DNA from: Plantactinospora mayteni
Lineage (GTDB): Bacteria; Actinomycetota; Actinomycetes; Mycobacteriales; Micromonosporaceae
Direction: 5' to 3'
Assembly: GCF_016862935.1 (NCBI RefSeq)
Contig: NZ_BONX01000009.1
Location: 1-64,000, forward strand
Length of the DNA stretch: 64,000 nucleotides
Shown: positions 1 through 64,000 of the stretch, piece by piece
Layout of the letters: each line of letters opens with the position of its first letter
How positions within the stretch are numbered: the first letter of the stretch is position 1
Notes under the pieces: model-generated
What the model saw: the letters and a program-made list of their open reading frames with translations, nothing else
What the model was told of the DNA's origin: nothing
Databases searched by the model: none
Program-made: the position numbers and the translations under genes

Positions 1-121
1 GGCGGGCGAGTGGCAGCCGGAGATCTCCGGCGGGCGGGGCGACGGCCGGCCGTAGCCGGGCGTTCGGCGGCGGCGCCAACAACCTGATCACCGGGTCTGC
101 CGTCCGGACCGGACCCGGCGA

Positions 122-1858
<1,737 letters not shown>

Positions 1859-1908
1859 GCCGTCGACCCGGCCTGCCCGGCGGGGCGACCGGGTCGGGTC
1901 GCGTCGGG

Positions 1909-2547
1909 TCAGTGGCGCTCGCCGAGCAGACGGGTGGCCAGCACCGCCGCCTGGGTACGTCGTTCCAGGCCGAGCTTGGCGAGCAGGCTGGAGACGTAGT
2001 TCTTCACGGTCTTCTCGGCCAGGAACATCTTGCCGGCGATCTCCCGGTTGGTGAGCCCCTCCGCCACGTACTCCAGGATCCGGCGCTCCTGTTCGGTCAG
2101 CGACTGGAACTCCCGGGGCTGCTCGACACCGGTGCGGATCCGGTCCAGCACCCGGGCGGTGACCGCCGGGTCCAGCAGCGACTGGCCGGCGGCCACCCGG
2201 CGGACCGCGTCGACCAGGTCGGTGCCGCGGATCTGCTTGAGGACGTACCCGGCGGCCCCGGCCATGATCGCCGCGAACAGCGCCTCGTCGTCCTCGTACG
2301 AGGTCAGGATCAGTCCCTTGATCGTGGAGTCGACCGCCCGGACGTCCCGGCACACGTCGATGCCGTTGCCGTCCGGCAGCCGCGCGTCCAGGATCGCCAC
2401 GTCCGGGCGGAGTGCCGGGATCCGGCGTGCCGCCTCCTGCGCGGAGCCGGACTCGCCGACCACCTCGATATCGCCGTCGCTCTGTAGCAGCCCGGCCAGG
2501 CCGCGCCGGACCACCTCGTGGTCATCGAGCAGGAAGACTCTGATCAC
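1909..2547 (-). CDS. devR: DevR/DosR-type NarL-family response regulator
   Basis: 212 aa from a GTG start with GGAAGG just upstream. Receiver domain 1-120: acidic pair DD at 8-9, phospho-acceptor Asp54 in LDARLPDG as in DevR, and a lysine in GYVLKQIRG. LuxR/FixJ helix-turn-helix at about 145-205 with the AEKTVKNYVSSLLAKLGLER signature that DevR carries. It probably binds DevR-box-like sites in the divergent intergenic region and activates the Acg-type gene at 2715. It is read from its own promoter and converges on devS. The closest known parallel is the mycobacterial dormancy regulator; its regulon here is inferred. Confidence 0.93.
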   Translation of the reverse strand: MIRVFLLDDHEVVRRGLAGLLQSDGDIEVVGESGSAQEAARRIPALRPDVAILDARLPDGNGIDVCRDVRAVDSTIKGLILTSYEDDEALFAAIMAGAAGYVLKQIRGTDLVDAVRRVAAGQSLLDPAVTARVLDRIRTGVEQPREFQSLTEQERRILEYVAEGLTNREIAGKMFLAEKTVKNYVSSLLAKLGLERRTQAAVLATRLLGERH

Positions 2548-2582
2548 TTTTCCTTCCTATCCGGCGGATGCTCCGGCTGCCA

Positions 2583-2651
2583 GGGCCGAAGGTCCTGAAC
2601 GGGGCGGCCGAGAGCGGGGACTCTGTCCCGGCGGCACGGGACCTGCGGCCC
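2583..2651 (+). promoter_or_regulatory. DevR-box-like sites upstream of acg-type gene
   Basis: Three dyads of the GGGAC...GTCCC type lie between the divergent devR and acg-like genes: GGGCCGAAGGTCCT (2583-2596), GGGACTCTGTCCC (2617-2629, a perfect 5-bp dyad but one base shorter than a canonical box) and GGGACCTGCGGCCC (2638-2651). The last fits the mycobacterial DosR-box pattern best. They sit 64-130 bp before the acg start, a sensible place for an activator. Confidence 0.55.
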
Positions 2652-2714
2652 TGCCGGCACACCCCGGCGGCGGCGCACCGTGGTGGAGCAGACAGCGAAC
2701 GAGGAGGAAGTGCG

Positions 2715-3743
2715 ATGATCCCCGACCGGAGCACCGCGCCGACGGCCGCCGACGGAACCGCCGTACCGCTCGCCGAGGTCCGCGCCGCGTTCGGCGTCGC
2801 CGCCGCGTACGCGCTGCTGGCGCCCTCGGTGTTCAACACCCAGCCGTGGCGCTGGCAGATCGGCCGCGATGCCGTACTGACGCTGCGGGCGGACCGCTCT
2901 CGACAGGTGCACAGCGTCGACGCGACCCGACGGCTGCTGCTGGTGAGCTGCGGCGCGGCCCTGCACCACGCCCGGTTGGCGCTCGCCGTGGCCGGATACC
3001 GCACCGAGGTCGTGCGGTTTCCGCGCGGCGGCGACCCGGACGTGCTGGCCAGGATCACGGTGACCGGACGGCAGGACCCCGATCCGGAGCAGTCGCGGCA
3101 GCACGCGGCGGGCCGGCGGCGCCGTACCGACCGACGGGCCTTCGGTGACCGTACCGTGCCCGAGTCGACCCTGCGCCGGCTCCGTGCGGTGGTCGAGGCC
3201 GAGGGGGCCTACCTGCACCTGGTTCGCGACGACCAGATGCCGATGCTGGCCGTCGCGACCGCCAACGCGGCCTCGGTCGAACTCGACGACCCCGGGTACC
3301 GGGCCGAGTTGCGGCGCTGGACGAACCGCCCGCCGGAGAGCCGGGACGGTGTACCGGCCGCCTCGGCGGTCCGTCAGGGGCTGCGCCGGGTACCGATCCG
3401 GGAACACGCGCTCGACGGCACGCCGGGCCTGGAGGTGGGCGACGGGACGGACCGGGGCGCGGCGTACGCGATCCTGTTCGGCATCGGCGACGCCCCTGCC
3501 GACCTGCTCGCCGGCGGTGAGGCGCTCTCCGCCCTGTTGTTGACCGCTGTGGCCGAGGGTCTCGCCACCGCACCGCTGAGCGACCCGATCGAGTTGGACT
3601 GGCCCCGCTGGCTGATGCGCAACCTGCTCGCCGACATCGGTGAGCCGTACGTGGTGGTCCGGCTCGGCTTCGTCGACGACCCGAGTCCGCTGCCGCCGGT
3701 GCTCCGGCGAGAGCCGGCCGACGTGATCGAGTACGCCGACTGA
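2715..3743 (+). CDS. Acg-family nitroreductase-like protein
   Basis: 342 aa from ATG 2715, chosen because GAGGAGGAA lies 5-14 nt upstream; the frame stays open further up without another good start. PSVFNTQPW near residue 40 and GRRRRTDRRAF near 140 are typical of Acg/Rv2032-type FMN-binding nitroreductase homologues, two tandem half-domains that in mycobacteria belong to the DosR dormancy regulon. Acg in M. tuberculosis binds FMN but covers the active site with a lid and is not a classical reductase, so flavin storage or sequestration is as likely as catalysis. The DevR boxes in front and the devS/devR pair next door support a hypoxia or nitric-oxide response role. Confidence 0.85.
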   Translation: MIPDRSTAPTAADGTAVPLAEVRAAFGVAAAYALLAPSVFNTQPWRWQIGRDAVLTLRADRSRQVHSVDATRRLLLVSCGAALHHARLALAVAGYRTEVVRFPRGGDPDVLARITVTGRQDPDPEQSRQHAAGRRRRTDRRAFGDRTVPESTLRRLRAVVEAEGAYLHLVRDDQMPMLAVATANAASVELDDPGYRAELRRWTNRPPESRDGVPAASAVRQGLRRVPIREHALDGTPGLEVGDGTDRGAAYAILFGIGDAPADLLAGGEALSALLLTAVAEGLATAPLSDPIELDWPRWLMRNLLADIGEPYVVVRLGFVDDPSPLPPVLRREPADVIEYAD

Positions 3744-3889
3744 GCGGGCTGGCCGGCACGGCGGCGAGGTCGGCGGGCGACCGGTCGACGCCCCGAACCC
3801 GGCGCTGGTCGAGAACGGTGCCCGTCGAGAACGGTGCCGGGCGGATCCGCCGCCTGTCGAGCCCGGGCGGGATGGCGAGGAGGAAGCAG

Positions 3890-5011
3890 ATGAGTCCGAC
3901 GGGCTATTCGCGGACGGACCTGTACCGGGCCGTCTACGCCGCTGCCCAGGCACCCGTCGCGGAGCAGAGCCAGCCGTGGCTGCGACTGCGGGACGGCGCC
4001 ATCGACGTGCTGGTCACCCCTTCCCGGGCGGGTCCAGCCGGTTACCACGCCGGCTGGGCCGCCCGGCTCGGCGGTGGTGCCGGCCTGTTCAACGTACGGC
4101 TGGCGCTGGCGGTGAACGGGCGGCCCGCGCTCGTCCGGCTGCGCCCGTACCGCGACGAGCCGGACCTGCTGGCGCGGCTGCATCCCGGTCCGGTGCAGGC
4201 GCCCACCCCCGCCGAGCGGGAGCTGTTCGCGGCACTGCCGTACTGCAACGTCGAGGCCGGGCCGGTCGTCCCGACGCCGGTACCGTCCGAGGTCCGTCGC
4301 CGGCTGATCGACGCCGCCCGGACCGAACACGGCTGGCTGGACCTGATCGTCGGGCACGCCGCTGTGGCGGCGTTCGCCGAGATCGAGGCGAGTGCCCGGC
4401 GGGTGCTGGACCGTGGTCGGGCGGACGCGCCGGCCGTGGTCCGCTGGCACAGCGGCGCTCCGCCGTCCGACGTGCCGTCGGGTTGGGGCGACCGGACCGG
4501 ACCGGGTGCCGGTCGTGCTGGCCGCGCCGCACCGGTTGCCGGTCGGGCCGGCCGGGGGCTCGGTGGGCGCGTCCCGCCGGAGCCGGAGCACCAGCCGGGT
4601 GCCGAGTCGAGCCACAAGCCGTGTCACGAGTCGAGCCACGAGCCGGGTGGTGAGTCGGGGCACGAGCCGGTGGTGGCCGTGCTGGGCAGTCCGTTGGACA
4701 CCCCCGGTGACCAGTTGCGCGCCGGACAGGCGTTGCAGCGCGTCCTGCTGACCGCCGCCGCTGCTGGGCTGACGACGTGCCTCCAGGCCCAGGTGATCGC
4801 GGTCCCGGCGGCGCGCGAGCAGCTCCGGCTGGCGCTCGGTCGGTTCGGCCGACCGCAGATGGTGCTGCGGATCGGTCAGCGACGGGCCCACCGGAGGACG
4901 CTACCGACGGTGGCGGACCCGAACCGGACGGCCCGGGAAGACGGGTCCAAGGTCCCGGGAACGAGCGGTCCGCCGGCCCTGCCCCACCCGGTGGTCACCG
5001 GCGTCGAATAG
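3890..5011 (+). CDS. Second Acg-type nitroreductase-like protein, divergent, with His-rich insert
   Basis: 373 aa from ATG 3890 after GAGGAGGAA. QSQPW replaces the usual NTQPW, and ALPYCNVEAGP replaces the RRTDRR flavin-binding stretch, so FMN binding is doubtful. The C-terminal segment (VVAVLGSPLDTPGDQLRAG onward) is the normal family ending. Between the halves, about residues 238-262, lies a repetitive insert rich in His, Glu and Ser (ESSHKPCHESSHEP then GGESGHEP), encoded by imperfect 24-bp repeats at about 4606-4672. The gene follows its paralogue by 146 bp; a 15-bp direct repeat (about 3807 and 3824) lies in the gap. A degenerate partner or regulator of the upstream Acg protein is plausible. 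Confidence 0.75.
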   Translation: MSPTGYSRTDLYRAVYAAAQAPVAEQSQPWLRLRDGAIDVLVTPSRAGPAGYHAGWAARLGGGAGLFNVRLALAVNGRPALVRLRPYRDEPDLLARLHPGPVQAPTPAERELFAALPYCNVEAGPVVPTPVPSEVRRRLIDAARTEHGWLDLIVGHAAVAAFAEIEASARRVLDRGRADAPAVVRWHSGAPPSDVPSGWGDRTGPGAGRAGRAAPVAGRAGRGLGGRVPPEPEHQPGAESSHKPCHESSHEPGGESGHEPVVAVLGSPLDTPGDQLRAGQALQRVLLTAAAAGLTTCLQAQVIAVPAAREQLRLALGRFGRPQMVLRIGQRRAHRRTLPTVADPNRTAREDGSKVPGTSGPPALPHPVVTGVE

Positions 5012-5050
5012 AGGTAGCCGCGAGGGACAGCGCGGACGACACGAGAGGAC

Positions 5051-5623
5051 GTGACGACGATGACGGCGACCAGCAACCAGCCCGTCGCCCGCCAGACCGC
5101 TGCGGCGGCCGACCCGGTGGGTGCGGAGACCGGCGCCCAGCGGGCCACCCGGTACGTTTTCGCCGGCATCCGGCTCGCCCTGGGCTGGACCTTCCTGTGG
5201 GCGTTCCTGGACAAGGTGTTCGGCTTCGGCTTCGCGAACGAGAGCAAGGCCGCCTGGATCAACGGCGGCAGTCCCACGAAGGGATTCCTGGCGTTCGGCG
5301 CGGAAGGGCCGTTCCAGGGGCTCTACCACGACATCGCCGGCGCCGCCTGGGCCGACGTGCTGTTCATGGTCGGCCTGCTCGCCATCGGCGTCGCCCTGTT
5401 GGCCGGGATCGGCCTCCGGGTCGCCGCGGTTGCCGGCGGTCTGCTGTACGTGCTGATGTGGACCGTCGTGCTGCCTCCCGAGAACAACCCGTTCCTGGAC
5501 GAGCACCTGGTCAACGCCGCGCTGCTGGCTGGTCTGGCTCTGGTCGGCGCCGGCGACACCTGGGGACTCGGCCGGATCTGGGCGAGACTGCCGATCGTGC
5601 GTCGGCAGCCCTGGCTCAAGTGA
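5051..5623 (+). CDS. DoxX-like integral membrane protein
   Basis: 190 aa, four predicted membrane helices: about residues 35-55, 95-115, 118-140 and 150-172. The pattern RIALGWTFLW-like first helix, a soluble loop with FGFG and a GxxH-rich last helix fits the DoxX / thiosulfate:quinone oxidoreductase small-subunit family. GTG 5051 follows GAGAGG at very short spacing; ATG 5060 is an alternative start. It lies 39 bp after the second acg-type gene, probably in one transcription unit, which suggests a redox or quinone-linked membrane role in the same response. No catalytic residue can be assigned. Confidence 0.8.
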   Translation: MTTMTATSNQPVARQTAAAADPVGAETGAQRATRYVFAGIRLALGWTFLWAFLDKVFGFGFANESKAAWINGGSPTKGFLAFGAEGPFQGLYHDIAGAAWADVLFMVGLLAIGVALLAGIGLRVAAVAGGLLYVLMWTVVLPPENNPFLDEHLVNAALLAGLALVGAGDTWGLGRIWARLPIVRRQPWLK

Positions 5624-5744
5624 CGCCAGTCGCCCCTGCGGCGGGTACCACCGACGGGTGGTGCCCTCCGCCTCGCTGTCCGGATACAGAACTATGGTCT
5701 GATCTGCATGGATACACACTGTTCCGCTACATCAAGCTCGCCAA

Positions 5745-5782
5745 CCGACAATAGTTTTAGCCTTGACAATAGAAGTTGTCGG
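5745..5782 (+). promoter_or_regulatory. AT-rich operator-like dyad upstream of the RibD/DHFR-like gene
   Basis: CCGACAA (5745-5751) and TTGTCGG (5776-5782) form an inverted repeat, and GACAATAG recurs 18 bp apart (5747-5754 and 5765-5772). The second copy carries a consensus TTGACA (5763-5768). This patch is much richer in A/T than its surroundings. It is the kind of site a TetR/MarR/MerR-type repressor would use. The 250-bp gap 5624-5873 contains no gene that I can support. Confidence 0.45.
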
Positions 5783-5873
5783 TGCGAGGGTTGCTGGCAG
5801 ACGCGGGACCGCGACGACGACAACGGTGGTCCGCCGCAGGTGCGCGGAGGACCCGATGGAGAGGACACCGACA

Positions 5874-6485
5874 ATGCGGAAGCTGGTCGTGAGCACGTTC
5901 CTGACCCTCGACGGGGTCATGCAGGCTCCGGGCGGCCCCAGCGAAGACGAGGAAAACGGCTTCGCGCACGGCGGCTGGATGGTCAACTACTGGGACGACC
6001 AGGTGGCCGCGGCCATGGACGACCTGATGGGCAAGCCGTTCGACCTGGTACTCGGGCGCAAGACCTATGACATCTTCGCCTCGTACTGGCCGCACGCCTC
6101 GGAGGAGGAGGGCGCAGGGCCGCTCAACCGCGCGGTCAAGTACGTCGCGTCCCGGGGCCGCCCGACGCTGAGCTGGGACAAGTCCGTTCTGATCGAGGGC
6201 GACGTGGCCGAGGGCGTGGCCGCGCTCAAGCAGCAGGACGGGCCCGAGTTGCAGGTGCACGGCAGTGCCGACCTGATCCAGACGCTGCTGCGGCACAACC
6301 TCGTCGACGAGTTCCGCCTGTTGGTCTTCCCGGTCGTCCTCGGCTCGGGCAAGCGGCTGTTCGCCGACGGCACCCTCCCGGCCGGGATGAAGCTGGTGCA
6401 GAGCACGGTCTCGTCCAACGGGGCGGTGATCGGCAAGTACGAGCCGGCCGGTGAGGTCGTCATCGGCGAGTTCGGGCAGGACTGA
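5874..6485 (+). CDS. RibD C-terminal / dihydrofolate reductase-like family protein
   Basis: 203 aa. ATG 5874 is chosen for GGAGAGGA 8 nt upstream and because the family begins with a short Met-Arg-Lys strand (MRKLVVSTFLTLDGVMQAPG). An NAD(P)H-binding pattern follows: VLGRKTYD near 60, the LEIHGSADL-like strand (LQVHGSADLIQTL near 125) and PVVLGSGKRLF near 155. These single-domain RibD_C proteins are annotated as dihydrofolate-reductase-like reductases; true substrates are mostly unknown. It is probably controlled through the AT-rich dyad just upstream. Family sure, substrate unknown. Confidence 0.85.
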   Translation: MRKLVVSTFLTLDGVMQAPGGPSEDEENGFAHGGWMVNYWDDQVAAAMDDLMGKPFDLVLGRKTYDIFASYWPHASEEEGAGPLNRAVKYVASRGRPTLSWDKSVLIEGDVAEGVAALKQQDGPELQVHGSADLIQTLLRHNLVDEFRLLVFPVVLGSGKRLFADGTLPAGMKLVQSTVSSNGAVIGKYEPAGEVVIGEFGQD

Positions 6486-6702
6486 GCGGGGCAGAGACGG
6501 CTGCCACCCCACCCCGTTCAACCGGGGCGGGGGCCGAGCCGGGGCGGGATCTCGGATCGTGCCGCGCCCGGAGCGCCGCGTCGTGCGGACGTACGACGTA
6601 CCCGGTCAGCCGCGATCGCGGTCCGGGCGCCAGGTCCGCCCGGAGTTGTCCGCCCACTCTGGTAGACAGGGGTTCGACCAGTGGGTGGACGAGGGGGCAG
6701 GG

Positions 6703-7881
6703 GTGCGGATCGAGGTGGCCGAGCGCCGGGCCAGGATCGGCCGGCGGCACCGCCTGGCGGCGGAGGCCCGGTCCGACGATCCGGTCGAGGTCGCCCGGGA
6801 CCTGGTGGCGCTGCACGCCTCCGACCCACCCACGGTCTACCTGGCGCTCTTCGCCCGGCTGGCCGGCACCGCCGCCGACCTGCGGACCGTCGACCGGGCG
6901 CTCTACGACGACCGGACCCTGATCCGGATGCTCGCCATGCGCCGCACCATGTTCGTGACCCCGGTCGAGTCCGTGCCGGTGCTGCACGAGGCGGCAGCCC
7001 GGACCGTCGCCGGCCGGGAACGCCGCAAGCTGCTCGGCTTCCTCGCCGAGGCGGGCGTGGCCGACGACGTCGAGGGCTGGCTCGCCGAGGTCGAGGCGGT
7101 GGCACTGCGGGCGATCGAGACGCGCGGCGAGGTGACCTCGGCGGAACTGGCCGAGGAGGACGAGCGGCTGCGCCAGCCACTGGTGTTGTCCCCGGGCAAG
7201 TCGTACGAGGGCCGGCAGCGGGTGGTCGCCCGGCTGCTCCTGCTGCTCGCCGCCGAGGGGCGGATCGTGCGGGGACGGCCCCGCAGCACCTGGCGGTACA
7301 GCCCGTACCGGTGGTCGCTGGCGCAGCGGTGGTATCCGGTGGCTCCGGAGCCGTGGACGGCCGAGGACGCCGAGATCGAGCTGGCCCGACGGTGGCTGGC
7401 CGGGTACGGGCCGGCGCCGGCCGAGGACCTGCGCTGGTGGACCGGGTGGACGGTGGCGCAGACGCGCCGGGCGCTCGCCGGGGTCAAACCGGTGGAGGTG
7501 GAGCTGGACGGCGGCACCGGGCTGCTGCTTCCCGACGATCTCGAACCGGTGCCCCCGGTCGAGCCCTGGGCCGCGCTGCTGCCCGGCCTGGACCCGACCC
7601 CGATGGGCTGGTCCCGGCGGGAGTGGTTCCTGGTCGGGCACGGCCCCCGGCTCTTCGACCGGAACGGCAACATCGGCCCGACCGTGTGGTGGGACGGCCG
7701 GATCGTCGGCGGCTGGGCGCAGCGCAAGGATGGCGAGATCGCGTACCGGCTTCTGGAGGATGTCGGCGCCGAGGCGGTCGGTGTGGTGGAGACGGCGGTG
7801 GCGGAGCTGACCGGACGGCTCGGCGAGGCCCGGATCACGCCGCAGTTCCGTACCCCGCTGGAGCGGGAACTCGCCGGCTGA
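6703..7881 (+). CDS. Winged-helix DNA-binding protein, AlkZ/YcaQ-like fold (HTH_42)
   Basis: 392 aa from GTG 6703, with GAGGGGG 5 nt upstream; the longer open frame has no family similarity before this point. The repeated winged-helix architecture and the ALHASDPPTVYL, MRRTMFVTP and LPGLDPTPMGW motifs mark the HTH_42 (winged helix DNA-binding domain-containing) family. AlkZ and YcaQ of this superfamily are DNA glycosylases that act on bulky or crosslinked adducts through a Gln-x-Gln or Gln-x-Asp motif. Here the corresponding segment reads HASDP, so a glycosylase activity of that kind is doubtful. Stand-alone gene between the RibD-like and DoxX-like genes. Confidence 0.8.
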   Translation: MRIEVAERRARIGRRHRLAAEARSDDPVEVARDLVALHASDPPTVYLALFARLAGTAADLRTVDRALYDDRTLIRMLAMRRTMFVTPVESVPVLHEAAARTVAGRERRKLLGFLAEAGVADDVEGWLAEVEAVALRAIETRGEVTSAELAEEDERLRQPLVLSPGKSYEGRQRVVARLLLLLAAEGRIVRGRPRSTWRYSPYRWSLAQRWYPVAPEPWTAEDAEIELARRWLAGYGPAPAEDLRWWTGWTVAQTRRALAGVKPVEVELDGGTGLLLPDDLEPVPPVEPWAALLPGLDPTPMGWSRREWFLVGHGPRLFDRNGNIGPTVWWDGRIVGGWAQRKDGEIAYRLLEDVGAEAVGVVETAVAELTGRLGEARITPQFRTPLERELAG

Positions 7882-8051
7882 CCGGCCGTGCCGCAGCTCG
7901 GGTCCGGCGCCGGTCGACACCGGGGTCGGGCTCGGCTGGGCTCGGCTCGCTCGGGCGGTGTGCCTGGCCAGGGTGGGCGGGTGCGCGGTGTGCGGGCGGA
8001 CTATCCGGGTAGGTGTGCCCGGACAGCGGTACCGGCAGAGCGGAGCGACCG

Positions 8052-8522
8052 ATGAACGTGTCCCATCTTCCGCTGCGCGTCGCGATCGGCGCGTTCGTCC
8101 TGAACTCCGGGGTCTCCAAGTGGAACCTCGAGGGCGAGGCGGCGGCGGGCATGCACGGGATGGCGGCCGGGGCGATCCCGCCGGTCCGGCGGGTACCGCC
8201 GGAGCACTTCGCCCGGTTGCTGGCCGGTACCGAGCTGGCCCTCGGCGCCGCCCTGCTGCTCCCGGTGGTCCCGTCCGCGCTGGCCGGGCTGGGCCTGCTC
8301 GGCTTCGGCGGCGGCCTGATGCGGCTGTACTGGTCGACGCCCGGCCTGCACGAGCCCGGCAGTCCCCGGCCGACCCAGCAGGGCGTGCCGATCGCCAAGG
8401 ACAGTTGGCTGGTCGGGGCCGGCCTCACCCTGCTCCTCGACGACCTGTTCGGCAGGGCGGCCGGCAAGCGTCGCGGGTTGGGGCGGCAGATCGCGCGCCG
8501 GTGCGGCAAGCGTCGCGGCTGA
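8052..8522 (+). CDS. Small DoxX-like membrane protein
   Basis: 156 aa from ATG 8052; only a weak GGAG precedes it. Membrane-type stretches lie at about 5-22, 60-80 and 82-98, with a fourth amphipathic stretch near 120-135, and the tail is strongly basic (GKRRGLGRQIARRCGKRRG). Length and topology suggest a DoxX-like or other small membrane protein; no motif allows more. The gene end is repetitive: GCAAGCGTCGCGG occurs twice within the last codons, and the stop region is duplicated as a 12-bp tandem repeat (8517-8540). Confidence 0.65.
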   Translation: MNVSHLPLRVAIGAFVLNSGVSKWNLEGEAAAGMHGMAAGAIPPVRRVPPEHFARLLAGTELALGAALLLPVVPSALAGLGLLGFGGGLMRLYWSTPGLHEPGSPRPTQQGVPIAKDSWLVGAGLTLLLDDLFGRAAGKRRGLGRQIARRCGKRRG

Positions 8523-8540
8523 TCGTGCGGCTGACCGTGC
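8517..8540 (+). repeat. 12-bp tandem duplication across a stop codon
   Basis: GGCTGATCGTGC is followed directly by GGCTGACCGTGC. The first unit contains the TGA stop of the small membrane protein; the second repeats it out of use. Confidence 0.8.
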
Positions 8541-8667
8541 GGCGACCCGGCCGACGGCTGTTTCGGCGTGCCCACTCCGGGTACGCCCGGAAGAACCCGA
8601 GCGGCACCATCGGCATCGCCAGCCGGTGGCGTCCGGACAGGTCCCGAACCGGGAGGAGGGCGACGCC

Positions 8668-9120
8668 ATGGCCGGCATCCTGATGCGCAGCCGCGCCTTC
8701 AACGACCACGACCGGCTGCCGGACCGGTTCTCCCGGGACGGCGGCAACATCTCGCCACCGCTGGAGTGGTCGGACGTGCCGGCGGAGGCGACCGAGCTGA
8801 TCCTGCTGGTCGAGGACCGGGACGCCGGGCGGACGCCGTTGCTGCACTGGCTGGTGACCGGGATCGAGGCGACCTCCGGCGGTGTCGACGAGGGTCAGAT
8901 CCCGCCGGGCGGCCGGGTCTGGGAGAACGGCTTCGGCACGGCGGGCTGGGGCGGCCCGCATCCGCCGCTGAACGACGACCCGCACCGGTACTTCTTCCGG
9001 CTCTACGCCGTGAACCGGCCGCTGGAACTGCCCGGCGCGCCACAGGCGCCGGACGTGCACGCCGCGGTGCGGGCACTGGAACTGGCCAGCGGCAACCTGG
9101 TCGGCACCTTCGCCCGCTGA
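8668..9120 (+). CDS. YbhB/YbcL-type PEBP (Raf kinase inhibitor-like) protein
   Basis: 150 aa from ATG 8668, which follows GGGAGGAGGG. The DPDAP-type strand (VEDRDAGRTPLLHWLVTGI), ISPPLEW near 28 and the YFFRLYAVN segment near 105-115 are the ligand-pocket motifs of the bacterial PEBP family. The normal aromatic GPxPPxG loop is present as GWGGPHPPLNDD. No signal peptide, so cytosolic. Bacterial members bind anionic or phospholipid-like ligands, and their role is mostly unknown. Its place at the end of the devS/devR island may be chance. Confidence 0.85.
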   Translation: MAGILMRSRAFNDHDRLPDRFSRDGGNISPPLEWSDVPAEATELILLVEDRDAGRTPLLHWLVTGIEATSGGVDEGQIPPGGRVWENGFGTAGWGGPHPPLNDDPHRYFFRLYAVNRPLELPGAPQAPDVHAAVRALELASGNLVGTFAR

Positions 9121-9210
9121 CCCGTCATCCCGCCCAGGAAGTCATCCCGCCCGAGGAGTCAGTCGTCCCGTCAGGGGAAAAACCGGCGGCGCGGGGCGGT
9201 CGGTCGGGGT

Positions 9211-9216
9211 TAGATG
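9211..9216 (+). promoter_or_regulatory. -10-like box of GNAT gene
   Basis: TAGATG lies 6 nt before ATG 9223, matching the leaderless geometry seen at other genes in this window. It is less perfect than the others (no T at position six). Upstream, GTCATCCCGCCC occurs twice (9124-9135 and 9141-9152). Confidence 0.35.
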
Positions 9217-9222
9217 CTCCAC

Positions 9223-10191
9223 ATGCCACTGCCCCCCGGCTGGTCGGTGCGCCGACCCGGTCTCGAGGACGTACCGGCGATCCTGGCGGTCGTACGCGCC
9301 AGCGACATCGCGGCGCTCGGCCATCCGGACTTCAGCGCTGACGACGTACGCGAGGTGTTGACCGCACCCGACCTGGACCTGGCCCGGGACAGTTGGCTCG
9401 CGCTCGACCCGGACGGCGAGGTGTGCGGCTGGTCCTATCTGGAGGACTCCAACCGGGGATCTCGGGAGACCGTCGAGGTCTACGTGCACCCGGAGCGGGG
9501 ACTGCCGGCCCAGGTGCCGCTGCTGACGATGCAACTGGCCCGCTCCGCCGAACGGGCCGCCGAGTTCGGCCTCGCCGAGCTGACCGTACGGGTGTTCGCG
9601 CTGCCCACCGAGGAGCGCTGGATCGGCGTACTGCGGGACGCCGGTTTCGAGTTCGTCAAGCGGTACGCCCGGCTGCGCCGGTCGCTGGCCGGGGTGGCCG
9701 CCGAGCCGCCGCCCCCGCCGCCGGGGGTGCTGGTCCGGCCGGTCCGGTCGACGGACGACGCCGAGCTGCGGACCTTCCACCGGATCCTGGACTCGGCCTT
9801 CCGGGACACACCGGACTACCAGCCGGCCAGCTACGACCAGTGGCGGGCCCAGGTGGCCGCGCTGCCCAGCGTGGCCTGGGACGAGTGGTTCGTCGCCGAG
9901 GTGGCCGGCGAGCCGGTCGGCATCCTCCAGTCCGCCGACCAGACCCTCGACCAGAACGAGGGCTGGGTGAAGCAGTTGGCGGTGCTGCGGGAACACCGGC
10001 GGCGGGGCGTCGGCGCGGCGCTGCTGGCCCGGGCCTTCGCCCGCTATGCCGGCAAGGGCCGGGAGTACGCCGGGCTCGGCGTCGACCAGAGCAACCCGAC
10101 CGGTCCACTCCGGCTCTACGAGTCGGTGGGGATGAGCCCGCTCTACGAGGCGCTCGTCTTCGAGCGGACCGTTCCCGCCAGCGGCGGATAG
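9223..10191 (+). CDS. Tandem GNAT-family N-acetyltransferase
   Basis: 322 aa. ATG 9223 is preferred over ATG 9214 because a TAGATG box stands 6 nt before it. Two GNAT folds: residues about 5-155 and 165-315. The second has a clear acetyl-CoA loop, VLREHRRRGVGAALLARAF, followed by the YAGLGVDQSNPTGPLRLYES strand-helix typical of mycothiol-synthase-like and antibiotic/peptide acetyltransferases. The first fold lacks an obvious CoA loop and may bind the acceptor. Tandem GNATs of this layout resemble MshD, but the conserved MshD context is absent and the mycothiol gene mshC is 27 kb away. Substrate unknown. Confidence 0.8.
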   Translation: MPLPPGWSVRRPGLEDVPAILAVVRASDIAALGHPDFSADDVREVLTAPDLDLARDSWLALDPDGEVCGWSYLEDSNRGSRETVEVYVHPERGLPAQVPLLTMQLARSAERAAEFGLAELTVRVFALPTEERWIGVLRDAGFEFVKRYARLRRSLAGVAAEPPPPPPGVLVRPVRSTDDAELRTFHRILDSAFRDTPDYQPASYDQWRAQVAALPSVAWDEWFVAEVAGEPVGILQSADQTLDQNEGWVKQLAVLREHRRRGVGAALLARAFARYAGKGREYAGLGVDQSNPTGPLRLYESVGMSPLYEALVFERTVPASGG

Positions 10192-10207
10192 CCGGGGCGG
10201 CGGCTCC

Positions 10208-11761
10208 TCAGGCGTCGACCACCTCGGTGCAGGCGTCGACCAGGTCGTCGTCGACCACCTCGGCCCGGTCCAGCGAGCCGAGGACCCGGTAGTCGTACCA
10301 GTCGACTCCGATGGCGTCGGCGGTCGCGTAGCAGCCGATCACCCGCCCGGTGAAGCCGCCGGCGACCTCGGTGGAGAGGTATCGCCCGTCGAGTTCGGCG
10401 AGGACCACGAACTCGCCGTCCGGGGCCTCGTAGCCGAGCCGCACCACGTCCGGCTCCTGCCGGGGATGGTCCATCCCGGGCCCGGAGGACCAGGTCTCGA
10501 CGCGCAGCACCACCGGGCCGGTGACCGGACGGCTGCCGATCCGCTGGCACAGCGGCCCGATCCGGGCCCGTACCCAGACCTCGCCGCCGCCCAGTTCGAC
10601 CGCGTAGTGGTGGGCCTCGTCGAGGCGTACCGCCAGGCCGCCCCGGCCGACGCCGGGGTCGACCAGGGCGCGTACCCGGACGTCGTGCTGTTCCTGGCGG
10701 CGGCCGACGAAGGTCACCGTCGGCTCGTCGAGCGAGCCGCCCCGGGCCCTCAGGGTCAGCCAGCCGGGGCGCTCGATCAGCGAGACGTCCTCCGGAGGCC
10801 GGGCCCGGACCGAGATCCACCGGGGGTGCAGCTCGGTGGTGTCGAAGTCGTCCCGCCCCTGTGCGGCACCCACCGGTGCCGGGGACGGGGCGGGGGTGCT
10901 CGGCACCGTGCCGACCGGCCCGACCACCGGCCAGCCGTCCGACCAGGTGACCGGGGCCAGGAAGGTCTCCCGGCCGAGTACGTGCCAGCCGGGCGTGCCG
11001 CCCCGGGCGCGTACCCCGAGGAAGACCAGCCACCACGAGCCGTCGGCGGCCCGGACCAGGTCGCCGTGCCCGGTGTTCTGGGTTGGGTGGTCGGTGCTGC
11101 GGTGGCTGAGGATCGGGTTGGCCGGGCAGGGCTCGAACGGGCCGTCCGGGGCGGGGGCGCGGGCCACCGAGATGCCGTGGCCGCGCTCGGTGCCGCCCTC
11201 GGCGATCAGCAGATACCAGGTGCCGTCGACCTGGTAGAGGTGCGGTGCCTCCGGGGCCTGCGCACCCGGGGTGCCGGACCAGATCCGCTTCGGCGCGCTC
11301 AGCGCGGTGCCCCGGACCGGGTCGATCCGCAGTTGGTCGATGCCGGCGACGGTGCACCAGCAGGTGCCGTCGTCGTCCCAGGCCAGGTCGGGGTCGATGC
11401 CGAGGACGTCGGGCAGGTGCACCGGCTCCGACCAGCGGCCGGCCGGATCCTCGGCGGTGACCAGCAGGGTGCCGCCGTGCGGGACGTTCGAGGTGATCAG
11501 CCAGAACCGGCCGTCGTGGTGCCGCAGGGTGGGCGCGTAGACCCCGCCGGAGGAGGGTGTGCCGGGCGGTAGGACGAGCTGGCTGGTCCGGTCGAGGACG
11601 TTGCCGAGCTGGGTCCAGTTCACCAGGTCCCGGCTGTGGAAGATCGGTACGCCCGGGAAGTATTCGAAGCTCGAACAGGCCAGGTAGTAGTCGTCGCCGA
11701 CCCGGCAGACGCTCGGGTCCGGATGGAAGCCGGCGATGACCGGGTCACCGGGGATCGCCAT
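10208..11761 (-). CDS. Glycoside hydrolase family 43 (beta-xylosidase/arabinofuranosidase-like)
   Basis: 517 aa. The five-bladed propeller domain covers about 1-310, with Asp15 in GFHPDPS (general base), Asp125 in IDPDLAWDDDG (pKa modulator) and Glu171 in APEAPHLY (general acid). A C-terminal beta-sandwich (about 325-515) is typical of GH43 xylosidases of 500-550 aa. No signal peptide, so it probably works inside the cell on imported oligosaccharides. ATG 11761 lacks its own Shine-Dalgarno sequence; it overlaps the stop of a 23-codon ORF as TGATG, implying translational coupling. Its divergent neighbour is a LacI repressor, the likely regulator. Confidence 0.88.
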   Translation of the reverse strand: MAIPGDPVIAGFHPDPSVCRVGDDYYLACSSFEYFPGVPIFHSRDLVNWTQLGNVLDRTSQLVLPPGTPSSGGVYAPTLRHHDGRFWLITSNVPHGGTLLVTAEDPAGRWSEPVHLPDVLGIDPDLAWDDDGTCWCTVAGIDQLRIDPVRGTALSAPKRIWSGTPGAQAPEAPHLYQVDGTWYLLIAEGGTERGHGISVARAPAPDGPFEPCPANPILSHRSTDHPTQNTGHGDLVRAADGSWWLVFLGVRARGGTPGWHVLGRETFLAPVTWSDGWPVVGPVGTVPSTPAPSPAPVGAAQGRDDFDTTELHPRWISVRARPPEDVSLIERPGWLTLRARGGSLDEPTVTFVGRRQEQHDVRVRALVDPGVGRGGLAVRLDEAHHYAVELGGGEVWVRARIGPLCQRIGSRPVTGPVVLRVETWSSGPGMDHPRQEPDVVRLGYEAPDGEFVVLAELDGRYLSTEVAGGFTGRVIGCYATADAIGVDWYDYRVLGSLDRAEVVDDDLVDACTEVVDA

Positions 11762-11832
11762 CAGGAGTCGATCACGGCCGGGTCGTCGGTCGCCCGGGCC
11801 GGAGGGATCGTGGTCACGGTGGAACAGGGCAT
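11761..11832 (-). CDS. 23-codon leader ORF coupled to the GH43 gene
   Basis: An ATG at 11832 is preceded by a near-ideal Shine-Dalgarno sequence GGAGGGG at 7 nt spacing (11840-11846). The frame runs 23 codons (MPCSTVTTIPP...) and stops in TGATG, whose ATG begins the GH43 protein. The GH43 start has no ribosome-binding site of its own, so this ORF probably loads ribosomes for it. It could act as a leader/attenuator, or it could be the true N-terminus separated by a frameshift; the peptide has no recognisable family. Confidence 0.55.
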   Translation of the reverse strand: MPCSTVTTIPPARATDDPAVIDS

Positions 11833-11856
11833 GGACGATCCCCTCCGGGGTAAACT

Positions 11857-11888
11857 TTCCGGAATTGTTCCGTAACTCGTTCGGAACG
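11857..11888 (-). promoter_or_regulatory. Clustered dyads in the GH43 promoter region
   Basis: TTCCGGAA (11857-11864, perfect), CGGAA-TTG-TTCCG (11860-11872) and CGTTC-G-GAACG (11878-11888) pack three palindromes into 32 bp immediately upstream of the leader ORF ribosome-binding site. They are good candidates for binding by the divergent LacI-family repressor. Confidence 0.5.
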
Positions 11889-11970
11889 TTATGGCCCACC
11901 GTGCGGTCAGTCAACCCCGGAACCCGGGGCAAAATACTGGGAGGGCGCGCGACCGACGCCGGTGCACCCT

Positions 11971-11993
11971 CGAAAGTGTTTCGGTCGTAGGCT
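11971..11993 (+). promoter_or_regulatory. Operator and -10 box of the lacI-family gene
   Basis: CGAAA-GTG-TTTCG (11971-11983) is a perfect 5-bp dyad similar to the CGAA-N-TTCG core used by streptomycete xylose-type LacI repressors such as BxlR. TAGGCT (11988-11993) next to it is a -10-like box. The operator would lie in the promoter spacer, which suggests autorepression. Confidence 0.55.
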
Positions 11994-12018
11994 GGAGCCT
12001 CAACGAAGGAGCTGCCTC

Positions 12019-13041
12019 GTGACGGTCGACGAAGGACGCAGGATCACGATCACCGCCATCGCCCAGGAGGCGGGCGTGTCGGTGCCGACGGTCTCCCGGG
12101 TACTCAACGGCCGCAACGACGTGGCGCCGCAGACCCGGGAACGGGTGGAGGAACTCCTCCGCCGGCACGGCTACCGCCGACGGGCGACCCGACCGCGGGC
12201 CGGGGCGAGCCTGATCGACCTCATCTTCAACGACCTGGACAGCCCCTGGGCGGTCGAGATCATCCGAGGGGTGGAGGACGTCGCGCACGCCTCCGGCGTC
12301 GGCACGGTGGTCTCGGCGATCCACCGCCGATCGACCTCGACCCGGCAGTGGTTGCAGAACCTGCGCACCCGGGCCACCGACGGGGTGATCCTGGTCGCCA
12401 GCGACCTCGCCCCGCCCGTGCATGCCGAACTGCGCCGGCTGAACGTCCCGATGGTGCTGGTCGACCCCGCCGGAGTGCCGAACCTCGACATCCCCACCAT
12501 CGGCGCGACGAACTGGGCCGGCGGGCTGCGCGCCACCGAGCACCTGCTCTCGCTCGGGCATCGCCGGATCGGCTTCATCGCCGGCCCGCCGCGCCTGCTC
12601 TGTAGCCGGGCCCGGCTCGACGGCTACCGGGCCGCCCTGGACGCCGCCGGCATCCCGATGCGCGACGAGCTGATCGTGCCCGGCGACTTCTACCACGAGT
12701 CCGGCTACTCCGGCGGTGCCGCGCTGCTCGACCTCGAGGAGCCGCCGACGGCGATCTTCGCCTCCAGCGACCAGATGGCGTTCGGGGCGTACGAGGCGGT
12801 CCGGCGGCGCGGGCTGCGGGTACCCGACGACGTGAGCGTGGTCGGCTTCGACGACCTGCCGGAGGCGCGCTGGGCGTCGCCCCCGCTCACCACCGTGCGG
12901 CAGCCGCTGGCCGAGATGGGGCTGCTGGCTGCCCGGACGGTGCTCCGGCTGGCTGGCGGCGAGCCGCTCGACACGCCCCGGGTCGAGCTCTCCACCGACC
13001 TGGTGGTCCGGGACAGTTCGGCCCCGTACGCCCGGAACTGA
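12019..13041 (+). CDS. LacI/GalR-family transcriptional repressor
   Basis: 340 aa from GTG 12019 with GAAGGAG 7-8 nt upstream. N-terminal LacI helix-turn-helix ITAIAQEAGVSVPTVSRVLN (about 10-30) with hinge helix, then a periplasmic-binding-protein-like effector domain (about 60-330), including DGVILVASDL, GATNWAGGLRATEHLLSLGH and FASSDQMAFGAYEA. It is divergent from the GH43 gene, so it most likely senses a xylo- or arabino-oligosaccharide product and represses both genes through the dyads between them. Confidence 0.92.
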   Translation: MTVDEGRRITITAIAQEAGVSVPTVSRVLNGRNDVAPQTRERVEELLRRHGYRRRATRPRAGASLIDLIFNDLDSPWAVEIIRGVEDVAHASGVGTVVSAIHRRSTSTRQWLQNLRTRATDGVILVASDLAPPVHAELRRLNVPMVLVDPAGVPNLDIPTIGATNWAGGLRATEHLLSLGHRRIGFIAGPPRLLCSRARLDGYRAALDAAGIPMRDELIVPGDFYHESGYSGGAALLDLEEPPTAIFASSDQMAFGAYEAVRRRGLRVPDDVSVVGFDDLPEARWASPPLTTVRQPLAEMGLLAARTVLRLAGGEPLDTPRVELSTDLVVRDSSAPYARN

Positions 13042-13132
13042 CCCCACCCCACCGACGCGGTTCCGGCGCCCGTCGAGCGAGTTCCCGGGAGCTTTCCGGT
13101 AGAAGTCGGAGCGACCCGCTGAGGTCTTCCGA

Positions 13133-13272
13133 GCCGGCGTTGTCACCCGCCCTGGCCAGCCGTCCTACCGCCGGTCGTCACCCGCCCCTGGCCGGCCGTT
13201 CTGGCCAAGCGTTGTCGCCTGCCCTGGTCGGGTGTTCTGGCTGGCTGGCCGTACATGGCCGGCGTTGTCGCC
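13133..13272 (+). repeat. Degenerate 37-50 bp tandem repeats, non-coding gap
   Basis: About 3.5 diverged copies of a unit beginning GCCGGCGTTGTCACCCGCCC and running through a CTGGCC...CCGTTCTGGCC segment fill this stretch. The whole gap 13042-13502 has no gene that I can support. It separates the lacI gene from the repeat-protein/JmjC cassette. Confidence 0.6.
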
Positions 13273-13502
13273 CGTAACACCGTCGCCCTGTCCACCGGTG
13301 GGCCGTGGTGGGCGGGTACGCACTTTGCCCCGAACCGCGCCGTTCTGCCGTACCGGCTGACCGGCAACGGTCCGCTGGGTCGCGGAGTCACCCCCGCACG
13401 GGAGCGGACCGGTTTGCCGGGTTAGAGGTGATCGGGGGCGGGGTACCACCCGCGTAGCGACGCCCGGCCGCGCGGCGGGGCGCTGACCCGAGGGAGCACC
13501 CG

Positions 13503-13808
13503 ATGAGACTCGACGACGACGACATCCGGACCACGGGCGGCGGCGGTGGGGAGGGGCCGGCCGACGGCGGGGCCAACCCGCTGGGCCGGGACGGTGGCGC
13601 CGACGGTGCCGCCGAGGGCCCGGTCGACGCCGGAGCCACCCCGGGACAGCACGACGGCGGGGCGGACGGCAGCGCCGAGGGTCCGGCCGACGGCGGCGCG
13701 ACTCCGGGGCAGCACGACGGTGGGGCGGACGGCAGCGCCGAAGGGCCGGCCGACTCGGGCGCGGCACCCGGGCAGCAGGACGGCGGCGCCGACAACGCCG
13801 CCCGCTAG
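13503..13808 (+). CDS. Acidic 21-residue-repeat protein next to a JmjC oxygenase
   Basis: 101 aa. ATG 13503 follows AGGGAG at 6 nt spacing. A short leader (MRLDDDDIRTT) precedes a Gly-rich degenerate unit (12-30), three 21-residue repeats (31-51, 52-72, 73-93) and a partial one (94-101). The unit is GGADG(S/A)AEGP(A/V)D(A/G/S)GA(T/A)PGQ(H/Q)D. No hydrophobic core, no transmembrane segment, no Cys: intrinsically disordered and strongly acidic. It lies 15 bp before the JmjC gene on the same strand. Each repeat offers Asp, His/Gln and Pro residues, so it may be a modification substrate or a RiPP-like precursor; this is inference. Repeats at DNA level leave some doubt about expression. Confidence 0.6.
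   Translation: MRLDDDDIRTTGGGGGEGPADGGANPLGRDGGADGAAEGPVDAGATPGQHDGGADGSAEGPADGGATPGQHDGGADGSAEGPADSGAAPGQQDGGADNAAR
13593..13781 (+). repeat. Three 63-bp in-frame tandem repeats
   Basis: Units 13593-13655, 13656-13718 and 13719-13781 each encode one 21-residue repeat. Most differences between units fall in third codon positions or swap Ala/Gly/Ser, as expected if the peptide is under selection. Confidence 0.8.
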
Positions 13809-13823
13809 CGCCGGCCACCGGCG

Positions 13824-15239
13824 ATGACGGAGTACGACGGGTCGACCGGCACGGTCGCACAGGAGTACCGGCCGGACGCCTCCCGAGCGGATCTGCCGCC
13901 GACCGGGGTACCCGAAACAGTGGTACCGGCGGATCCGGCGAGCGGGGCGGGCGGCGACGGTAGCCTGGTCCGGCCCACCGGCACAGCGGTGCGGACCGGC
14001 CCGGTCAGCCGGCCGGCCCTGGCCCGCTGCGTGGCGGTCGAACCGGCGACGTTCGCCGCCGCGTACTGGGGGCGGGCCGCACTGCTGTCCCGGGCCGCCG
14101 AACTCGGCAACCCGGACGGGTTCCGGGACCTGCTCAGCCCGGCCGACGCCGACGAACTGCTCAGCCGGCGTGGCCTGCGTACCCCGTTCCTGCGGGCGGC
14201 CAGGAACGGGCAGCTGCTGCCGAGCGGGCAGTACGCCGGCGGCGGTGGGGCCGGGGCCGAGATCACCGACCAGGTACTCGACGAGCGGGTCCTCGCCCTG
14301 TACGCCGACGGCGCCACCCTGGTGCTCCAGGGACTGCACCGGACCTGGCCGCCACTGATCGACTTCACCCGCGAGCTGAGCCAGCAGCTCGGCCAGCCGC
14401 TCCAGGTGAACGCCTATCTGACGCCACCGGGAAACCAGGGCTTCGGCACCCACTACGACACGCACGACGTCTTCGTACTCCAGGTCGACGGGCACAAGCA
14501 CTGGCAGGTCCACGAGCCGGTGCTGCCCGACCCGCTGGAGCGGCAGCCGTGGGGCGGCCGGGCCGACGAGGTCGCGGCGGTCGCCGACGGCCCGCCCGCA
14601 CTGGACGTGGTACTCGGTCCCGGAGACGCGCTCTACCTGCCCCGGGGCTGGCTGCACAGCGCCCGGGCACAGGACGAGAGCAGCCTGCACCTGACCGTCG
14701 GCGTCCGGGCCCTCACCCGGTACGCCATGGTCGAGGCGCTGCTGGAACTGGCCGCCGAGGACCCGCGACTGCGCGCCACGCTGCCGTTCCGGATGGACGT
14801 GGCCGAGGTCGACCAGGTCGGGCCGGAGCTGACCGAGACCGTCGAGGCGCTGCGGGACTGGCTGCTGCGGGCCGATCCGGGCGCGGTCGCCGCCCGGCTG
14901 CGGGCCCGGGCCTGGCCGGCGGCCCGACCGGCGCCGATCCGGCCGCTTGCCCAGGCGGCGGCGATCGCCGGGGTGGACGCCGACACCCGGCTGGCTCCCC
15001 GGGACGGCCTGCGCTGGCAGTTGACGGCCCAGCCGGCCGGCGGCGACGGCCCGGGGCAGGCGGTGCTGTCGCTCTTCGACCGCACGGTCACCTTCCCGGC
15101 CCAGTGCGCGCCGGCGGTCCGGGCGTTCCTCTCCGGCGGGGTGCACCGGGTCGGCGACCTACCGGGGCTGGACGACGACTCCGACCGGATCGTGCTGGCC
15201 CGCCGCCTGCTCCGCGAGGCGGTCGCGGTCCCGGCCTGA
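13824..15239 (+). CDS. JmjC / cupin-4 family Fe(II)-2-oxoglutarate oxygenase
   Basis: 471 aa. Residues 1-60 are low complexity; the cupin core follows with AYWGRAALLSRA (about 79-90), NAYLTPPGNQGFGTHYDTHDVF holding the HxD pair His210/Asp212, and DALYLPRGWLHSA with the distal His278: a complete metal triad. The C-terminal 300-471 region is helical/winged as in ribosomal-oxygenase-type (ROX/YcfD) cupin-4 proteins. Such enzymes hydroxylate Arg or His in ribosomal proteins; some bacterial relatives act on peptides. Here the enzyme sits directly behind the acidic repeat protein, so that protein is an attractive substrate. Ribosomal protein hydroxylation is the alternative. Confidence 0.85.
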   Translation: MTEYDGSTGTVAQEYRPDASRADLPPTGVPETVVPADPASGAGGDGSLVRPTGTAVRTGPVSRPALARCVAVEPATFAAAYWGRAALLSRAAELGNPDGFRDLLSPADADELLSRRGLRTPFLRAARNGQLLPSGQYAGGGGAGAEITDQVLDERVLALYADGATLVLQGLHRTWPPLIDFTRELSQQLGQPLQVNAYLTPPGNQGFGTHYDTHDVFVLQVDGHKHWQVHEPVLPDPLERQPWGGRADEVAAVADGPPALDVVLGPGDALYLPRGWLHSARAQDESSLHLTVGVRALTRYAMVEALLELAAEDPRLRATLPFRMDVAEVDQVGPELTETVEALRDWLLRADPGAVAARLRARAWPAARPAPIRPLAQAAAIAGVDADTRLAPRDGLRWQLTAQPAGGDGPGQAVLSLFDRTVTFPAQCAPAVRAFLSGGVHRVGDLPGLDDDSDRIVLARRLLREAVAVPA

Positions 15240-15295
15240 CGGTACGCAGTTCGGCGACCACTCCTCCTCGCTGGCGTCCGGCGGCAGGTCGAGGC

Positions 15296-15475
15296 TGGGC
15301 TGCCGCTCGACCTCGACTCCGCCTGACGGCGCTGCCGCTCGACCTCGACCCGCGCCCGACGGCTGCCGCACGACCGCGACGTCGCCTGATGGTGCTGCGG
15401 CTCGACCTCGACCCTGACTGACGGCCGCTGCCGCTCGACCTCGACCCGCCCCCGACGGCGCTGCCGATCGGCCCC
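15296..15475 (+). repeat. Degenerate ~34-bp tandem repeats downstream of the JmjC gene
   Basis: About five copies of CCTGACGGCGCTGCCGCTCG followed by ACCTCGACCC, with variants. CCTGACGG matches the sequence around the JmjC stop codon. The rest of 15240-15489 holds no supported gene. Confidence 0.65.
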
Positions 15476-15489
15476 GCATCACGGGCGGG

Positions 15490-16164
15490 TCAGCGGAGCA
15501 GGCCGAACAGGGCCCCGGTGGTGACCAGCCCGGCGACCACGACCACCAGCGCGGAGCGTACGTCCAGGCCGGCGTGCCGCCGGTCGGCGAGTACCCGGGC
15601 CGGTGCCAGCCCGACCACCGGGCCGAGCAGCGTCACCAGCAGCCCGAGCACCGGCATCGCCACCGCCAGGTCGCCGCCGTACCGGTCGCCGGCGGCCCGG
15701 GCGGCCAGCCCGAGGGCGTACGCGGCGGCGGCGCCGAGCACCCCGAAGAGCGCCAGCAGCGGGCGGGTGGCCGGCGGCAGCTCACCCGGTTTCCGGGCCC
15801 GGTCCAGCAGTTCCCGCACCCCGTCGAGCAGCGCCTCGACGTCGGCCGGTGCGCCCACACCGTTGCGTGGCACCGGTGGCTCGCCGACCCGCCGGTCCGC
15901 CGCGCCGAACTGGCCGCGCAGGATGCTCCACAGGTGGATCGACTCCGCCTCGGTACGGTCGACCTCCTGCTGAGCCGCCGACACCTCCGCCTCGGCCCGG
16001 CGTACCGCCTGCTCCGCGTCGCGTACCGCGCGCTCGGCGGCGGCGCACTGGCGCTGGTACCAGCCGTTCGCCTCGGTCCGCTCCGCCTCGGCCCGGCCGG
16101 TCAGCTCGGCGAGCCGCCGGAGCGCCCGGGCGTAGCTGAGGTCCCGTTCCAGGTCGCCGCTCAT
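15490..16164 (-). CDS. Coiled-coil membrane protein, last gene of the FtsK-like operon
   Basis: 224 aa from ATG 16164, overlapping the ATPase stop as ATGA. Residues 1-85 form a long charged helix/coiled coil rich in Glu, Arg and Ala. A linker with the DVEALLDGVRELLDRARK helix follows, then three hydrophobic helices at about 137-158, 168-190 and 205-224. No family recognised. Position and topology suggest the membrane anchor or channel partner of the FtsK/EccC-like ATPase. The extremely tight overlap implies equimolar production with it. Confidence 0.8.
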   Translation of the reverse strand: MSGDLERDLSYARALRRLAELTGRAEAERTEANGWYQRQCAAAERAVRDAEQAVRRAEAEVSAAQQEVDRTEAESIHLWSILRGQFGAADRRVGEPPVPRNGVGAPADVEALLDGVRELLDRARKPGELPPATRPLLALFGVLGAAAAYALGLAARAAGDRYGGDLAVAMPVLGLLVTLLGPVVGLAPARVLADRRHAGLDVRSALVVVVAGLVTTGALFGLLR

Positions 16165-19010
16165 CGGGACGGTCCATAAGGGATGATCACTTGACCGGTC
16201 CGGTGCACCGAGCGGTCGAAGAAGAGCCCGCGCCACGGCCGGGGGTACCAGTCCGGCCCGCCGCCGGCCCCGGGATAGAGCGCGGAGGTCAGCTCCGCAC
16301 CCTGCACGTCGAGCGCGACCCAGGCGCCGATCTGGTCGGTACGCGACGCCGGGCCGCCGAGGTCCACCCGCATCCGGGCCACCCCCCGCCACCAGGCCAA
16401 CGTGTGGGTACGCCGCTCCGGCCCGTTGTGTAGCACGTGCCGCAGGTGGTCGAGTCCGGACCGCCGCCCGATGGTGGTGCCGAGCTGGCCGGCCGCCGCG
16501 TCCACCGCGTAGAGCAGCAGGTAGTGCGGCTCGCCCGGAGCGCCACCGGAGCCCAGCCCGTCCGCCGTCTCGGCCATCAGCTCGCCGATGTCGTCCTCGG
16601 AGTACCAGGCGGCGTCGGCGCCGAGCGCCTCGTAGAGCGACCGGGCGGCGGTGTCGGCGTCCGGGTCCAGGCAGGCGATGGAGAACCGGGCGGTGCCGGG
16701 CGGGTGCTGGCGGCGCAGCGACCGCGCCGCCGCGTCCAGCACGGCACACGCCTCGTCCACCCCGGTGCCGAGTACGGCCAGGTTCCGGCCCGGTGCCCGG
16801 GGCAGCCGCAGCCCGGCCGACCGGGCCTGCACGTCGATGATCTCGCCGAGCAGCGCCACCGGGCCCCGGGCGCCGCCACCGGCCCGCTCCGCACCGCCGG
16901 CCCGCTCCGCACCGCCCGGCCGGTCCCCGCCGGCCGCTGCCGGGGCACCGCCGTTCGGCCCGGCGCCCCGCTCCGGCCCGACCCCGTCGGGCCAGATCGC
17001 CCCGCCGGCCGCGCGATCCCGGCCGCCGCCGACCGGGGCCGGCTCGCCCGCCGGGCGCAGCGCGACGAAGTCCGGCGCCTCGTCCAGCCGGGGGATCGCG
17101 TCGCCGTCGAAGAGCCGGGCCGGGGCCGCGTCCGGCGGGCGCATCCGCCACAGCCGGTGCTGGAGGTCGCTCCAGGTACCCCAGTCGCTGGCCGCCGGGA
17201 TCCGGGCCACCTGGTTGCCCTCGGACATCCCGGACTCGGCGTTCACGATCGCGTGGTGCCGGGGCAGCACCTGCGCGGCGTCGTTGCGCTCGGCCAGGAT
17301 GCGCAGCGCCTTGGGCAGCGCGATCCGCAGGGTGAACTGGGCGACCAGCGCCGGCCGGCCCCACAGCGCCTCGATGCCCCGGACGTCCTGCGAGGCCAGC
17401 ACCAGGTGGATGCCCTGGGAACGGCCCCGCCGGGCCAGGTCCTCCAGCAGGTCGGCCGCCTCCCGGGCGACCGCGTCCCGGCCGGCCAGCAGCATCTGGA
17501 ACTCGTCGACCACCGCGACGATCCTCGGCCAGCGGCCGGTCGGGTCCACCGCGCGCAGTTCGGCCAGCTTGGTCACCTCGTGCCGCTTGGCCGCGTCCGC
17601 CCGGCGGCGCAGCTCCTCGGCGAGGAACCGCAGCAGGGCCAGCCCGAACTCCCGGTCGGTGTTGACGTTGATCCCGACCAGCCGCATGTGCGGCAGCCAG
17701 CTCGGGTCGCGGCGGCCCTGGGCGAACCGGGCGAACGACACCCCCTCCTTGAAGTCGAGCAGATAGAACTCCAGCTCGGCGGGGGAGTAGCGGGCGGCGA
17801 GCGAGCCGATCCAGGCGAAGATCAGGTTGGTCTTGCCGGTACCGGACGGGCCGCCGATCAGCGCGTGCGGGGGATAGTCGCCCAGGGTCAGCGTCACCGG
17901 CCGGCCCTGTGGACCGTCCCCGATCGGCGCGACGAGACCGGCGGCCGAGTCCTCCCGCCACATCTCGTCGGCGGGCGGGAGCAGATCGGAGAAGGGCGTC
18001 GGCGGTGGGCCGGCGTTGACCCGGGTCGCCACCTCCCGGCAGGTCTCGGTGACCAGTGCGGCCGGCGGTGCCGGGTCGGGGCGTACCGGCAGGTCGGGGG
18101 AGCCGTCCAGCCAGGCGGTGCCGTCGTCGACCACCACCCGGTGCACGTCCGGCTCGTCGGGCAGCTCGATGCCGCGTACCAGCAGGTGCACGCCGCAGGC
18201 GGCGCCGGTCCGGGCCACCCGGTCGAGCTGGCCCCGTTCGTGTCGGGAGAGTTCGTCGCCGCCGAGCAGCACCGCGATCCGCCACGGCTCGGGGCGCCGG
18301 CCGGTCGCCGCCGCCAGCTCGCGCAGCGAGGCGTACTCGCCGGCCAGTACCGTCTCGTTGATCCGGCGGATCTGGTCGACCAGGTCGTCGAGGAGCCGAG
18401 CCAGCCCGCCCGGCCCGACGAAGGTCAGCAGCCCGGCGGTGGAGAGCGGGGCGAAGCCGGCCAGCCCGCCGCCGAGGTGCTCCGGGTCGTAGCCGACCAG
18501 CCGGAGCGCGCCGGGATCGGCCCGGCCCAGCGCCCGGAGCAGCAGCGCGGCGAGCATCGCGTCGCAGCCGCCCCGGTCGGCCCCGGACAGGTGTACGTGA
18601 CCCGCGTCGAGCAGCGGCACCAGGGCGGGTACCGGCACGCTGCCGGGCAGCCGTACCGTGCCGATCCGCAGCGGTCCCGGTGCCTCGCCCCGGACCACCG
18701 GAGTGGGCTGCCAGCCCGTCCAGTCCGTACCGGCGGCACCGGGTGCCTCCCGGGCGGCGGCCTCGGCGGCTTCCGTGGCGAGCCGGCCGATCTCCGCCCC
18801 GTACCGGTCGGACAGCTCGGCGACCCGGCGGTCCCGTTCCGCGCCGACCCGGCCGGGTACCCGGGCGGCGGCGTCCCGGATCCGGCGCAGTCGCTCCTGC
18901 GCGCCGTCGAGTTCGGTCCGCGCCGCCGTCAGCCGGGCCCGGGACGCGCCCAACGCGTGCGACAGCATGGAGCGGACCCGGTCGACGAGCTGGGTCCGTA
19001 GGTCAGGCAT
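16161..19010 (-). CDS. FtsK/SpoIIIE-domain ATPase with three RecA-like modules (EccC-like)
   Basis: 949 aa. N-terminal coiled coil (about 20-90); a first degenerate P-loop-like module (about 115-300; SGADRGGCD where Walker A would be); an active FtsK/SpoIIIE module with Walker A GGPSGTGKT (386-394) and Walker B IVAVVDEFQ (497-505); then a low-complexity Gly/Ala/Pro linker (about 665-720) and a third degenerate module (about 725-940; LGTGVDEA, no Lys). One active plus two degenerate modules resembles EccC of type VII secretion, but there is no N-terminal membrane anchor; the 224-aa neighbour may supply it. DNA pumping is the alternative. It overlaps genes on both sides (8 and 4 bp). Confidence 0.85.
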   Translation of the reverse strand: MPDLRTQLVDRVRSMLSHALGASRARLTAARTELDGAQERLRRIRDAAARVPGRVGAERDRRVAELSDRYGAEIGRLATEAAEAAAREAPGAAGTDWTGWQPTPVVRGEAPGPLRIGTVRLPGSVPVPALVPLLDAGHVHLSGADRGGCDAMLAALLLRALGRADPGALRLVGYDPEHLGGGLAGFAPLSTAGLLTFVGPGGLARLLDDLVDQIRRINETVLAGEYASLRELAAATGRRPEPWRIAVLLGGDELSRHERGQLDRVARTGAACGVHLLVRGIELPDEPDVHRVVVDDGTAWLDGSPDLPVRPDPAPPAALVTETCREVATRVNAGPPPTPFSDLLPPADEMWREDSAAGLVAPIGDGPQGRPVTLTLGDYPPHALIGGPSGTGKTNLIFAWIGSLAARYSPAELEFYLLDFKEGVSFARFAQGRRDPSWLPHMRLVGINVNTDREFGLALLRFLAEELRRRADAAKRHEVTKLAELRAVDPTGRWPRIVAVVDEFQMLLAGRDAVAREAADLLEDLARRGRSQGIHLVLASQDVRGIEALWGRPALVAQFTLRIALPKALRILAERNDAAQVLPRHHAIVNAESGMSEGNQVARIPAASDWGTWSDLQHRLWRMRPPDAAPARLFDGDAIPRLDEAPDFVALRPAGEPAPVGGGRDRAAGGAIWPDGVGPERGAGPNGGAPAAAGGDRPGGAERAGGAERAGGGARGPVALLGEIIDVQARSAGLRLPRAPGRNLAVLGTGVDEACAVLDAAARSLRRQHPPGTARFSIACLDPDADTAARSLYEALGADAAWYSEDDIGELMAETADGLGSGGAPGEPHYLLLYAVDAAAGQLGTTIGRRSGLDHLRHVLHNGPERRTHTLAWWRGVARMRVDLGGPASRTDQIGAWVALDVQGAELTSALYPGAGGGPDWYPRPWRGLFFDRSVHRTGQVIIPYGPSR

Positions 19011-19869
19011 GGGTGTCCCGGGGTGCGCGAGTGGTCACGGGTCGCTGGTCGAGGCCGAGGCGCCGCATCAGCAGTCCGGTGAGGACCCCGGCGGCGACCG
19101 CCGGATCGGCCGGGTGCGGCTGCTCGACCGGTTCCTTCGGCGGCGGCATCCGGCAGACCCGGCTGAGCAGTGTGTCGAGTACCCCCGGCGGCAGGTTGGG
19201 TACCAGGTCCCGGACTCCTCCGGTGACCTCGCGGCGCAGTCTCGGCAGGTCCGCCGCCCGGGGCGGGTGGCCGAGCAGTTCGGTGGCCAGGTCGCGCAGC
19301 ATCGGCGGGGCGACCGAGGCGAGTCCGAGCCCGACGTTCGCCTCCACGGCGCGCAGGTCGGTGTGCAGCCGGGTCCGGTCGCCGGAGCGGACGCCGCTGG
19401 TCACCCGGCGGAGCAGCTCCTCCGCGTCGGTGATCTCGCGGTCCGGCGTCGGCGCCGGGCTGTCCCGCCGGTCGAAAAGCTCGGCCACCCGGACCGACCA
19501 CCAGCCGCCGGTCGCGGCGGGCCCGACCCGCCGGCCCGGCCCGGACGAGTCCGCCGGGCCCCGGGCGCCGGGTCGGGCAGCCGGCCGCTCCGGGCCGGCG
19601 GCGGGCGGACCGTCCCGGCCCAGCCCGATCGCGGCCAGGTACGTCGTGAACTGGTCCTGGGCGAGTCGCAGCGCGTGCCCGGCCGTCTCCAGGTGCTCGG
19701 TGGCCGCCGAGAGTTCTGGTACGCCCATCGGGTCGGCCGACTCCTGCCGGACCCAGCGCAGCCGCTCGGAGGCGAGTTTCAGGTGGTCGAGTGCCTTGAT
19801 CACCAGCTCGACCGGCAGCTCGTCGGAGGCGGCCCGTACCCGGGCGCCCAACTCCTCGATGATGGACAT
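19003..19869 (-). CDS. Unknown protein, second gene of the FtsK-like operon
   Basis: 288 aa. ATG 19869 is chosen because it follows the stop of the 86-aa gene by 8 nt. Residues 1-90 are helical (EELGARVRAASDELPVELVI...), resembling the helical partner folds of small secreted WXG-type proteins; 95-130 is a Pro/Gly/Ala linker; 135-280 is a second helical domain starting WWSVRVAELFDRRD. No signal peptide or membrane segment. No family recognised. Its end overlaps the ATPase start by 8 bp. It could be an adaptor between the small helical protein and the ATPase. Confidence 0.75.
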   Translation of the reverse strand: MSIIEELGARVRAASDELPVELVIKALDHLKLASERLRWVRQESADPMGVPELSAATEHLETAGHALRLAQDQFTTYLAAIGLGRDGPPAAGPERPAARPGARGPADSSGPGRRVGPAATGGWWSVRVAELFDRRDSPAPTPDREITDAEELLRRVTSGVRSGDRTRLHTDLRAVEANVGLGLASVAPPMLRDLATELLGHPPRAADLPRLRREVTGGVRDLVPNLPPGVLDTLLSRVCRMPPPKEPVEQPHPADPAVAAGVLTGLLMRRLGLDQRPVTTRAPRDTHA

Positions 19870-19877
19870 CCGCTGCG

Positions 19878-20138
19878 CTACAGCGTCGAGACGTAGAGCT
19901 GGGCGTGTTCGACGGCGGCGAGCGTCGCGGCGAGGCACTCCTCCAACTCCTGGGCGGCCTGCGAGAGCGACGCCTGCGCGGCGTCGACAGTGGAGTGTCC
20001 ACTTCCCTCCAGCGCCCCGGCCAGGGTCTGCTGCGCCTCGGCGAGCTTGTCGCTGGCGGCCTGCACCGCGGCCTGGCCGTCGCCGATCTGCTGTAGGGCG
20101 GCGTCGATGGCCGCTTTCAGCTCGGCGACACTCGCCAC
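19878..20138 (-). CDS. Small helical-hairpin protein (WXG100-like), first gene of the operon
   Basis: 86 aa from GTG 20138 with a perfect AGGAGG at 7 nt. Two long Ala/Gln/Leu-rich helices (about 3-43 and 52-84) joined by a LEGSGHS turn, with heptad patterning, no Cys-pair, no signal peptide. Size, helical hairpin and its place at the head of an FtsK-ATPase operon recall ESAT-6/WXG100 substrates. However, there is no Trp-x-Gly in the turn and no YxxxD/E tail signal, so it is not a classical member. Secreted substrate or structural subunit are both possible. A 14-bp palindrome lies 27 bp upstream. Confidence 0.8.
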   Translation of the reverse strand: MASVAELKAAIDAALQQIGDGQAAVQAASDKLAEAQQTLAGALEGSGHSTVDAAQASLSQAAQELEECLAATLAAVEHAQLYVSTL

Positions 20139-20164
20139 GGCGAAACCTCCTGGGGGCGGGGAGG

Positions 20165-20178
20165 GCTCTAATTAGAGC
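20165..20178 (-). promoter_or_regulatory. Perfect 14-bp palindrome before the FtsK-like operon
   Basis: GCTCTAATTAGAGC is a perfect palindrome in an AT-rich island within GC-rich DNA, 27 bp before the GTG of the first operon gene. It contains a possible -10 element on the minus strand and is likely an operator. The remainder of 20139-20464 holds one hairpin (20294-20309) and no gene that I can support. Confidence 0.55.
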
Positions 20179-20293
20179 TTATCCCGATCAGCGCTCTGCG
20201 GCGCCCTGGGCGTTTGCTGCCCGGCTGTCCGTTCCCCGCTGGTCCGGCCGGTGGCAGCCGTACGCCGGGCTTCCTCCCACTTTGTGCCATCAC

Positions 20294-20309
20294 CCGACTA
20301 CTCAGTCGG
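20294..20309 (-). terminator. Hairpin downstream of the NYN gene
   Basis: CCGACT-ACTC-AGTCGG is a perfect 6-bp stem with a 4-nt loop, about 155 bp past the stop of the minus-strand NYN gene. There is no U-tract, as is common in actinobacteria, so terminator function is tentative. Confidence 0.3.
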
Positions 20310-20464
20310 ATCTCCGACAGTTGTCTGGCGGCACCCGGGCAAGCCCAGCTCACCCCTGCAACTTCCAGGCGCTGCCCACCGCGCCGGAGACCGCCGACAC
20401 CGTCGCCCACGCCGGTTCTTCTCGTTCGGCACCAACGACCTGACCCCGCTCGGTCTGCCCGGGA

Positions 20465-20866
20465 TCAGGTCTCCGGCACCCGGTCCGGTGGCGCGGTGAG
20501 CCAGCGCGGTCCGCGTACCTCGGCGCCGAGGGCGGTGACGCGGTCCCGCAGCGCCCGGTCGGCGGTGACCACCACGCACCTCCGGCCGGTACCCTCCGCC
20601 TCGACCAGGCCCACGACGGCGTCGTCGCCGGAGCGCTCCGCCGCGACCACCCGGATGCCCTCGGCCGGCTCCAGCCGGCGGGCCGCACCCTCCACCACCA
20701 GCACCACCTGGACCGGCGCGGCCAGCCCGGGCAGGCCCTGCCGGGCGATCGGCGCCAGCCGGTCCCGCAGCCGCGCGGTCGCCCCGGCCCGATCCCGCCA
20801 CCAGCCGTCCGGTCGGGATCCCACCACGTTGGCGGCGTCCACGACGAGGAGGGGTTCGACTGCCAT
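20465..20866 (-). CDS. YacP-like NYN-domain nuclease
   Basis: 133 aa. LLVVDAANVVGS near residue 6-17 is the first acidic motif (Asp10) of the PIN-like NYN fold; ERSGDDAVVGL (about 77-87) and VVVTADRALRDRV (about 95-107) give the other conserved acidic and basic positions, as in Rae1/YacP-type ribonucleases. Cytosolic, single domain, normal length for compact actinobacterial members, which are often misannotated as NTP pyrophosphohydrolases. It is divergent from clpC (112 bp apart). A small endoribonuclease is the most likely role. Confidence 0.75.
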   Translation of the reverse strand: MAVEPLLVVDAANVVGSRPDGWWRDRAGATARLRDRLAPIARQGLPGLAAPVQVVLVVEGAARRLEPAEGIRVVAAERSGDDAVVGLVEAEGTGRRCVVVTADRALRDRVTALGAEVRGPRWLTAPPDRVPET

Positions 20867-20978
20867 CCGTCCAGCCTGCCATCCCGGTCGCCCCGGCTGT
20901 GGTTACGCCGCGTTTGTCGGGCCTTCCGCCGGGTAGCCGAGGTGACGCCAGTGCCCGTGCCCGTGAGGGGGACCAGAG

Positions 20979-23552
20979 ATGACGCAGGGACCCGGCGACC
21001 TCGGCCCGGATCCGTGGGACGAGTTCCTGGCCCGGTACTTCGGCCGGGGAGAGAACCGCCGGCAGGGGCAGCGGGTGGACATCACCAGGCTGATGACCGC
21101 GGACGCCCGGGAGATGCTGGCAGACGCGGCGCGCCGGGCGGCACAGGCGAACAGCAGTGACCTGGACACCGACCACCTGCTCTGGGCGGCCCTGCAACGG
21201 GAACCGCTGCGCGACCTGATCAGCCGGGCCGGTGCCGACCCGGAGGCGCTGCTCGGCGCGCTCGGCGGCGAGCAGCGGGTGGAACGGCCGGCCAAGCACG
21301 GCCAGGTGCCGTCGAACATGTCCCTCACCCCGGCGGCCAAGCGGGCCCTGCTCGACGCGCACCAGCTCTCCCGGGCGATGGGCGCCTCGTACATCGGGCC
21401 GGAGCACATCCTGATGGCCCTGCCGCTGAACCCGGAGTCCCCGGCCGGCCGGATGCTGGCGGCGGGCCGGATCCAGCCGCAGTCGTTGCAGGCGGCCAGC
21501 GCCAGCGGTACCGGCGGAAACGGCGGCGGCAAGCCGGACCGGGGCACCCCGAACCTCGACCAGTACGGCCAGGACCTCACCGACCTGGCCCGGGCCGACG
21601 AGATCGACCCGGTGATCGGCCGGATGGACGAGATCGAGCAGGCGGTGGAGATCCTGTCCCGGCGTACCAAGAACAACCCGGTGTTGATCGGCGAGGCCGG
21701 GGTGGGCAAGACCGCGATCGTCGAGGGACTCGCCGAGCGGATCGCCGACGGGGACGTGCCGCAGACGCTGATCGGCAAGCGGGTGGTGCAGTTGGACCTC
21801 GCCCGGCTGGTCGCCGGCACCCGCTACCGGGGCGACTTCGAGGAGCGGCTGAAGAAGCTGCTCGACGAGATCCGGGCGCACAGCGACGAGCTGATCATCT
21901 TCCTGGACGAACTGCACACCCTGGTCGGCGCCGGCGGCGCGGGTGCCGAGGGCGGGATGGACGCCAGCAACATGCTCAAACCGGCGCTGGCTCGGGGCCA
22001 GATGCGGGTGGTCGGCGCGACCACGCTGAACGAGTACCGGCGCAACATCGAGAAGGATGCCGCGCTGGCCCGGCGGTTCCAGCCGGTGCTGGTGCCGGAG
22101 CCCACCGTGGACGACACCGTCGCCATCCTGCGCGGACTGCGGGACCGCTACGAGGCGCACCACCAGGTCCGGTTCACCGACGAGGCGCTGGTCGCCGCCG
22201 CCGAGCTCTCCGACCGGTACGTCACCGACCGGTTCCTGCCGGACAAGGCGATCGACCTGCTGGACCAGGCCGGCGCCCGGGTACGGCTGCGTACCCGGAC
22301 CCCGGCCGGGGACGTACGGGAACTGGAGCGGGAACTGGAGGAGGTACGCCGGGAGAAGGACCAGGCGGTCGCCGACGAGCAGTACGAGCGCGCCTCCGAA
22401 CTGCGCGACCGGCTGCACGACGTACGCGAGCGACTGCACGTGGCCAACGGCAACGGCGACCAGCCGGCGGTACCCGAGGTCGGGCCGCAGGAGATCGCCG
22501 AGGTGGTCTCCCGGGCCACCGGCATCCCGGTCAGCCAGCTCACCGAGGAGGAACGGGACCGGCTGCTCCGGCTGGAGGGGCACCTGCACGAGCGGGTGAT
22601 CGGCCAGGACGACGCGGTCAGCGTGGTCGCCGAGGCGGTCCGGCGGTCCCGTACCGGGCTGGCCGACCCGGACCGGCCGATGGGCAGCTTCCTCTTCCTC
22701 GGCCCGACCGGGGTCGGCAAGACCGAACTGGCCAGGGCGCTGGCCGAGGCGCTCTTCGGCGAGCAGGACCGGATGGTCCGGCTGGACATGAGCGAGTTCC
22801 AGGAGCGGCACACGGTGAGCCGGCTGGTCGGCGCCCCGCCCGGCTACGTCGGGTACGAGGAGGCGGGGCAGCTCACCGAGGCGGTCCGGCGCCGCCCGTA
22901 CGCGGTGGTGCTGCTCGACGAGATCGAGAAGGCGCACCCGGACGTCTTCAACATCCTGTTGCAGGTACTCGACGACGGGCGGCTCACCGACAGCCAGGGC
23001 CGGACGGTGAACTTCCGGAACAGCGTCCTGATCATGACCAGCAACCTCGGCTCCGAGCTGATCACCGGTACCCAGCGCAGCGTCGGCTTCGGCGGCGGTG
23101 CCGGGAATGCCGCCGAGGAGGAGAACAGCGAGCTGCGGGACCGGCTGATGCGCCGGTTGCAGGAGCAGTTCCGTCCCGAGTTCCTGAACCGGATCGACGA
23201 GGTGATCATCTTCCGCCGGCTGGAGGCGGAGCAGCTCCGGCAGATCACCGAACTGCTGCTGAACGAGACCCGACGGCGGCTGCACGCCCAGGACATCGAG
23301 GTCGAGTTCAGCACCGAGGGGGTGGACTGGATCGCCGAGCACGGCTACGAGCCGCAGTTCGGCGCCCGGCCGCTGCGCCGGACGATCCAGCGCGAGATCG
23401 ACAACCGGCTCTCCCGGATGCTGCTGGACGGGACCGTGGAGCCGGGGCAGCGGGTCACGGTCGGTACCCGGGACGGCGAACTGACCTTCGACGTGTCGGC
23501 GGGGAAGGGCGCCGGCGGGCGCAGCCCGGCCACCGCCACGCACGGCCGATGA
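20979..23552 (+). CDS. ClpC-type AAA+ unfoldase (second, divergent ClpC)
   Basis: 857 aa. Divergent Clp N-domain (about 33-170); AAA-1 with Walker A GEAGVGKT (238-245) and Walker B IIFLDE (306-311); a UvrB/UvrC-type motif [18 protein letters not shown] (469-486); AAA-2 with Walker A GPTGVGKT (575-582) and [23 protein letters not shown] near 710 has the [LIV]GF loop that docks on ClpP, so it can probably feed ClpP; the UvrB/C motif in place of a ClpB middle domain marks ClpC. The N-terminus begins with an unusual [14 protein letters not shown] segment, so this is likely not the housekeeping ClpC. A 55-aa and a DUF3140 gene follow. Confidence 0.88.
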
Positions 23553-23605
23553 GCCGACGACCGGCCGGGCACTGAGTCGACGGCCGCACGGCCGATGAGC
23601 CGACG
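23540..23605 (+). repeat. 20-bp direct repeat, first copy spans the clpC stop
   Basis: GCACGGCCGATGAGCCGACG occurs at 23540-23559 and 23586-23605, 46 bp apart. The TGA in the first copy is the clpC stop codon. Confidence 0.85.
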
Positions 23606-23645
23606 GCCGCCTCGACGGCAATCCGGACCAGAGGAGGAGAGCGGC

Positions 23646-23813
23646 GTGAGCCAGCCCGAGGAGAACCGCGAGAAGAGCGCGAAGACCGACGCCGTGCTGC
23701 GGCCACCGGTCGCCACCCCCGGCCCGGCGAAGCCCCGGCCGCCGCAGGGGAGGCGGAACCGTACCGAGGAGGAGCCGGCCCGACCCGAGGCGCCGGCGGC
23801 GGAGGAGGCGTGA
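23646..23813 (+). CDS. Small disordered protein between clpC and DUF3140 gene
   Basis: 55 aa from GTG 23646 with GAGGAGGAGA just upstream. Composition is Glu/Lys/Pro/Arg-rich (MSQPEENREKSAKTD..., ...RNRTEEEPARPEAPAAEEA), without hydrophobic core; probably disordered. Its stop overlaps the start of the DUF3140 gene as TGATG, so the two are translationally coupled. An adaptor, degradation tag or substrate linked to the ClpC protein 93 bp upstream is conceivable. No family recognised. Confidence 0.65.
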   Translation: MSQPEENREKSAKTDAVLRPPVATPGPAKPRPPQGRRNRTEEEPARPEAPAAEEA

Positions 23814-24163
23814 TGGCCCGGCAGCAACGGGTGGAGCCGGAGGTGGAGCGGCTGTGGCAGGACTTCCACAGCCGGGTCAACGTCACCTCCGAGCAGCTCC
23901 GTAGCTGGCTGCTCACCCAGGGCTCCGGCGAGCAGGCGTTCGGTGCCGACCCGGATCTCGGGCTGCCGGAGCCCGGCCGGCGGATCCTCGCCATCCTGGG
24001 CAAGCGCAAGGTCGACCTGACCGGCGACGACATCCAGGTCATGCGGGAGACGGTCGGCGAGATCCAGGACCTGATGGACACCCGCCCGCCCGGCGGGGTG
24101 ACCGACGAGGACTGGCGGCGGGCCCTGCTCGACCTCGGCCACGACCCGCTGATCGAGCGGTAA
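23813..24163 (+). CDS. DUF3140-family protein
   Basis: 116 aa from ATG 23813 (GTG 23810 is also in frame), coupled by TGATG to the upstream 55-aa gene with GGAGGAGG as ribosome-binding site. VERLWQDFHSRVNVTSEQLRSWL, LPEPGRRILAILGKRKVDLT and DDIQVMRETVGEI follow the DUF3140 pattern, a small helical protein of unknown function whose relatives are sometimes called DNA-binding. It is the last gene of the clpC operon. Confidence 0.75.
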   Translation: MARQQRVEPEVERLWQDFHSRVNVTSEQLRSWLLTQGSGEQAFGADPDLGLPEPGRRILAILGKRKVDLTGDDIQVMRETVGEIQDLMDTRPPGGVTDEDWRRALLDLGHDPLIER

Positions 24164-24179
24164 CCGCAGCCGCCCCGAA

Positions 24180-24243
24180 AGACCAGCACCGACGCCGTTC
24201 CGTACGGCAGCCGTCCCGGGAGACCAGCACCGACGCCGTTCCG
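24180..24243 (+). repeat. 23-bp direct repeat
   Basis: AGACCAGCACCGACGCCGTT plus CCG occurs identically at 24180-24202 and 24221-24243, 41 bp apart, just downstream of the DUF3140 gene. Confidence 0.85.
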
Positions 24244-24295
24244 GCCCGTCCGCGCGCCCTCTCCGCGAGCGGGCCGCGAGCCGAGCCGGGTCGGT

Positions 24296-24532
24296 TCAGG
24301 CGCCGCCGATGGTCGGGACGTTCAGCCCGGCTGCCTCGGCGGCGTCGGTCCGCTCGGTCCGGCGCGCCTCCTCCCGGGCCAGCAGCGCCGCGTACTCGGC
24401 GATGTCCTCGGGGCTCGGCAGCGCCGGTACCCGGCGCAGGAACGCCTCGACGTCGCGGGACGCGGCGGTGTGCGCGGCGGCGATCCGGCGTACCGGCTCC
24501 CGGTCGTCCTCGGGCGGGATCATGTCGGTCAT
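24296..24532 (-). CDS. Small hypothetical protein
   Basis: 78 aa. Predicted helical, charged (DIAEYAALLAREEARRTERTDAAEA at 42-66), no membrane segment. No clear Shine-Dalgarno sequence before ATG 24532 or the alternative ATG 24523. A perfect 12-bp palindrome GGTACCGGTACC (24536-24547) sits immediately upstream. I do not recognise a family; codon use is typical of the window, which is the main reason to accept it. Confidence 0.5.
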   Translation of the reverse strand: MTDMIPPEDDREPVRRIAAAHTAASRDVEAFLRRVPALPSPEDIAEYAALLAREEARRTERTDAAEAAGLNVPTIGGA

Positions 24533-24677
24533 GCCGGTACCGGTACCCGCTTCCGGCCGGTTCGCACCGGTCCGGTCGAGGTAGCTGCCCCGGGCACGCC
24601 GCCGGGCTCCCCGCGTGGCGCCGCGGGGAGCCCGGGTTGGTCGACCGGGTACGCCGGTGGCGTAACCGGTCCGCCGG

Positions 24678-26402
<1,725 letters not shown>

Positions 26403-26471
26403 TCAGTCCCGCCGGGCGTGGCGATGTCGACGATCGCCGCGGTACCAGCGGTTCTGGGTCGGGCAGGGCAT

Positions 26472-26510
26472 GGTTAAGGTAACCGCCCATAATCGACCCA
26501 GGTATATACC
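26472..26510 (-). promoter_or_regulatory. Paired dyads in the protease promoter region
   Basis: GGTTA-AGG-TAACC (26472-26484) and the perfect palindrome GGTATATACC (26501-26510) lie in an AT-rich pocket about 310-350 bp before the protease start. The palindrome includes a TATA-type -10 on the minus strand. The rest of 26160-26565 shows nothing else. Confidence 0.45.
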
Positions 26511-26565
26511 GCCTAGCTCATACCGCTGCCTCCCGGCGGGCCGGCCGGGCGGGGCCGGGCGGCGG

Positions 26566-27537
26566 TCAGGCGGCGGCCAGGTCCTGCGGGCCGAAGTTCG
26601 GGTTCCGGGCCAACCAGGCGAGGTAGTTCGGGTTCCGGGACAACGAGTCCGTGTACGCCGAGATGGCGTGCCCGAGTACCCGGTCGGCGATGTCGGCCGC
26701 CGGGGCGTCCGGATGCCAGCCGAGCAGCAGCCGCCAGCGCAGTGGTGTGTGCGCCAGTGGACGGGTGACCAGCCCGGAGACGGGCCGGAAGGTGGCCTGG
26801 GCGAGCGCGATCGCCTCACCCGCCTCGACCAGGTCGATACAGCTCCGGATGTCGGTCTCGTAGATCTTCGCCGGGGTGAAGCCGGCCCGGGCACAGGCCG
26901 CCACGAAGCAGTCCGCGAAACAGCCGTCGCCGGGTGCCGCCGCCCAGCGTTCGTCGGCGAGCGCCGCGAGGTGCACCTCGTCGTGCGCGGCCAGCGGGTG
27001 CGCCTCCGGCAGCAGTACGAAGACCGCGTCCATCGCCACGGCCCGCCAGGTCAGCCCGAACTCCGCCGACGGGACGGCGTCCCCGCAGACGCCGGAGAGT
27101 ACGAAGTCGAGCCGGCCGCTGAGCACCAACTGGGCCAGCTCGTCCACCGACCATGAGGCGTGGGTGCTGATCTGCGCGTGTGGCTGGTCGGCGGCGAGCC
27201 GGTGCACCAGTCCACCGAGGATCGGACTGTTCACCCCGCCGAACCGGAATCGGGTCATCGTGGTGCCGGTCCCGGCCAGCCGGGCGGCCTCGTCCTGCAA
27301 CCCCTTCATCGCCGGCAGCAGTACCCGGGCCCGGGCCAGCACCAGCTCACCCAGCGCGGTCGGTCGGGCGCCACGTCGGTCCCGCTCGAACAGCGGGCCG
27401 CCGAGAGTCCGCTCGATGCGCTGGAGCTGTGCGGTGAGCGCGGGCTGTGCCAGGCCCAGGGTCGAGGCCGCCTTCGTCACGCTGCCCGTCTCCGCGATCG
27501 CGCAGACCACCTTGAGGTGCCGCAGCTCCAGGTTCAT
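26566..27537 (-). CDS. LysR-type transcriptional regulator
   Basis: 323 aa. N-terminal winged helix-turn-helix with LRHLKVVCAIAETGSVTKAA and LGLAQPALTAQLQRIE (about 5-45), then a two-lobed LysR effector domain (about 95-305). The ATG is preceded at 6 nt by TACCGT, so the mRNA is probably leaderless. It is read toward the protease gene, so a role in protease control is possible though LysR regulators usually sit divergent to their targets. Effector unknown. Confidence 0.9.
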   Translation of the reverse strand: MNLELRHLKVVCAIAETGSVTKAASTLGLAQPALTAQLQRIERTLGGPLFERDRRGARPTALGELVLARARVLLPAMKGLQDEAARLAGTGTTMTRFRFGGVNSPILGGLVHRLAADQPHAQISTHASWSVDELAQLVLSGRLDFVLSGVCGDAVPSAEFGLTWRAVAMDAVFVLLPEAHPLAAHDEVHLAALADERWAAAPGDGCFADCFVAACARAGFTPAKIYETDIRSCIDLVEAGEAIALAQATFRPVSGLVTRPLAHTPLRWRLLLGWHPDAPAADIADRVLGHAISAYTDSLSRNPNYLAWLARNPNFGPQDLAAA

Positions 27538-27543
27538 AGCGTG

Positions 27544-27549
27544 ACGGTA
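27544..27549 (-). promoter_or_regulatory. -10 box of the lysR-type gene, leaderless
   Basis: On the minus strand TACCGT ends 6 nt before the ATG at 27537. Confidence 0.5.
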
Positions 27550-27631
27550 GGACCCGAACGGGATTCACGGCTAGACCTTTGACTGGTGAAAGATCCCCCA
27601 AACGAAACCCGAACTGCGACCGAACGGGCAC

Positions 27632-28318
27632 CTAAGCCTGACGGGCGGCCCAGAGGAGCCCCCGTTCGGTGATCCGCCGGATCGGCGGCAGGGTCAGGTC
27701 GTCGAGTTTGTGGCCGACCGTCGAGACGAAGACCCGGCCGGCGCCCCACGATCTGGTCCAGACCGCCGGCAGGGTCACCGAGCGATCCCACGGCGTCTGC
27801 CCCGCCGCCCCGGCCCCGCTCTCCGCCGCCGGTTCCGGGTCGAAGGTCACCGTCGCGAGTACGTCGTTGAGCGGGTCGGTCAGCACCCAGTACTTCTCGG
27901 TGTGCAGGCGTACCGTCCCGATGTCCCGGACGATCGGGTGGTCGGCCCGCTCCGGCCGCACGGTCAGCTCGTGGTCGAGGAAGCCCGGCGGATGGTGCAC
28001 GAAGACCCCGCCGGTGAGCTGGTGGTAGGCGTTGTGGTGGAAGGCGCCGACGATCCCGCCGTGCCAGCCGGCGAACCCGGTACCGGCCCGGACCGCCGCG
28101 ACGAGTCCGGCCGCCTGCTCGTCGCGGATCGTCCCGATCGACCAGCACTGCACCACCAGGTCGGCGGCGGCCATCCGGTCCGGGTCGGCGTAGACGGCCA
28201 GGTCGTCGTGGACCTCGACCGCGAAGCCCGCGTCCCGGAGGAACGGCAGGAACACCTCCGTCGCTTCCACCGGGACGTGTCCCTCCCAGCCACCCCGGAC
28301 CACCAGCGCGTTTCGCAC
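27632..28318 (-). CDS. ThuA-domain protein
   Basis: 228 aa from GTG 28318, chosen for GGAGG at 7 nt spacing (28326-28330); an in-frame ATG at 28390 has no such signal. ALVVRGGWEGHVPVEATEVFL at the N-terminus, GFAGWHGGIVGAFHHN (about 90-105) and GRVFVSTVGHKLDD (about 193-206) are typical of the ThuA class-I glutamine-amidotransferase-like fold linked to trehalose/sugar utilisation. The catalytic Cys of amidotransferases is absent, as usual for ThuA. No sugar transporter is nearby, so the substrate is open. Confidence 0.85.
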   Translation of the reverse strand: MRNALVVRGGWEGHVPVEATEVFLPFLRDAGFAVEVHDDLAVYADPDRMAAADLVVQCWSIGTIRDEQAAGLVAAVRAGTGFAGWHGGIVGAFHHNAYHQLTGGVFVHHPPGFLDHELTVRPERADHPIVRDIGTVRLHTEKYWVLTDPLNDVLATVTFDPEPAAESGAGAAGQTPWDRSVTLPAVWTRSWGAGRVFVSTVGHKLDDLTLPPIRRITERGLLWAARQA

Positions 28319-28407
28319 CGCCAAACCTCCGTCCGTCCACGCCACGCGGCTCGGCCCGGAGCGGGTCCGCACCGGGCCGAGCGGGATCATCCCATCCTGC
28401 CGGACGT

Positions 28408-29067
28408 TCAGGGCGCCGCCGGCGGAGTCGCCGGGCTCGTCGGCGGGGTCAGGTCCTCGACGTACGTCGGCCGGCCGCTCACCGCGTCGCGTACCTTGTC
28501 GACCACGCCGAGCGCGGGTTCGACCACCCGGTTCCACGGCGGGGTCGCCGGGGCGTCCGGGTGCGGCCGGGTCGGCGCGGCCTCCTCGGCGATCTCCACC
28601 CGGTTGCCGAGCCGGATCAGGTCGGCGTCGCTGGCCGCCGACCGCAGCGCGGGGAAGATCGCGGTCGACGCGGTCGACGCGTGCCGGCGCAACTGCCCGG
28701 TGACCTCGTCGGCGAGTGCGGCGAACCGGGGCTCGGTCGGCCTGACGTGCACGAGTTCCCGCAGCGTACGCAACGTGTCGGTGTCCGCCGCGATCTCCCG
28801 GTCGGCCAGCGGGCCGCCGTCGGGCAGCGCACTTCGTACGGTGGGGTAGAGGTACTGCTCCTCGCCGGAGAGGTGCCGGGCGACGGTCGCGGTCAGCACC
28901 TCGGCGACCTGGCTGCGCCGTTCCGGCCCGACGTCCTCGGCCAGCTCGGCGCAGAGCGCCACGATCTGGTCGTGCTCCTCGGCGAGCAGTTCCAGCATGC
29001 TGCGCCCGCCGGGCCGGTAGTCCTCGTCGTCACCGGCCGGGGGCAGTGGCGGCAGTGGCACGCTCAC
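28408..29067 (-). CDS. Hemerythrin HHE-domain protein
   Basis: 219 aa from GTG 29067 with AGGAGG at 6 nt. The hemerythrin helical bundle has EEHDQIVALCAELAE (His/Glu) near 30, ARHLSGEEQYLYPTV near 65-79 and QLRRHASTASTAIFPAL near 127-143, giving several of the usual iron-ligand His/Glu positions. The C-terminal 60 residues are Pro-rich. Actinobacterial proteins of this type are thought to bind a di-iron centre and to respond to oxygen or redox state. Single gene, 89 bp before ThuA on the same strand. Confidence 0.85.
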   Translation of the reverse strand: MSVPLPPLPPAGDDEDYRPGGRSMLELLAEEHDQIVALCAELAEDVGPERRSQVAEVLTATVARHLSGEEQYLYPTVRSALPDGGPLADREIAADTDTLRTLRELVHVRPTEPRFAALADEVTGQLRRHASTASTAIFPALRSAASDADLIRLGNRVEIAEEAAPTRPHPDAPATPPWNRVVEPALGVVDKVRDAVSGRPTYVEDLTPPTSPATPPAAP

Positions 29068-29226
29068 GATTGGCCTCCTCACTGAGGTCCGCCGATTCAC
29101 TCAGGTCCGCCGATCCGGCCCGGCCATCGACCGGCGCTGCTCCGCGGACATCCGCAGGTACCCTCCGGTCCAGATGGCGAAACCCGACACCGGGTGGGGG
29201 CGGGACGCCCGGGGCCGCCCGGCTGG

Positions 29227-29232
29227 TATGAA
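29227..29232 (+). promoter_or_regulatory. Extended -10 box of the M20 peptidase gene
   Basis: TATGAA, preceded by a TGG extension, ends 7 nt before ATG 29240. This fits a leaderless transcript and favours that start over ATG 29228. Confidence 0.45.
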
Positions 29233-29239
29233 GAACCGC

Positions 29240-30568
29240 ATGACTAGCGAGTCCGCGTCCACCCACCCGAGCGCCACCGACGAGGTCGTCGAACTCTGCC
29301 GGGACCTGCTCCGGATCGACAGCAGCAACACCGGGGACCCCGAGACCACCGTCGGTGAACGGGCCGCCGCGGAGTACGTGGCGGGCAAGCTCGCCGAGGT
29401 CGGTGTCGAGTCGCAGCTACGCGAGTCCGCCCCCGGCCGGACCAGCCTGGTCGCCCGGATCCCCGGTACCGACCCGGGCCGGGGTGCGCTGCTGGTGCAC
29501 GGGCACCTGGACGTCGTACCGGCCGACGCGAGCGAGTGGTCGGTGCACCCGTTCTCCGGTGAGATCGCCGACGGCTACCTCTGGGGCCGGGGCGCCATCG
29601 ACATGAAGGACTTCGACGCGATGGTGCTCGCGGTGGTCCGCGACTGGCAGCGCACCGGGATACGCCCGCCCCGCGACATCGTGCTGGCCTTCACCGCCGA
29701 CGAGGAGGCCGGCGGCGAGTACGGCGCGCACTTCCTGGTCGACCGGCACCCGGAGCTGCTGGAGGGCGCCACCGAGGCGATCGGCGAGGTCGGCGGCTTC
29801 TCCTACACGGTCAGCCCGGACCTGCGGCTCTATCTCATCGAGACGGCGGAGAAGGGCCTGGACTGGCTGCGGCTGCACGCCCGGGGCCGCCCCGGACACG
29901 GCTCGATGGTGCACGACGACAACGCCGTCACCGCGCTGGCCGAGGCGGTGGCCCGGGTCGGCCGGCACCGCTTCCCGATCGTGGTCACCCCGACCGTGCG
30001 GGTGTTCCTGGAGCAGGTCTCCGAGGCGCTCGGCATCGACCTCGACCCGGACGACCCGGAGCTGGCGATCGCCAAGCTGGGACCGATCGCCAACCTGATC
30101 GGCGCGACGGTCCGGAACACCGCCAACCCGACCCGGCTGGCCGCCGGCTACAAGGACAACGTGATCCCCAGCCGGGCCAGCGCCACCATCGACTGCCGGA
30201 GCCTGCCCGGCCAGTCGGAGCTGCTGATGGAGCAGTTGCGCGAGGTGATCGGGCCGGACATCGAGGTCGAGCACGTCGTGCGGCAGCCGGCGATCGAGAC
30301 CAGCTTCGACGGCGACCTGGTGGACGCGATGGCGGCGGCGCTGCGGGCCGAGGACCCGGGTGCCCGGCCGGTGCCGTACATGCTCTCCGGCGGGACCGAC
30401 GCGAAGGCGTTCGCCAAGCTCGGCATCCGGTGTTTCGGGTTCGCGCCGCTGCGGCTGCCGGCCGATCTGAACTTTTCCGCCCTCTTCCATGGCATCGACG
30501 AGCGGGTGCCGGTCGACGGACTACAGTTCGGCGTGCGGGTGCTCGACCGGTTCCTCCGGCAGAGCTGA
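29240..30568 (+). CDS. M20-family metallopeptidase/acylase (ArgE/DapE-like)
   Basis: 442 aa from ATG 29240. Metal-binding motifs are complete: VHGHLDVVPADASEW (about 84-98), GRGAIDMKDFDAM (about 115-127), FTADEEAGGEYGAHF (about 150-164, catalytic Glu-Glu pair) and a late His in FHGIDERV. The dimerisation domain (about 200-330) carries RPGHGS. A cytosolic di-zinc amidohydrolase; family members cleave dipeptides, N-acyl amino acids or carbamoyl groups. Actinobacterial proteins of this exact length are usually annotated as M20/M25/M40 hydrolases with unknown substrate. Confidence 0.9.
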   Translation: MTSESASTHPSATDEVVELCRDLLRIDSSNTGDPETTVGERAAAEYVAGKLAEVGVESQLRESAPGRTSLVARIPGTDPGRGALLVHGHLDVVPADASEWSVHPFSGEIADGYLWGRGAIDMKDFDAMVLAVVRDWQRTGIRPPRDIVLAFTADEEAGGEYGAHFLVDRHPELLEGATEAIGEVGGFSYTVSPDLRLYLIETAEKGLDWLRLHARGRPGHGSMVHDDNAVTALAEAVARVGRHRFPIVVTPTVRVFLEQVSEALGIDLDPDDPELAIAKLGPIANLIGATVRNTANPTRLAAGYKDNVIPSRASATIDCRSLPGQSELLMEQLREVIGPDIEVEHVVRQPAIETSFDGDLVDAMAAALRAEDPGARPVPYMLSGGTDAKAFAKLGIRCFGFAPLRLPADLNFSALFHGIDERVPVDGLQFGVRVLDRFLRQS

Positions 30569-30742
30569 CCACCCGCCCGCCTGACACGCCCGGCGGTACT
30601 CGTCCACGTTCCCCGGTTGATCCTCCACTTCCGGTTCCACCTATCCTCGGTCCGTCAATCCCGGTCCGCCTCGGCGTATCGACTTCCGCCCGCGCCGCGG
30701 TCGGCGGGCTGGTGACATCGCAGCGAAGGGACAGGCCACACC

Positions 30743-31411
30743 ATGACCGACCAGCACGCCGAGCTGGACGCCGCCCTGGAACGGGTCATCGAGACCGCCC
30801 GGGCGCACCTCGCCGCCGTCCGGGCCGCCGAGGGCCGGATCGACGACGATGCCGTCTGGCAGGCGTACGTCGAGCTCAACAACGCGTCGTACGAGTACGA
30901 CGAGCAACTGCTCGACGCCTTCGGTGAGGTCACGCCGTGGGACGTGGAGGCGATCGACCCGGACGAGGCGGACGAGCGCTTCGGGGTGGGCCTGGGCGGT
31001 GCCGACGGCTCCGAGCCGAACGACCCGCACCCGCTGGTCCTCTCCGTACGCCACCGGCGCGACTACCGGGTGCCGAGCGTCGCCGCCCTGCTCCGGGTGG
31101 CCCAGGCCGCCCGGCGAGCCGCCGTACCGGACGAGGAGGAGTCGCCGGCGGTGGAGGGTGTCGGCGAGGCGGTGCTGGAGCTGTTGCAGACCGGGGACGG
31201 GTCGCTCGGCGCCCTGGACATCCCCGAGCTGGAGCCGCTGGACGGCGTGGTGATGGTCAGCGAGGTCTCCGTACCGCTCGACCTGGAGTCCTTCGACGAC
31301 GAGGACAGCAGCGGACCGTTCACGCCGGGGGCCGACGACCGGCTCGTCGGTCGGCTGGACGAGCACCCGTTCCTGTCGGACGCCGACGAGGAGACCGAGC
31401 GGGCCCGGTAG
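30743..31411 (+). CDS. Conserved hypothetical acidic protein
   Basis: 222 aa from ATG 30743; AAGGGACAGG lies 11 nt or more upstream. Residues 1-80 are helical (DAALERVIETARAHLAAVR; WQAYVELNNASYEYDEQLLDAFGEVTPWDVEAI), the rest is acidic with long loops, ending FDDEDSSGPFTPGADDRL. No membrane segment, no catalytic motif. I do not recognise a named family. A possible promoter TTGATC (30617) - TATCCT (30642-30647) lies about 95 bp upstream. Confidence 0.75.
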   Translation: MTDQHAELDAALERVIETARAHLAAVRAAEGRIDDDAVWQAYVELNNASYEYDEQLLDAFGEVTPWDVEAIDPDEADERFGVGLGGADGSEPNDPHPLVLSVRHRRDYRVPSVAALLRVAQAARRAAVPDEEESPAVEGVGEAVLELLQTGDGSLGALDIPELEPLDGVVMVSEVSVPLDLESFDDEDSSGPFTPGADDRLVGRLDEHPFLSDADEETERAR

Positions 31412-31430
31412 GAGCTACCGGGAAGGTGGG

Positions 31431-31622
31431 TCAGTAGGACAGGCCCGGTTGCGACTGGTTGATGACGCGACGCCGCAGCATCACCTGCCGCGTACCGTCA
31501 CGGAACAGTCGCACCCGGGCCAGCTCCCAGCCGGAGAACTCGGCTTGGATCGCCAGTTGCGCCATCGCGGTCATCCGGTCGACATTCGGCGGTAACCGCA
31601 ATGGCGCGTATTCGTAGTCCAT
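31431..31622 (-). CDS. Small DUF5703-like protein
   Basis: 63 aa from ATG 31622. MDYEYAPLRLPPNVDRMTAM followed by AQLAIQAEFSGWELARVRLF and a basic RQVMLRRRV segment matches the short actinobacterial DUF5703 type. Probably one alpha/beta unit; function unknown. AGGATAGAGG lies just upstream. It converges on the 222-aa gene with 19 bp between the stops and follows the aldo/keto reductase by 77 bp. Confidence 0.75.
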   Translation of the reverse strand: MDYEYAPLRLPPNVDRMTAMAQLAIQAEFSGWELARVRLFRDGTRQVMLRRRVINQSQPGLSY

Positions 31623-31699
31623 GTCCTCTATCCTGCCCACCGGTACCGGACGACACCAGTCCTTCGCCGGGGTGACCTGCGCGGTGTCCGCCTCCGGGG

Positions 31700-32671
31700 T
31701 CAGCTGTCCCGTTCCGGGTAGCCGACCGGGACGGCCGAGACGTCGTCGAGGGCCCGGGTGATCTCCAGCGGCAGCGTCATCCGCTCCACCTGGAGCGCGC
31801 CGAGCAGTTGTCCGACGGTGCGGGCGCCGAGGATCGGGGCGACCACGCCGGGCCGGTCCCGCACCCAGGCCAGCGCCACCTCCAGCGGCGACACGCCCAG
31901 CCCGCCGGCCGCGGTGGCCACCGCCTCCACGATGCTGGAGCAGCGCGGCTCCAGATAGCGGGCGACGAAGGGCTCGAAGTGCGCCGAGGCGGCCCGGGAG
32001 TCGGCCGGTCGGCCGTGCCGGTATTTTCCGGTCAACACCCCCCGGCCCAGCGGAGACCAGGGCAGCACGCCGAGCCCGAGCCCCTCGCAGGCGGGCAGCA
32101 ACTCCCGCTCGATGCCGCGCTCCAAGAGCGAATACTCCACCTGGGCGGCGACCACCGGGGCCCGGCCGGGAAACGCGACCTGCCAGGTGGCGGCCTGGGC
32201 GGTCTGCCAGCCGGAGAAGTTCGAGACGCCGACGTACCGGACCCGGCCGCTGGTCACCGCCTGGTCCAGCGCGCCCAGCGTCTCCTCCAGCGGGGTGGCC
32301 GGGTCGTAGCCGTGCACCTGCCACAGGTCGACGTGGTCGGTGCCGAGCCGGCGCAGCGAGGCATCCAGGGTGCGCAGCAGATGGCCCCGGGAGGTGTCCC
32401 GGCGGCGGCCGGCGCCCGGTCGCAACCCCGCCTTGGTGGCGATCAGCAGGTCGTCGCGGGGAACCAGGGTGCCGAGCAGCGAGCCGATCACCGCCTCCGC
32501 GTCACCGTCGCTGTAGACGTCGGCCGTGTCGACGAGGTTGCCCCCGGCGTCCAGATAACTCTTCAGTTGGGCGGCAGCGTCGTCCGCATCGGTGTCCCGA
32601 CCCCAGGTCATGGTGCCGAGCGCGAGCCGGGAAACCGCCAGCCCGCTTCGGCCGAGCGGTCGCTGTTGCAT
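31700..32671 (-). CDS. Aldo/keto reductase
   Basis: 323 aa. (beta/alpha)8 oxidoreductase with PLGRSGLAVSRLALGTMTWG at the start, catalytic Asp-Tyr in LVDTADVYSDGDAE (about 46-59), Lys in LLIATKAGLRPG near 80, His in LWQVHGYD near 119, and the NADPH-binding IVAPILGARTVGQL near 275-290. Cytosolic, NADPH dependent; actual substrate unknown. The mRNA is probably leaderless (TAAGGT 6 nt before the ATG). Divergent from the LLM oxidoreductase at 32852. Confidence 0.92.
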   Translation of the reverse strand: MQQRPLGRSGLAVSRLALGTMTWGRDTDADDAAAQLKSYLDAGGNLVDTADVYSDGDAEAVIGSLLGTLVPRDDLLIATKAGLRPGAGRRRDTSRGHLLRTLDASLRRLGTDHVDLWQVHGYDPATPLEETLGALDQAVTSGRVRYVGVSNFSGWQTAQAATWQVAFPGRAPVVAAQVEYSLLERGIERELLPACEGLGLGVLPWSPLGRGVLTGKYRHGRPADSRAASAHFEPFVARYLEPRCSSIVEAVATAAGGLGVSPLEVALAWVRDRPGVVAPILGARTVGQLLGALQVERMTLPLEITRALDDVSAVPVGYPERDS

Positions 32672-32677
32672 GGTTGA

Positions 32678-32683
32678 ACCTTA
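32678..32683 (-). promoter_or_regulatory. -10 box of the aldo/keto reductase gene, leaderless
   Basis: On the minus strand TAAGGT ends 6 nt before the ATG at 32671. The spacer and box overlap a GGTT-G-AACC dyad (32672-32680). Confidence 0.55.
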
Positions 32684-32851
32684 TTCAGAACATCGCTCCG
32701 CCGATATCCTCGCTCCCACCATCCCGCTCCGGGTTGATCGGTACAAAGCCGACGTCCAGGTACGGGTCCGGCATCGGCGGGTCAGCGGAGGGTGGTCGGG
32801 GGTCATTGCGTACCCTGATGCGACTTGCGGTTGGATGGGGGAGAAGAACCA

Positions 32852-33904
32852 GTGCGACTCGGGCTCAGCCTCGGTTACCAGACGGCGTGGAGCACTCCGG
32901 CGGACCATCTGGCCCTCGCCCGCGAGGCGGACCGGCTCGGCTATTCGGTGGTCTGGGCGGCGGAGGCGTACGGCTCGGACTCGCCCAGCATGCTGGCCTG
33001 GCTGGCCGGCCAGACCGAGCGGATCGACGTCGGCTCGGCGGTGATGCAGATTCCGGCCCGCAGCCCGGCGGCGACCGCGATGACCGCCGCCACCATCGAC
33101 GCGGTCTCCGGCGGCCGGTTCCGGCTCGGCCTCGGCGTCTCCGGCCCGCAGGTCTCCGAGGGCTGGCACGGCGTACGCTTCGCCAAGCCGTTGGCCCGGA
33201 CCCGGGAGTACGTCGATATCGTCAAGCTGGCCATCGCCCGCAAGCCGGTGGAATACGACGGCGCGCACTACCGGCTGCCCCTGCCGGACGGCCCCGGCAA
33301 GGCGCTCCGGCTCGGCTTCCACCCGCCCCGCGAGGAGATCCCGATTTACCTGGCCGCGGTCGGCCCGAAGAACCTCGAACTCGCCGGTGAGATCGCCGAC
33401 GGCTGGCTGGCGATCTTCTACGCCCCGGACTTCGCCGCCGAACAGCTCGCGACGGTGGCCGCCGGCCGGGCCAGAGCCGGCAAGGAACTCGCCGGCTTCG
33501 ACGTGGTGCCCAGCGTGCCGGTGGTGGTCGGTGACGACGTCGCGACCTGCGCCGAGCTGGTCCGCTGGTACGCCGCGCTCTATGTCGGCGGGATGGGCAG
33601 CCGGGAGCAGAACTTCTACAACCAGCTCGCCACCCGGATGGGCTACGGCGACGCCGCCCGCGAGGTGCAGGACCTCTACCTGGCCAAGCGGCAGCGCGAC
33701 GCGGCGGCGGCCGTACCCCTCGACTTCATCGACCGGACGTCCCTGATCGGCCCGAAGGAGCGGATCGCCGACCGGATGCGCGAGTACGCGGCGGCCGGCG
33801 TCACCACCCTCTCGGTGACCCTCTTCGTCGCCGACGCCGAGAGCGGCATCCAGACCCTGCGTACCTGCGCCGAGGCGCTGGATCTCGCCGGGGTCGGGGA
33901 ATGA
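32852..33904 (+). CDS. LLM-class F420-dependent oxidoreductase
   Basis: 350 aa from GTG 32852, with GGGGGAGA upstream and a TACCCT -10 candidate at 32811-32816. The luciferase-like TIM barrel is evident: LGLSLGYQTAWSTPADHLAL, GYSVVWAAEAYGSDS, VGSAVMQIPARSPAATAMTA (near residue 60-80) and FRLGLGVSGPQVSEGWHG. These match F420-dependent LLM enzymes of the mycobacterial Rv3520c type, which use reduced F420 rather than FMN. The stop codon lies in the first bases of a nested inverted-repeat element. Substrate unknown. Confidence 0.9.
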   Translation: MRLGLSLGYQTAWSTPADHLALAREADRLGYSVVWAAEAYGSDSPSMLAWLAGQTERIDVGSAVMQIPARSPAATAMTAATIDAVSGGRFRLGLGVSGPQVSEGWHGVRFAKPLARTREYVDIVKLAIARKPVEYDGAHYRLPLPDGPGKALRLGFHPPREEIPIYLAAVGPKNLELAGEIADGWLAIFYAPDFAAEQLATVAAGRARAGKELAGFDVVPSVPVVVGDDVATCAELVRWYAALYVGGMGSREQNFYNQLATRMGYGDAAREVQDLYLAKRQRDAAAAVPLDFIDRTSLIGPKERIADRMREYAAAGVTTLSVTLFVADAESGIQTLRTCAEALDLAGVGE

Positions 33905-33993
33905 ACCATTTTCAACCTGAACCGCGCGGCGCTCGCGCACGGCATCCGATCTTGCGGTCCATCGGACCGCAAGGGGAGGTTGAAAAAGGTTCA
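33902..33993. repeat. 92-bp nested inverted-repeat element (MITE- or terminator-like)
   Basis: Outer arms TGAACCATTTTCAACCT (33902-33918) and AGGTTGAAAAAGGTTCA (33977-33993) are inverted copies with 16 of 17 matches. Inside, CTTGCGGTCC-ATC-GGACCGCAAG (33951-33973) is a perfect 10-bp stem. The left arm supplies the stop codon of the LLM gene. No target-site duplication is obvious. It could be a small non-autonomous element or a strong bidirectional terminator between LLM and uppP. Confidence 0.75.
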
Positions 33994-34043
33994 GTGAACG
34001 GGCAGGGACACGGGCGGGGTACGGCGATGAGCGGGGTGCGCGG

Positions 34044-34877
34044 GTGAGCTGGATCGAGGCAATCGTCCTGGGAATCGTCCAGGGTCTCACCGAGTTCCTG
34101 CCGGTGAGTTCGTCCGGACACCTCCGGATCACCTCGGCGATCTTCTTCGACCAGGACGCCGGAGCGTCGTTCACCGCGGTCACCCAGCTCGGCACCGAGG
34201 CCGCCGTACTGCTCTACTTCGCCAAGGACATCTGGCGGATCTCCCGGGTCTGGGTGATCGGGATCTGGGACAAGTCGGTCCGGTCGAGTCTCGACTACCG
34301 GATGGGCTGGTACGTGATCATCGGCTCGATCCCGATCGGGTTCTTCGGCTTCCTCTTCAAGGACCAGATCCGGGACACCGCCCGGAACCTCTGGCTGGTC
34401 GCCACCACGTTGATCGTCTTCGCCTTCGTGCTCGCCTTCGCGGAATTCTGGGGCCGGCAGACCCGGCGGATCGAGAACTTCACCTTGAAGGACGGCATCG
34501 TGATGGGCTTCGCCCAGGCGATGGCGCTGATCCCCGGGGTGTCCCGGTCCGGCGGCACGCTGACCGCCGGGCTCTTCCTCAACCTGACCCGCGAGGCGGC
34601 GGCCCGGTACTCCTTCCTGCTCGCCATCCCGGCGGTGGTGATGTCCGGGATCTTCAGCCTGCCGGACGTCTTCGACACCAGCGGCGGCGGCTCGATCCCG
34701 TCCGGGGCACAGATGATCGTGGCCACGGTGATCGCCTTCGGGGTCGGCTACGCGGCCATCGCCTGGCTGCTGCGCTACGTCGCGCACCACACCCTCTACG
34801 TCTTCGTGCTCTACCGGGTCGCGCTGGGCAGCCTGGTCCTGGCCCTGCTGCTGACCGGCACCATCTCCGCCACCTGA
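34044..34877 (+). CDS. uppP: Undecaprenyl-diphosphatase (BacA/UppP)
   Basis: 277 aa from GTG 34044. Active-site motifs [11 protein letters not shown] (17-27) and [15 protein letters not shown] (about 163-177) are the two half-repeats of UppP, with at least seven hydrophobic helices, so it is a complete integral membrane enzyme. It dephosphorylates undecaprenyl diphosphate to recycle the lipid carrier of peptidoglycan synthesis, and overproduction gives bacitracin resistance. Stand-alone gene just upstream of the phosphatase-DUF3090-mshC series. Confidence 0.95.
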
Positions 34878-34993
34878 CCCCGCCGCTCCGACCGGGTCGC
34901 CCGGGCATCGGGACGCCGTCCGGCGTCGGACGCCCGGTGGAGCCGCGACCCGCGAACCGGGCGGCTCGCGCGGGCGGCCCGAGGGCCGGAACG

Positions 34994-34999
34994 TAGGGT
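34994..34999 (+). promoter_or_regulatory. -10 box of the histidine-phosphatase gene, leaderless
   Basis: TAGGGT ends 6 nt before GTG 35006, which decides that start over GTG 35000. Confidence 0.55.
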
Positions 35000-35005
35000 G
35001 TGGTC

Positions 35006-35740
35006 GTGGCGACCCTTCTGCTCCTCCGGCACGGCCGGACCACGGCGAACGCCGACGGCGGCCTGGCCGGACGGCAACCCGTCGAACTCGACGAGACCGG
35101 CCGGGCCCAGGCGGCGGCGGTGGGCGGCCGACTCCGGGCGGTCCCGCTGGCGGCGGTGGTGACCAGCCCGCTGATCCGGTGCCGGCAGACCCTGGAGCTG
35201 GCGCTGCCCGACGCCGTACCGGTGGTCGAGGAGGGGCTGGTCGAGTGCGACTACGGCGCCTGGCAGGGGCAGCCGCTGAAGAAGCTGGCCAAGGATCCAC
35301 TGTGGCAGGTGGTGCAGCAGCACCCGAGCGCCGTGGTCTTCCCCGACGGGGAGTCCATGGCCGGAATGGCGTCCCGGGCGGTCGAGGCGGTACGCCGCTG
35401 GGACGCCCTCATCACCGCCGAGCACGGGCCGGAGGCGGTCTGGCTGGCGTGCAGCCACGGTGACGTGATCAAGGCCATCGTGGCGGACGCGATGGGCGTA
35501 CACCTGGACCAGTTCCAGCGGATCGTGGCCGATCCGGGCTCCGTGACCGGCATCCGCTACACCCCGGTCCGCCCGTTCGTGCTGCGGCTCAACGACACCG
35601 GCGGCGACCTGACCAGCCTGGTCCCGCCGCGCCCCAGCCGGCGTCGCCGCTCCCGGGCGGTCTCCTCGGACGCGGCGGTCGGCGGCGGAGTGGGCGTGCC
35701 GGGCGCCGGATCGGATGCCCCCGACGGGCGGCAACGGTGA
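35006..35740 (+). CDS. Histidine-phosphatase (phosphoglycerate-mutase-like, MSMEG_4193 type)
   Basis: 244 aa. LLLLRHGRTTANADG carries the phospho-acceptor His in RHG near residue 9; the second catalytic His is in ACSHGDVIKAI near 153, with Glu in VVEEGLVECDYGAWQG. The last 50 residues are Arg/Ser- and Gly-rich and look disordered. In Actinobacteria this gene is regularly followed by a DUF3090 and a SCO1664-type gene, as here, and near mshC; the three likely form one functional unit whose task is unknown. Confidence 0.88.
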   Translation: MATLLLLRHGRTTANADGGLAGRQPVELDETGRAQAAAVGGRLRAVPLAAVVTSPLIRCRQTLELALPDAVPVVEEGLVECDYGAWQGQPLKKLAKDPLWQVVQQHPSAVVFPDGESMAGMASRAVEAVRRWDALITAEHGPEAVWLACSHGDVIKAIVADAMGVHLDQFQRIVADPGSVTGIRYTPVRPFVLRLNDTGGDLTSLVPPRPSRRRRSRAVSSDAAVGGGVGVPGAGSDAPDGRQR

Positions 35741-35844
35741 CCGGCTGGGCCCGCCGGACGTGCCCGCGCGCTGCCCGGCGGCGACCGGACCGGGGCGTAC
35801 GGTGATTCGGGTCGGTGGGCTGCGCGGTGTGGTATCCGGCCGGA

Positions 35845-35850
35845 TAGGGT
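35845..35850 (+). promoter_or_regulatory. -10 box of the DUF3090 gene, leaderless
   Basis: TAGGGT ends 7 nt before ATG 35858, so the DUF3090 gene can be transcribed independently of the phosphatase gene. Confidence 0.5.
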
Positions 35851-35857
35851 CGTGGGT

Positions 35858-36436
35858 ATGACCCACCAGGTGCACGCATTCGAGCCGCCCGAGCGGTTCG
35901 TCGCCGGAACTGTGGGTCCGCCGGGTGAGCGGACGTTCTTCCTCCAGGCGCGCGGCGGAGGCCGCCTGGTCAGCGTCGCGCTGGAGAAGGTTCAGGTCTC
36001 GCTGCTGGCCGAGAAGCTGGAGGAGTTGCTGACCGAGGCGCACCGGCGGTTCGGTGTCGAGCTGCCCGAGCCGCCCCCGGTCACCTCGGACAACGAGCCG
36101 CTGGACACGCCGGTCGACGAGGAGTTCCGGGTCGGCACCCTCGGCCTGGCCTTCGACGTCGACACCGCCACGGTGGTGATCGAGGCGATCGCGGCCGGGG
36201 AGGCCGAGACGGAGGTCGAACTCGGCGGCGGCGAGGAGGAGGCCGACGAGGACGACGAGGAGCCGGACGACGACCTCGACCGGCTGCGCGTCCGGTTGAC
36301 CCCCCAGGCGACCCGCGAGTTCATCGAGCGGGCTCGCCGGGTGGTGGCGGCGGGCCGGCCGCCGTGCCCGCTCTGCGGCCAGCCGCTCGACCCGGCCGGA
36401 CACCTCTGTCCCCGTCACAACGGCTACCACCGGTGA
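35858..36436 (+). CDS. DUF3090-family protein
   Basis: 192 aa from ATG 35858. Starts MTHQVHAFEPPERFVAGTVG, with the GERTFFLQARGGGRLVSVAL strand pair, an acidic loop GGGEEEADEDDEEPDDD (about 127-143) and a C-terminal zinc-ribbon-like CPLCGQPLDPAGHLCPRHNG (four Cys/His ligands). The family has no established function; it is nearly always found with a SCO1664-type kinase-like protein, 31 bp downstream here. Confidence 0.88.
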   Translation: MTHQVHAFEPPERFVAGTVGPPGERTFFLQARGGGRLVSVALEKVQVSLLAEKLEELLTEAHRRFGVELPEPPPVTSDNEPLDTPVDEEFRVGTLGLAFDVDTATVVIEAIAAGEAETEVELGGGEEEADEDDEEPDDDLDRLRVRLTPQATREFIERARRVVAAGRPPCPLCGQPLDPAGHLCPRHNGYHR

Positions 36437-36467
36437 CCGTCGCCGTGCCGCGGCCGGGACCGGCCCG

Positions 36468-37286
36468 GTGACCTCGTCCGAACTGCGACCCGTGCTGGAC
36501 GAGAGCGACGCCCTGCGCCTCCTGCTCGGGGGCGAGTTCGAGCTGGAGGGTCGGCTGGTCGACGCCTCCAACACGACGCTGCGCGGCTTCCTGAGCCTGG
36601 ACGGGGTCACCGCCCGCTGCGTCTACAAGCCGATCCGGGGCGAGCGGCCACTCTGGGACTTCCCGGACGGCACCCTGGCCGGTCGGGAGGTCTCCGCCTA
36701 CCTGCTCTCCCGGGCCACCGGGTGGGACCTGGTCCCGCCGACGGTCCTCCGGGACGGCCCGCTCGGCCCCGGCGCCTGCCAGCTCTGGATCGACGAGCCG
36801 GAGCAGGCCGAGCCGCTGGTCGGGTTCGTACCGGCCCGGAGCCTGCCGGCCCGGTGGTTCCGGGTCGCGGCAGCCCGCGACGACGACGGCGCCCCGTACG
36901 CCCTCGCGCACGCCGACGACCCCCGGCTGGCCCGGCTCGCCGTGCTGGACGCGGTGATCAACAACGCGGACCGCAAGGGCGGGCACGTGCTCGTCGGGCC
37001 GGACGACCGGATCTACGGCGTCGACCACGGGGTCTGCTTCCACTGCGAGGACAAGCTCCGGACGGTGCTCTGGGGCTGGGCGTGCCGAGACCTGCCGCCG
37101 GACGCGCTGGAGATGCTGACCGAGCTGGCCCGGGGGCTGACCGGCCCGCTGGGGGAGAGCCTGGCCGAGCACCTGACGATCGGCGAGGTCGCCGCGTTGG
37201 CCCGCCGGGTCGACCGGCTGCTGGCGACGGCCCGGTTTCCGGAGCCGTCCGAGGAGTGGCCGGCCATCCCCTGGCCCCCGATCTGA
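36468..37286 (+). CDS. SCO1664-family protein (PI3/4-kinase-like fold)
   Basis: 272 aa from GTG 36468, 31 bp after the DUF3090 gene. Contains CVYKPIRGERPLWDFPDGTL (Lys of an ATP site, about 51-70), LVPPTVLRDGPLGPGACQLW, the catalytic-type LDAVINNADRKGGHVL (about 162-177) and YGVDHGVCFH near 184-193, which parallel the N-x-D and D-x-G loops of PI3/4-kinase-like phosphotransferases. Substrate unknown; partner of DUF3090 and of the histidine phosphatase, possibly as an opposing kinase/phosphatase pair. The stop-codon region is duplicated downstream. Confidence 0.88.
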   Translation: MTSSELRPVLDESDALRLLLGGEFELEGRLVDASNTTLRGFLSLDGVTARCVYKPIRGERPLWDFPDGTLAGREVSAYLLSRATGWDLVPPTVLRDGPLGPGACQLWIDEPEQAEPLVGFVPARSLPARWFRVAAARDDDGAPYALAHADDPRLARLAVLDAVINNADRKGGHVLVGPDDRIYGVDHGVCFHCEDKLRTVLWGWACRDLPPDALEMLTELARGLTGPLGESLAEHLTIGEVAALARRVDRLLATARFPEPSEEWPAIPWPPI

Positions 37287-37324
37287 GCCCCCGTCCGCCT
37301 CTGCCGTCCGCCGATCTGAGCCCC
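37278..37324 (+). repeat. 14-bp direct repeat across the SCO1664-type stop codon
   Basis: CCGATCTGAGCCCC occurs at 37278-37291 (its TGA ends the gene) and at 37311-37324. A CCGCCT..TGCCG segment follows each copy, giving a period of about 33 bp. Confidence 0.8.
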
Positions 37325-37472
37325 GGCTGCCCGCCCGCCTGTGCCGCCCGCTCGCCCGGCCGCCAGCCCCCGCCGACCGCTGCCGGGCCAGCCTGCTCCG
37401 GACCGTCGGGCGGACCCTGTCGATCTGATCACCCCTGCCGTCAGGGCCGGGGTTGGTGTCCGCCCGGCTGAC

Positions 37473-37478
37473 TAGTCT
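37473..37478 (+). promoter_or_regulatory. -10 box of mshC, leaderless
   Basis: TAGTCT ends 6 nt before ATG 37485. TTGGTG at 37453-37458 could be a -35, though the 14-bp spacer is short. Confidence 0.5.
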
Positions 37479-37484
37479 GTGACC

Positions 37485-38723
37485 ATGGAAACCTGGATGG
37501 GTCACGAGATTCCGCGGCTGCCGGGCAGGGGACCGCAGCTCGCTCTGTACGACTCGGCACGCCGGGGCGTGCACCCGACCCGCCCTTCCGGGCCGGCGAC
37601 CATGTACGTCTGCGGCATCACCCCGTACGACGCTACCCATCTGGGGCATGCCGCGACGATGATCGCCTTCGACGTCGTACAGCGGGTGTGGCGGGACGGC
37701 GGCCATCCGGTCAGCTACGTGCAGAACGTCACCGACATCGACGATCCGCTGCTGGAGCGCGCCGAGCGGGACGGCGAGGACTGGGTGGTGCTGGCGATGC
37801 GGGAGACCGCGCTGTTCCGGGAGGACATGGAGGCGCTGCGGATGATCCCGCCCGCCCACTACGTCGGCGCCGTCGAGTCGATCCCGGCGATCGCCGAGAA
37901 GGTCCGGGTACTGCTGGACGACGGTGCGGCGTACCGGCTCGGCGACGGCACCGGGGACGTCTACTTCGACCTCTCCGCCGCGCCCCGGTTCGGCTACGAG
38001 TCCAACCTCTCCCGGGAGGAGATGCTCGGCTACTTCGCCGAGCGGGGCGGTGATCCGGACCGGGCCGGCAAGCGGGACCGTCTCGACCCGCTGCTCTGGC
38101 GCGGCGCCCGGGACGGCGAGCCGGCCTGGGAGGGTGGCCCGCTGGGCCCCGGGCGGCCAGGCTGGCACATCGAGTGCGCGGTGATCGCGATGGCGCTGCT
38201 CGGGGACACCATCGACGTCCAGGGCGGCGGCAACGACCTGCTCTTTCCGCACCACGAGTGTTCGGCGGCGCACGCCGAGCGGCTGACCGGGGCGGAGCCG
38301 TTCGCCCGGCACTACGTACACGCCGGGATGATCGGCCTGGACGGCGAGAAGATGTCGAAGTCCAAGGGGAACCTGGTCTTCGTCTCCCGGCTCCGGGCCG
38401 ACCACGTGGACCCGATGGCGGTGCGGCTGGCGCTGCTCGCCGGTCACTACCGCAGCGACCGGGAGTGGACCGACGACCTGCTCAAGGAGGGCACGAAGCG
38501 GCTGGCCCGGTGGCGGGAGGCCGCCACCGCGCCGTCCGGGCCCGCCGGCCCCGAGCTGCTGGCCGGGGTACGCGAGCGGCTCGCCGACGACCTGGACACG
38601 CCGGGCGCGCTGGCCCTGGTGGACCGCTGGGCGGATGCCGCGCTGGCCCGGTCCGGTGCCGATCCCGCCGCACCGGACCTGATGGCCGCTACCGTCGACG
38701 CCCTGCTCGGCATCAGGCTGTAA
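37485..38723 (+). CDS. mshC: L-cysteine:1D-myo-inositol 2-amino-2-deoxy-alpha-D-glucopyranoside ligase
   Basis: 412 aa, as expected for MshC. Class-I tRNA-synthetase-like fold related to CysRS: zinc ligands Cys43 (MYVCGIT), Cys231 and His256 (FPHHE), the HIGH-type THLGH (51-55) and KMSKS (289-293). [16 protein letters not shown] near the N-terminus and [11 protein letters not shown] distinguish it from CysRS. It joins cysteine to GlcN-Ins with ATP, the third step of mycothiol synthesis in the cytosol. Start from the TAGTCT box; an in-frame GTG lies at 37479. Confidence 0.95.
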
Positions 38724-38781
38724 GCCGCCCCCCGAGGTCCCCTCACCCGCTCTGGGCTGCGGAAGGACCTCGGGGCACCGC

Positions 38782-39573
38782 TCAGCCGAGCACCAGCCCC
38801 GGGTCCGGGTCGGGTTCCGGCGCGGGGCCGGGGACCTGATACTGCTCGGTCAGCGTGGTCATCGGCCCGGGCCAGGTCGCCTGGGCCACCTCGATCGGCC
38901 GGTGGCTGGCGTCGTAGGCGACGTGCAGCAGGTGCAGCACCGGGGTGTCGGGGCGAATCTGGAGGATCTCCGCCTCCTCCCGGCTCGGCTGTCGGGCGCT
39001 GATCTGGTCGGTCGCCGACACGTAGCGCCGGCCGATCGCCTCCTCGGCCTCCTGGTAGAGCGGCCGGCCGTACGCCTCCATCCGCTCCAGGCTGGTGCCG
39101 GCGGCGTCGGCGGTGCGGAACCAGGAGGCGCCGACCTCGACCGGTACCTCCTCGGTGCGTACCAGGTGCCGCCGGACGATCAGCTCGGTGCCGTCCGGTA
39201 CCCCGAACGCGTCGGCCACCTCGGGTGGGGCGGGTGCCCGGCCGACCTGCACCAACTGCTGCCGGTACCGGGCGGCCAGGTCGGCGTGGTAGCCCCGGTG
39301 TCCGCCGTACCGGCCCCGGGAGAGCCGGTTGAGTCGGCGGCGGGTACCCCGGACGTACGTGCCGGAGCCCGGCTTGGTGATCAACACGCCCTCCACCCGC
39401 AACTGGTCGATGGCGCGCTGCACGGTCTGCTTGGCCACCCCGAACATCTCGGCGATGGCCGGGATGGACGGCAGTCGCTCACCGGCCGCCCAGTCGCCCG
39501 CCCGGATTCGCGCCCGCAATTGCGCGGCGATCTGCCGGTGGGGAAACTCGGCCGCTCCCGGGTTGATCTGCAC
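38782..39573 (-). CDS. GntR/HutC-family transcriptional regulator
   Basis: 263 aa from GTG 39573 with GGAGG 5 nt upstream; the longer open frame upstream lacks similarity. GntR winged helix (about 10-75: FPHRQIAAQLRARIRAGDW, MFGVAKQTVQRAIDQLRVEG, SGTYV) followed by a UTRA effector domain (about 95-245: DGTELIVRRHLVRTEEVPV, VLHLLHVAYDASHRPIEVAQ). A Pro/Asp tail ends it. HutC-type regulators sense small metabolites; no target operon is adjacent. A CTAGG-TT-CCTAG dyad upstream probably serves autoregulation. Confidence 0.9.
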   Translation of the reverse strand: MQINPGAAEFPHRQIAAQLRARIRAGDWAAGERLPSIPAIAEMFGVAKQTVQRAIDQLRVEGVLITKPGSGTYVRGTRRRLNRLSRGRYGGHRGYHADLAARYRQQLVQVGRAPAPPEVADAFGVPDGTELIVRRHLVRTEEVPVEVGASWFRTADAAGTSLERMEAYGRPLYQEAEEAIGRRYVSATDQISARQPSREEAEILQIRPDTPVLHLLHVAYDASHRPIEVAQATWPGPMTTLTEQYQVPGPAPEPDPDPGLVLG

Positions 39574-39620
39574 TGTGCCCTCCGTCCAGGTCTTCCACGC
39601 AGGTCTTCCGCCCAGCAATA

Positions 39621-39635
39621 ACGCTAGGTTCCTAG
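39621..39635 (-). promoter_or_regulatory. Operator dyad overlapping the gntR promoter
   Basis: CTAGG-TT-CCTAG (39624-39635) is a perfect 5-bp dyad. On the minus strand it overlaps TAGCGT (39626-39621), a -10-like box about 48 bp before the GTG, so binding there would block transcription. Confidence 0.5.
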
Positions 39636-39867
39636 GATGCCGTACGGGGTGTGCACCGGGCAACCGAAACGACAAGCCAACTACCGAAAGCTTCGCGTCT
39701 CCGGATCAGTCGGCACGGAACACCCCGCCGCCGGTTGAACCGGGCCGGCCACGGGGGCGGTCACCGAGGGCGGTCACCGGGCACCGGGCGGCGCCGCGGG
39801 ATGTCTCCCGAGCCGCAGGGCCACCGACATCCGCCTGCGGCACCTGCTCCTCGCGGCACACCCCTGC

Positions 39868-39924
39868 TCACCTGTACACCAGATGCGCTACCGGCGACGG
39901 TTAGCGCATCTGGTGTACAGGTGA
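39868..39924. repeat. Perfect 23-bp inverted repeat with 11-nt loop
   Basis: The 23 bases 39868-39890 (TCACCTGTACACCAGATGCG...) are exactly complemented by 39902-39924; the loop is CCGGCGACGGT, which can extend the stem with one bulge. It lies in the 613-bp gap 39574-40186 between gntR and the PAC2 gene, 263 bp past the PAC2 stop. No U-tract. Terminator, stable small RNA or recombination site are possible. The rest of the gap shows no supported gene. Confidence 0.8.
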
Positions 39925-40186
39925 ACGGGGGAGTCACCCCGGGCGCGTCGGGCGGGAGGCAGGCGCGGGGTGGATGGGTGGGTGTGGTGGGGGGCTGGGC
40001 GTGACGGTGTCGGCGAGGGGCGCCGTAGGTGGAGACGGTCGGCGGTGCGAGCGGGTGTCACCCACCTGGCGGGGCGTGGTGGAGACGGGCCGGCGGGTGC
40101 GAGCGGGCGTCGTCCGGCTGGGAGGGCGTGCCGGAGTTACCGGGGCGCCGGCCGGCCTGCGGTGCGGCCGGCGCGGCAACCCGGGT

Positions 40187-41056
40187 CTACCAGGAGCCGG
40201 CGGTGGGGCCGGCCGAGCCGCCGCGACGGCGCAGGTACTTCTCGAACTCCTGAGCGATCTCGTCGCCGGTCAGCGGCTGGATGCCGGCGTCGCCGACCCG
40301 TTCCTCCAGTTCGCGGACGTACTCGCCGAGTTCGGCGTCCTGCTCGGCGGCGGTACGGACCCGCTGCTCCCACTCGGCGGCCTCCTCGGCCAGGTCCGAC
40401 ATCGGGACCGGCAGGTCGAGCACCTCCTCGACCCGGTGCAGCAGCGCCAGCGTCGCCTTCGGGCAGGGCGGGTTGTTGGCGTAGTGCGGCACGTGCACCC
40501 AGAACGACACCGCGTCGACCTCGGCCCGGGTGGCCGCGTCGTGCAGTACCCCGACGATCCCGGTCGGGCCGTCGTAGCGGGTCGGGGTGAGCTGGTAGCG
40601 CTCGGCGGCGTCCTTGTCCGAGGCACTGCCGCTGATCGGCAGCGGCCGGGTGTACGGCACGTCGGCCAGCAGCGCGCCGAGCAGCACGATCCGGTTGATC
40701 TCCAGGCTGTGGCAGAGTTCGAGCACCTGCTCGCAGAAGGTGCGCCAGCGCATGCTCGGCTCGATGCCCCGGATCAGCACCACGTCCCGGTCCGTACCGG
40801 CCGGACTGGCCCGCATGAACCGGGTGGTCGGCCACTCGACCCGGCGGGTCTCGCCGTCGGCCATCGTGATCGTCGGCCGGCTCACCTGGAAGTCGTAGAA
40901 GTCCTCGGGGTCGAGTTCGGTGATCTGGCGCGCCTCCCACACCTGTTCGAGGTGCTCGACCGCCGCGGTGGAGGCGTCGGCCGCGTCGTTCCAGCCCTCG
41001 AAGGCCGCGATCGCGACCGGCGAGCGCAGCACGGGCAGCCCGTCGAACTCGGTCAC
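40187..41056 (-). CDS. PAC2-family protein
   Basis: 289 aa from GTG 41056. PVAIAAFEGWNDAADASTAAVEHL (about 13-36), the RRVEWPTTRFMRASP segment and VVLLRGIEP-like VVLIRGIEPSMRWRTF (about 91-106), then VSFWVHVPHYANNPPCPKATLALL are typical of the PAC2 (proteasome assembly chaperone 2-like) family, with an acidic helical C-terminus. In Actinobacteria it is widespread close to mshC, metH and the proteasome genes. A role in proteasome assembly has been proposed from the eukaryotic name only; bacterial function is not settled. Confidence 0.9.
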   Translation of the reverse strand: MTEFDGLPVLRSPVAIAAFEGWNDAADASTAAVEHLEQVWEARQITELDPEDFYDFQVSRPTITMADGETRRVEWPTTRFMRASPAGTDRDVVLIRGIEPSMRWRTFCEQVLELCHSLEINRIVLLGALLADVPYTRPLPISGSASDKDAAERYQLTPTRYDGPTGIVGVLHDAATRAEVDAVSFWVHVPHYANNPPCPKATLALLHRVEEVLDLPVPMSDLAEEAAEWEQRVRTAAEQDAELGEYVRELEERVGDAGIQPLTGDEIAQEFEKYLRRRGGSAGPTAGSW

Positions 41057-41296
41057 GCCCTATCCCCAGCGTGCGTGCCACGGCCGAGCCGGGCGGGCCG
41101 GAGCCGCCCGGTGGTGCCCGCGATGTGCCTGGTGCTGCCGTCCCTGTTGTCCCTCACGTCCGTCAGCCTACGTCCCGGACTCGGATGCGGCCCGCCGGCC
41201 GCGCCGGCTCGGCCGCCCGGGGAAGCGGTCCCGGCGGGCGGCACCAGCAGGCTGCCCCGGACATCCAGGGACGGAAGGGGCGATTGCCCGCCGGAT

Positions 41297-41355
41297 CGTA
41301 CGTTGGGGAACGGTACGCCTACAACCGGTTGCCGGAACCGGGTCCGGACTAGCCT
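41297..41355 (+). promoter_or_regulatory. metH promoter with two hairpins
   Basis: TAGCCT (41350-41355) ends 6 nt before the metH GTG, so the mRNA is probably leaderless; TTGCCG (41329-41334) is a possible -35. Two dyads precede or overlap it: CGTACGTT...AACGGTACG (41297-41317, one bulge) and CCGGTT-GCCGG-AACCGG (41325-41341). No cobalamin or SAM riboswitch is visible in 41057-41361. Confidence 0.5.
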
Positions 41356-41361
41356 GGAGCC

Positions 41362-44300
41362 GTGCCGACTCCGCTACGTGACGCGCTCGGCGGCCGGGTG
41401 CTGGTCGCCGACGGTGCGATGGGGACGATGTTGCAGGCGGCCGAGCTGACCCTGGACGACTTCGAGGGCCACGAGGGCTGCAACGAGATACTCAACGTGA
41501 GCCGGCCCGACGTGGTCCGGTCGGTCCACGACGCGTACCTCGCCGCCGGGGCGGACTGTGTCGAGACGAACACCTTCGGCACCAACCTCTCGGCACTGCG
41601 CGAGTACGGCATCGAGCAGCGGATCACCGAACTGGCCGAGGCCGGCGCCCGACTGGCCCGGCAGGCCGCCGACGCGGCGAGCACCCCGGAGCGGCCCCGG
41701 TACGTGCTCGGCGCGATGGGGCCGGGGACCAAGCTGCCGACCCTGGGACACCTCGGCTATCCCGAGCTGCGCGACGCGTACCAGCGGAACGCGGCCGGGC
41801 TGGTCGCCGGCGGGGTGGACGGGCTGGTCGTGGAGACCTGTCAGGACCTGCTCCAGGTCAAGGCGGCGGTGGTCGGGGCCCGCCGGGCGCTGGCCGAGGC
41901 CGGTCGGGAGCTGCCGGTGATCTGCCACGTCACGGTCGAGACCACCGGCACCATGTTGCTGGGCAGCGAGATCGGCGCGGCGCTGACCGCGCTGGAGCCG
42001 CTCGGCATCGACCTGATCGGGCTCAACTGCGCCACCGGGCCGGCCGAGATGGCCGAGCACCTGCGCTACCTGTCCCGGCACGCCCGGATCCCGCTGTCGG
42101 TGATGCCGAACGCCGGCCTGCCGGAGCTGACCGCCGACGGGGCCCGCTATCCGCTGACCCCGGAGGAGTTGGCGGACGCGCTGGCGGGCTTTGTCGACGA
42201 GTACGGGCTCTCCCTGGTCGGCGGCTGTTGCGGCAGCACACCGGAGCACATCCGGGCGGTGGTGGAGCGGCTGGGTGACACGGTGGCGCCGCCCCGTACG
42301 CCCGAGCCGGAGCCCGGGGTGGCGAGCCTCTACCACCAGGTGCCGTTCGCCCAGGACGCCAGCGTGCTGATGGTCGGCGAGCGGACCAACGCCAACGGCT
42401 CCAAGGCGTTCCGGGACGCGATGCTGGCCGGGGACTGGCAGGCGTGTGTCGAGATCGCCCGGAGCCAGGCCCGGGACGGGTCACACCTGCTCGACCTCTG
42501 CGTCGACTACGTCGGCCGGGACGGCGTACGCGACATGCGGGAGATCGCCGGCCGGTTCGCCACCGCCTCCACACTGCCGATCATGCTCGACTCGACCGAG
42601 CCGGCCGTCATCGAAGCCGGGCTGGAGATGCTCGGCGGCCGGTGCGTGGTCAACTCGGTGAACTTCGAGGACGGCGACGGCCCCGACTCCCGGTACGCCC
42701 GAGTGCTGCCGCTGGTCCGCGAGCACGGCGCCGCGGTGGTGGCGCTGACCATCGACGAGGAGGGGCAGGCCCGGACGGCGGAGTGGAAGGTACGGGTGGC
42801 GTCCCGGCTGGTCGACGACCTCACCGGCCGGTGGGGGATCGATCGCCGGGACATCCTGGTCGACTGCCTCACCTTCCCGATCGCCACCGGCCAGGAGGAG
42901 ACCCGCCGGGACGGCGTCGAGACGATCGAGGCGATCCGGGAGATCACCCGCCGCTATCCCGGGGTCAACTTCACGCTCGGCGTCTCGAACGTGTCGTTCG
43001 GGCTCAACCCGGCGGCCCGGCAGGTGCTCAACTCGGTCTTCCTGCACGAGTGCGTGCAGGCCGGCCTGACCAGCGCGATCGTGCACGCCAGCAAGATCCT
43101 GCCGATCGCCAGGATCCCGGACGAGCAGCGCGAGGCCGCGCTCGACCTGGTCTACGACCGGCGCCGCCCCGGGCACGACCCGGTGGCGCGGTTCATCGAC
43201 CTCTTCGAGGGGGTGGACGCCGCTTCGGCCCGAGCCAGCCGGGCGGAGGAGTTGGCCGCCCTGCCGGTCGACGAGCGGCTGAAGCGGCGGGTGGTCGACG
43301 GCGAGCGCAACGGCCTCGAAGCCGACCTCGACGAGGCGCTGACCACCCGGCCGGCGCTGACCATCGTCAACGAACTGCTGCTGGACGGGATGAGGGTGGT
43401 CGGCGAACTGTTCGGCGCCGGCCAGATGCAGTTGCCGTTCGTGCTCCAGTCGGCCGAGGTGATGAAGGCCGCGGTGGGCCATCTCGAACCGCACATGGAG
43501 AAGACCGACGACGGCGGCAAGGGCCGGATCGTGCTCGCCACCGTCAAGGGCGACGTGCACGACATCGGCAAGAACCTGGTCGACATCATCCTCTCCAACA
43601 ACGGCTACGACGTGGTCAACATCGGGATCAAGCAGCCGATCGCGGCGATCCTGGAGGCTGCCGAGGAGCACGGCGTGGACGCCATCGGGATGTCCGGGCT
43701 ACTGGTGAAGAGCACCGTGGTGATGAAGGAGAACCTGGCCGAGATGGCGTCCCGAGGTGTCGCGCGGCGCTGGCCGGTACTGCTCGGCGGTGCGGCGCTG
43801 ACCCGGTCGTACGTCGAGGACGACCTCCGGTCGACGTACGCCGGTGAGGTGCACTACGCCCGGGACGCCTTCGAGGGACTCTCCCTGATGGACCGGGTGA
43901 TGGCGGCGAAGCGGGGTGGTGCCCCGGTGGTGGACGCCGAGCGGGAGGCGGCCCTGGCCGCCCGGCGGGCCCGCCGGGACCGGCAGCGGGCCCGGACCGC
44001 CGCCGCGTTGCCGGAACTCTCCGACGACTCGGTCCGCTCGGACGTGCCGACCGACGTCACGGTGCCGACGCCGCCGTTCCTCGGTACCCGGGTCGTCAAG
44101 GGGATCCCGCTGGCCGACTACGCGGCGCTGCTGGACGAGCGGGCCACCTTCGGAGGCCAGTGGGGGCTGCGCGGCTCGCGCGGCGGCTCCGGGCCGAGCT
44201 ACCAGGAACTGGTGGAGACCGAGGGCCGGCCCCGGCTGCGCTCCTGGCTGGACCGGCTCGCCGCCGACCGGGTACTGGAGGCGGCGGTGGTCTACGGCTA

Positions 44301-44874
44301 CTTCCCGGCCTACGCCGACGGCAACGACCTGGTGCTGCTGGACGAGGGTGGCGGCACCGAACGGGCCCGGTTCAGCTTCCCCCGGCAGCGGCAGGAGCGC
44401 CGGCTCTGCCTGGCCGACTTCTTCCGGCCCCGGGGCGACCAACTCGACGTCGTCGCGCTGCAACTGGTCACCGTCGGTCAGCCGATCAGCGAGTACGCGG
44501 CGAAGCTCTTCGCCGGTGACGAGTACCGCGACTATCTGGAGGTGCACGGGCTGTCGGTGCAGCTCACCGAGGCATTGGCCGAGTACTGGCACCGCCGGAT
44601 CCGGACCGAGCTGACCCTGCCCGACGGCCGTACGGTGGCGGACGACGACCCGGCCGACCTCGCCGGACTGCTGCGTACCGACTACCGGGGCTGCCGGTAC
44701 GCGTTCGGTTATCCGGCCTGCCCGGACCTGGCGGACCGGGTGAAGCTGGTCGAGCTGCTCGGCGCGGAGCGGATCGGGGTCCGGCTGTCGGAGGAGTTCC
44801 AGCTCGTGCCGGAGCAGGCGACCGACGCGATCGTGGTGCACCACCCGGACGCCAGCTACTTCAACGCCCGGTGA
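41362..44874 (+). CDS. metH: Cobalamin-dependent methionine synthase
   Basis: 1170 aa, four modules in order. Homocysteine domain (1-300) with DGAMGTMLQ and zinc Cys in GLNCATG and GGCCGSTPEH. Pterin-binding domain (about 325-590) with MVGERTNANGSKAFRDAM. Cobalamin domain (about 630-870) with VKGDVHDIGKN, where His733 is the lower B12 ligand. AdoMet reactivation domain (about 890-1170) with RFSFPRQRQERRLCLADFF and YRGCRYAFGYPACPDL. It transfers methyl from methyl-tetrahydrofolate to homocysteine. Full length. GTG start fixed by the TAGCCT box; the stop region is duplicated downstream. Confidence 0.96.
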   Translation: MPTPLRDALGGRVLVADGAMGTMLQAAELTLDDFEGHEGCNEILNVSRPDVVRSVHDAYLAAGADCVETNTFGTNLSALREYGIEQRITELAEAGARLARQAADAASTPERPRYVLGAMGPGTKLPTLGHLGYPELRDAYQRNAAGLVAGGVDGLVVETCQDLLQVKAAVVGARRALAEAGRELPVICHVTVETTGTMLLGSEIGAALTALEPLGIDLIGLNCATGPAEMAEHLRYLSRHARIPLSVMPNAGLPELTADGARYPLTPEELADALAGFVDEYGLSLVGGCCGSTPEHIRAVVERLGDTVAPPRTPEPEPGVASLYHQVPFAQDASVLMVGERTNANGSKAFRDAMLAGDWQACVEIARSQARDGSHLLDLCVDYVGRDGVRDMREIAGRFATASTLPIMLDSTEPAVIEAGLEMLGGRCVVNSVNFEDGDGPDSRYARVLPLVREHGAAVVALTIDEEGQARTAEWKVRVASRLVDDLTGRWGIDRRDILVDCLTFPIATGQEETRRDGVETIEAIREITRRYPGVNFTLGVSNVSFGLNPAARQVLNSVFLHECVQAGLTSAIVHASKILPIARIPDEQREAALDLVYDRRRPGHDPVARFIDLFEGVDAASARASRAEELAALPVDERLKRRVVDGERNGLEADLDEALTTRPALTIVNELLLDGMRVVGELFGAGQMQLPFVLQSAEVMKAAVGHLEPHMEKTDDGGKGRIVLATVKGDVHDIGKNLVDIILSNNGYDVVNIGIKQPIAAILEAAEEHGVDAIGMSGLLVKSTVVMKENLAEMASRGVARRWPVLLGGAALTRSYVEDDLRSTYAGEVHYARDAFEGLSLMDRVMAAKRGGAPVVDAEREAALAARRARRDRQRARTAAALPELSDDSVRSDVPTDVTVPTPPFLGTRVVKGIPLADYAALLDERATFGGQWGLRGSRGGSGPSYQELVETEGRPRLRSWLDRLAADRVLEAAVVYGYFPAYADGNDLVLLDEGGGTERARFSFPRQRQERRLCLADFFRPRGDQLDVVALQLVTVGQPISEYAAKLFAGDEYRDYLEVHGLSVQLTEALAEYWHRRIRTELTLPDGRTVADDDPADLAGLLRTDYRGCRYAFGYPACPDLADRVKLVELLGAERIGVRLSEEFQLVPEQATDAIVVHHPDASYFNAR

Positions 44875-44940
44875 CCGCCGGAGGTCGAAACGCCTGGCAA
44901 GCGGCAAAGGTCGAAACGCCCGGTCACCGGGGAGGTAATT
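44864..44940 (+). repeat. 26-bp tandem repeat spanning the metH stop codon
   Basis: Units 44864-44889, 44890-44915 and a partial third from 44916. Each begins ACGCC(C/T)GG, and the first two end AGGTCGAA. The metH TGA lies in unit 1. Confidence 0.85.
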
Positions 44941-44976
44941 GGCGGCGAACTCCGGCGGAGCCGGGAACGCCCTGGA

Positions 44977-44982
44977 TAGCCT
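44977..44982 (+). promoter_or_regulatory. -10-like box of the luxR-type gene
   Basis: TAGCCT here would give a leader of about 50 nt to the ATG at 45040, which has its own GAGGGGG ribosome-binding site. Confidence 0.4.
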
Positions 44983-45039
44983 CCGGATGGAGGCCGAATC
45001 CGTCTCGTGTCCGGTGGAGGTCGCCGCCGAGGGGGTGCC

Positions 45040-47172
45040 ATGGCCACGTCGTTCACGGTGGACCGGCCGGGCGGGCCGGCGGCGGACGGGCTACCGGTCG
45101 GCTCCGCCGCTCAGCGGTGGATCCTCCGCGCGGTCGCGATCTGTGCAGACCCGTGCCAGATCTGGTTCCTGGAGCGGATGACCGACCGGTCCGGCCCGGC
45201 GCTGCACGACGACGTCGAGGCGCTGATCGCCCGGGGTGCGCTCGCGGACTCGCCCGGCGGGCTGCGGCCCGGCTCGGTCGAGCTGCGCGACGCCGTCCGC
45301 CGGGGCATCCCGCCGTCGCTGCTGGCCGCGCTGCACAACCGGGCCGCCGGGGTACTGGCCGCCGAGGCGCGTCCGGTGGCGGCGGCCGAGCACCTGCTCC
45401 GGGTACTGGAGGTGGCCGGGCGGGTCGACGTACCCCTGGTTTCCCGGCTGGTCGCCGATCCGGCGGTCGACCCGTCGACGGCGGCCGACCTGCTGCTCGC
45501 GGCCCGGGCCGGTCGGGATCCCGGGCTCGGTCCGGAGTTGCGCCGGGACTGGGCGCTGGCCGCGGTCGACCACCTGATGCTGGCCGGCCGGATCGAACCG
45601 GCGCTGGCGATCCTGGGCGACGAGATCGCGGCCGACCGGGCCGGGTCTGGATACCGGGCGCTGCTGCTCGGCCGGCTCGGCGCCTGGTACGCCACCGGCC
45701 GGCCGTCGCTGGCCTTCGACTACCTGGACCGGGCCCTGGCCCAGCCCGACCTGCGGCCCGGTCAGCGAAGCTGGCTGCTGACCACGCTCGCCGCGGTGGC
45801 GGGCCGGCTCGGTCGGCCGGACGTCGACTCGCTGCTGGCGGCGGCGGACCGGGCCCAGGCCGAGGCGCCGACCCCGGACGGCGAGATCCGGTTGGCGCTG
45901 GCCCGGGCCGGGAGCGCCCTGGCCGGCGGGGATCTGCCGGCCGCCCGGCAGGTGCTCGGCCAGGTCGACCCGAGCGCCCCGGCGGCCCGGGTGCAGGCCG
46001 CGTTCCTGCGGGTCGAACGGATCGGCTGCCAGCTCGCCTCCGGCGAGTACGAGGAGGCCGGCACCGCGCTGCGGTTCGCCGAGGTGGATCTGGGCGTCCT
46101 GGGCGGGGCGGCTCAGCCGATGCTGGCGGCTCTGGACTGCCGGCTGCGAGTGGCTGTCGGTGACCTTCCGGAGGCGTCGGCCCGGGCCGGGCTGGCGCTG
46201 CGTCACTGTCCCACCGGTCAGCTCGGCGACGAGGTGCACGCCGAACTGCTGGCGGTACGGGTGGAGGTGGCGTACCGGCAGGACCGGCCGGACTCTGCCC
46301 GGGAGCTGCTTGCCGGCGTCGAGACACCGGTGGACTGGCCGGATTCCGTGGCCTGGGTACGCCTCGCCGGTGCCGCCGCCCTCGACCCGGAGCCCGGCCG
46401 GCACGCCGGGTTCCTCCGGGCGGCCGTCGACGCGCTGGCCCGGTCGGTACGTCCCCTGCTGCTCGTCCCGCAGCAGGCGCCGGCGCTGACCCGGGCCGCG
46501 CTGCTGCTCGGTGATCCGCACCGGGCGCACCAACTCGCGGATCACCTGGTCCGGATCGCGCAGCGGGTGGACAGTGGACTGTGGTGGGGCGTCGCGCAGC
46601 ACGTCGCCGGGCTGGTGCAGCGGGATCCGGGGCTGCTGCACGGTGCGGTGGCCCAGTTGCGTACCACCTCGGCCCGGCCGGTACTGGCCGACGCGCTGCA
46701 CGACCTGGCCGGCACGCCCGGCACCGGGCCGGCGGAGGCCCGGCGGGCGGCCGAGGAGGCTGCCGCCCTGTACGGCCGGCTCGGTGCGACCGGTGACCAG
46801 GAGCGGGCGGTCCGTTGCGGACGCGCCCTGGTGGCGTCGGACCGCCGGCACCGGGGCGCCCGGCGCGGCGCCGGGTGCGACGCGCTGACCGCCGCCGAGA
46901 CCCGGGTCGCCGAACTGCTGGCCGGCGGGGCGACGAAGCAGCAGGCGGCGGCGAGCCTGTTCGTCTCCTTCCACACCGTGGACGCCCAACTCCGCGCGGT
47001 GTACGCGAAACTGGGCGTCCGGAACCGGCTGGAACTGGCCCGGTTGTGGTCCGCCCGGGAGAACCCGACCCCAGCCAGCCCGGCACCGGACGAGCCGATC
47101 CGACCGAACCCGGCACCGGACGACCCGGCCCGCCCCACCTCGACGCCGGCTGACCCGGCCCAGCCCGACTGA
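45040..47172 (+). CDS. LuxR-type regulator with helical-repeat sensor region, no ATPase
   Basis: 710 aa from ATG 45040. The C-terminus has a LuxR helix-turn-helix (about 610-670: LTAAETRVAELLAGGATKQQ, SLFVSFHTVDAQLRAVYAKL) followed by a Pro/Asp-rich tail of imperfect repeats. Residues 20-590 are Ala/Leu/Arg-rich helical repeats (TPR-like). This is the C-terminal part of a large LAL regulator: the start resembles the winged helix that follows the ATPase in LALs, but no Walker A or B exists here or in the 165 bp upstream. So it is either a truncated LAL or an ATP-independent version. Target unknown. Confidence 0.82.
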   Translation: MATSFTVDRPGGPAADGLPVGSAAQRWILRAVAICADPCQIWFLERMTDRSGPALHDDVEALIARGALADSPGGLRPGSVELRDAVRRGIPPSLLAALHNRAAGVLAAEARPVAAAEHLLRVLEVAGRVDVPLVSRLVADPAVDPSTAADLLLAARAGRDPGLGPELRRDWALAAVDHLMLAGRIEPALAILGDEIAADRAGSGYRALLLGRLGAWYATGRPSLAFDYLDRALAQPDLRPGQRSWLLTTLAAVAGRLGRPDVDSLLAAADRAQAEAPTPDGEIRLALARAGSALAGGDLPAARQVLGQVDPSAPAARVQAAFLRVERIGCQLASGEYEEAGTALRFAEVDLGVLGGAAQPMLAALDCRLRVAVGDLPEASARAGLALRHCPTGQLGDEVHAELLAVRVEVAYRQDRPDSARELLAGVETPVDWPDSVAWVRLAGAAALDPEPGRHAGFLRAAVDALARSVRPLLLVPQQAPALTRAALLLGDPHRAHQLADHLVRIAQRVDSGLWWGVAQHVAGLVQRDPGLLHGAVAQLRTTSARPVLADALHDLAGTPGTGPAEARRAAEEAAALYGRLGATGDQERAVRCGRALVASDRRHRGARRGAGCDALTAAETRVAELLAGGATKQQAAASLFVSFHTVDAQLRAVYAKLGVRNRLELARLWSARENPTPASPAPDEPIRPNPAPDDPARPTSTPADPAQPD

Positions 47173-47194
47173 GCCGGCCTGCGGCTCCGGCCCG

Positions 47195-47324
47195 GCCGAG
47201 TCCGGCGCGAGGGCTCTGCGGCCGAGTCCGGCGTGGTGGCTCCCCGGCCCAGTCCTGCGCGGCGGCTTTCCGGCCGAGTCCGGCGTTGTGGTTCCCCGGC
47301 CGAGTCCGGCGTTGTGGCTCGCCG
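47195..47324 (+). repeat. Five 26-bp tandem repeats after the luxR-type gene
   Basis: Units of GCCGAGTCCGGCG(T/C).. start at 47195, 47221, 47247, 47273 and 47299. A weaker copy overlaps the stop codon region 47169-47194. The array fills the whole gap to the convergent oxalate decarboxylase gene. Confidence 0.85.
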
Positions 47325-47325
47325 G

Positions 47326-48474
47326 TCAGGAGGCGATCGGTCGCTTCGTCCTCGGGATCGACTCGACCAGCGAGCGGGGCAGGTTGAGGGTGTCGGCGGC
47401 GACCTGTGGCGGGGTGTTCGCCATCCACTGGGCCAGCGAGATGTCCTCGAACCGCGGGTTGCGGAACATCTCCAGGAAGACCAGCGGTTCCTTGCCGGTG
47501 TTCTCGATGTAGTGGCCGTAGGCGAACGGCACGTAGCCGACGTCGCCCGACCGGTAGTCGAAGGTCCGGCTCACGCCGGTACTGGCGAAGACCCCCATCC
47601 GGCCGCTGCCGGAGATGTAGTACTGCCACTCGTCGTCGGTGGGATGCCAGTGCAGTTCGCGCATCGCGCCCGGCTCGATCTCCACCAGTGCCGCGCAGAT
47701 GGTGGTGGCGGCGGAGAAGTTCGTCACGTCGGCGATCCGTACCGTGCCGCCGTCGAAGCGCTCCGGTGCCTGCGCCTGCAACCGGTGCTTGAACGTACGC
47801 GGCACGTCCCCGGTGGGGCTGACCACCCGGTCCGAGCCCAGCGGGGGCGGTACCTGCCCCCGGAAGATGTACTTCTCCTTCTCCGGCAGCTCGGCGAGCT
47901 GCTCCGTACGCCAGCCGAAGTTCTTCGCGATCACCTCCTTCGGGGTGTGTGCGAAGAAGTCGCTGATCAGGAAGGTGCCGTTCTCCGAGAAGGCGCCGTC
48001 GTCGAAGACGAGCAGGAACTCCACCCCGTCGTCGAGGGCCTGGATGTGGTGCGGTATCCCCTTCGGGAAGAACCACAGGTCGCCCTGGGAGACGTCGTCG
48101 AGGAAGTTGCGCCCCTCTTGGTCGACCGCGCCGATCCGGCAGCTCCCGGCCAGCACGTACGCCCACTCGGCCTGCTTGTGCCAGTGCAGCTCGCGGTAGG
48201 CGCCCGGTTCGAGGGCCATGTCGACCCCGCTGAGCGTGCTGGCGATCGGCAACTCGCGCTGGGTCACCTCGCGGGTCCAGCCGCCCTGCTCGATCCGGGT
48301 GTGCGCGTTGGAGAACGAGAACCTCAGGTTGGGTACCGTGCCCCGGTCGGTCGTCGGCGGTACCAGCAGATCCGGGTTCTGCCGGTCCAGCCCGACGTTG
48401 CGGGGCCCGACGTCGAGGCCCCCATCGGTGCCGCGTTTCGGTTGGGGTAGGTCGTCGCGGGACGTTCGGCTCAT
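47326..48474 (-). CDS. Oxalate decarboxylase-type bicupin
   Basis: 382 aa, the length of OxdC. N-cupin Mn ligands His97, His99, Glu103 (ELHWHKQAEW) and His142 (GIPHHI); lid SENGT (163-167) with the Glu that sets decarboxylase activity in Bacillus OxdC (SENST). C-cupin ligands His275, His277, Glu282 (ELHWHPTDDEW) and His321, plus Glu335 (FLEMFRN). All metal sites are complete. It probably converts oxalate to formate and CO2 in the cytosol. It overlaps an 88-aa membrane gene as ATGA and follows an Nramp transporter; Mn supply to this Mn enzyme is an obvious link. Confidence 0.92.
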   Translation of the reverse strand: MSRTSRDDLPQPKRGTDGGLDVGPRNVGLDRQNPDLLVPPTTDRGTVPNLRFSFSNAHTRIEQGGWTREVTQRELPIASTLSGVDMALEPGAYRELHWHKQAEWAYVLAGSCRIGAVDQEGRNFLDDVSQGDLWFFPKGIPHHIQALDDGVEFLLVFDDGAFSENGTFLISDFFAHTPKEVIAKNFGWRTEQLAELPEKEKYIFRGQVPPPLGSDRVVSPTGDVPRTFKHRLQAQAPERFDGGTVRIADVTNFSAATTICAALVEIEPGAMRELHWHPTDDEWQYYISGSGRMGVFASTGVSRTFDYRSGDVGYVPFAYGHYIENTGKEPLVFLEMFRNPRFEDISLAQWMANTPPQVAADTLNLPRSLVESIPRTKRPIAS

Positions 48475-48737
48475 ACCAGTTCTTCCTCTCGTCGACGGAG
48501 ATCGGTTGGTCGGGTCCGCGGGGTCGTCTGCGGGATGGCCTGCGGGGTGGCCGCGCCGAGCAGGAGGGTCCGGACCAGCGCGGGTCCGCCGTGCAGGCCG
48601 ACCACGGCCGGGATCGCGAGGCAGGTCAGGGCCAGTACCAGCACCGTCCAGAGTGGTGCGCCGGTCAGCCCGGCACCGGCGGTCAGTACGGTGAGGACGC
48701 CGAGGTTGCGCCGGGTCCGGGCCAGCGGAACGATCAT
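48471..48737 (-). CDS. Small membrane protein of the oxalate/manganese operon
   Basis: 88 aa. Two hydrophobic helices (about 12-28 and 30-50) and a basic/acidic tail (RTRPTDLRRREEEL). Unknown family. It overlaps the oxalate decarboxylase start by 4 bp and lies 31 bp after mntH, so it belongs to the same operon and may assist the transporter. Confidence 0.75.
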   Translation of the reverse strand: MIVPLARTRRNLGVLTVLTAGAGLTGAPLWTVLVLALTCLAIPAVVGLHGGPALVRTLLLGAATPQAIPQTTPRTRPTDLRRREEELV

Positions 48738-48768
48738 CGAAACTCCCTTTCGGACAGTCGTCGACGGG

Positions 48769-50031
48769 CTAGAACAGGACGGAGAGTGGCAGGCTGCATC
48801 CGAGGGCGGCGACGACGGCTCCGGCGGTGGCCGCGACCGCGGTGGTCAGCCGGGCGTTCACCAGTGGTCCCATCGTGTTCCGGTCCCGGCAGAAGAAGAC
48901 CAGCAGGAAGAGCGCGACCGGGATACCCAGCGAGATGACCACCTGGCTGAGGATCAGCAGCCCGGTCAGGGAGACGCCGAGCAGCAGGGCGAGCACGGCC
49001 GGGGTCATCGTCACGATCCGGCGGACGTGCAGCGGGATCCGGCGGGCGAGGAAACCGCTCATCACCACGTCGCCGGCCAGGGTGCCGACGCCGCAGGAGG
49101 ACACCCCGGAGGAGAGCAGCGCGATGGCGAAGGCGAGCGCGGCGCCGCCACCGGCCAGCCGGGCCAGCTCGCCGTGCGCGTCGAACAGGTCGCCGGTCCA
49201 GCCGGCGCTGGCCGTGCCGAGCCCGGCACCGAGCATGATCATCGACAGGTTGACCACCGTGGCGATGCCGAGCCCGACCGTGCAGTCGAGCCCGATCGCC
49301 CGGCGGACCCGGGCCGGATCCCGGCGAGCCCGGGCGGCCGACATCCCGCGCCCCTGCACCAGGGCGGAGTGCAGGTAGACGGCGTGCGGCATCACGGTCG
49401 CCCCGACGATGCCCATCGCCAGCACCAGCGATTCGGTACCGGCGAAGCCGGGCACCAGCCCACCGGCCAGCCCGGCCGCCGACTGGTGCCCCACCGCCAG
49501 CAGGTCGTAGCCGATGCCGGCGCCGATCAGCAGCAGCGCAGCCGCGCTCACCAGCTCGAACCGCCGGGTACGCCCCCGGCGGCGCAGCTCCAGCAGCAGC
49601 AGCGAGGCCACGGCCGTGACCAGGGCGGAGAGCGCGACCGGCATGCCGAACAGCAGTCGCAGCCCGATCGCCGCGCCGACGAACTCGGCGAGATCGGTGG
49701 CCAGCACCACCACTTCGGCCTGTACCCAGAGCAGTCGGCTGCCCCAGCGGGGAAACCGGGCGCGGCACAGCTCCGGCAGGCTCCGCCCGGTCGCCACGCC
49801 GAGCTTCGCCGCCTGGTACTGGATCAGGATCGCCACCAGGCTGGCCGCGACCACGACCCAGACGAGCAGGTACCCGGAGACCGCCCCGGCGGTCAGGTTG
49901 GTCGCCACGTTGCCCGGGTCGACGTAGGCGATGGCCGCGACCAGGGCCGGACCCAGCAGCGGGTTCAGTCGGCGGCGGGGCCGGACCGGTCGGGTCTCGA
50001 TCGTCCGGACGGGAGCGTTGGTCGTCGTCAC
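48769..50031 (-). CDS. mntH: Nramp-family divalent metal (Mn2+) transporter
   Basis: 420 aa from GTG 50031. Ten to eleven membrane helices. The metal site of TM1 DPGN (38-41) and of TM6 MPH (214-216) are intact, with the family stretch TDLAEFVGAA between. It imports Mn2+ (or Fe2+) with protons. It is the first gene of the unit with the 88-aa protein and oxalate decarboxylase. A TCACGTGA palindrome lies 35 bp upstream. Confidence 0.93.
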   Translation of the reverse strand: MTTTNAPVRTIETRPVRPRRRLNPLLGPALVAAIAYVDPGNVATNLTAGAVSGYLLVWVVVAASLVAILIQYQAAKLGVATGRSLPELCRARFPRWGSRLLWVQAEVVVLATDLAEFVGAAIGLRLLFGMPVALSALVTAVASLLLLELRRRGRTRRFELVSAAALLLIGAGIGYDLLAVGHQSAAGLAGGLVPGFAGTESLVLAMGIVGATVMPHAVYLHSALVQGRGMSAARARRDPARVRRAIGLDCTVGLGIATVVNLSMIMLGAGLGTASAGWTGDLFDAHGELARLAGGGAALAFAIALLSSGVSSCGVGTLAGDVVMSGFLARRIPLHVRRIVTMTPAVLALLLGVSLTGLLILSQVVISLGIPVALFLLVFFCRDRNTMGPLVNARLTTAVAATAGAVVAALGCSLPLSVLF

Positions 50032-50065
50032 GCCTGCGGTCTAGCCGCGAGCCGGCGCGACAATC

Positions 50066-50073
50066 TCACGTGA
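50066..50073 (-). promoter_or_regulatory. TCACGTGA palindrome before mntH
   Basis: A perfect 8-bp palindrome 35 bp upstream of the mntH GTG, in a slightly AT-richer context (CAATCTCACGTGATCG). It could be an operator of the Mn/oxalate operon; it does not match a MntR or Fur box that I know. Confidence 0.35.
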
Positions 50074-50266
50074 TCGCGGGAAATGCCGCCCGCCCGCCCA
50101 CCGCCGCCGGCCGCTCCGGTGCGTCGCCGCACTCCGCATACTTGATCCCGCAGGGTCTGGCGGACACCCGCTCCCGCAGGGTTCCCGGCCGGCCCCAGGG
50201 CAGGGGTTTGACCCGGTCGTCACCCTGGGAAGTGTTCTGGTCCCTCGACCCGAGTGGGAGGCCGTG

Positions 50267-51001
50267 ATGCGCCCGTTGCGCCGTACCGACCGACTCTGCC
50301 GGCTGCTCGCGCTGGGCGCGACGCTGGTCGTCGTGGCCGCCTGCTTCGCCGGTGGGACCGGCGAGGAGAGTGGACCGGCTCCGGACAATCCGGGTACGCC
50401 CGCCAGCGGCAGCGCCGAGGCCGACGGCACCATGACGGTGGACGAGTTCCAGCGCGACATCGAGGGTGCGGTACGGGTCGCCGAGGAGTACTGGACGGGG
50501 CGGTTCGAGGCGTCGGGGGAGCGGTTCCGGCCGATCCGCCGGATCACCCCCTACCAGCGGGACGGCGAGGTCGACTGCGCCGGCCAGGGACTGCCGCGCA
50601 ACAACGCCGTCTACTGCTCGGCGGGCGACTTCATCGCGTACGACGTCAACTGGGCGGTCGCCGCCTTCCGGCAGATCGGCGACGCCTTCCTCTACTACCT
50701 CCTCGGCCACGAGTACGCGCACGGCGTGCAGGTGCGGCTCGGCATCCGGTACGACTTCACCATCCAGCAGGAGTTGCAGGCCGACTGCATGGCCGGGGCG
50801 TACCTCGGGGACTCGGTGCGGGGACGGGCGCTGACCATCGAGGACGGTGACCTCGACGAGCTGGGCGCCGGACTGCGGGCGGTCGCCGACGACCCGGGCC
50901 AGCCGTGGTTCGCCGAGGGGGCGCACGGCACCGCGCAGCAGCGTACCGATGCGTTCTTCGCCGGTTACCAGCGCTCGCTGGCCCCCTGCGATCTCGGTTG
51001 A
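50267..51001 (+). CDS. Neutral zinc metallopeptidase (YpfJ-like) lipoprotein
   Basis: 244 aa from ATG 50267, with GGGAG 6 nt upstream. Signal peptide with lipobox VVAAC (Cys about 28), then a disordered Ser/Gly/Pro linker and the peptidase domain. HEYAHGVQ (about residue 149) is the HExxH zinc site, with the downstream QELQADCMAGAY as third ligand segment, as in the YpfJ/KPN_02809 family. Probably anchored outside the membrane. Physiological substrate unknown. Confidence 0.88.
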   Translation: MRPLRRTDRLCRLLALGATLVVVAACFAGGTGEESGPAPDNPGTPASGSAEADGTMTVDEFQRDIEGAVRVAEEYWTGRFEASGERFRPIRRITPYQRDGEVDCAGQGLPRNNAVYCSAGDFIAYDVNWAVAAFRQIGDAFLYYLLGHEYAHGVQVRLGIRYDFTIQQELQADCMAGAYLGDSVRGRALTIEDGDLDELGAGLRAVADDPGQPWFAEGAHGTAQQRTDAFFAGYQRSLAPCDLG

Positions 51002-51123
51002 GCCGACCCCGGACGACGCCGGACGTGAGGCATCCGCCACACTTCCGGGTCGGTTCCGGGAGATCGTCCGTCCGCGTTGGCAGGATCGGAGCCGGCAGCT
51101 CGCGTCAGATCCGGGAGGAAACC

Positions 51124-51801
51124 CTGAACAGCCAGCATCTCGCCGCGGTGCTCTTCGACATGGACGGCACGCTGGTGGACAGCGAGCGGTTGTGGGACAT
51201 CGGGCTACAGGAACTCGCCGCGCACTACGGCGGCACGCTCTCCGAGGCGGCCCGGTTCGCCATGGTCGGCACCGACATGGCCGTCTCGATGCAGATCCTG
51301 CACACCGACCTGGGCCAGCCGTGGCGGGACCCGGCGGTCAGCGCCGCCTGGGTCGACCGCCGGGTCGGCGAGCTGTTCCTGACCGACCTGGTGTGGCGGC
51401 CCGGGGCGCTTGCCCTGGTCACGGCGGTACGCGCCGCCGCGGTACCGGCCGCGCTGGTCACCTCGACCCGGCGCGCGGTGGTAGAGATCGCGTTGGAGAC
51501 GCTCGGCCGGGACACCTTCGACGTGGTGGTCTGCGGTGACGAGGTGTCCGCCACCAAGCCGGACCCGGCCCCGTACCTGACGGCGGCCCGACTGCTGGAC
51601 GTGCCGATCGCCCGGTGCGTGGCGATCGAGGACTCGCCGGCCGGGGTGGCCAGCGCCCTCGCCGCCGGAGCCGCCGTACTCGCCGTGCCGCACGCGGTGC
51701 CGCTCGACCCGGCCGACGGCGTACGCCTGCTGGAGACGCTGACCGGAGTCGACCTGGACCTCCTCTCCGGCCTGCTCTCCCCGCTCGACCTGTCCCGCTG
51801 A
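51124..51801 (+). CDS. HAD-superfamily phosphatase (subfamily IA), CTG start
   Basis: 225 aa if translation starts at CTG 51124, which stands 5 nt after GGGAGG (51113-51118); the frame upstream has no good signal and the family begins right there (NSQHLAAVLFDMDGTLVDSE). Catalytic motif DMDGT (Asp12, Asp14), VTSTRRAVVEIAL (Thr motif II, about 117-129), Lys in SATKPDPAPYL and IEDSPAG are complete. A beta-phosphoglucomutase-like phosphatase with unknown substrate. Its stop region is duplicated as a 46-bp tandem repeat. Confidence 0.85.
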   Translation: MNSQHLAAVLFDMDGTLVDSERLWDIGLQELAAHYGGTLSEAARFAMVGTDMAVSMQILHTDLGQPWRDPAVSAAWVDRRVGELFLTDLVWRPGALALVTAVRAAAVPAALVTSTRRAVVEIALETLGRDTFDVVVCGDEVSATKPDPAPYLTAARLLDVPIARCVAIEDSPAGVASALAAGAAVLAVPHAVPLDPADGVRLLETLTGVDLDLLSGLLSPLDLSR

Positions 51802-51912
51802 CCCGCCGCCCCTCTGGGTCGGAACGTGGCCGGCTGTGTCCCGCTGACCCGCCGCCCCTCTGGCTCGGAACGTGGCCGGCTGTCCCGCTGACCCTGGACG
51901 GAACGTGGCCGG
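51791..51912 (+). repeat. ~46-bp tandem repeat spanning the HAD stop codon
   Basis: TGTCCCGCTGACCCGCCGCC... begins units at 51791, 51837 and (truncated) 51881. The TGA at 51799-51801 in unit 1 is the HAD stop. Units 1 and 2 differ at one base plus a 2-base indel. Confidence 0.85.
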
Positions 51913-51985
51913 GGGCGGCGCCCGTCCCGACGCCGCCCCCGGCCCTGCTGCCCACGGCCACCCCCACGGGCCATGGGCCGGCCCG

Positions 51986-54532
51986 CTACTCGTGCGCGAT
52001 GGCGCCGAGCACGTTCAGTCGGGCGGCGCGGATCGCCGGCAGTACCGCCGCGACCACCCCGACCACGGCCGCCAGGCCGAGGAAGAGCCCCATCTCGCTC
52101 CACGGCAGCACCAGGTTGGTGATGCCGTCCTCGCGCAGTGCCCGGACCACGGCGGCGCCGAGCCCGGCGCCGACCGCCACCCCGAGCAGGGCACCGAAGA
52201 CCGAGATCACCACCGCCTCGACGGTGATCATCCGCATGGTCTGACCCCGCCGCAGCCCGATGGCCCGCAGCAGCCCCAGCTCCCGGGTCCGCTCCAGCAC
52301 CGACAGCGCCAGCGTGTTCACGATGCCGAGTACGGCGATCACGATCGCCAGCGCGAGCAGGATCTGGATCATCGTCAGCAGCCCGTCGAGCTGGCCGGCC
52401 TGCTGCTCGATGAAGTCGGCCCGGTCGGCGACCGACACCTCGGGGCTGTCCGCGAGCAGCGTCTCGACCCGCGGCATCACCTGGTCGACCGAGGCACCCG
52501 GCGCCAGCTTCAGGTACGCCTGCGTCGGCTGCGGCACCGCGAAGTTGGCCGCCGCCGAGGCCGGGATCACGAACCCGCCGAACAGCTCGGACTCGGCGTA
52601 GATGCCGGTCAGCGTGTAGTTCTGGGCATCCCCACGGGACAGTTGCACCGGCACGGTGTCCCCGACCGAGAGGCCCCGGTCCTTCGCGGTCTTCGAGTCG
52701 ACCAGGAGCTGGTTGGGGCCGAGCGAGTCGATGCTGCCGGCGGTCGGGGTGGCCCGGTAGATCTCCCGTAGCGCGGGCACGCTGCTGGTCGCGGTGATCC
52801 AGCCCTGCTTGCCGCCGACCACCGCGCGGTCGCCGTACAGGCCGGCCACCATGGCCACACCGGGCACCTCGGCGGCCTGGTCCAGCACCGCCGGGTCGAA
52901 GCTCGGCGGCCGGGGACCGGTCTGCGCCCCCGAGATGACCAGCTCGGCCTGGATGGTGTCCTCGGCCAGCGCGGTGATGCTGCTCTTGGCCGAGTCGAGG
53001 ATCACCGTCACGCCGGTGACCAGGGCGATCCCGACCATCAGCGCGGCGGCGGTGATCGCGGTACGGCGTGGGTTGCGGCCCGAGTTCAGCCGGCCCAGCT
53101 TGCCCGGGACCGACCAGGAGAAGAGCCGGCCGAGCAGCCCGACCACCGGGCGGCTGATCAGCGGGGTCAGCAGGGCCACCCCGATGAAGCAGAGCAGTAC
53201 GCCGCCGAGGATGGTCAGCAGGGTGTTGCCGCCGGTGCCGCTGAGGCCGAACGCCATCAGGGTGCCGCCGATCGCGGAGACCACCGCACCGGCGACCGAG
53301 ATCTTCGTCAGCGGCCGGTCCGGCGTCGCCACGTCCTGCATGGCGGCCACCGGAGGGATCCGGGCGGCCCGCATAGCCGGTAGTACCGCCGCGATGACGG
53401 TGACGACCAGGCCGACCGCGAAGGAGCTGATCACCGCGGCCGGGGGTACGCCCAGCCCGGCCAGTTGCAGCCCACCGGCGGTCTGCCCGAAGACGTACGC
53501 CAGCAGTGCGCCCACGCCGATCCCGGCGCCGAGCCCGAGTACCGAGGCGACCAGGCCGATCGCAACGGCTTCGACAAGTACCGAGCCGATCACCTGACGG
53601 CGGCCGGCCCCGATCGCCCGGAGCAGCGCGAGTTCCCGGGTGCGCTGGGCGACGATGATCGAGAACGTGTTCAGGATCAGGAAGATGCCGACGAAGAGCG
53701 CCACCCCGGCGAAGCCGAGCAGGATGTTGTTGAAGAAGGCGAGCCCCTCCTTCAGCCCGGCGGAGGCGTCCTCGGAGAGCTGTTCGCCGGTCTTGACCAC
53801 GTAGCCGTCGCCGAGCGTGCCGGCGATGTCGTCGCGCAGCTTCGCCGGGTCGACCCCGTCGGCCGCCTTGACGCTCAGCTCGGAGAAGACGCCGGGCTGG
53901 CCCAGCATCAGTTCCTGGGCGGCCCGTTCGGTGAAGGTCACCTCCTGGGCGCCGCCGAGGCTGTCCCGGTCTCCGCCGTAGCCGAAGATGCCGACCACGG
54001 TGAACTCGCGCTTCGGCTGAAGCGTCAGGATGCCGACCCGGTCGCCGACGGCGAGCTTGGCCGCCTTGGCCACCGCCCCGTTGACGGCCACCTCGTTGTC
54101 GGCGGTGGGGCCCCGGCCCTCGCGAAGTTCGACCTGACCGCTCTCGCCGGTCCAGTTGGAGCCGAACTGGGGCGCGCCCACCGAGGTCAGCACCTTGCCG
54201 TTGCTGCCGATCACCCGGGCGCCGTCGGCCGCGGCCAGACCGGTGGCGCTGGCCACCCCGGAGACCCCACGGACCTGCTCCAGGGCGCTGGCCGGGAAGG
54301 TGCCGGCGACCTCCATGCCCTCCATCTCGCCGACGTCGATCTTCGGCTTGGCGCTGACCCCGACGTCGGTGCCGGCGTACGCGTCGCTGAAGACGGTGTC
54401 GAAGGACCGGCCCAGGGTGTCGGTGAGGACGAAGGCGCCGGAGACGAACATCACGCCGAGCACGACGGCCAGTCCGGAGAGGACCAGCCGGACCTTGCGG
54501 GCGAGCAGGCTCTTCAGGGTGGCGCGCAGCAT
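51986..54532 (-). CDS. FtsX-type ABC transporter permease (double-module)
   Basis: 848 aa from ATG 54532, overlapping the ATPase stop as TGATG. N-terminal helix (about 17-37), a periplasmic MacB-like domain, then three helices (about 245-375); a second copy of the same layout follows (helix near 480, extracellular domain, three helices at about 725-835). Two FtsX modules of the LolE/MacB type in one chain. With the ATPase upstream and the two-component genes at 56073-58107 it forms an export or signalling unit for hydrophobic compounds or peptides typical of Actinobacteria. Confidence 0.92.
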   Translation of the reverse strand: MLRATLKSLLARKVRLVLSGLAVVLGVMFVSGAFVLTDTLGRSFDTVFSDAYAGTDVGVSAKPKIDVGEMEGMEVAGTFPASALEQVRGVSGVASATGLAAADGARVIGSNGKVLTSVGAPQFGSNWTGESGQVELREGRGPTADNEVAVNGAVAKAAKLAVGDRVGILTLQPKREFTVVGIFGYGGDRDSLGGAQEVTFTERAAQELMLGQPGVFSELSVKAADGVDPAKLRDDIAGTLGDGYVVKTGEQLSEDASAGLKEGLAFFNNILLGFAGVALFVGIFLILNTFSIIVAQRTRELALLRAIGAGRRQVIGSVLVEAVAIGLVASVLGLGAGIGVGALLAYVFGQTAGGLQLAGLGVPPAAVISSFAVGLVVTVIAAVLPAMRAARIPPVAAMQDVATPDRPLTKISVAGAVVSAIGGTLMAFGLSGTGGNTLLTILGGVLLCFIGVALLTPLISRPVVGLLGRLFSWSVPGKLGRLNSGRNPRRTAITAAALMVGIALVTGVTVILDSAKSSITALAEDTIQAELVISGAQTGPRPPSFDPAVLDQAAEVPGVAMVAGLYGDRAVVGGKQGWITATSSVPALREIYRATPTAGSIDSLGPNQLLVDSKTAKDRGLSVGDTVPVQLSRGDAQNYTLTGIYAESELFGGFVIPASAAANFAVPQPTQAYLKLAPGASVDQVMPRVETLLADSPEVSVADRADFIEQQAGQLDGLLTMIQILLALAIVIAVLGIVNTLALSVLERTRELGLLRAIGLRRGQTMRMITVEAVVISVFGALLGVAVGAGLGAAVVRALREDGITNLVLPWSEMGLFLGLAAVVGVVAAVLPAIRAARLNVLGAIAHE

Positions 54533-55299
54533 CAGAGCCCCGCCTCGGCGAGCCCGTCGAGCTTCTTCATGGTGTCCAGCACGGTCTCCGGGGTCGGTTC
54601 GATGAGCTCGGAGACGATCTGGCCGTCGGCGAGGAAGATGACCCGGCCGGCGTAGGAGGCGGCCACCGGGTCGTGCGTGACCATCACGATGGTCTGCTGG
54701 TATTCGGCGACCGAGCGGCGCAGGAAGCCGAGCACCTCGGCGCCGGCCCGGGAGTCCAGGTTGCCGGTCGGCTCGTCGGCGAAGATCACGTCGGGCCGGG
54801 AGGCGAGTGCCCGGGCGCAGGCGACCCGCTGCTGCTGCCCGCCGGAGAGCTGGGCCGGGCGGTGTCCCAGCCGGTCCCGCAGCCCGACGGTGTCGATGAC
54901 GGTGTCGAGCCATTCCTTGTCGGGTTTACGACCGGCGATCGAGAGCGGCAGCAGGATGTTTTCCAGCGCGGTCAACGTGGGCAGCAGGTTGAACTGCTGG
55001 AAGATGAAACCGACTTTATCCCGGCGCAGTTTGGTGAGACCCGCGTCACCGAGTCCGGTGACGGCGGTGTCGCCGATGTGGATGGTTCCCCGGGTTACCG
55101 AGTCGAGCCCGGCGAGGCAGTGCATCAGGGTGGACTTGCCGGATCCGGACGGTCCCATGATGGCGGTGAACCGGGCCCTTTCGAATTCCGCATTCACGCC
55201 ACGCAGCGCGGCAACCTGTGCCTCTCCGCTGCCGTACACCTTCCACACGTCGTTGGCCCGGGCGGCCATCTGGGCACCTCGGGCTAGCGTCGCGGTCAC
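54532..55299 (-). CDS. ABC transporter ATP-binding protein (LolD/MacB type)
   Basis: 255 aa from GTG 55299, preferred over ATG 55305 because GGGGGAG (55306-55312) abuts that ATG but is 6 nt from the GTG. Walker [10 protein letters not shown] (49-57), Q-loop FQQFNLL, signature LSGGQQQR, Walker B VIFADEP and H-loop VTHD are intact. It powers the FtsX-type permease with which it overlaps. A 773-bp gap upstream contains overlapping hairpins and probably the promoter. Confidence 0.93.
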
Positions 55300-55434
55300 T
55301 TTCATCTCCCCCTAGACATTCTTGGTCCGGCCGGACCATCCGGTCCGGCCGGCAGCATCCATCGTCGGCGACCAGGGCAACCTCGGCGTCCCTCCCGCGG
55401 CGGAGCTCGACGCGGAAAATTCGCTGCGGGTCGG

Positions 55435-55463
55435 CCCTGATACCGAATCAGGGTTGCCCCTGA
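55435..55463. promoter_or_regulatory. Mutually exclusive hairpins upstream of the ABC operon
   Basis: CCCTGAT-ACCGA-ATCAGGG (55435-55453, 7-bp stem) and TCAGGG-TTGC-CCCTGA (55448-55463, 6-bp stem) share the TCAGGG arm and cannot form together. As DNA they offer three half-sites of a CCTGA-type operator. They lie about 140-165 bp before the ATPase start, a good place for the adjacent response regulator. Confidence 0.5.
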
Positions 55464-56072
55464 CTGATATGTGTCGGCGCCGTTAACTCCGCCGGTGTCG
55501 GCATCCCGGCTGTCCGGGGCTGCGACGTGTCGGAGTCGGCCGATCAGGTTGGTGGTCCCGATCGGCTCGGCATTTCGCGATCCGATTCCCTATCGGGCGG
55601 ATACGTTTTGGTTGCGGCCACGCTGTCCAGCTCTGGCCGGACTCGCGGCGGGGCGGTATCAGTCTGTCATGATCCGCTTGCGCTGTGCGTCGATCGCCGG
55701 AACGCCGATCCGGTCCGCTCCGGTGCCCCCGTCGTCGCGGTCATGTTCCCCCTCCATCCGCCCGGCGGCGGGACCTCCGCCGCCGTCGCCGTACCTGGAG
55801 AAAACGGTAGGCGCGGGAAGCCGGCGGGCCGTCGTACGCCGGGATGGTCTTCGGGTACGCCCCGCGCCCCGGGCCGGTCCTCCGGCTGGACGACTCCACA
55901 CCCGGCGGGTCGTACGCCGTCCGGGCCGTCGGGCCTACTCCTCCAGGGTGGTACGCCGGCCGCCGACTACGCCTGCCGGACGGCCCCGCCCCGGGTACGC
56001 CTCAGGGTCGTCCGGCCCCGCTCGCCGGCCCGCCGATCGACCCCCCCGGCCGCACCGGACGTGGCGGTGCTG
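55464..56072. other. Long gap without a supported gene
   Basis: Between the ABC operon and the response-regulator stop. Only low-complexity GC-rich sequence with recurring GTACGCC motifs. On the minus strand GGAGGGGG precedes an ATG at 55744 that opens 25 codons (to 55667); this has no recognisable product and I do not call it a gene. Confidence 0.5.
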
Positions 56073-56759
56073 TCAGGCGCCGGGCCGGACCAGCCCGGTC
56101 TCGTAGGCCAGCACCACCGCCTGGACCCGGTCACGGAGGCCGAGCTTTGTCAGCACGTGCCCGACGTGCGTCTTGATGGTCGTCTCGCTCACCGACAGCA
56201 CCCGGGCGATCTCCGCGTTGGAGAGCCCCCGGGCCACCTGGACCAGTACCTCCCGCTCCCGCTCGGTCAGCACGCCGATCGCCTTCGGTGGGGTGGCATC
56301 CGGGTCCGGCAGGGTCTCGGCGAACCGGTCCAGCAGCCGCTTGAGGATCCGGGGCGCCACGACCGCCTCGCCGGCGGCGACGGTCCGGATCGCGGTGACC
56401 AGGTCCTCGGCGGGTACGTCCTTGGCCAGGAAGCCGCTCGCCCCGGCCCGGAGCGCACCGACGACGTACTCGTCGAGATCGAAGGTGGTCAGGATGAGTA
56501 CCCGGACCGGCAGCCGGGCGTCGATGATCGCCCGGGTGGCGGCGACCCCGTCCATCCGGGGCATCCGGATGTCCATCAGCACCACGTCCGGGAGCAGCCG
56601 CCGGGACAGGTCCACCGCCTCGACGCCGTCACCGGCCTCGCCGACGATGTCCAGGTCGTCCTCCGCGCCCAACACCATCCGGAATCCGGTACGTAGCAGC
56701 GGCTGGTCGTCGGCGAGCAGCACCCGTACCGGCCGACTGGACTCGCTACGGTCGCTCAT
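56073..56759 (-). CDS. NarL/LuxR-family response regulator
   Basis: 228 aa. Receiver domain with DD near residue 17-18, phospho-acceptor Asp in VVLMDIRMPRMDG (about 63) and Lys in GFLAKDVPAEDL; LuxR helix-turn-helix at about 160-215 (LTEREREVLVQVARGLSNAE, ETTIKTHVGHVLTKLGLRDR). Cognate partner of the histidine kinase upstream, from which it is separated by an 80-bp repeat whose mini-ORF overlaps its ATG as ATGA. Likely controls the ABC exporter at 51986-55299. Confidence 0.93.
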   Translation of the reverse strand: MSDRSESSRPVRVLLADDQPLLRTGFRMVLGAEDDLDIVGEAGDGVEAVDLSRRLLPDVVLMDIRMPRMDGVAATRAIIDARLPVRVLILTTFDLDEYVVGALRAGASGFLAKDVPAEDLVTAIRTVAAGEAVVAPRILKRLLDRFAETLPDPDATPPKAIGVLTEREREVLVQVARGLSNAEIARVLSVSETTIKTHVGHVLTKLGLRDRVQAVVLAYETGLVRPGA

Positions 56760-56839
56760 GCCGGCACTCCGCTTCGCTCCGTGCCGCCATGAGGCACATC
56801 GGCACTGAGCTGGCTGATTCGCTCACTACGCTCGCTCAT
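56756..56839 (-). repeat. 80-bp start-codon repeat encoding a 27-aa mini-ORF (copy A)
   Basis: An ORF of 27 codons (MSERSERISQLSADVPHGG... ending ERSGVPA) begins in an ATGA overlap with the kinase stop and ends in an ATGA overlap with the response-regulator start. GGCATGAGC occurs at both ends (56834-56842 and 56754-56762 on the plus strand), 80 bp apart, so the start-codon context is duplicated. Copy B at 61553-61636 matches in 74 of 84 bases and 21 of 27 residues. No Shine-Dalgarno sequence; translation would be by coupling. Confidence 0.85.
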
Positions 56840-58107
56840 GCCGCCCCCTTGTTGATCGGTGCACCCAGCTGCTCCATCGGCATCTTGGCGTACACCCGGT
56901 AGCCGCCGCCGGGACGGGGCCCGGTGCGCAGGGTTCCACCGTAGAGGGCCATCCGTTCCCGCATTCCCACCAGGCCGTGCCCCAGCCGTCCACTCTCCGG
57001 TGCCGGACCCCGGCCGGTGTCCGCGACCTCGACGATCAGCCAGTAGACCCCGAAGCTCAACCGGACCTGGGCGGTCGCCGCGCCGGCGTGCTTGAGGGTG
57101 TTGGTGAGCGCCTCCTGCACGATCCGGAACACGGTCAGCGCCACCCCGGGGTCCAGCGGGCCCGGTGTGCCGTCCACCCGCAGGGTCACCGGCAGTCCGG
57201 CCTCCCTGACCTGCTCCACCAGCGCCTCGATGCCGGCCAGTCCCGGCTGCGGGGAGAGTTCGGCGGCCGGCTCGGCGTCGGTACGCAGCACGTCCAGCAG
57301 CCGGCGTAGCTCGCGCAGGGTGGTCCGGCTGGTCTCCTCGATGGTGCCCAGTGCACCGTCGGTGGCCGCCGGATCGCGGGACAGCACCCGGCGCGCCCCG
57401 GTGGCCAGTACGCCCATCACGCTGACGTGGTGCGCGACCACGTCGTGCAGCTCGCGGGCGATTCGCCGGCGCTCGTCGGCGACCGCCTGGTCGGCCAGCG
57501 ACCGCTGGTTCTCCTCGGCGACCCGGGCCCGCTCCTCCAGCGCCAGGATGGTGGCCCGCCGGGCGTGCACCGTACGGCCGACGAAGAAGCAGACCAGCGC
57601 GAGCAGTACCTGGGTGAAGACCAGGTAGGCGGGGGAGGGCTCGCTGGAGTTGGACTGTGGTGGCTCGGCGAGGGCGACGGTCAGGGCCGGCCCCCAGACA
57701 GCTACGGCGGCCAGCGCCGCCTGGCGAAGTGGCAGCAGCGCGGCGGTGGTGTAGGTCAGCAGGCACAACGTGGCCCCGATGGTGACCGGCGCCGCGTCGG
57801 CCAGGACCGAGGCGACGAAGATCGGGACCGCCAGCATCACCGCCGGCCACGGAGCCGCCCGGCGCAGTGCGATCGGGGTGGCGCAGAGGACACTCCAGAA
57901 CGCCCACCCGGGCCATCCCCCCGGGGCGGCGCCCGGCGGCGCGGTGCCGACGAGCACCGTCTCCACCGCGACGGCGGCGACCGCGAGCAGCCCGTCGCGG
58001 ACCAGCCACCTGCGCTGCCCGGGATCGAGCCGGAGGCGCCGCCAGCGCCACCAGTTCCCCTCGACCCGGCCGGGGGCCGGCGTCGCACGGGCATCGGTAG
58101 GGGTCAT
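56836..58107 (-). CDS. DesK-type sensor histidine kinase
   Basis: 423 aa from ATG 58107 (leaderless geometry). Five to six membrane helices between about residues 36 and 180, then a short coiled coil, HisKA_3 with RIARELHDVVAHHVSVM (His near 219) and HATPase_c (ALTNTLKHAG near 325, DTGRGPA, GHGLVGMRERM). Membrane-embedded sensor without extracellular domain, typical for kinases that sense cell-envelope-active compounds or membrane state. Transcribed with the response regulator. Confidence 0.92.
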   Translation of the reverse strand: MTPTDARATPAPGRVEGNWWRWRRLRLDPGQRRWLVRDGLLAVAAVAVETVLVGTAPPGAAPGGWPGWAFWSVLCATPIALRRAAPWPAVMLAVPIFVASVLADAAPVTIGATLCLLTYTTAALLPLRQAALAAVAVWGPALTVALAEPPQSNSSEPSPAYLVFTQVLLALVCFFVGRTVHARRATILALEERARVAEENQRSLADQAVADERRRIARELHDVVAHHVSVMGVLATGARRVLSRDPAATDGALGTIEETSRTTLRELRRLLDVLRTDAEPAAELSPQPGLAGIEALVEQVREAGLPVTLRVDGTPGPLDPGVALTVFRIVQEALTNTLKHAGAATAQVRLSFGVYWLIVEVADTGRGPAPESGRLGHGLVGMRERMALYGGTLRTGPRPGGGYRVYAKMPMEQLGAPINKGAA

Positions 58108-58114
58108 GCTGGCG

Positions 58115-58120
58115 ACGCTA
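58115..58120 (-). promoter_or_regulatory. -10 box of the histidine kinase gene, leaderless
   Basis: On the minus strand TAGCGT ends 7 nt before the ATG at 58107. Confidence 0.5.
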
Positions 58121-58172
58121 GCCGCTGTGTGGCGCGACAGGTCGTCGCCAGCGGCGACCCTGGGGTCCTCCT

Positions 58173-61494
<3,322 letters not shown>

Positions 61495-61552
61495 CCTCTT
61501 CCCGCCGGAGTCGACGCATCAGCGGGCGTGCCGAGCACGGCGAGGAGACGGC

Positions 61553-61636
61553 ATGAGCGAGCTTGGCGAAGGAACCAGCCAGCTCAGTGCGGATGTGCCT
61601 CATGTCGGCGCGGAGCGTAGCGGAGTGCCGGCATGA
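61553..61636 (+). repeat. 80-bp start-codon repeat encoding a 27-aa mini-ORF (copy B)
   Basis: 27 codons (MSELGEGTSQLSADVPHVGA... ending ERSGVPA) that stop in an ATGA overlap with the next gene. GGAGACGGC precedes its ATG, so here the mini-ORF may have its own weak ribosome-binding site. The 9-bp direct repeat GGCATGAGC lies at both ends (61550-61558 and 61630-61638). Copy A at 56756-56839 is on the other strand. Confidence 0.85.
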
Positions 61637-62205
61637 GCCGCCCGGCGTTCGGTGGGGGAGACCTGCCGGCCGTGTTCCCCGACTGGTCGCCGTACCGGGA
61701 CCTGGAGTCGGCCGCCCGGGCGTACCTGCGCGACCCGGATGTCGCGATGGAGGCGTTGACCGGGGTGCTGAACGGCGCCTCGGTGCTCGGCTTCACCCTG
61801 GAGCGCTTCGTCAACGAGGTGAACGGGGTCTGGCAGGAGGTCGCGATCTGCGACGGCAGCCGGCTGATCCTCTGGCACGGCGAAGACGTGCCACCCGACG
61901 ACGGCCCGGCCGGCTCGATGACGTCGTCGTTGCGGGTGGTGCCGGTCTCGACGGTCAGCGAGGTGGGCTGCCGGCGGCGACTCAGCCGTACCCCGACCGG
62001 TCAGATCCGGGTCGACAGCATCGACGTCTACCTGCTGCTCAGCTCGCTGGACGAGGGCGTACCCGGCGACGAGGCGCAGGCGCCGCCCCGGCACGACGCG
62101 CTGCGGTTCGGCAAGACGCTCGACGACGGCGGTGCGGGGCAGATCTCCCGGCTGGAGGAGTTCGCCCGACTGGTCGCCTCGGTGGTCGGCCGTCCCACTC
62201 TGTGA
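61633..62205 (+). CDS. Conserved hypothetical protein next to arc
   Basis: 190 aa from ATG 61633, overlapping the mini-ORF stop. Mixed alpha/beta protein: DLESAARAYLRDPDVAMEAL, GFTLERFVNEVNGVWQEVAI, SRLILWHGEDV, RIDSIDVYLLLSSLDE-like DSIDVYLLLSSLDEG and a C-terminal FGKTLDDGG segment. Conserved in Actinobacteria upstream of the proteasomal ATPase; I believe it corresponds to DUF5998 but cannot confirm that. No membrane segment or catalytic motif. Confidence 0.75.
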   Translation: MSRPAFGGGDLPAVFPDWSPYRDLESAARAYLRDPDVAMEALTGVLNGASVLGFTLERFVNEVNGVWQEVAICDGSRLILWHGEDVPPDDGPAGSMTSSLRVVPVSTVSEVGCRRRLSRTPTGQIRVDSIDVYLLLSSLDEGVPGDEAQAPPRHDALRFGKTLDDGGAGQISRLEEFARLVASVVGRPTL

Positions 62206-62687
62206 GCATCGGCGCGGTGCGAAACGTACCGCCGGAGCCGTGCGAAACCTCCTGTCATCGCCGGTGGGAGAACGTCCCGTTGTCGTCCGCACATCCCGGA
62301 AGTGGCCGGCCGACCGTTTCCGGGTTTCCGACCCGGCGGACAAGCCTGGAAAACCGCGCCGAGGGCGGGTCAGCGGCGCCGCCGCGACAGGCGGTAGCGC
62401 CGCGACGCCGAATCGTCACGGTTGCGGGATCGCGCCGCCGTCAGGGCCCGTCTGAGGGGCGGAATCCCTGGTCAGCGGTGTCCCGAGGCCGCCCGCGACC
62501 GCCGTCGGACAGGGCCGCCTGGGGCCCGCCCGGCGCGCCGTGACGGTACCCCGATCCGCCGGCCCCGGCCCGACCGGTCGTCGGCGACGTGATCAAGGTT
62601 CGGCGACGAGGGTGTTGCGTGGAACCGAATCAGCGTCATAGCGGTTAGTGTTAGGGCAGAACGTTCAAGCCCCCGGGGAGGTGGGAC
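62206..62687. other. Gap upstream of arc
   Basis: No gene that I can support in 482 bp. GTGCGAAAC occurs twice (about 62217 and 62240), and CGGAA...TTCCG arms flank a GC-rich patch near 62297-62322. TAGTGT (62646-62651) is a -10 candidate about 36 bp before the arc GTG. Confidence 0.45.
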
Positions 62688-64000
62688 GTGGCACGCAGCG
62701 ACGACGCGGACTCGCGCGCCGCACGGTGGGAGAAGGAGGCCCACGATCTCTCCACCCAGGTCGCGTTTCTTCAAGAGGAACTCGCTCTGGTGCGGCGCAA
62801 GTTGACCGAAAGCCCTCGACACGTCCGGCAGCTTGAGGAACGGCTGGCGGCGACACAGGCGCAGTTGGCTCGACTCACGGAGAACAACGAGCGGCTCGTG
62901 AACACCCTCAAGGAGGCACGCGCCCAGATCGTCACGCTCAAGGAGGAGATTGACCGGCTGGCGCAACCGCCGAGCGGTTATGGTGTCTTCCTGGCCCGGC
63001 ACGACGACGGTACGGTCGACGTCTTCACCGGTGGTCGCAAGCTCCGGGTGGCGGTGTCACCCTCGCTCGAGGTGGCGGAGCTGCGCCGTGGGCAGGAGGT
63101 CCTGCTCAACGACGCGCTCAACATCGTCGACGCGTTCGGCTACGAGCGGGTCGGCGAGGTCGTCATGCTCAAGGAGGTGCTGGACAGCCCCTCCGGCGGC
63201 GCGGGCGACCGGGCACTGGTGATCTCCCACGCCGACGAGGAGCGGATCGTCCACCTCGCGGAGACTCTCATCGGCGCGCCGTTGCGGGCCGGTGACTCGC
63301 TCATGATCGAGCCCCGCTCGGCGTACGCGTACGAGCGGATTCCGAAGAGCGAGGTCGAGGAGCTGGTCCTGGAGGAGGTGCCGGACGTCGACTACGGCGA
63401 CATCGGTGGCCTACAGGCCCAGATCGAGCAGATCCGGGACGCCGTCGAGTTGCCGTTCCTGCACGCCGACCTCTTCCGGGAGCACCAGCTCCGGCCGCCG
63501 AAGGGCATCCTGCTCTACGGCCCGCCCGGCTGCGGCAAGACGCTGATCGCCAAGGCGGTGGCGAACTCACTGGCCAAGAAGATCGCCGAGCGGCGGGGCG
63601 AGGAGAAGCACACCAGTTTCTTCCTCAACATCAAGGGCCCCGAGCTGCTCAACAAGTACGTCGGCGAGACCGAGCGGCACATCCGGCTGATTTTCCAGCG
63701 GGCTCGGGAGAAGGCCGGCGAGGGCACTCCGGTCATCGTGTTCTTCGACGAGATGGACTCGGTGTTCCGGACCCGGGGCTCCGGCGTCTCCTCCGACGTG
63801 GAGAACACCATCGTTCCGCAGCTACTCAGCGAGATCGACGGTGTCGAGGGCCTGGAGAACGTGATCGTGATCGGTGCCTCCAACCGGGAGGACATGATCG
63901 ACCCGGCGATCCTCCGCCCCGGCCGGCTCGACGTGAAGATCAAGATCGAGCGGCCGGACGCCGAGGCGGCCAGGGACATCTTCTCCAAGTACATCCTCAC
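62688..64000 (+). CDS. arc: Proteasome-associated AAA+ ATPase ARC/Mpa (5' part)
   Basis: GTG 62688 follows GGGGAGG at 6 nt; 437 residues lie in the window and the gene runs off the end (full length about 590). N-terminal coiled coil (about 15-85) that captures Pup, tandem OB domains (about 95-235), then the AAA+ module with Walker A GPPGCGKT (278-285), Walker B VFFDEMDS (about 351-358) and [13 protein letters not shown]. Forms a hexameric ring that unfolds pupylated proteins into the 20S proteasome. Probably followed by dop, pup, prcBA and pafA outside the window. Confidence 0.96.

What the first reader, a model, noticed from the sequence alone, without database searches (positions are those of the whole stretch)
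15490..20178. Four-gene FtsK/EccC-like cassette with a WXG100-like hairpin protein
Seen: 86-aa helical hairpin, 288-aa helical protein, 949-aa ATPase with one intact and two degenerate RecA-like modules, and a 224-aa coiled-coil protein with three membrane helices, joined by 8-nt gap, 8-bp overlap and 4-bp ATGA overlap. A perfect 14-bp palindrome precedes it. Known: EccC of type VII secretion has multiple FtsK-type modules, some degenerate, and exports ESAT-6-like helical hairpins. Here EccB, EccD, EccE and mycosin are missing and the ATPase lacks its own membrane anchor. Inference: a reduced type VII-like or DNA-handling machine that I do not recognise as described.
Basis: partly seen in the sequence, partly recalled or inferred. 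Interest (0 to 1): 0.78.

Follow-up and report, generated by a model that had tools for sequence, protein, structure and literature searches.

The report
Stripped-down type-VII-like ATPase–hairpin cassette
A four-gene set, kept in the same order across a whole family of soil and marine bacteria, appears to be a minimal relative of the type VII protein-export machine: a motor, its membrane tether and a pair of small helical "passport" proteins whose fold also heads DNA-damaging toxins.

Summary
Genes of 86, 288, 949 and 224 codons lie with an 8-nt gap, an 8-bp overlap and a 4-bp overlap. The palindrome exists but is chance: 10 such palindromes in the window, 13.6 expected, and none of that length upstream of the gene in relatives.

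The cassette is conserved in order across Micromonosporaceae. A core of ATPase, coiled-coil/membrane protein and ~86-aa hairpin recurs in two further actinobacterial families and on a Rhodococcus plasmid, including ten genomes with no EccB. All three ATPase modules resemble EccC; only the middle one keeps its Walker motifs. The hairpin is distantly WXG100-like, below every cut-off, without WXG or YxxxD/E. Its profile also matches the N-terminal leaders of DddA-like deaminase toxins and the start of the 288-aa protein.

Best reading: a reduced type-VII-like protein-export motor with a dedicated hairpin pair, split from its membrane anchor. It is not an ESX (T7SSa) system, not T7SSd and not a DNA translocase. 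The nearest described kind is a footnote in Zhang et al. 2012 (three FtsK/HerA modules, only the middle active, solo WXG, mobile). Here that kind is chromosomally fixed, in Actinomycetota. Export itself is inferred, not shown.

The parts
19878..20138 (-). Gene 1: 86-aa helical-hairpin protein (WXG100-like, loop EGSGH in place of WXG, invariant Y82, C-terminal YVSTL)
   Evidence: most conserved protein of the cassette
19003..19869 (-). Gene 2: 288-aa protein; N-terminal hairpin (residues ~20-80, ending YLAAIG), disordered linker, conserved WW..RV..L motif and helical C-terminal domain
   Evidence: (low-confidence model)
16161..19010 (-). ATPase, 949 aa: N-terminal coiled coil, three EccC-like RecA modules, no membrane helix
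17976..18698 (-). ATPase module 1 (residues 105-345), Walker motifs lost, EccC-like
17091..17969 (-). ATPase module 2 (residues 348-640), intact; corresponds to EccC D1
17832..17858 (-). Walker A GGPSGTGKT of module 2
17502..17525 (-). Walker B IVAVVDEF of module 2
16173..16868 (-). ATPase module 3 (residues 715-946), Walker motifs lost, weak EccC-like
15490..16164 (-). Gene 4: 224-aa coiled coil followed by three hydrophobic segments; proposed membrane tether of the ATPase
20171..20178 (-). GCTCTAAT, the only part of the palindrome that recurs upstream of gene 1 in relatives; probable promoter element (inference)
20146..20151 (-). AGGAGG ribosome-binding site of gene 1

Best explanation
The cassette encodes a reduced, type-VII-like protein-export motor. 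[quoted passage not shown] the membrane part is a separate coiled-coil protein with one to several C-terminal membrane helices; the first two genes encode two related helical hairpins, the second carrying an extra C-terminal domain. Inferred: the ATPase assembles as a ring (as EccC does) on a membrane platform made by gene 4; the hairpins of genes 1 and 2 pair into a four-helix bundle, as EsxA/EsxB, PE/PPE or LXG/partner do; one degenerate module binds the C-terminal helix of the hairpin with its invariant tyrosine, which switches on the middle module; ATP hydrolysis then drives the pair, or other hairpin-led proteins, across the membrane. Candidate clients in the same genomes are DddA-like DNA-deaminase toxins with a leader of the same hairpin family. 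How likely: T7-like hairpin-handling motor at the membrane about 0.65; actual export of hairpin-led proteins about 0.5; toxins as main cargo about 0.35.
For: Conserved unit: four genes in order in the full-length Micromonospora, Salinispora and Plantactinospora loci; ATPase and gene 2 or its remnant found beside the hairpin in 15 of 16 family loci, the 16th being cut by a contig end. ATPase + coiled-coil/TM + ~86-aa hairpin recur in families f78 and f79 and on a Rhodococcus plasmid. ATPase: PF01580 6.6e-23; EccCa profile 1.7e-24; PDB best hit EccC 4nh0, 5.5e-52 with a cross-family profile. Module 1 and 3 profiles match the genome's own EccC (best 3.8e-9 and 5.8e-8) but its FtsK only at 0.031 or not at all. 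Middle-module tree: cassettes form a clade (97/94) apart from canonical EccC. Hairpin: WXG100 is the most frequent Pfam match, in 12 of 16 members, below cut-off. The gene 1 profile, trained only on the Micromonosporaceae protein, finds the f78 hairpins (4.9e-12) and DddA-like toxin leaders (2e-7 to 1.7e-4); the gene 2 N-terminal profile finds the same kind of toxins (~1e-5) and gene 1 relatives; hydrophobic-pattern shuffles rarely reach these scores. Ten genomes with the module have no EccB; their cassette hairpin is the only strong hairpin hit in each of the nine that were searched. Sister clade: a Helicobacter plasmid operon holds WXG100 - WHH/colicin-type nuclease - SUKH immunity - three-module ATPase.
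Against: No secretion data. Gene 1 scores below every WXG100 cut-off and lacks WXG and YxxxD/E. Profile E-values are for a small database (~600 proteins), and reversed sequences reach 0.004 with the gene 1 profile. Gene 4 relatives with a single tail helix are not an obvious pore. f78 genomes have no DddA-like toxin, so toxins cannot be the general cargo. All Micromonosporaceae examined also have canonical EccB, so ESX could export the hairpin-led toxins instead. No deaminase toxin was found beside the window-type cassette. The AlphaFold model of the ATPase was unusable (pLDDT 40).
Confidence: 0.6

Rival explanations
1. Intracellular membrane-associated device (stress, chaperone-linked or anti-phage): hairpins regulate a tethered ATPase that remodels proteins inside the cell, with no export.
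For: Relatives sit with Hsp70, DnaJ/TPR and GrpE genes (Rhodococcus plasmid) or a DnaJ/TPR gene (f79), with CARF, VWA, PP2C and kinase genes (Caballeronia) and near TerD genes. Gene 4 is sometimes a single tail anchor. The family locus is fixed and housekeeping-like, beside a ClpC-type gene.
Against: Hairpin family shared with polymorphic-toxin leaders. Toxin plus immunity gene lies inside a sister-clade operon. All modules are EccC-like.
Confidence: 0.22
2. Accessory to the canonical ESX system of the same cell: the hairpins and hairpin-led toxins are exported by EccB/C/D/E, and the cassette ATPase only feeds or regulates it, like EccA or EspG-type helpers.
For: Every Micromonosporaceae genome examined has EccB; one cassette paralogue lies about 16 kb from an EccC gene on contig C17.
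Against: The ATPase + gene 4 + hairpin module persists in ten genomes with no EccB match.
Confidence: 0.12
3. DNA-handling machine (FtsK/SpoIIIE or conjugation-type translocase).
For: PF01580 match of the middle module. The C17 paralogue lies next to conjugation-like genes.
Against: Degenerate modules resemble EccC, not FtsK. No relaxase or DNA-binding partner in the cassette. The genome's own FtsK is a separate gene on C23.
Confidence: 0.05

Closest known systems
Three-module 'YueA-like' FtsK/HerA ATPase with solo WXG proteins ('mobile versions of T7SS'), Zhang et al. 2012, PMC3482391 Table 1 note 6
   Same: Three modules with only the middle one active; one small WXG-like protein; no EccB/D/E. 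Caballeronia and Helicobacter plasmid examples branch next to the cassette clade.
   Different: [quoted passage not shown] Here chromosomally fixed in Actinomycetota, hairpin without the W, a second hairpin gene, a defined coiled-coil/TM partner.
T7SSa / ESX (EccC with EccB, EccD, EccE, MycP; EsxA/EsxB)
   Same: EccC-type ATPase modules, hairpin proteins, gene pair.
   Different: No EccB/D/E/MycP, no membrane anchor on the ATPase, three modules instead of four, no WXG or YxxxD/E.
T7SSd of Olsenella/Bifidobacterium (Garrett et al. 2024, PMC11217815)
   Same: Actinomycetota, few components, no ubiquitin-like protein.
   Different: TsdC has FHA domains, membrane helices and four NTPase domains; kinase TsdD and giant TsdI absent here.
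Pfam DUF6244 (PF19757)
   Same: 87-aa hairpin encoded beside the C10-type paralogue of the ATPase (L143, E 2.1e-27). No paper in the held library names it.
   Different: Gene 1 matches it only weakly (E 0.17).
DddA-like (SCP1.201) deaminase toxins, PF14428
   Same: The ~85-aa N-terminal leader of several of them belongs to the same hairpin family.
   Different: They carry a toxin domain; candidate clients, not parts of the machine.

Membership tests
T7SSa / ESX | EccB, EccD, EccE, MycP encoded with EccC | tested here: not met
   Not among the four genes or the conserved neighbours; EccB absent from ten genomes with the module
T7SSa / ESX | EccC with N-terminal membrane helices and four NTPase modules | tested here: not met
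   No membrane helix; three modules
WXG100 (PF06013 / TIGR03930) | score above curated cut-off | tested here: not met
   19.7 of 27.3 bits and 20.5 of 44.85 bits
WXG100 | WXG motif in the loop | tested here: not met
   EGSGH in gene 1; WDG in one of 16 members
WXG100 | C-terminal YxxxD/E | tested here: not met
   YxxxL at the C-terminus in all 16
WXG100 | ~100-aa helical hairpin | tested here: inconclusive
   86 aa, sequence pattern fits; most frequent Pfam match in 12 of 16 members but sub-threshold; gene 1 itself not folded
T7SSd | FHA domains on the ATPase, kinase TsdD, large TsdI | tested here: not met
   No FHA match; no such genes among the four
Three-module 'mobile T7SS' class (Zhang 2012 note 6) | three FtsK/HerA modules, only the middle active | tested here: met
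Three-module 'mobile T7SS' class (Zhang 2012 note 6) | solo WXG protein | tested here: inconclusive
   WXG100-like hairpin below cut-off
Three-module 'mobile T7SS' class (Zhang 2012 note 6) | mobile | tested here: not met
   Fixed synteny in Micromonospora, Salinispora and Plantactinospora; a Rhodococcus relative is on a plasmid
FtsK/SpoIIIE DNA translocase | motor modules of FtsK type, DNA translocation | tested here: not met
   Degenerate modules EccC-like, tree apart from FtsK; DNA translocation itself not testable
Any T7SS | ATPase-dependent secretion of the hairpin | not testable with these tools
   needs a secretome experiment

The most novel reading that the evidence does not exclude
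A separate, EccB/D/E-independent type-VII-like secretion class of Actinomycetota: the EccC membrane anchor is a separate coiled-coil tail protein, a hairpin family without WXG is the export passport, and it exports hairpin-led toxins including DddA-type DNA deaminases.
Probability: 0.35. Interest if true: 0.85.

Novelty: new variant of a known kind. Interest (0 to 1): 0.68.

Why it matters
All T7SS subtypes listed in 2024 (T7SSa-j, PMC11217815) use a membrane-anchored ATPase with four modules. This cassette suggests that an EccC-like motor with three modules and a detached anchor is enough for a hairpin-based system, which would define the minimal core of type VII export. It may also explain how actinobacterial DddA-like toxins, a source of base editors, are exported, and it gives a mechanism to test for DUF6244 and related orphan hairpins.

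Tried and rejected
Palindrome as operator: rejected. sigma-70 promoter and terminator scan: nothing found. AlphaFold of the ATPase: pLDDT 40 despite 28 sequences (too alike), so no fold search was run on it; gene 2 model pLDDT 53, used only for the N-terminal hairpin. Phages: only generic FtsK matches. Gene 1 against plasmids by tblastn: none; the plasmid relative was found only through the ATPase. PADLOC: only FtsK-type matches of the motor (mad8, SspH), no defence system called. Multi-genome searches with the whole 949-aa ATPase failed in the tool, so the third module was used instead. Weak matches of the coiled-coil parts to filament, GrpE, ZorA and similar were set aside as composition. 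Two even phylum samples gave 2 of 246 genomes with gene 1 and 3 of 246 with module 3: the system is clade-restricted, not universal.
Full report
WHAT IS THERE. The window lies on contig C9 of a 9.84-Mb, near-complete genome whose nearest named relative here is Plantactinospora endophytica. The gene 2/ATPase overlap of exactly 8 bp recurs in 47 relatives, and the gap before gene 2 is 5-13 nt in nearly all, which suggests translational coupling.

PALINDROME. GCTCTAATTAGAGC (20165-20178) is real, but the window holds 10 perfect 14-bp palindromes and shuffles give 13.6. In 61 relatives no perfect palindrome longer than 10 bp lies in the 80 nt upstream of gene 1; only the half GCTCTAAT recurs (46 of 61). 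I read it as a promoter element (inference), not an operator.

CONSERVATION. The full-length Micromonospora, Salinispora and Plantactinospora loci carry all four genes in order, at one chromosomal site between a ClpC/NYN side and a JmjC side. In a draw of one genome per genus, 17 of 21 family genera have gene 1, and the neighbourhood holds the ATPase and gene 2 in all but one locus cut by a contig end. Gene 1 is the most conserved (84-100% in the near relatives).

WIDER DISTRIBUTION. The third ATPase module was used as bait. It found relatives in two other families of the class. Their neighbourhoods show ATPase, then a coiled-coil protein with C-terminal membrane helices, then an 86-87-aa hairpin. 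Micromonosporaceae also have two paralogous types. One (C10 type, L143) has DUF6244 as its hairpin (E 2.1e-27). The other (C17 type) has no hairpin beside it and in some genomes has lost Walker A. A Rhodococcus plasmid carries Hsp70 - DnaJ/TPR - GrpE - ATPase - coiled coil with tail helix - 86-aa hairpin. Gene 2 was found only in Micromonosporaceae. Even phylum samples show that the system is rare outside these clades.

THE MOTOR. Middle module: PF01580 E 6.6e-23, EccCa E 1.7e-24. A nine-sequence cross-family profile matches the solved EccC 4nh0 at 5.5e-52 and FtsK at about 1e-20. Profiles of the two degenerate modules match the genome's own EccC proteins (best 3.8e-9 and 5.8e-8) but its FtsK only at 0.031 (module 1) or not at all (module 3). 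The Rhodococcus relative aligns to EccCa over both its first and second modules (residues 113-574). In a tree of middle modules the actinobacterial cassettes form a clade (97/94) apart from canonical EccC; the plasmid versions from Caballeronia, Helicobacter, Rhodococcus and Deinococcus branch next to them, with weaker support. The ATPase has no membrane helix; gene 4 supplies one to several.

THE HAIRPINS. Gene 1 is WXG100-like only at sub-threshold level (12 of 16 members, best E 2.4e-4), without WXG and without YxxxD/E. A profile trained only on the Micromonosporaceae protein finds, among about 600 predicted proteins, the f78 hairpins (best 4.9e-12) and then the N-terminal leaders of DddA-like deaminases (best 2e-7). 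A profile of the gene 2 N-terminus finds toxins of the same kind (about 1e-5) and the gene 1 family. Reversed-sequence controls reach at best 0.004 (gene 1 profile) and 0.098 (gene 2 profile). For the gene 1 profile no shuffle that keeps the hydrophobic pattern reaches the real score for five of nine leaders, and 1 to 28 of 1000 do for the rest; for the gene 2 profile none does for six of nine. A joint profile then found the f79 cassette hairpins, which were not in it (9.2e-9 and 1.3e-6). It also picked out gene pairs elsewhere in which a small hairpin is followed by a longer hairpin-led protein (L208, L209), the same layout as genes 1 and 2. The window's own genome has a leader-bearing DddA-like protein on contig C65.

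INDEPENDENCE FROM ESX. EccB is present in every Micromonosporaceae genome examined but absent from ten f78/f79 genomes that carry the ATPase/anchor/hairpin module. In the nine of these searched, the cassette hairpin is the only strong hairpin hit. So the hairpin belongs with this ATPase and does not need canonical ESX. DddA-like toxins are absent from those genomes, so toxins cannot be the universal cargo.

MECHANISM (inferred). By analogy with EccC (PMC11217815 and references there): a ring of ATPases docked on gene 4 at the membrane; hairpins of genes 1 and 2 pair; the C-terminal helix with the invariant tyrosine is read by a degenerate module and activates the middle one; the pair and/or hairpin-led cargo is moved outward. 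Support from outside: the sister-clade Helicobacter plasmid operon contains a WXG100-like protein, a nuclease with WHH and colicin-DNase matches, a SUKH immunity protein and the three-module ATPase close together on one strand.

WHAT IS KNOWN. Zhang et al. 2012 (PMC3482391, Table 1 note 6; [quoted passage not shown] Garrett et al. 2024 (PMC11217815) list T7SSa-j; the ATPases of the new subtypes are described as membrane-bound with four NTPase domains, and the only new actinobacterial one, T7SSd, does not match. I found no paper on this cassette in the held library; subscription papers are not held. Hence: new variant of a known kind.

LIMITS. No experiment; no usable ATPase model; several E-values are relative to a small custom database; the families f78 and f79 are unnamed in the tool.

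Noticed in passing
G000:C65:27022-27741 (L153); L157, L160, L164, L166, L169, L171, L173: DddA-like (PF14428) deaminase toxins of Micromonosporaceae with an ~85-aa N-terminal hairpin leader of the gene 1/gene 2 family.
   Followed up: yes
L020:8470-11448 (G000:C17); L144, L145: C17-type paralogue of the ATPase with a coiled-coil/TM partner beside folE/ftsH and conjugation-like genes; Walker A is lost in G003 and G441 (GRSDADRS, GRSQAGRS), so it may be a pseudo-ATPase.
   Followed up: partly
L213:4334-12551 (Rhodococcus pseudokoreensis plasmid NZ_CP070617.1): Hsp70, DnaJ/TPR and GrpE genes directly before the ATPase-coiled coil-hairpin module, followed by a 272-aa protein with a helical-looking N-terminus and a small gene, perhaps effector and immunity.
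   Followed up: partly
L148:2539-6480 and L204:6493-11340: Stand-alone hairpin genes near Hsp70-like genes in two Micromonosporaceae genomes, one of them the window's own (contig C23).
   Followed up: no
L141:5548-8328 (f79): The third ATPase module is cut off by an in-frame TAG, so it may be expressed as a separate protein or be a sequencing or assembly fault.
   Followed up: no
L214 (Caballeronia plasmid pSBC2-5): Three-module ATPase operon with WXG100, VWA, CARF (DUF1887), PP2C and kinase genes: a possible regulated conflict island.
   Followed up: no
L208:4510-6007 (G007): Small hairpin gene overlapping a 237-aa hairpin-led protein with an unknown C-terminal domain, followed by a 178-aa gene without Pfam match (possible toxin/immunity pair).
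   Followed up: partly
window 20465-20866 (-): 133-aa protein with weak YacP-like NYN similarity, kept next to the cassette in most near relatives, between it and a ClpC-type gene.
   Followed up: no
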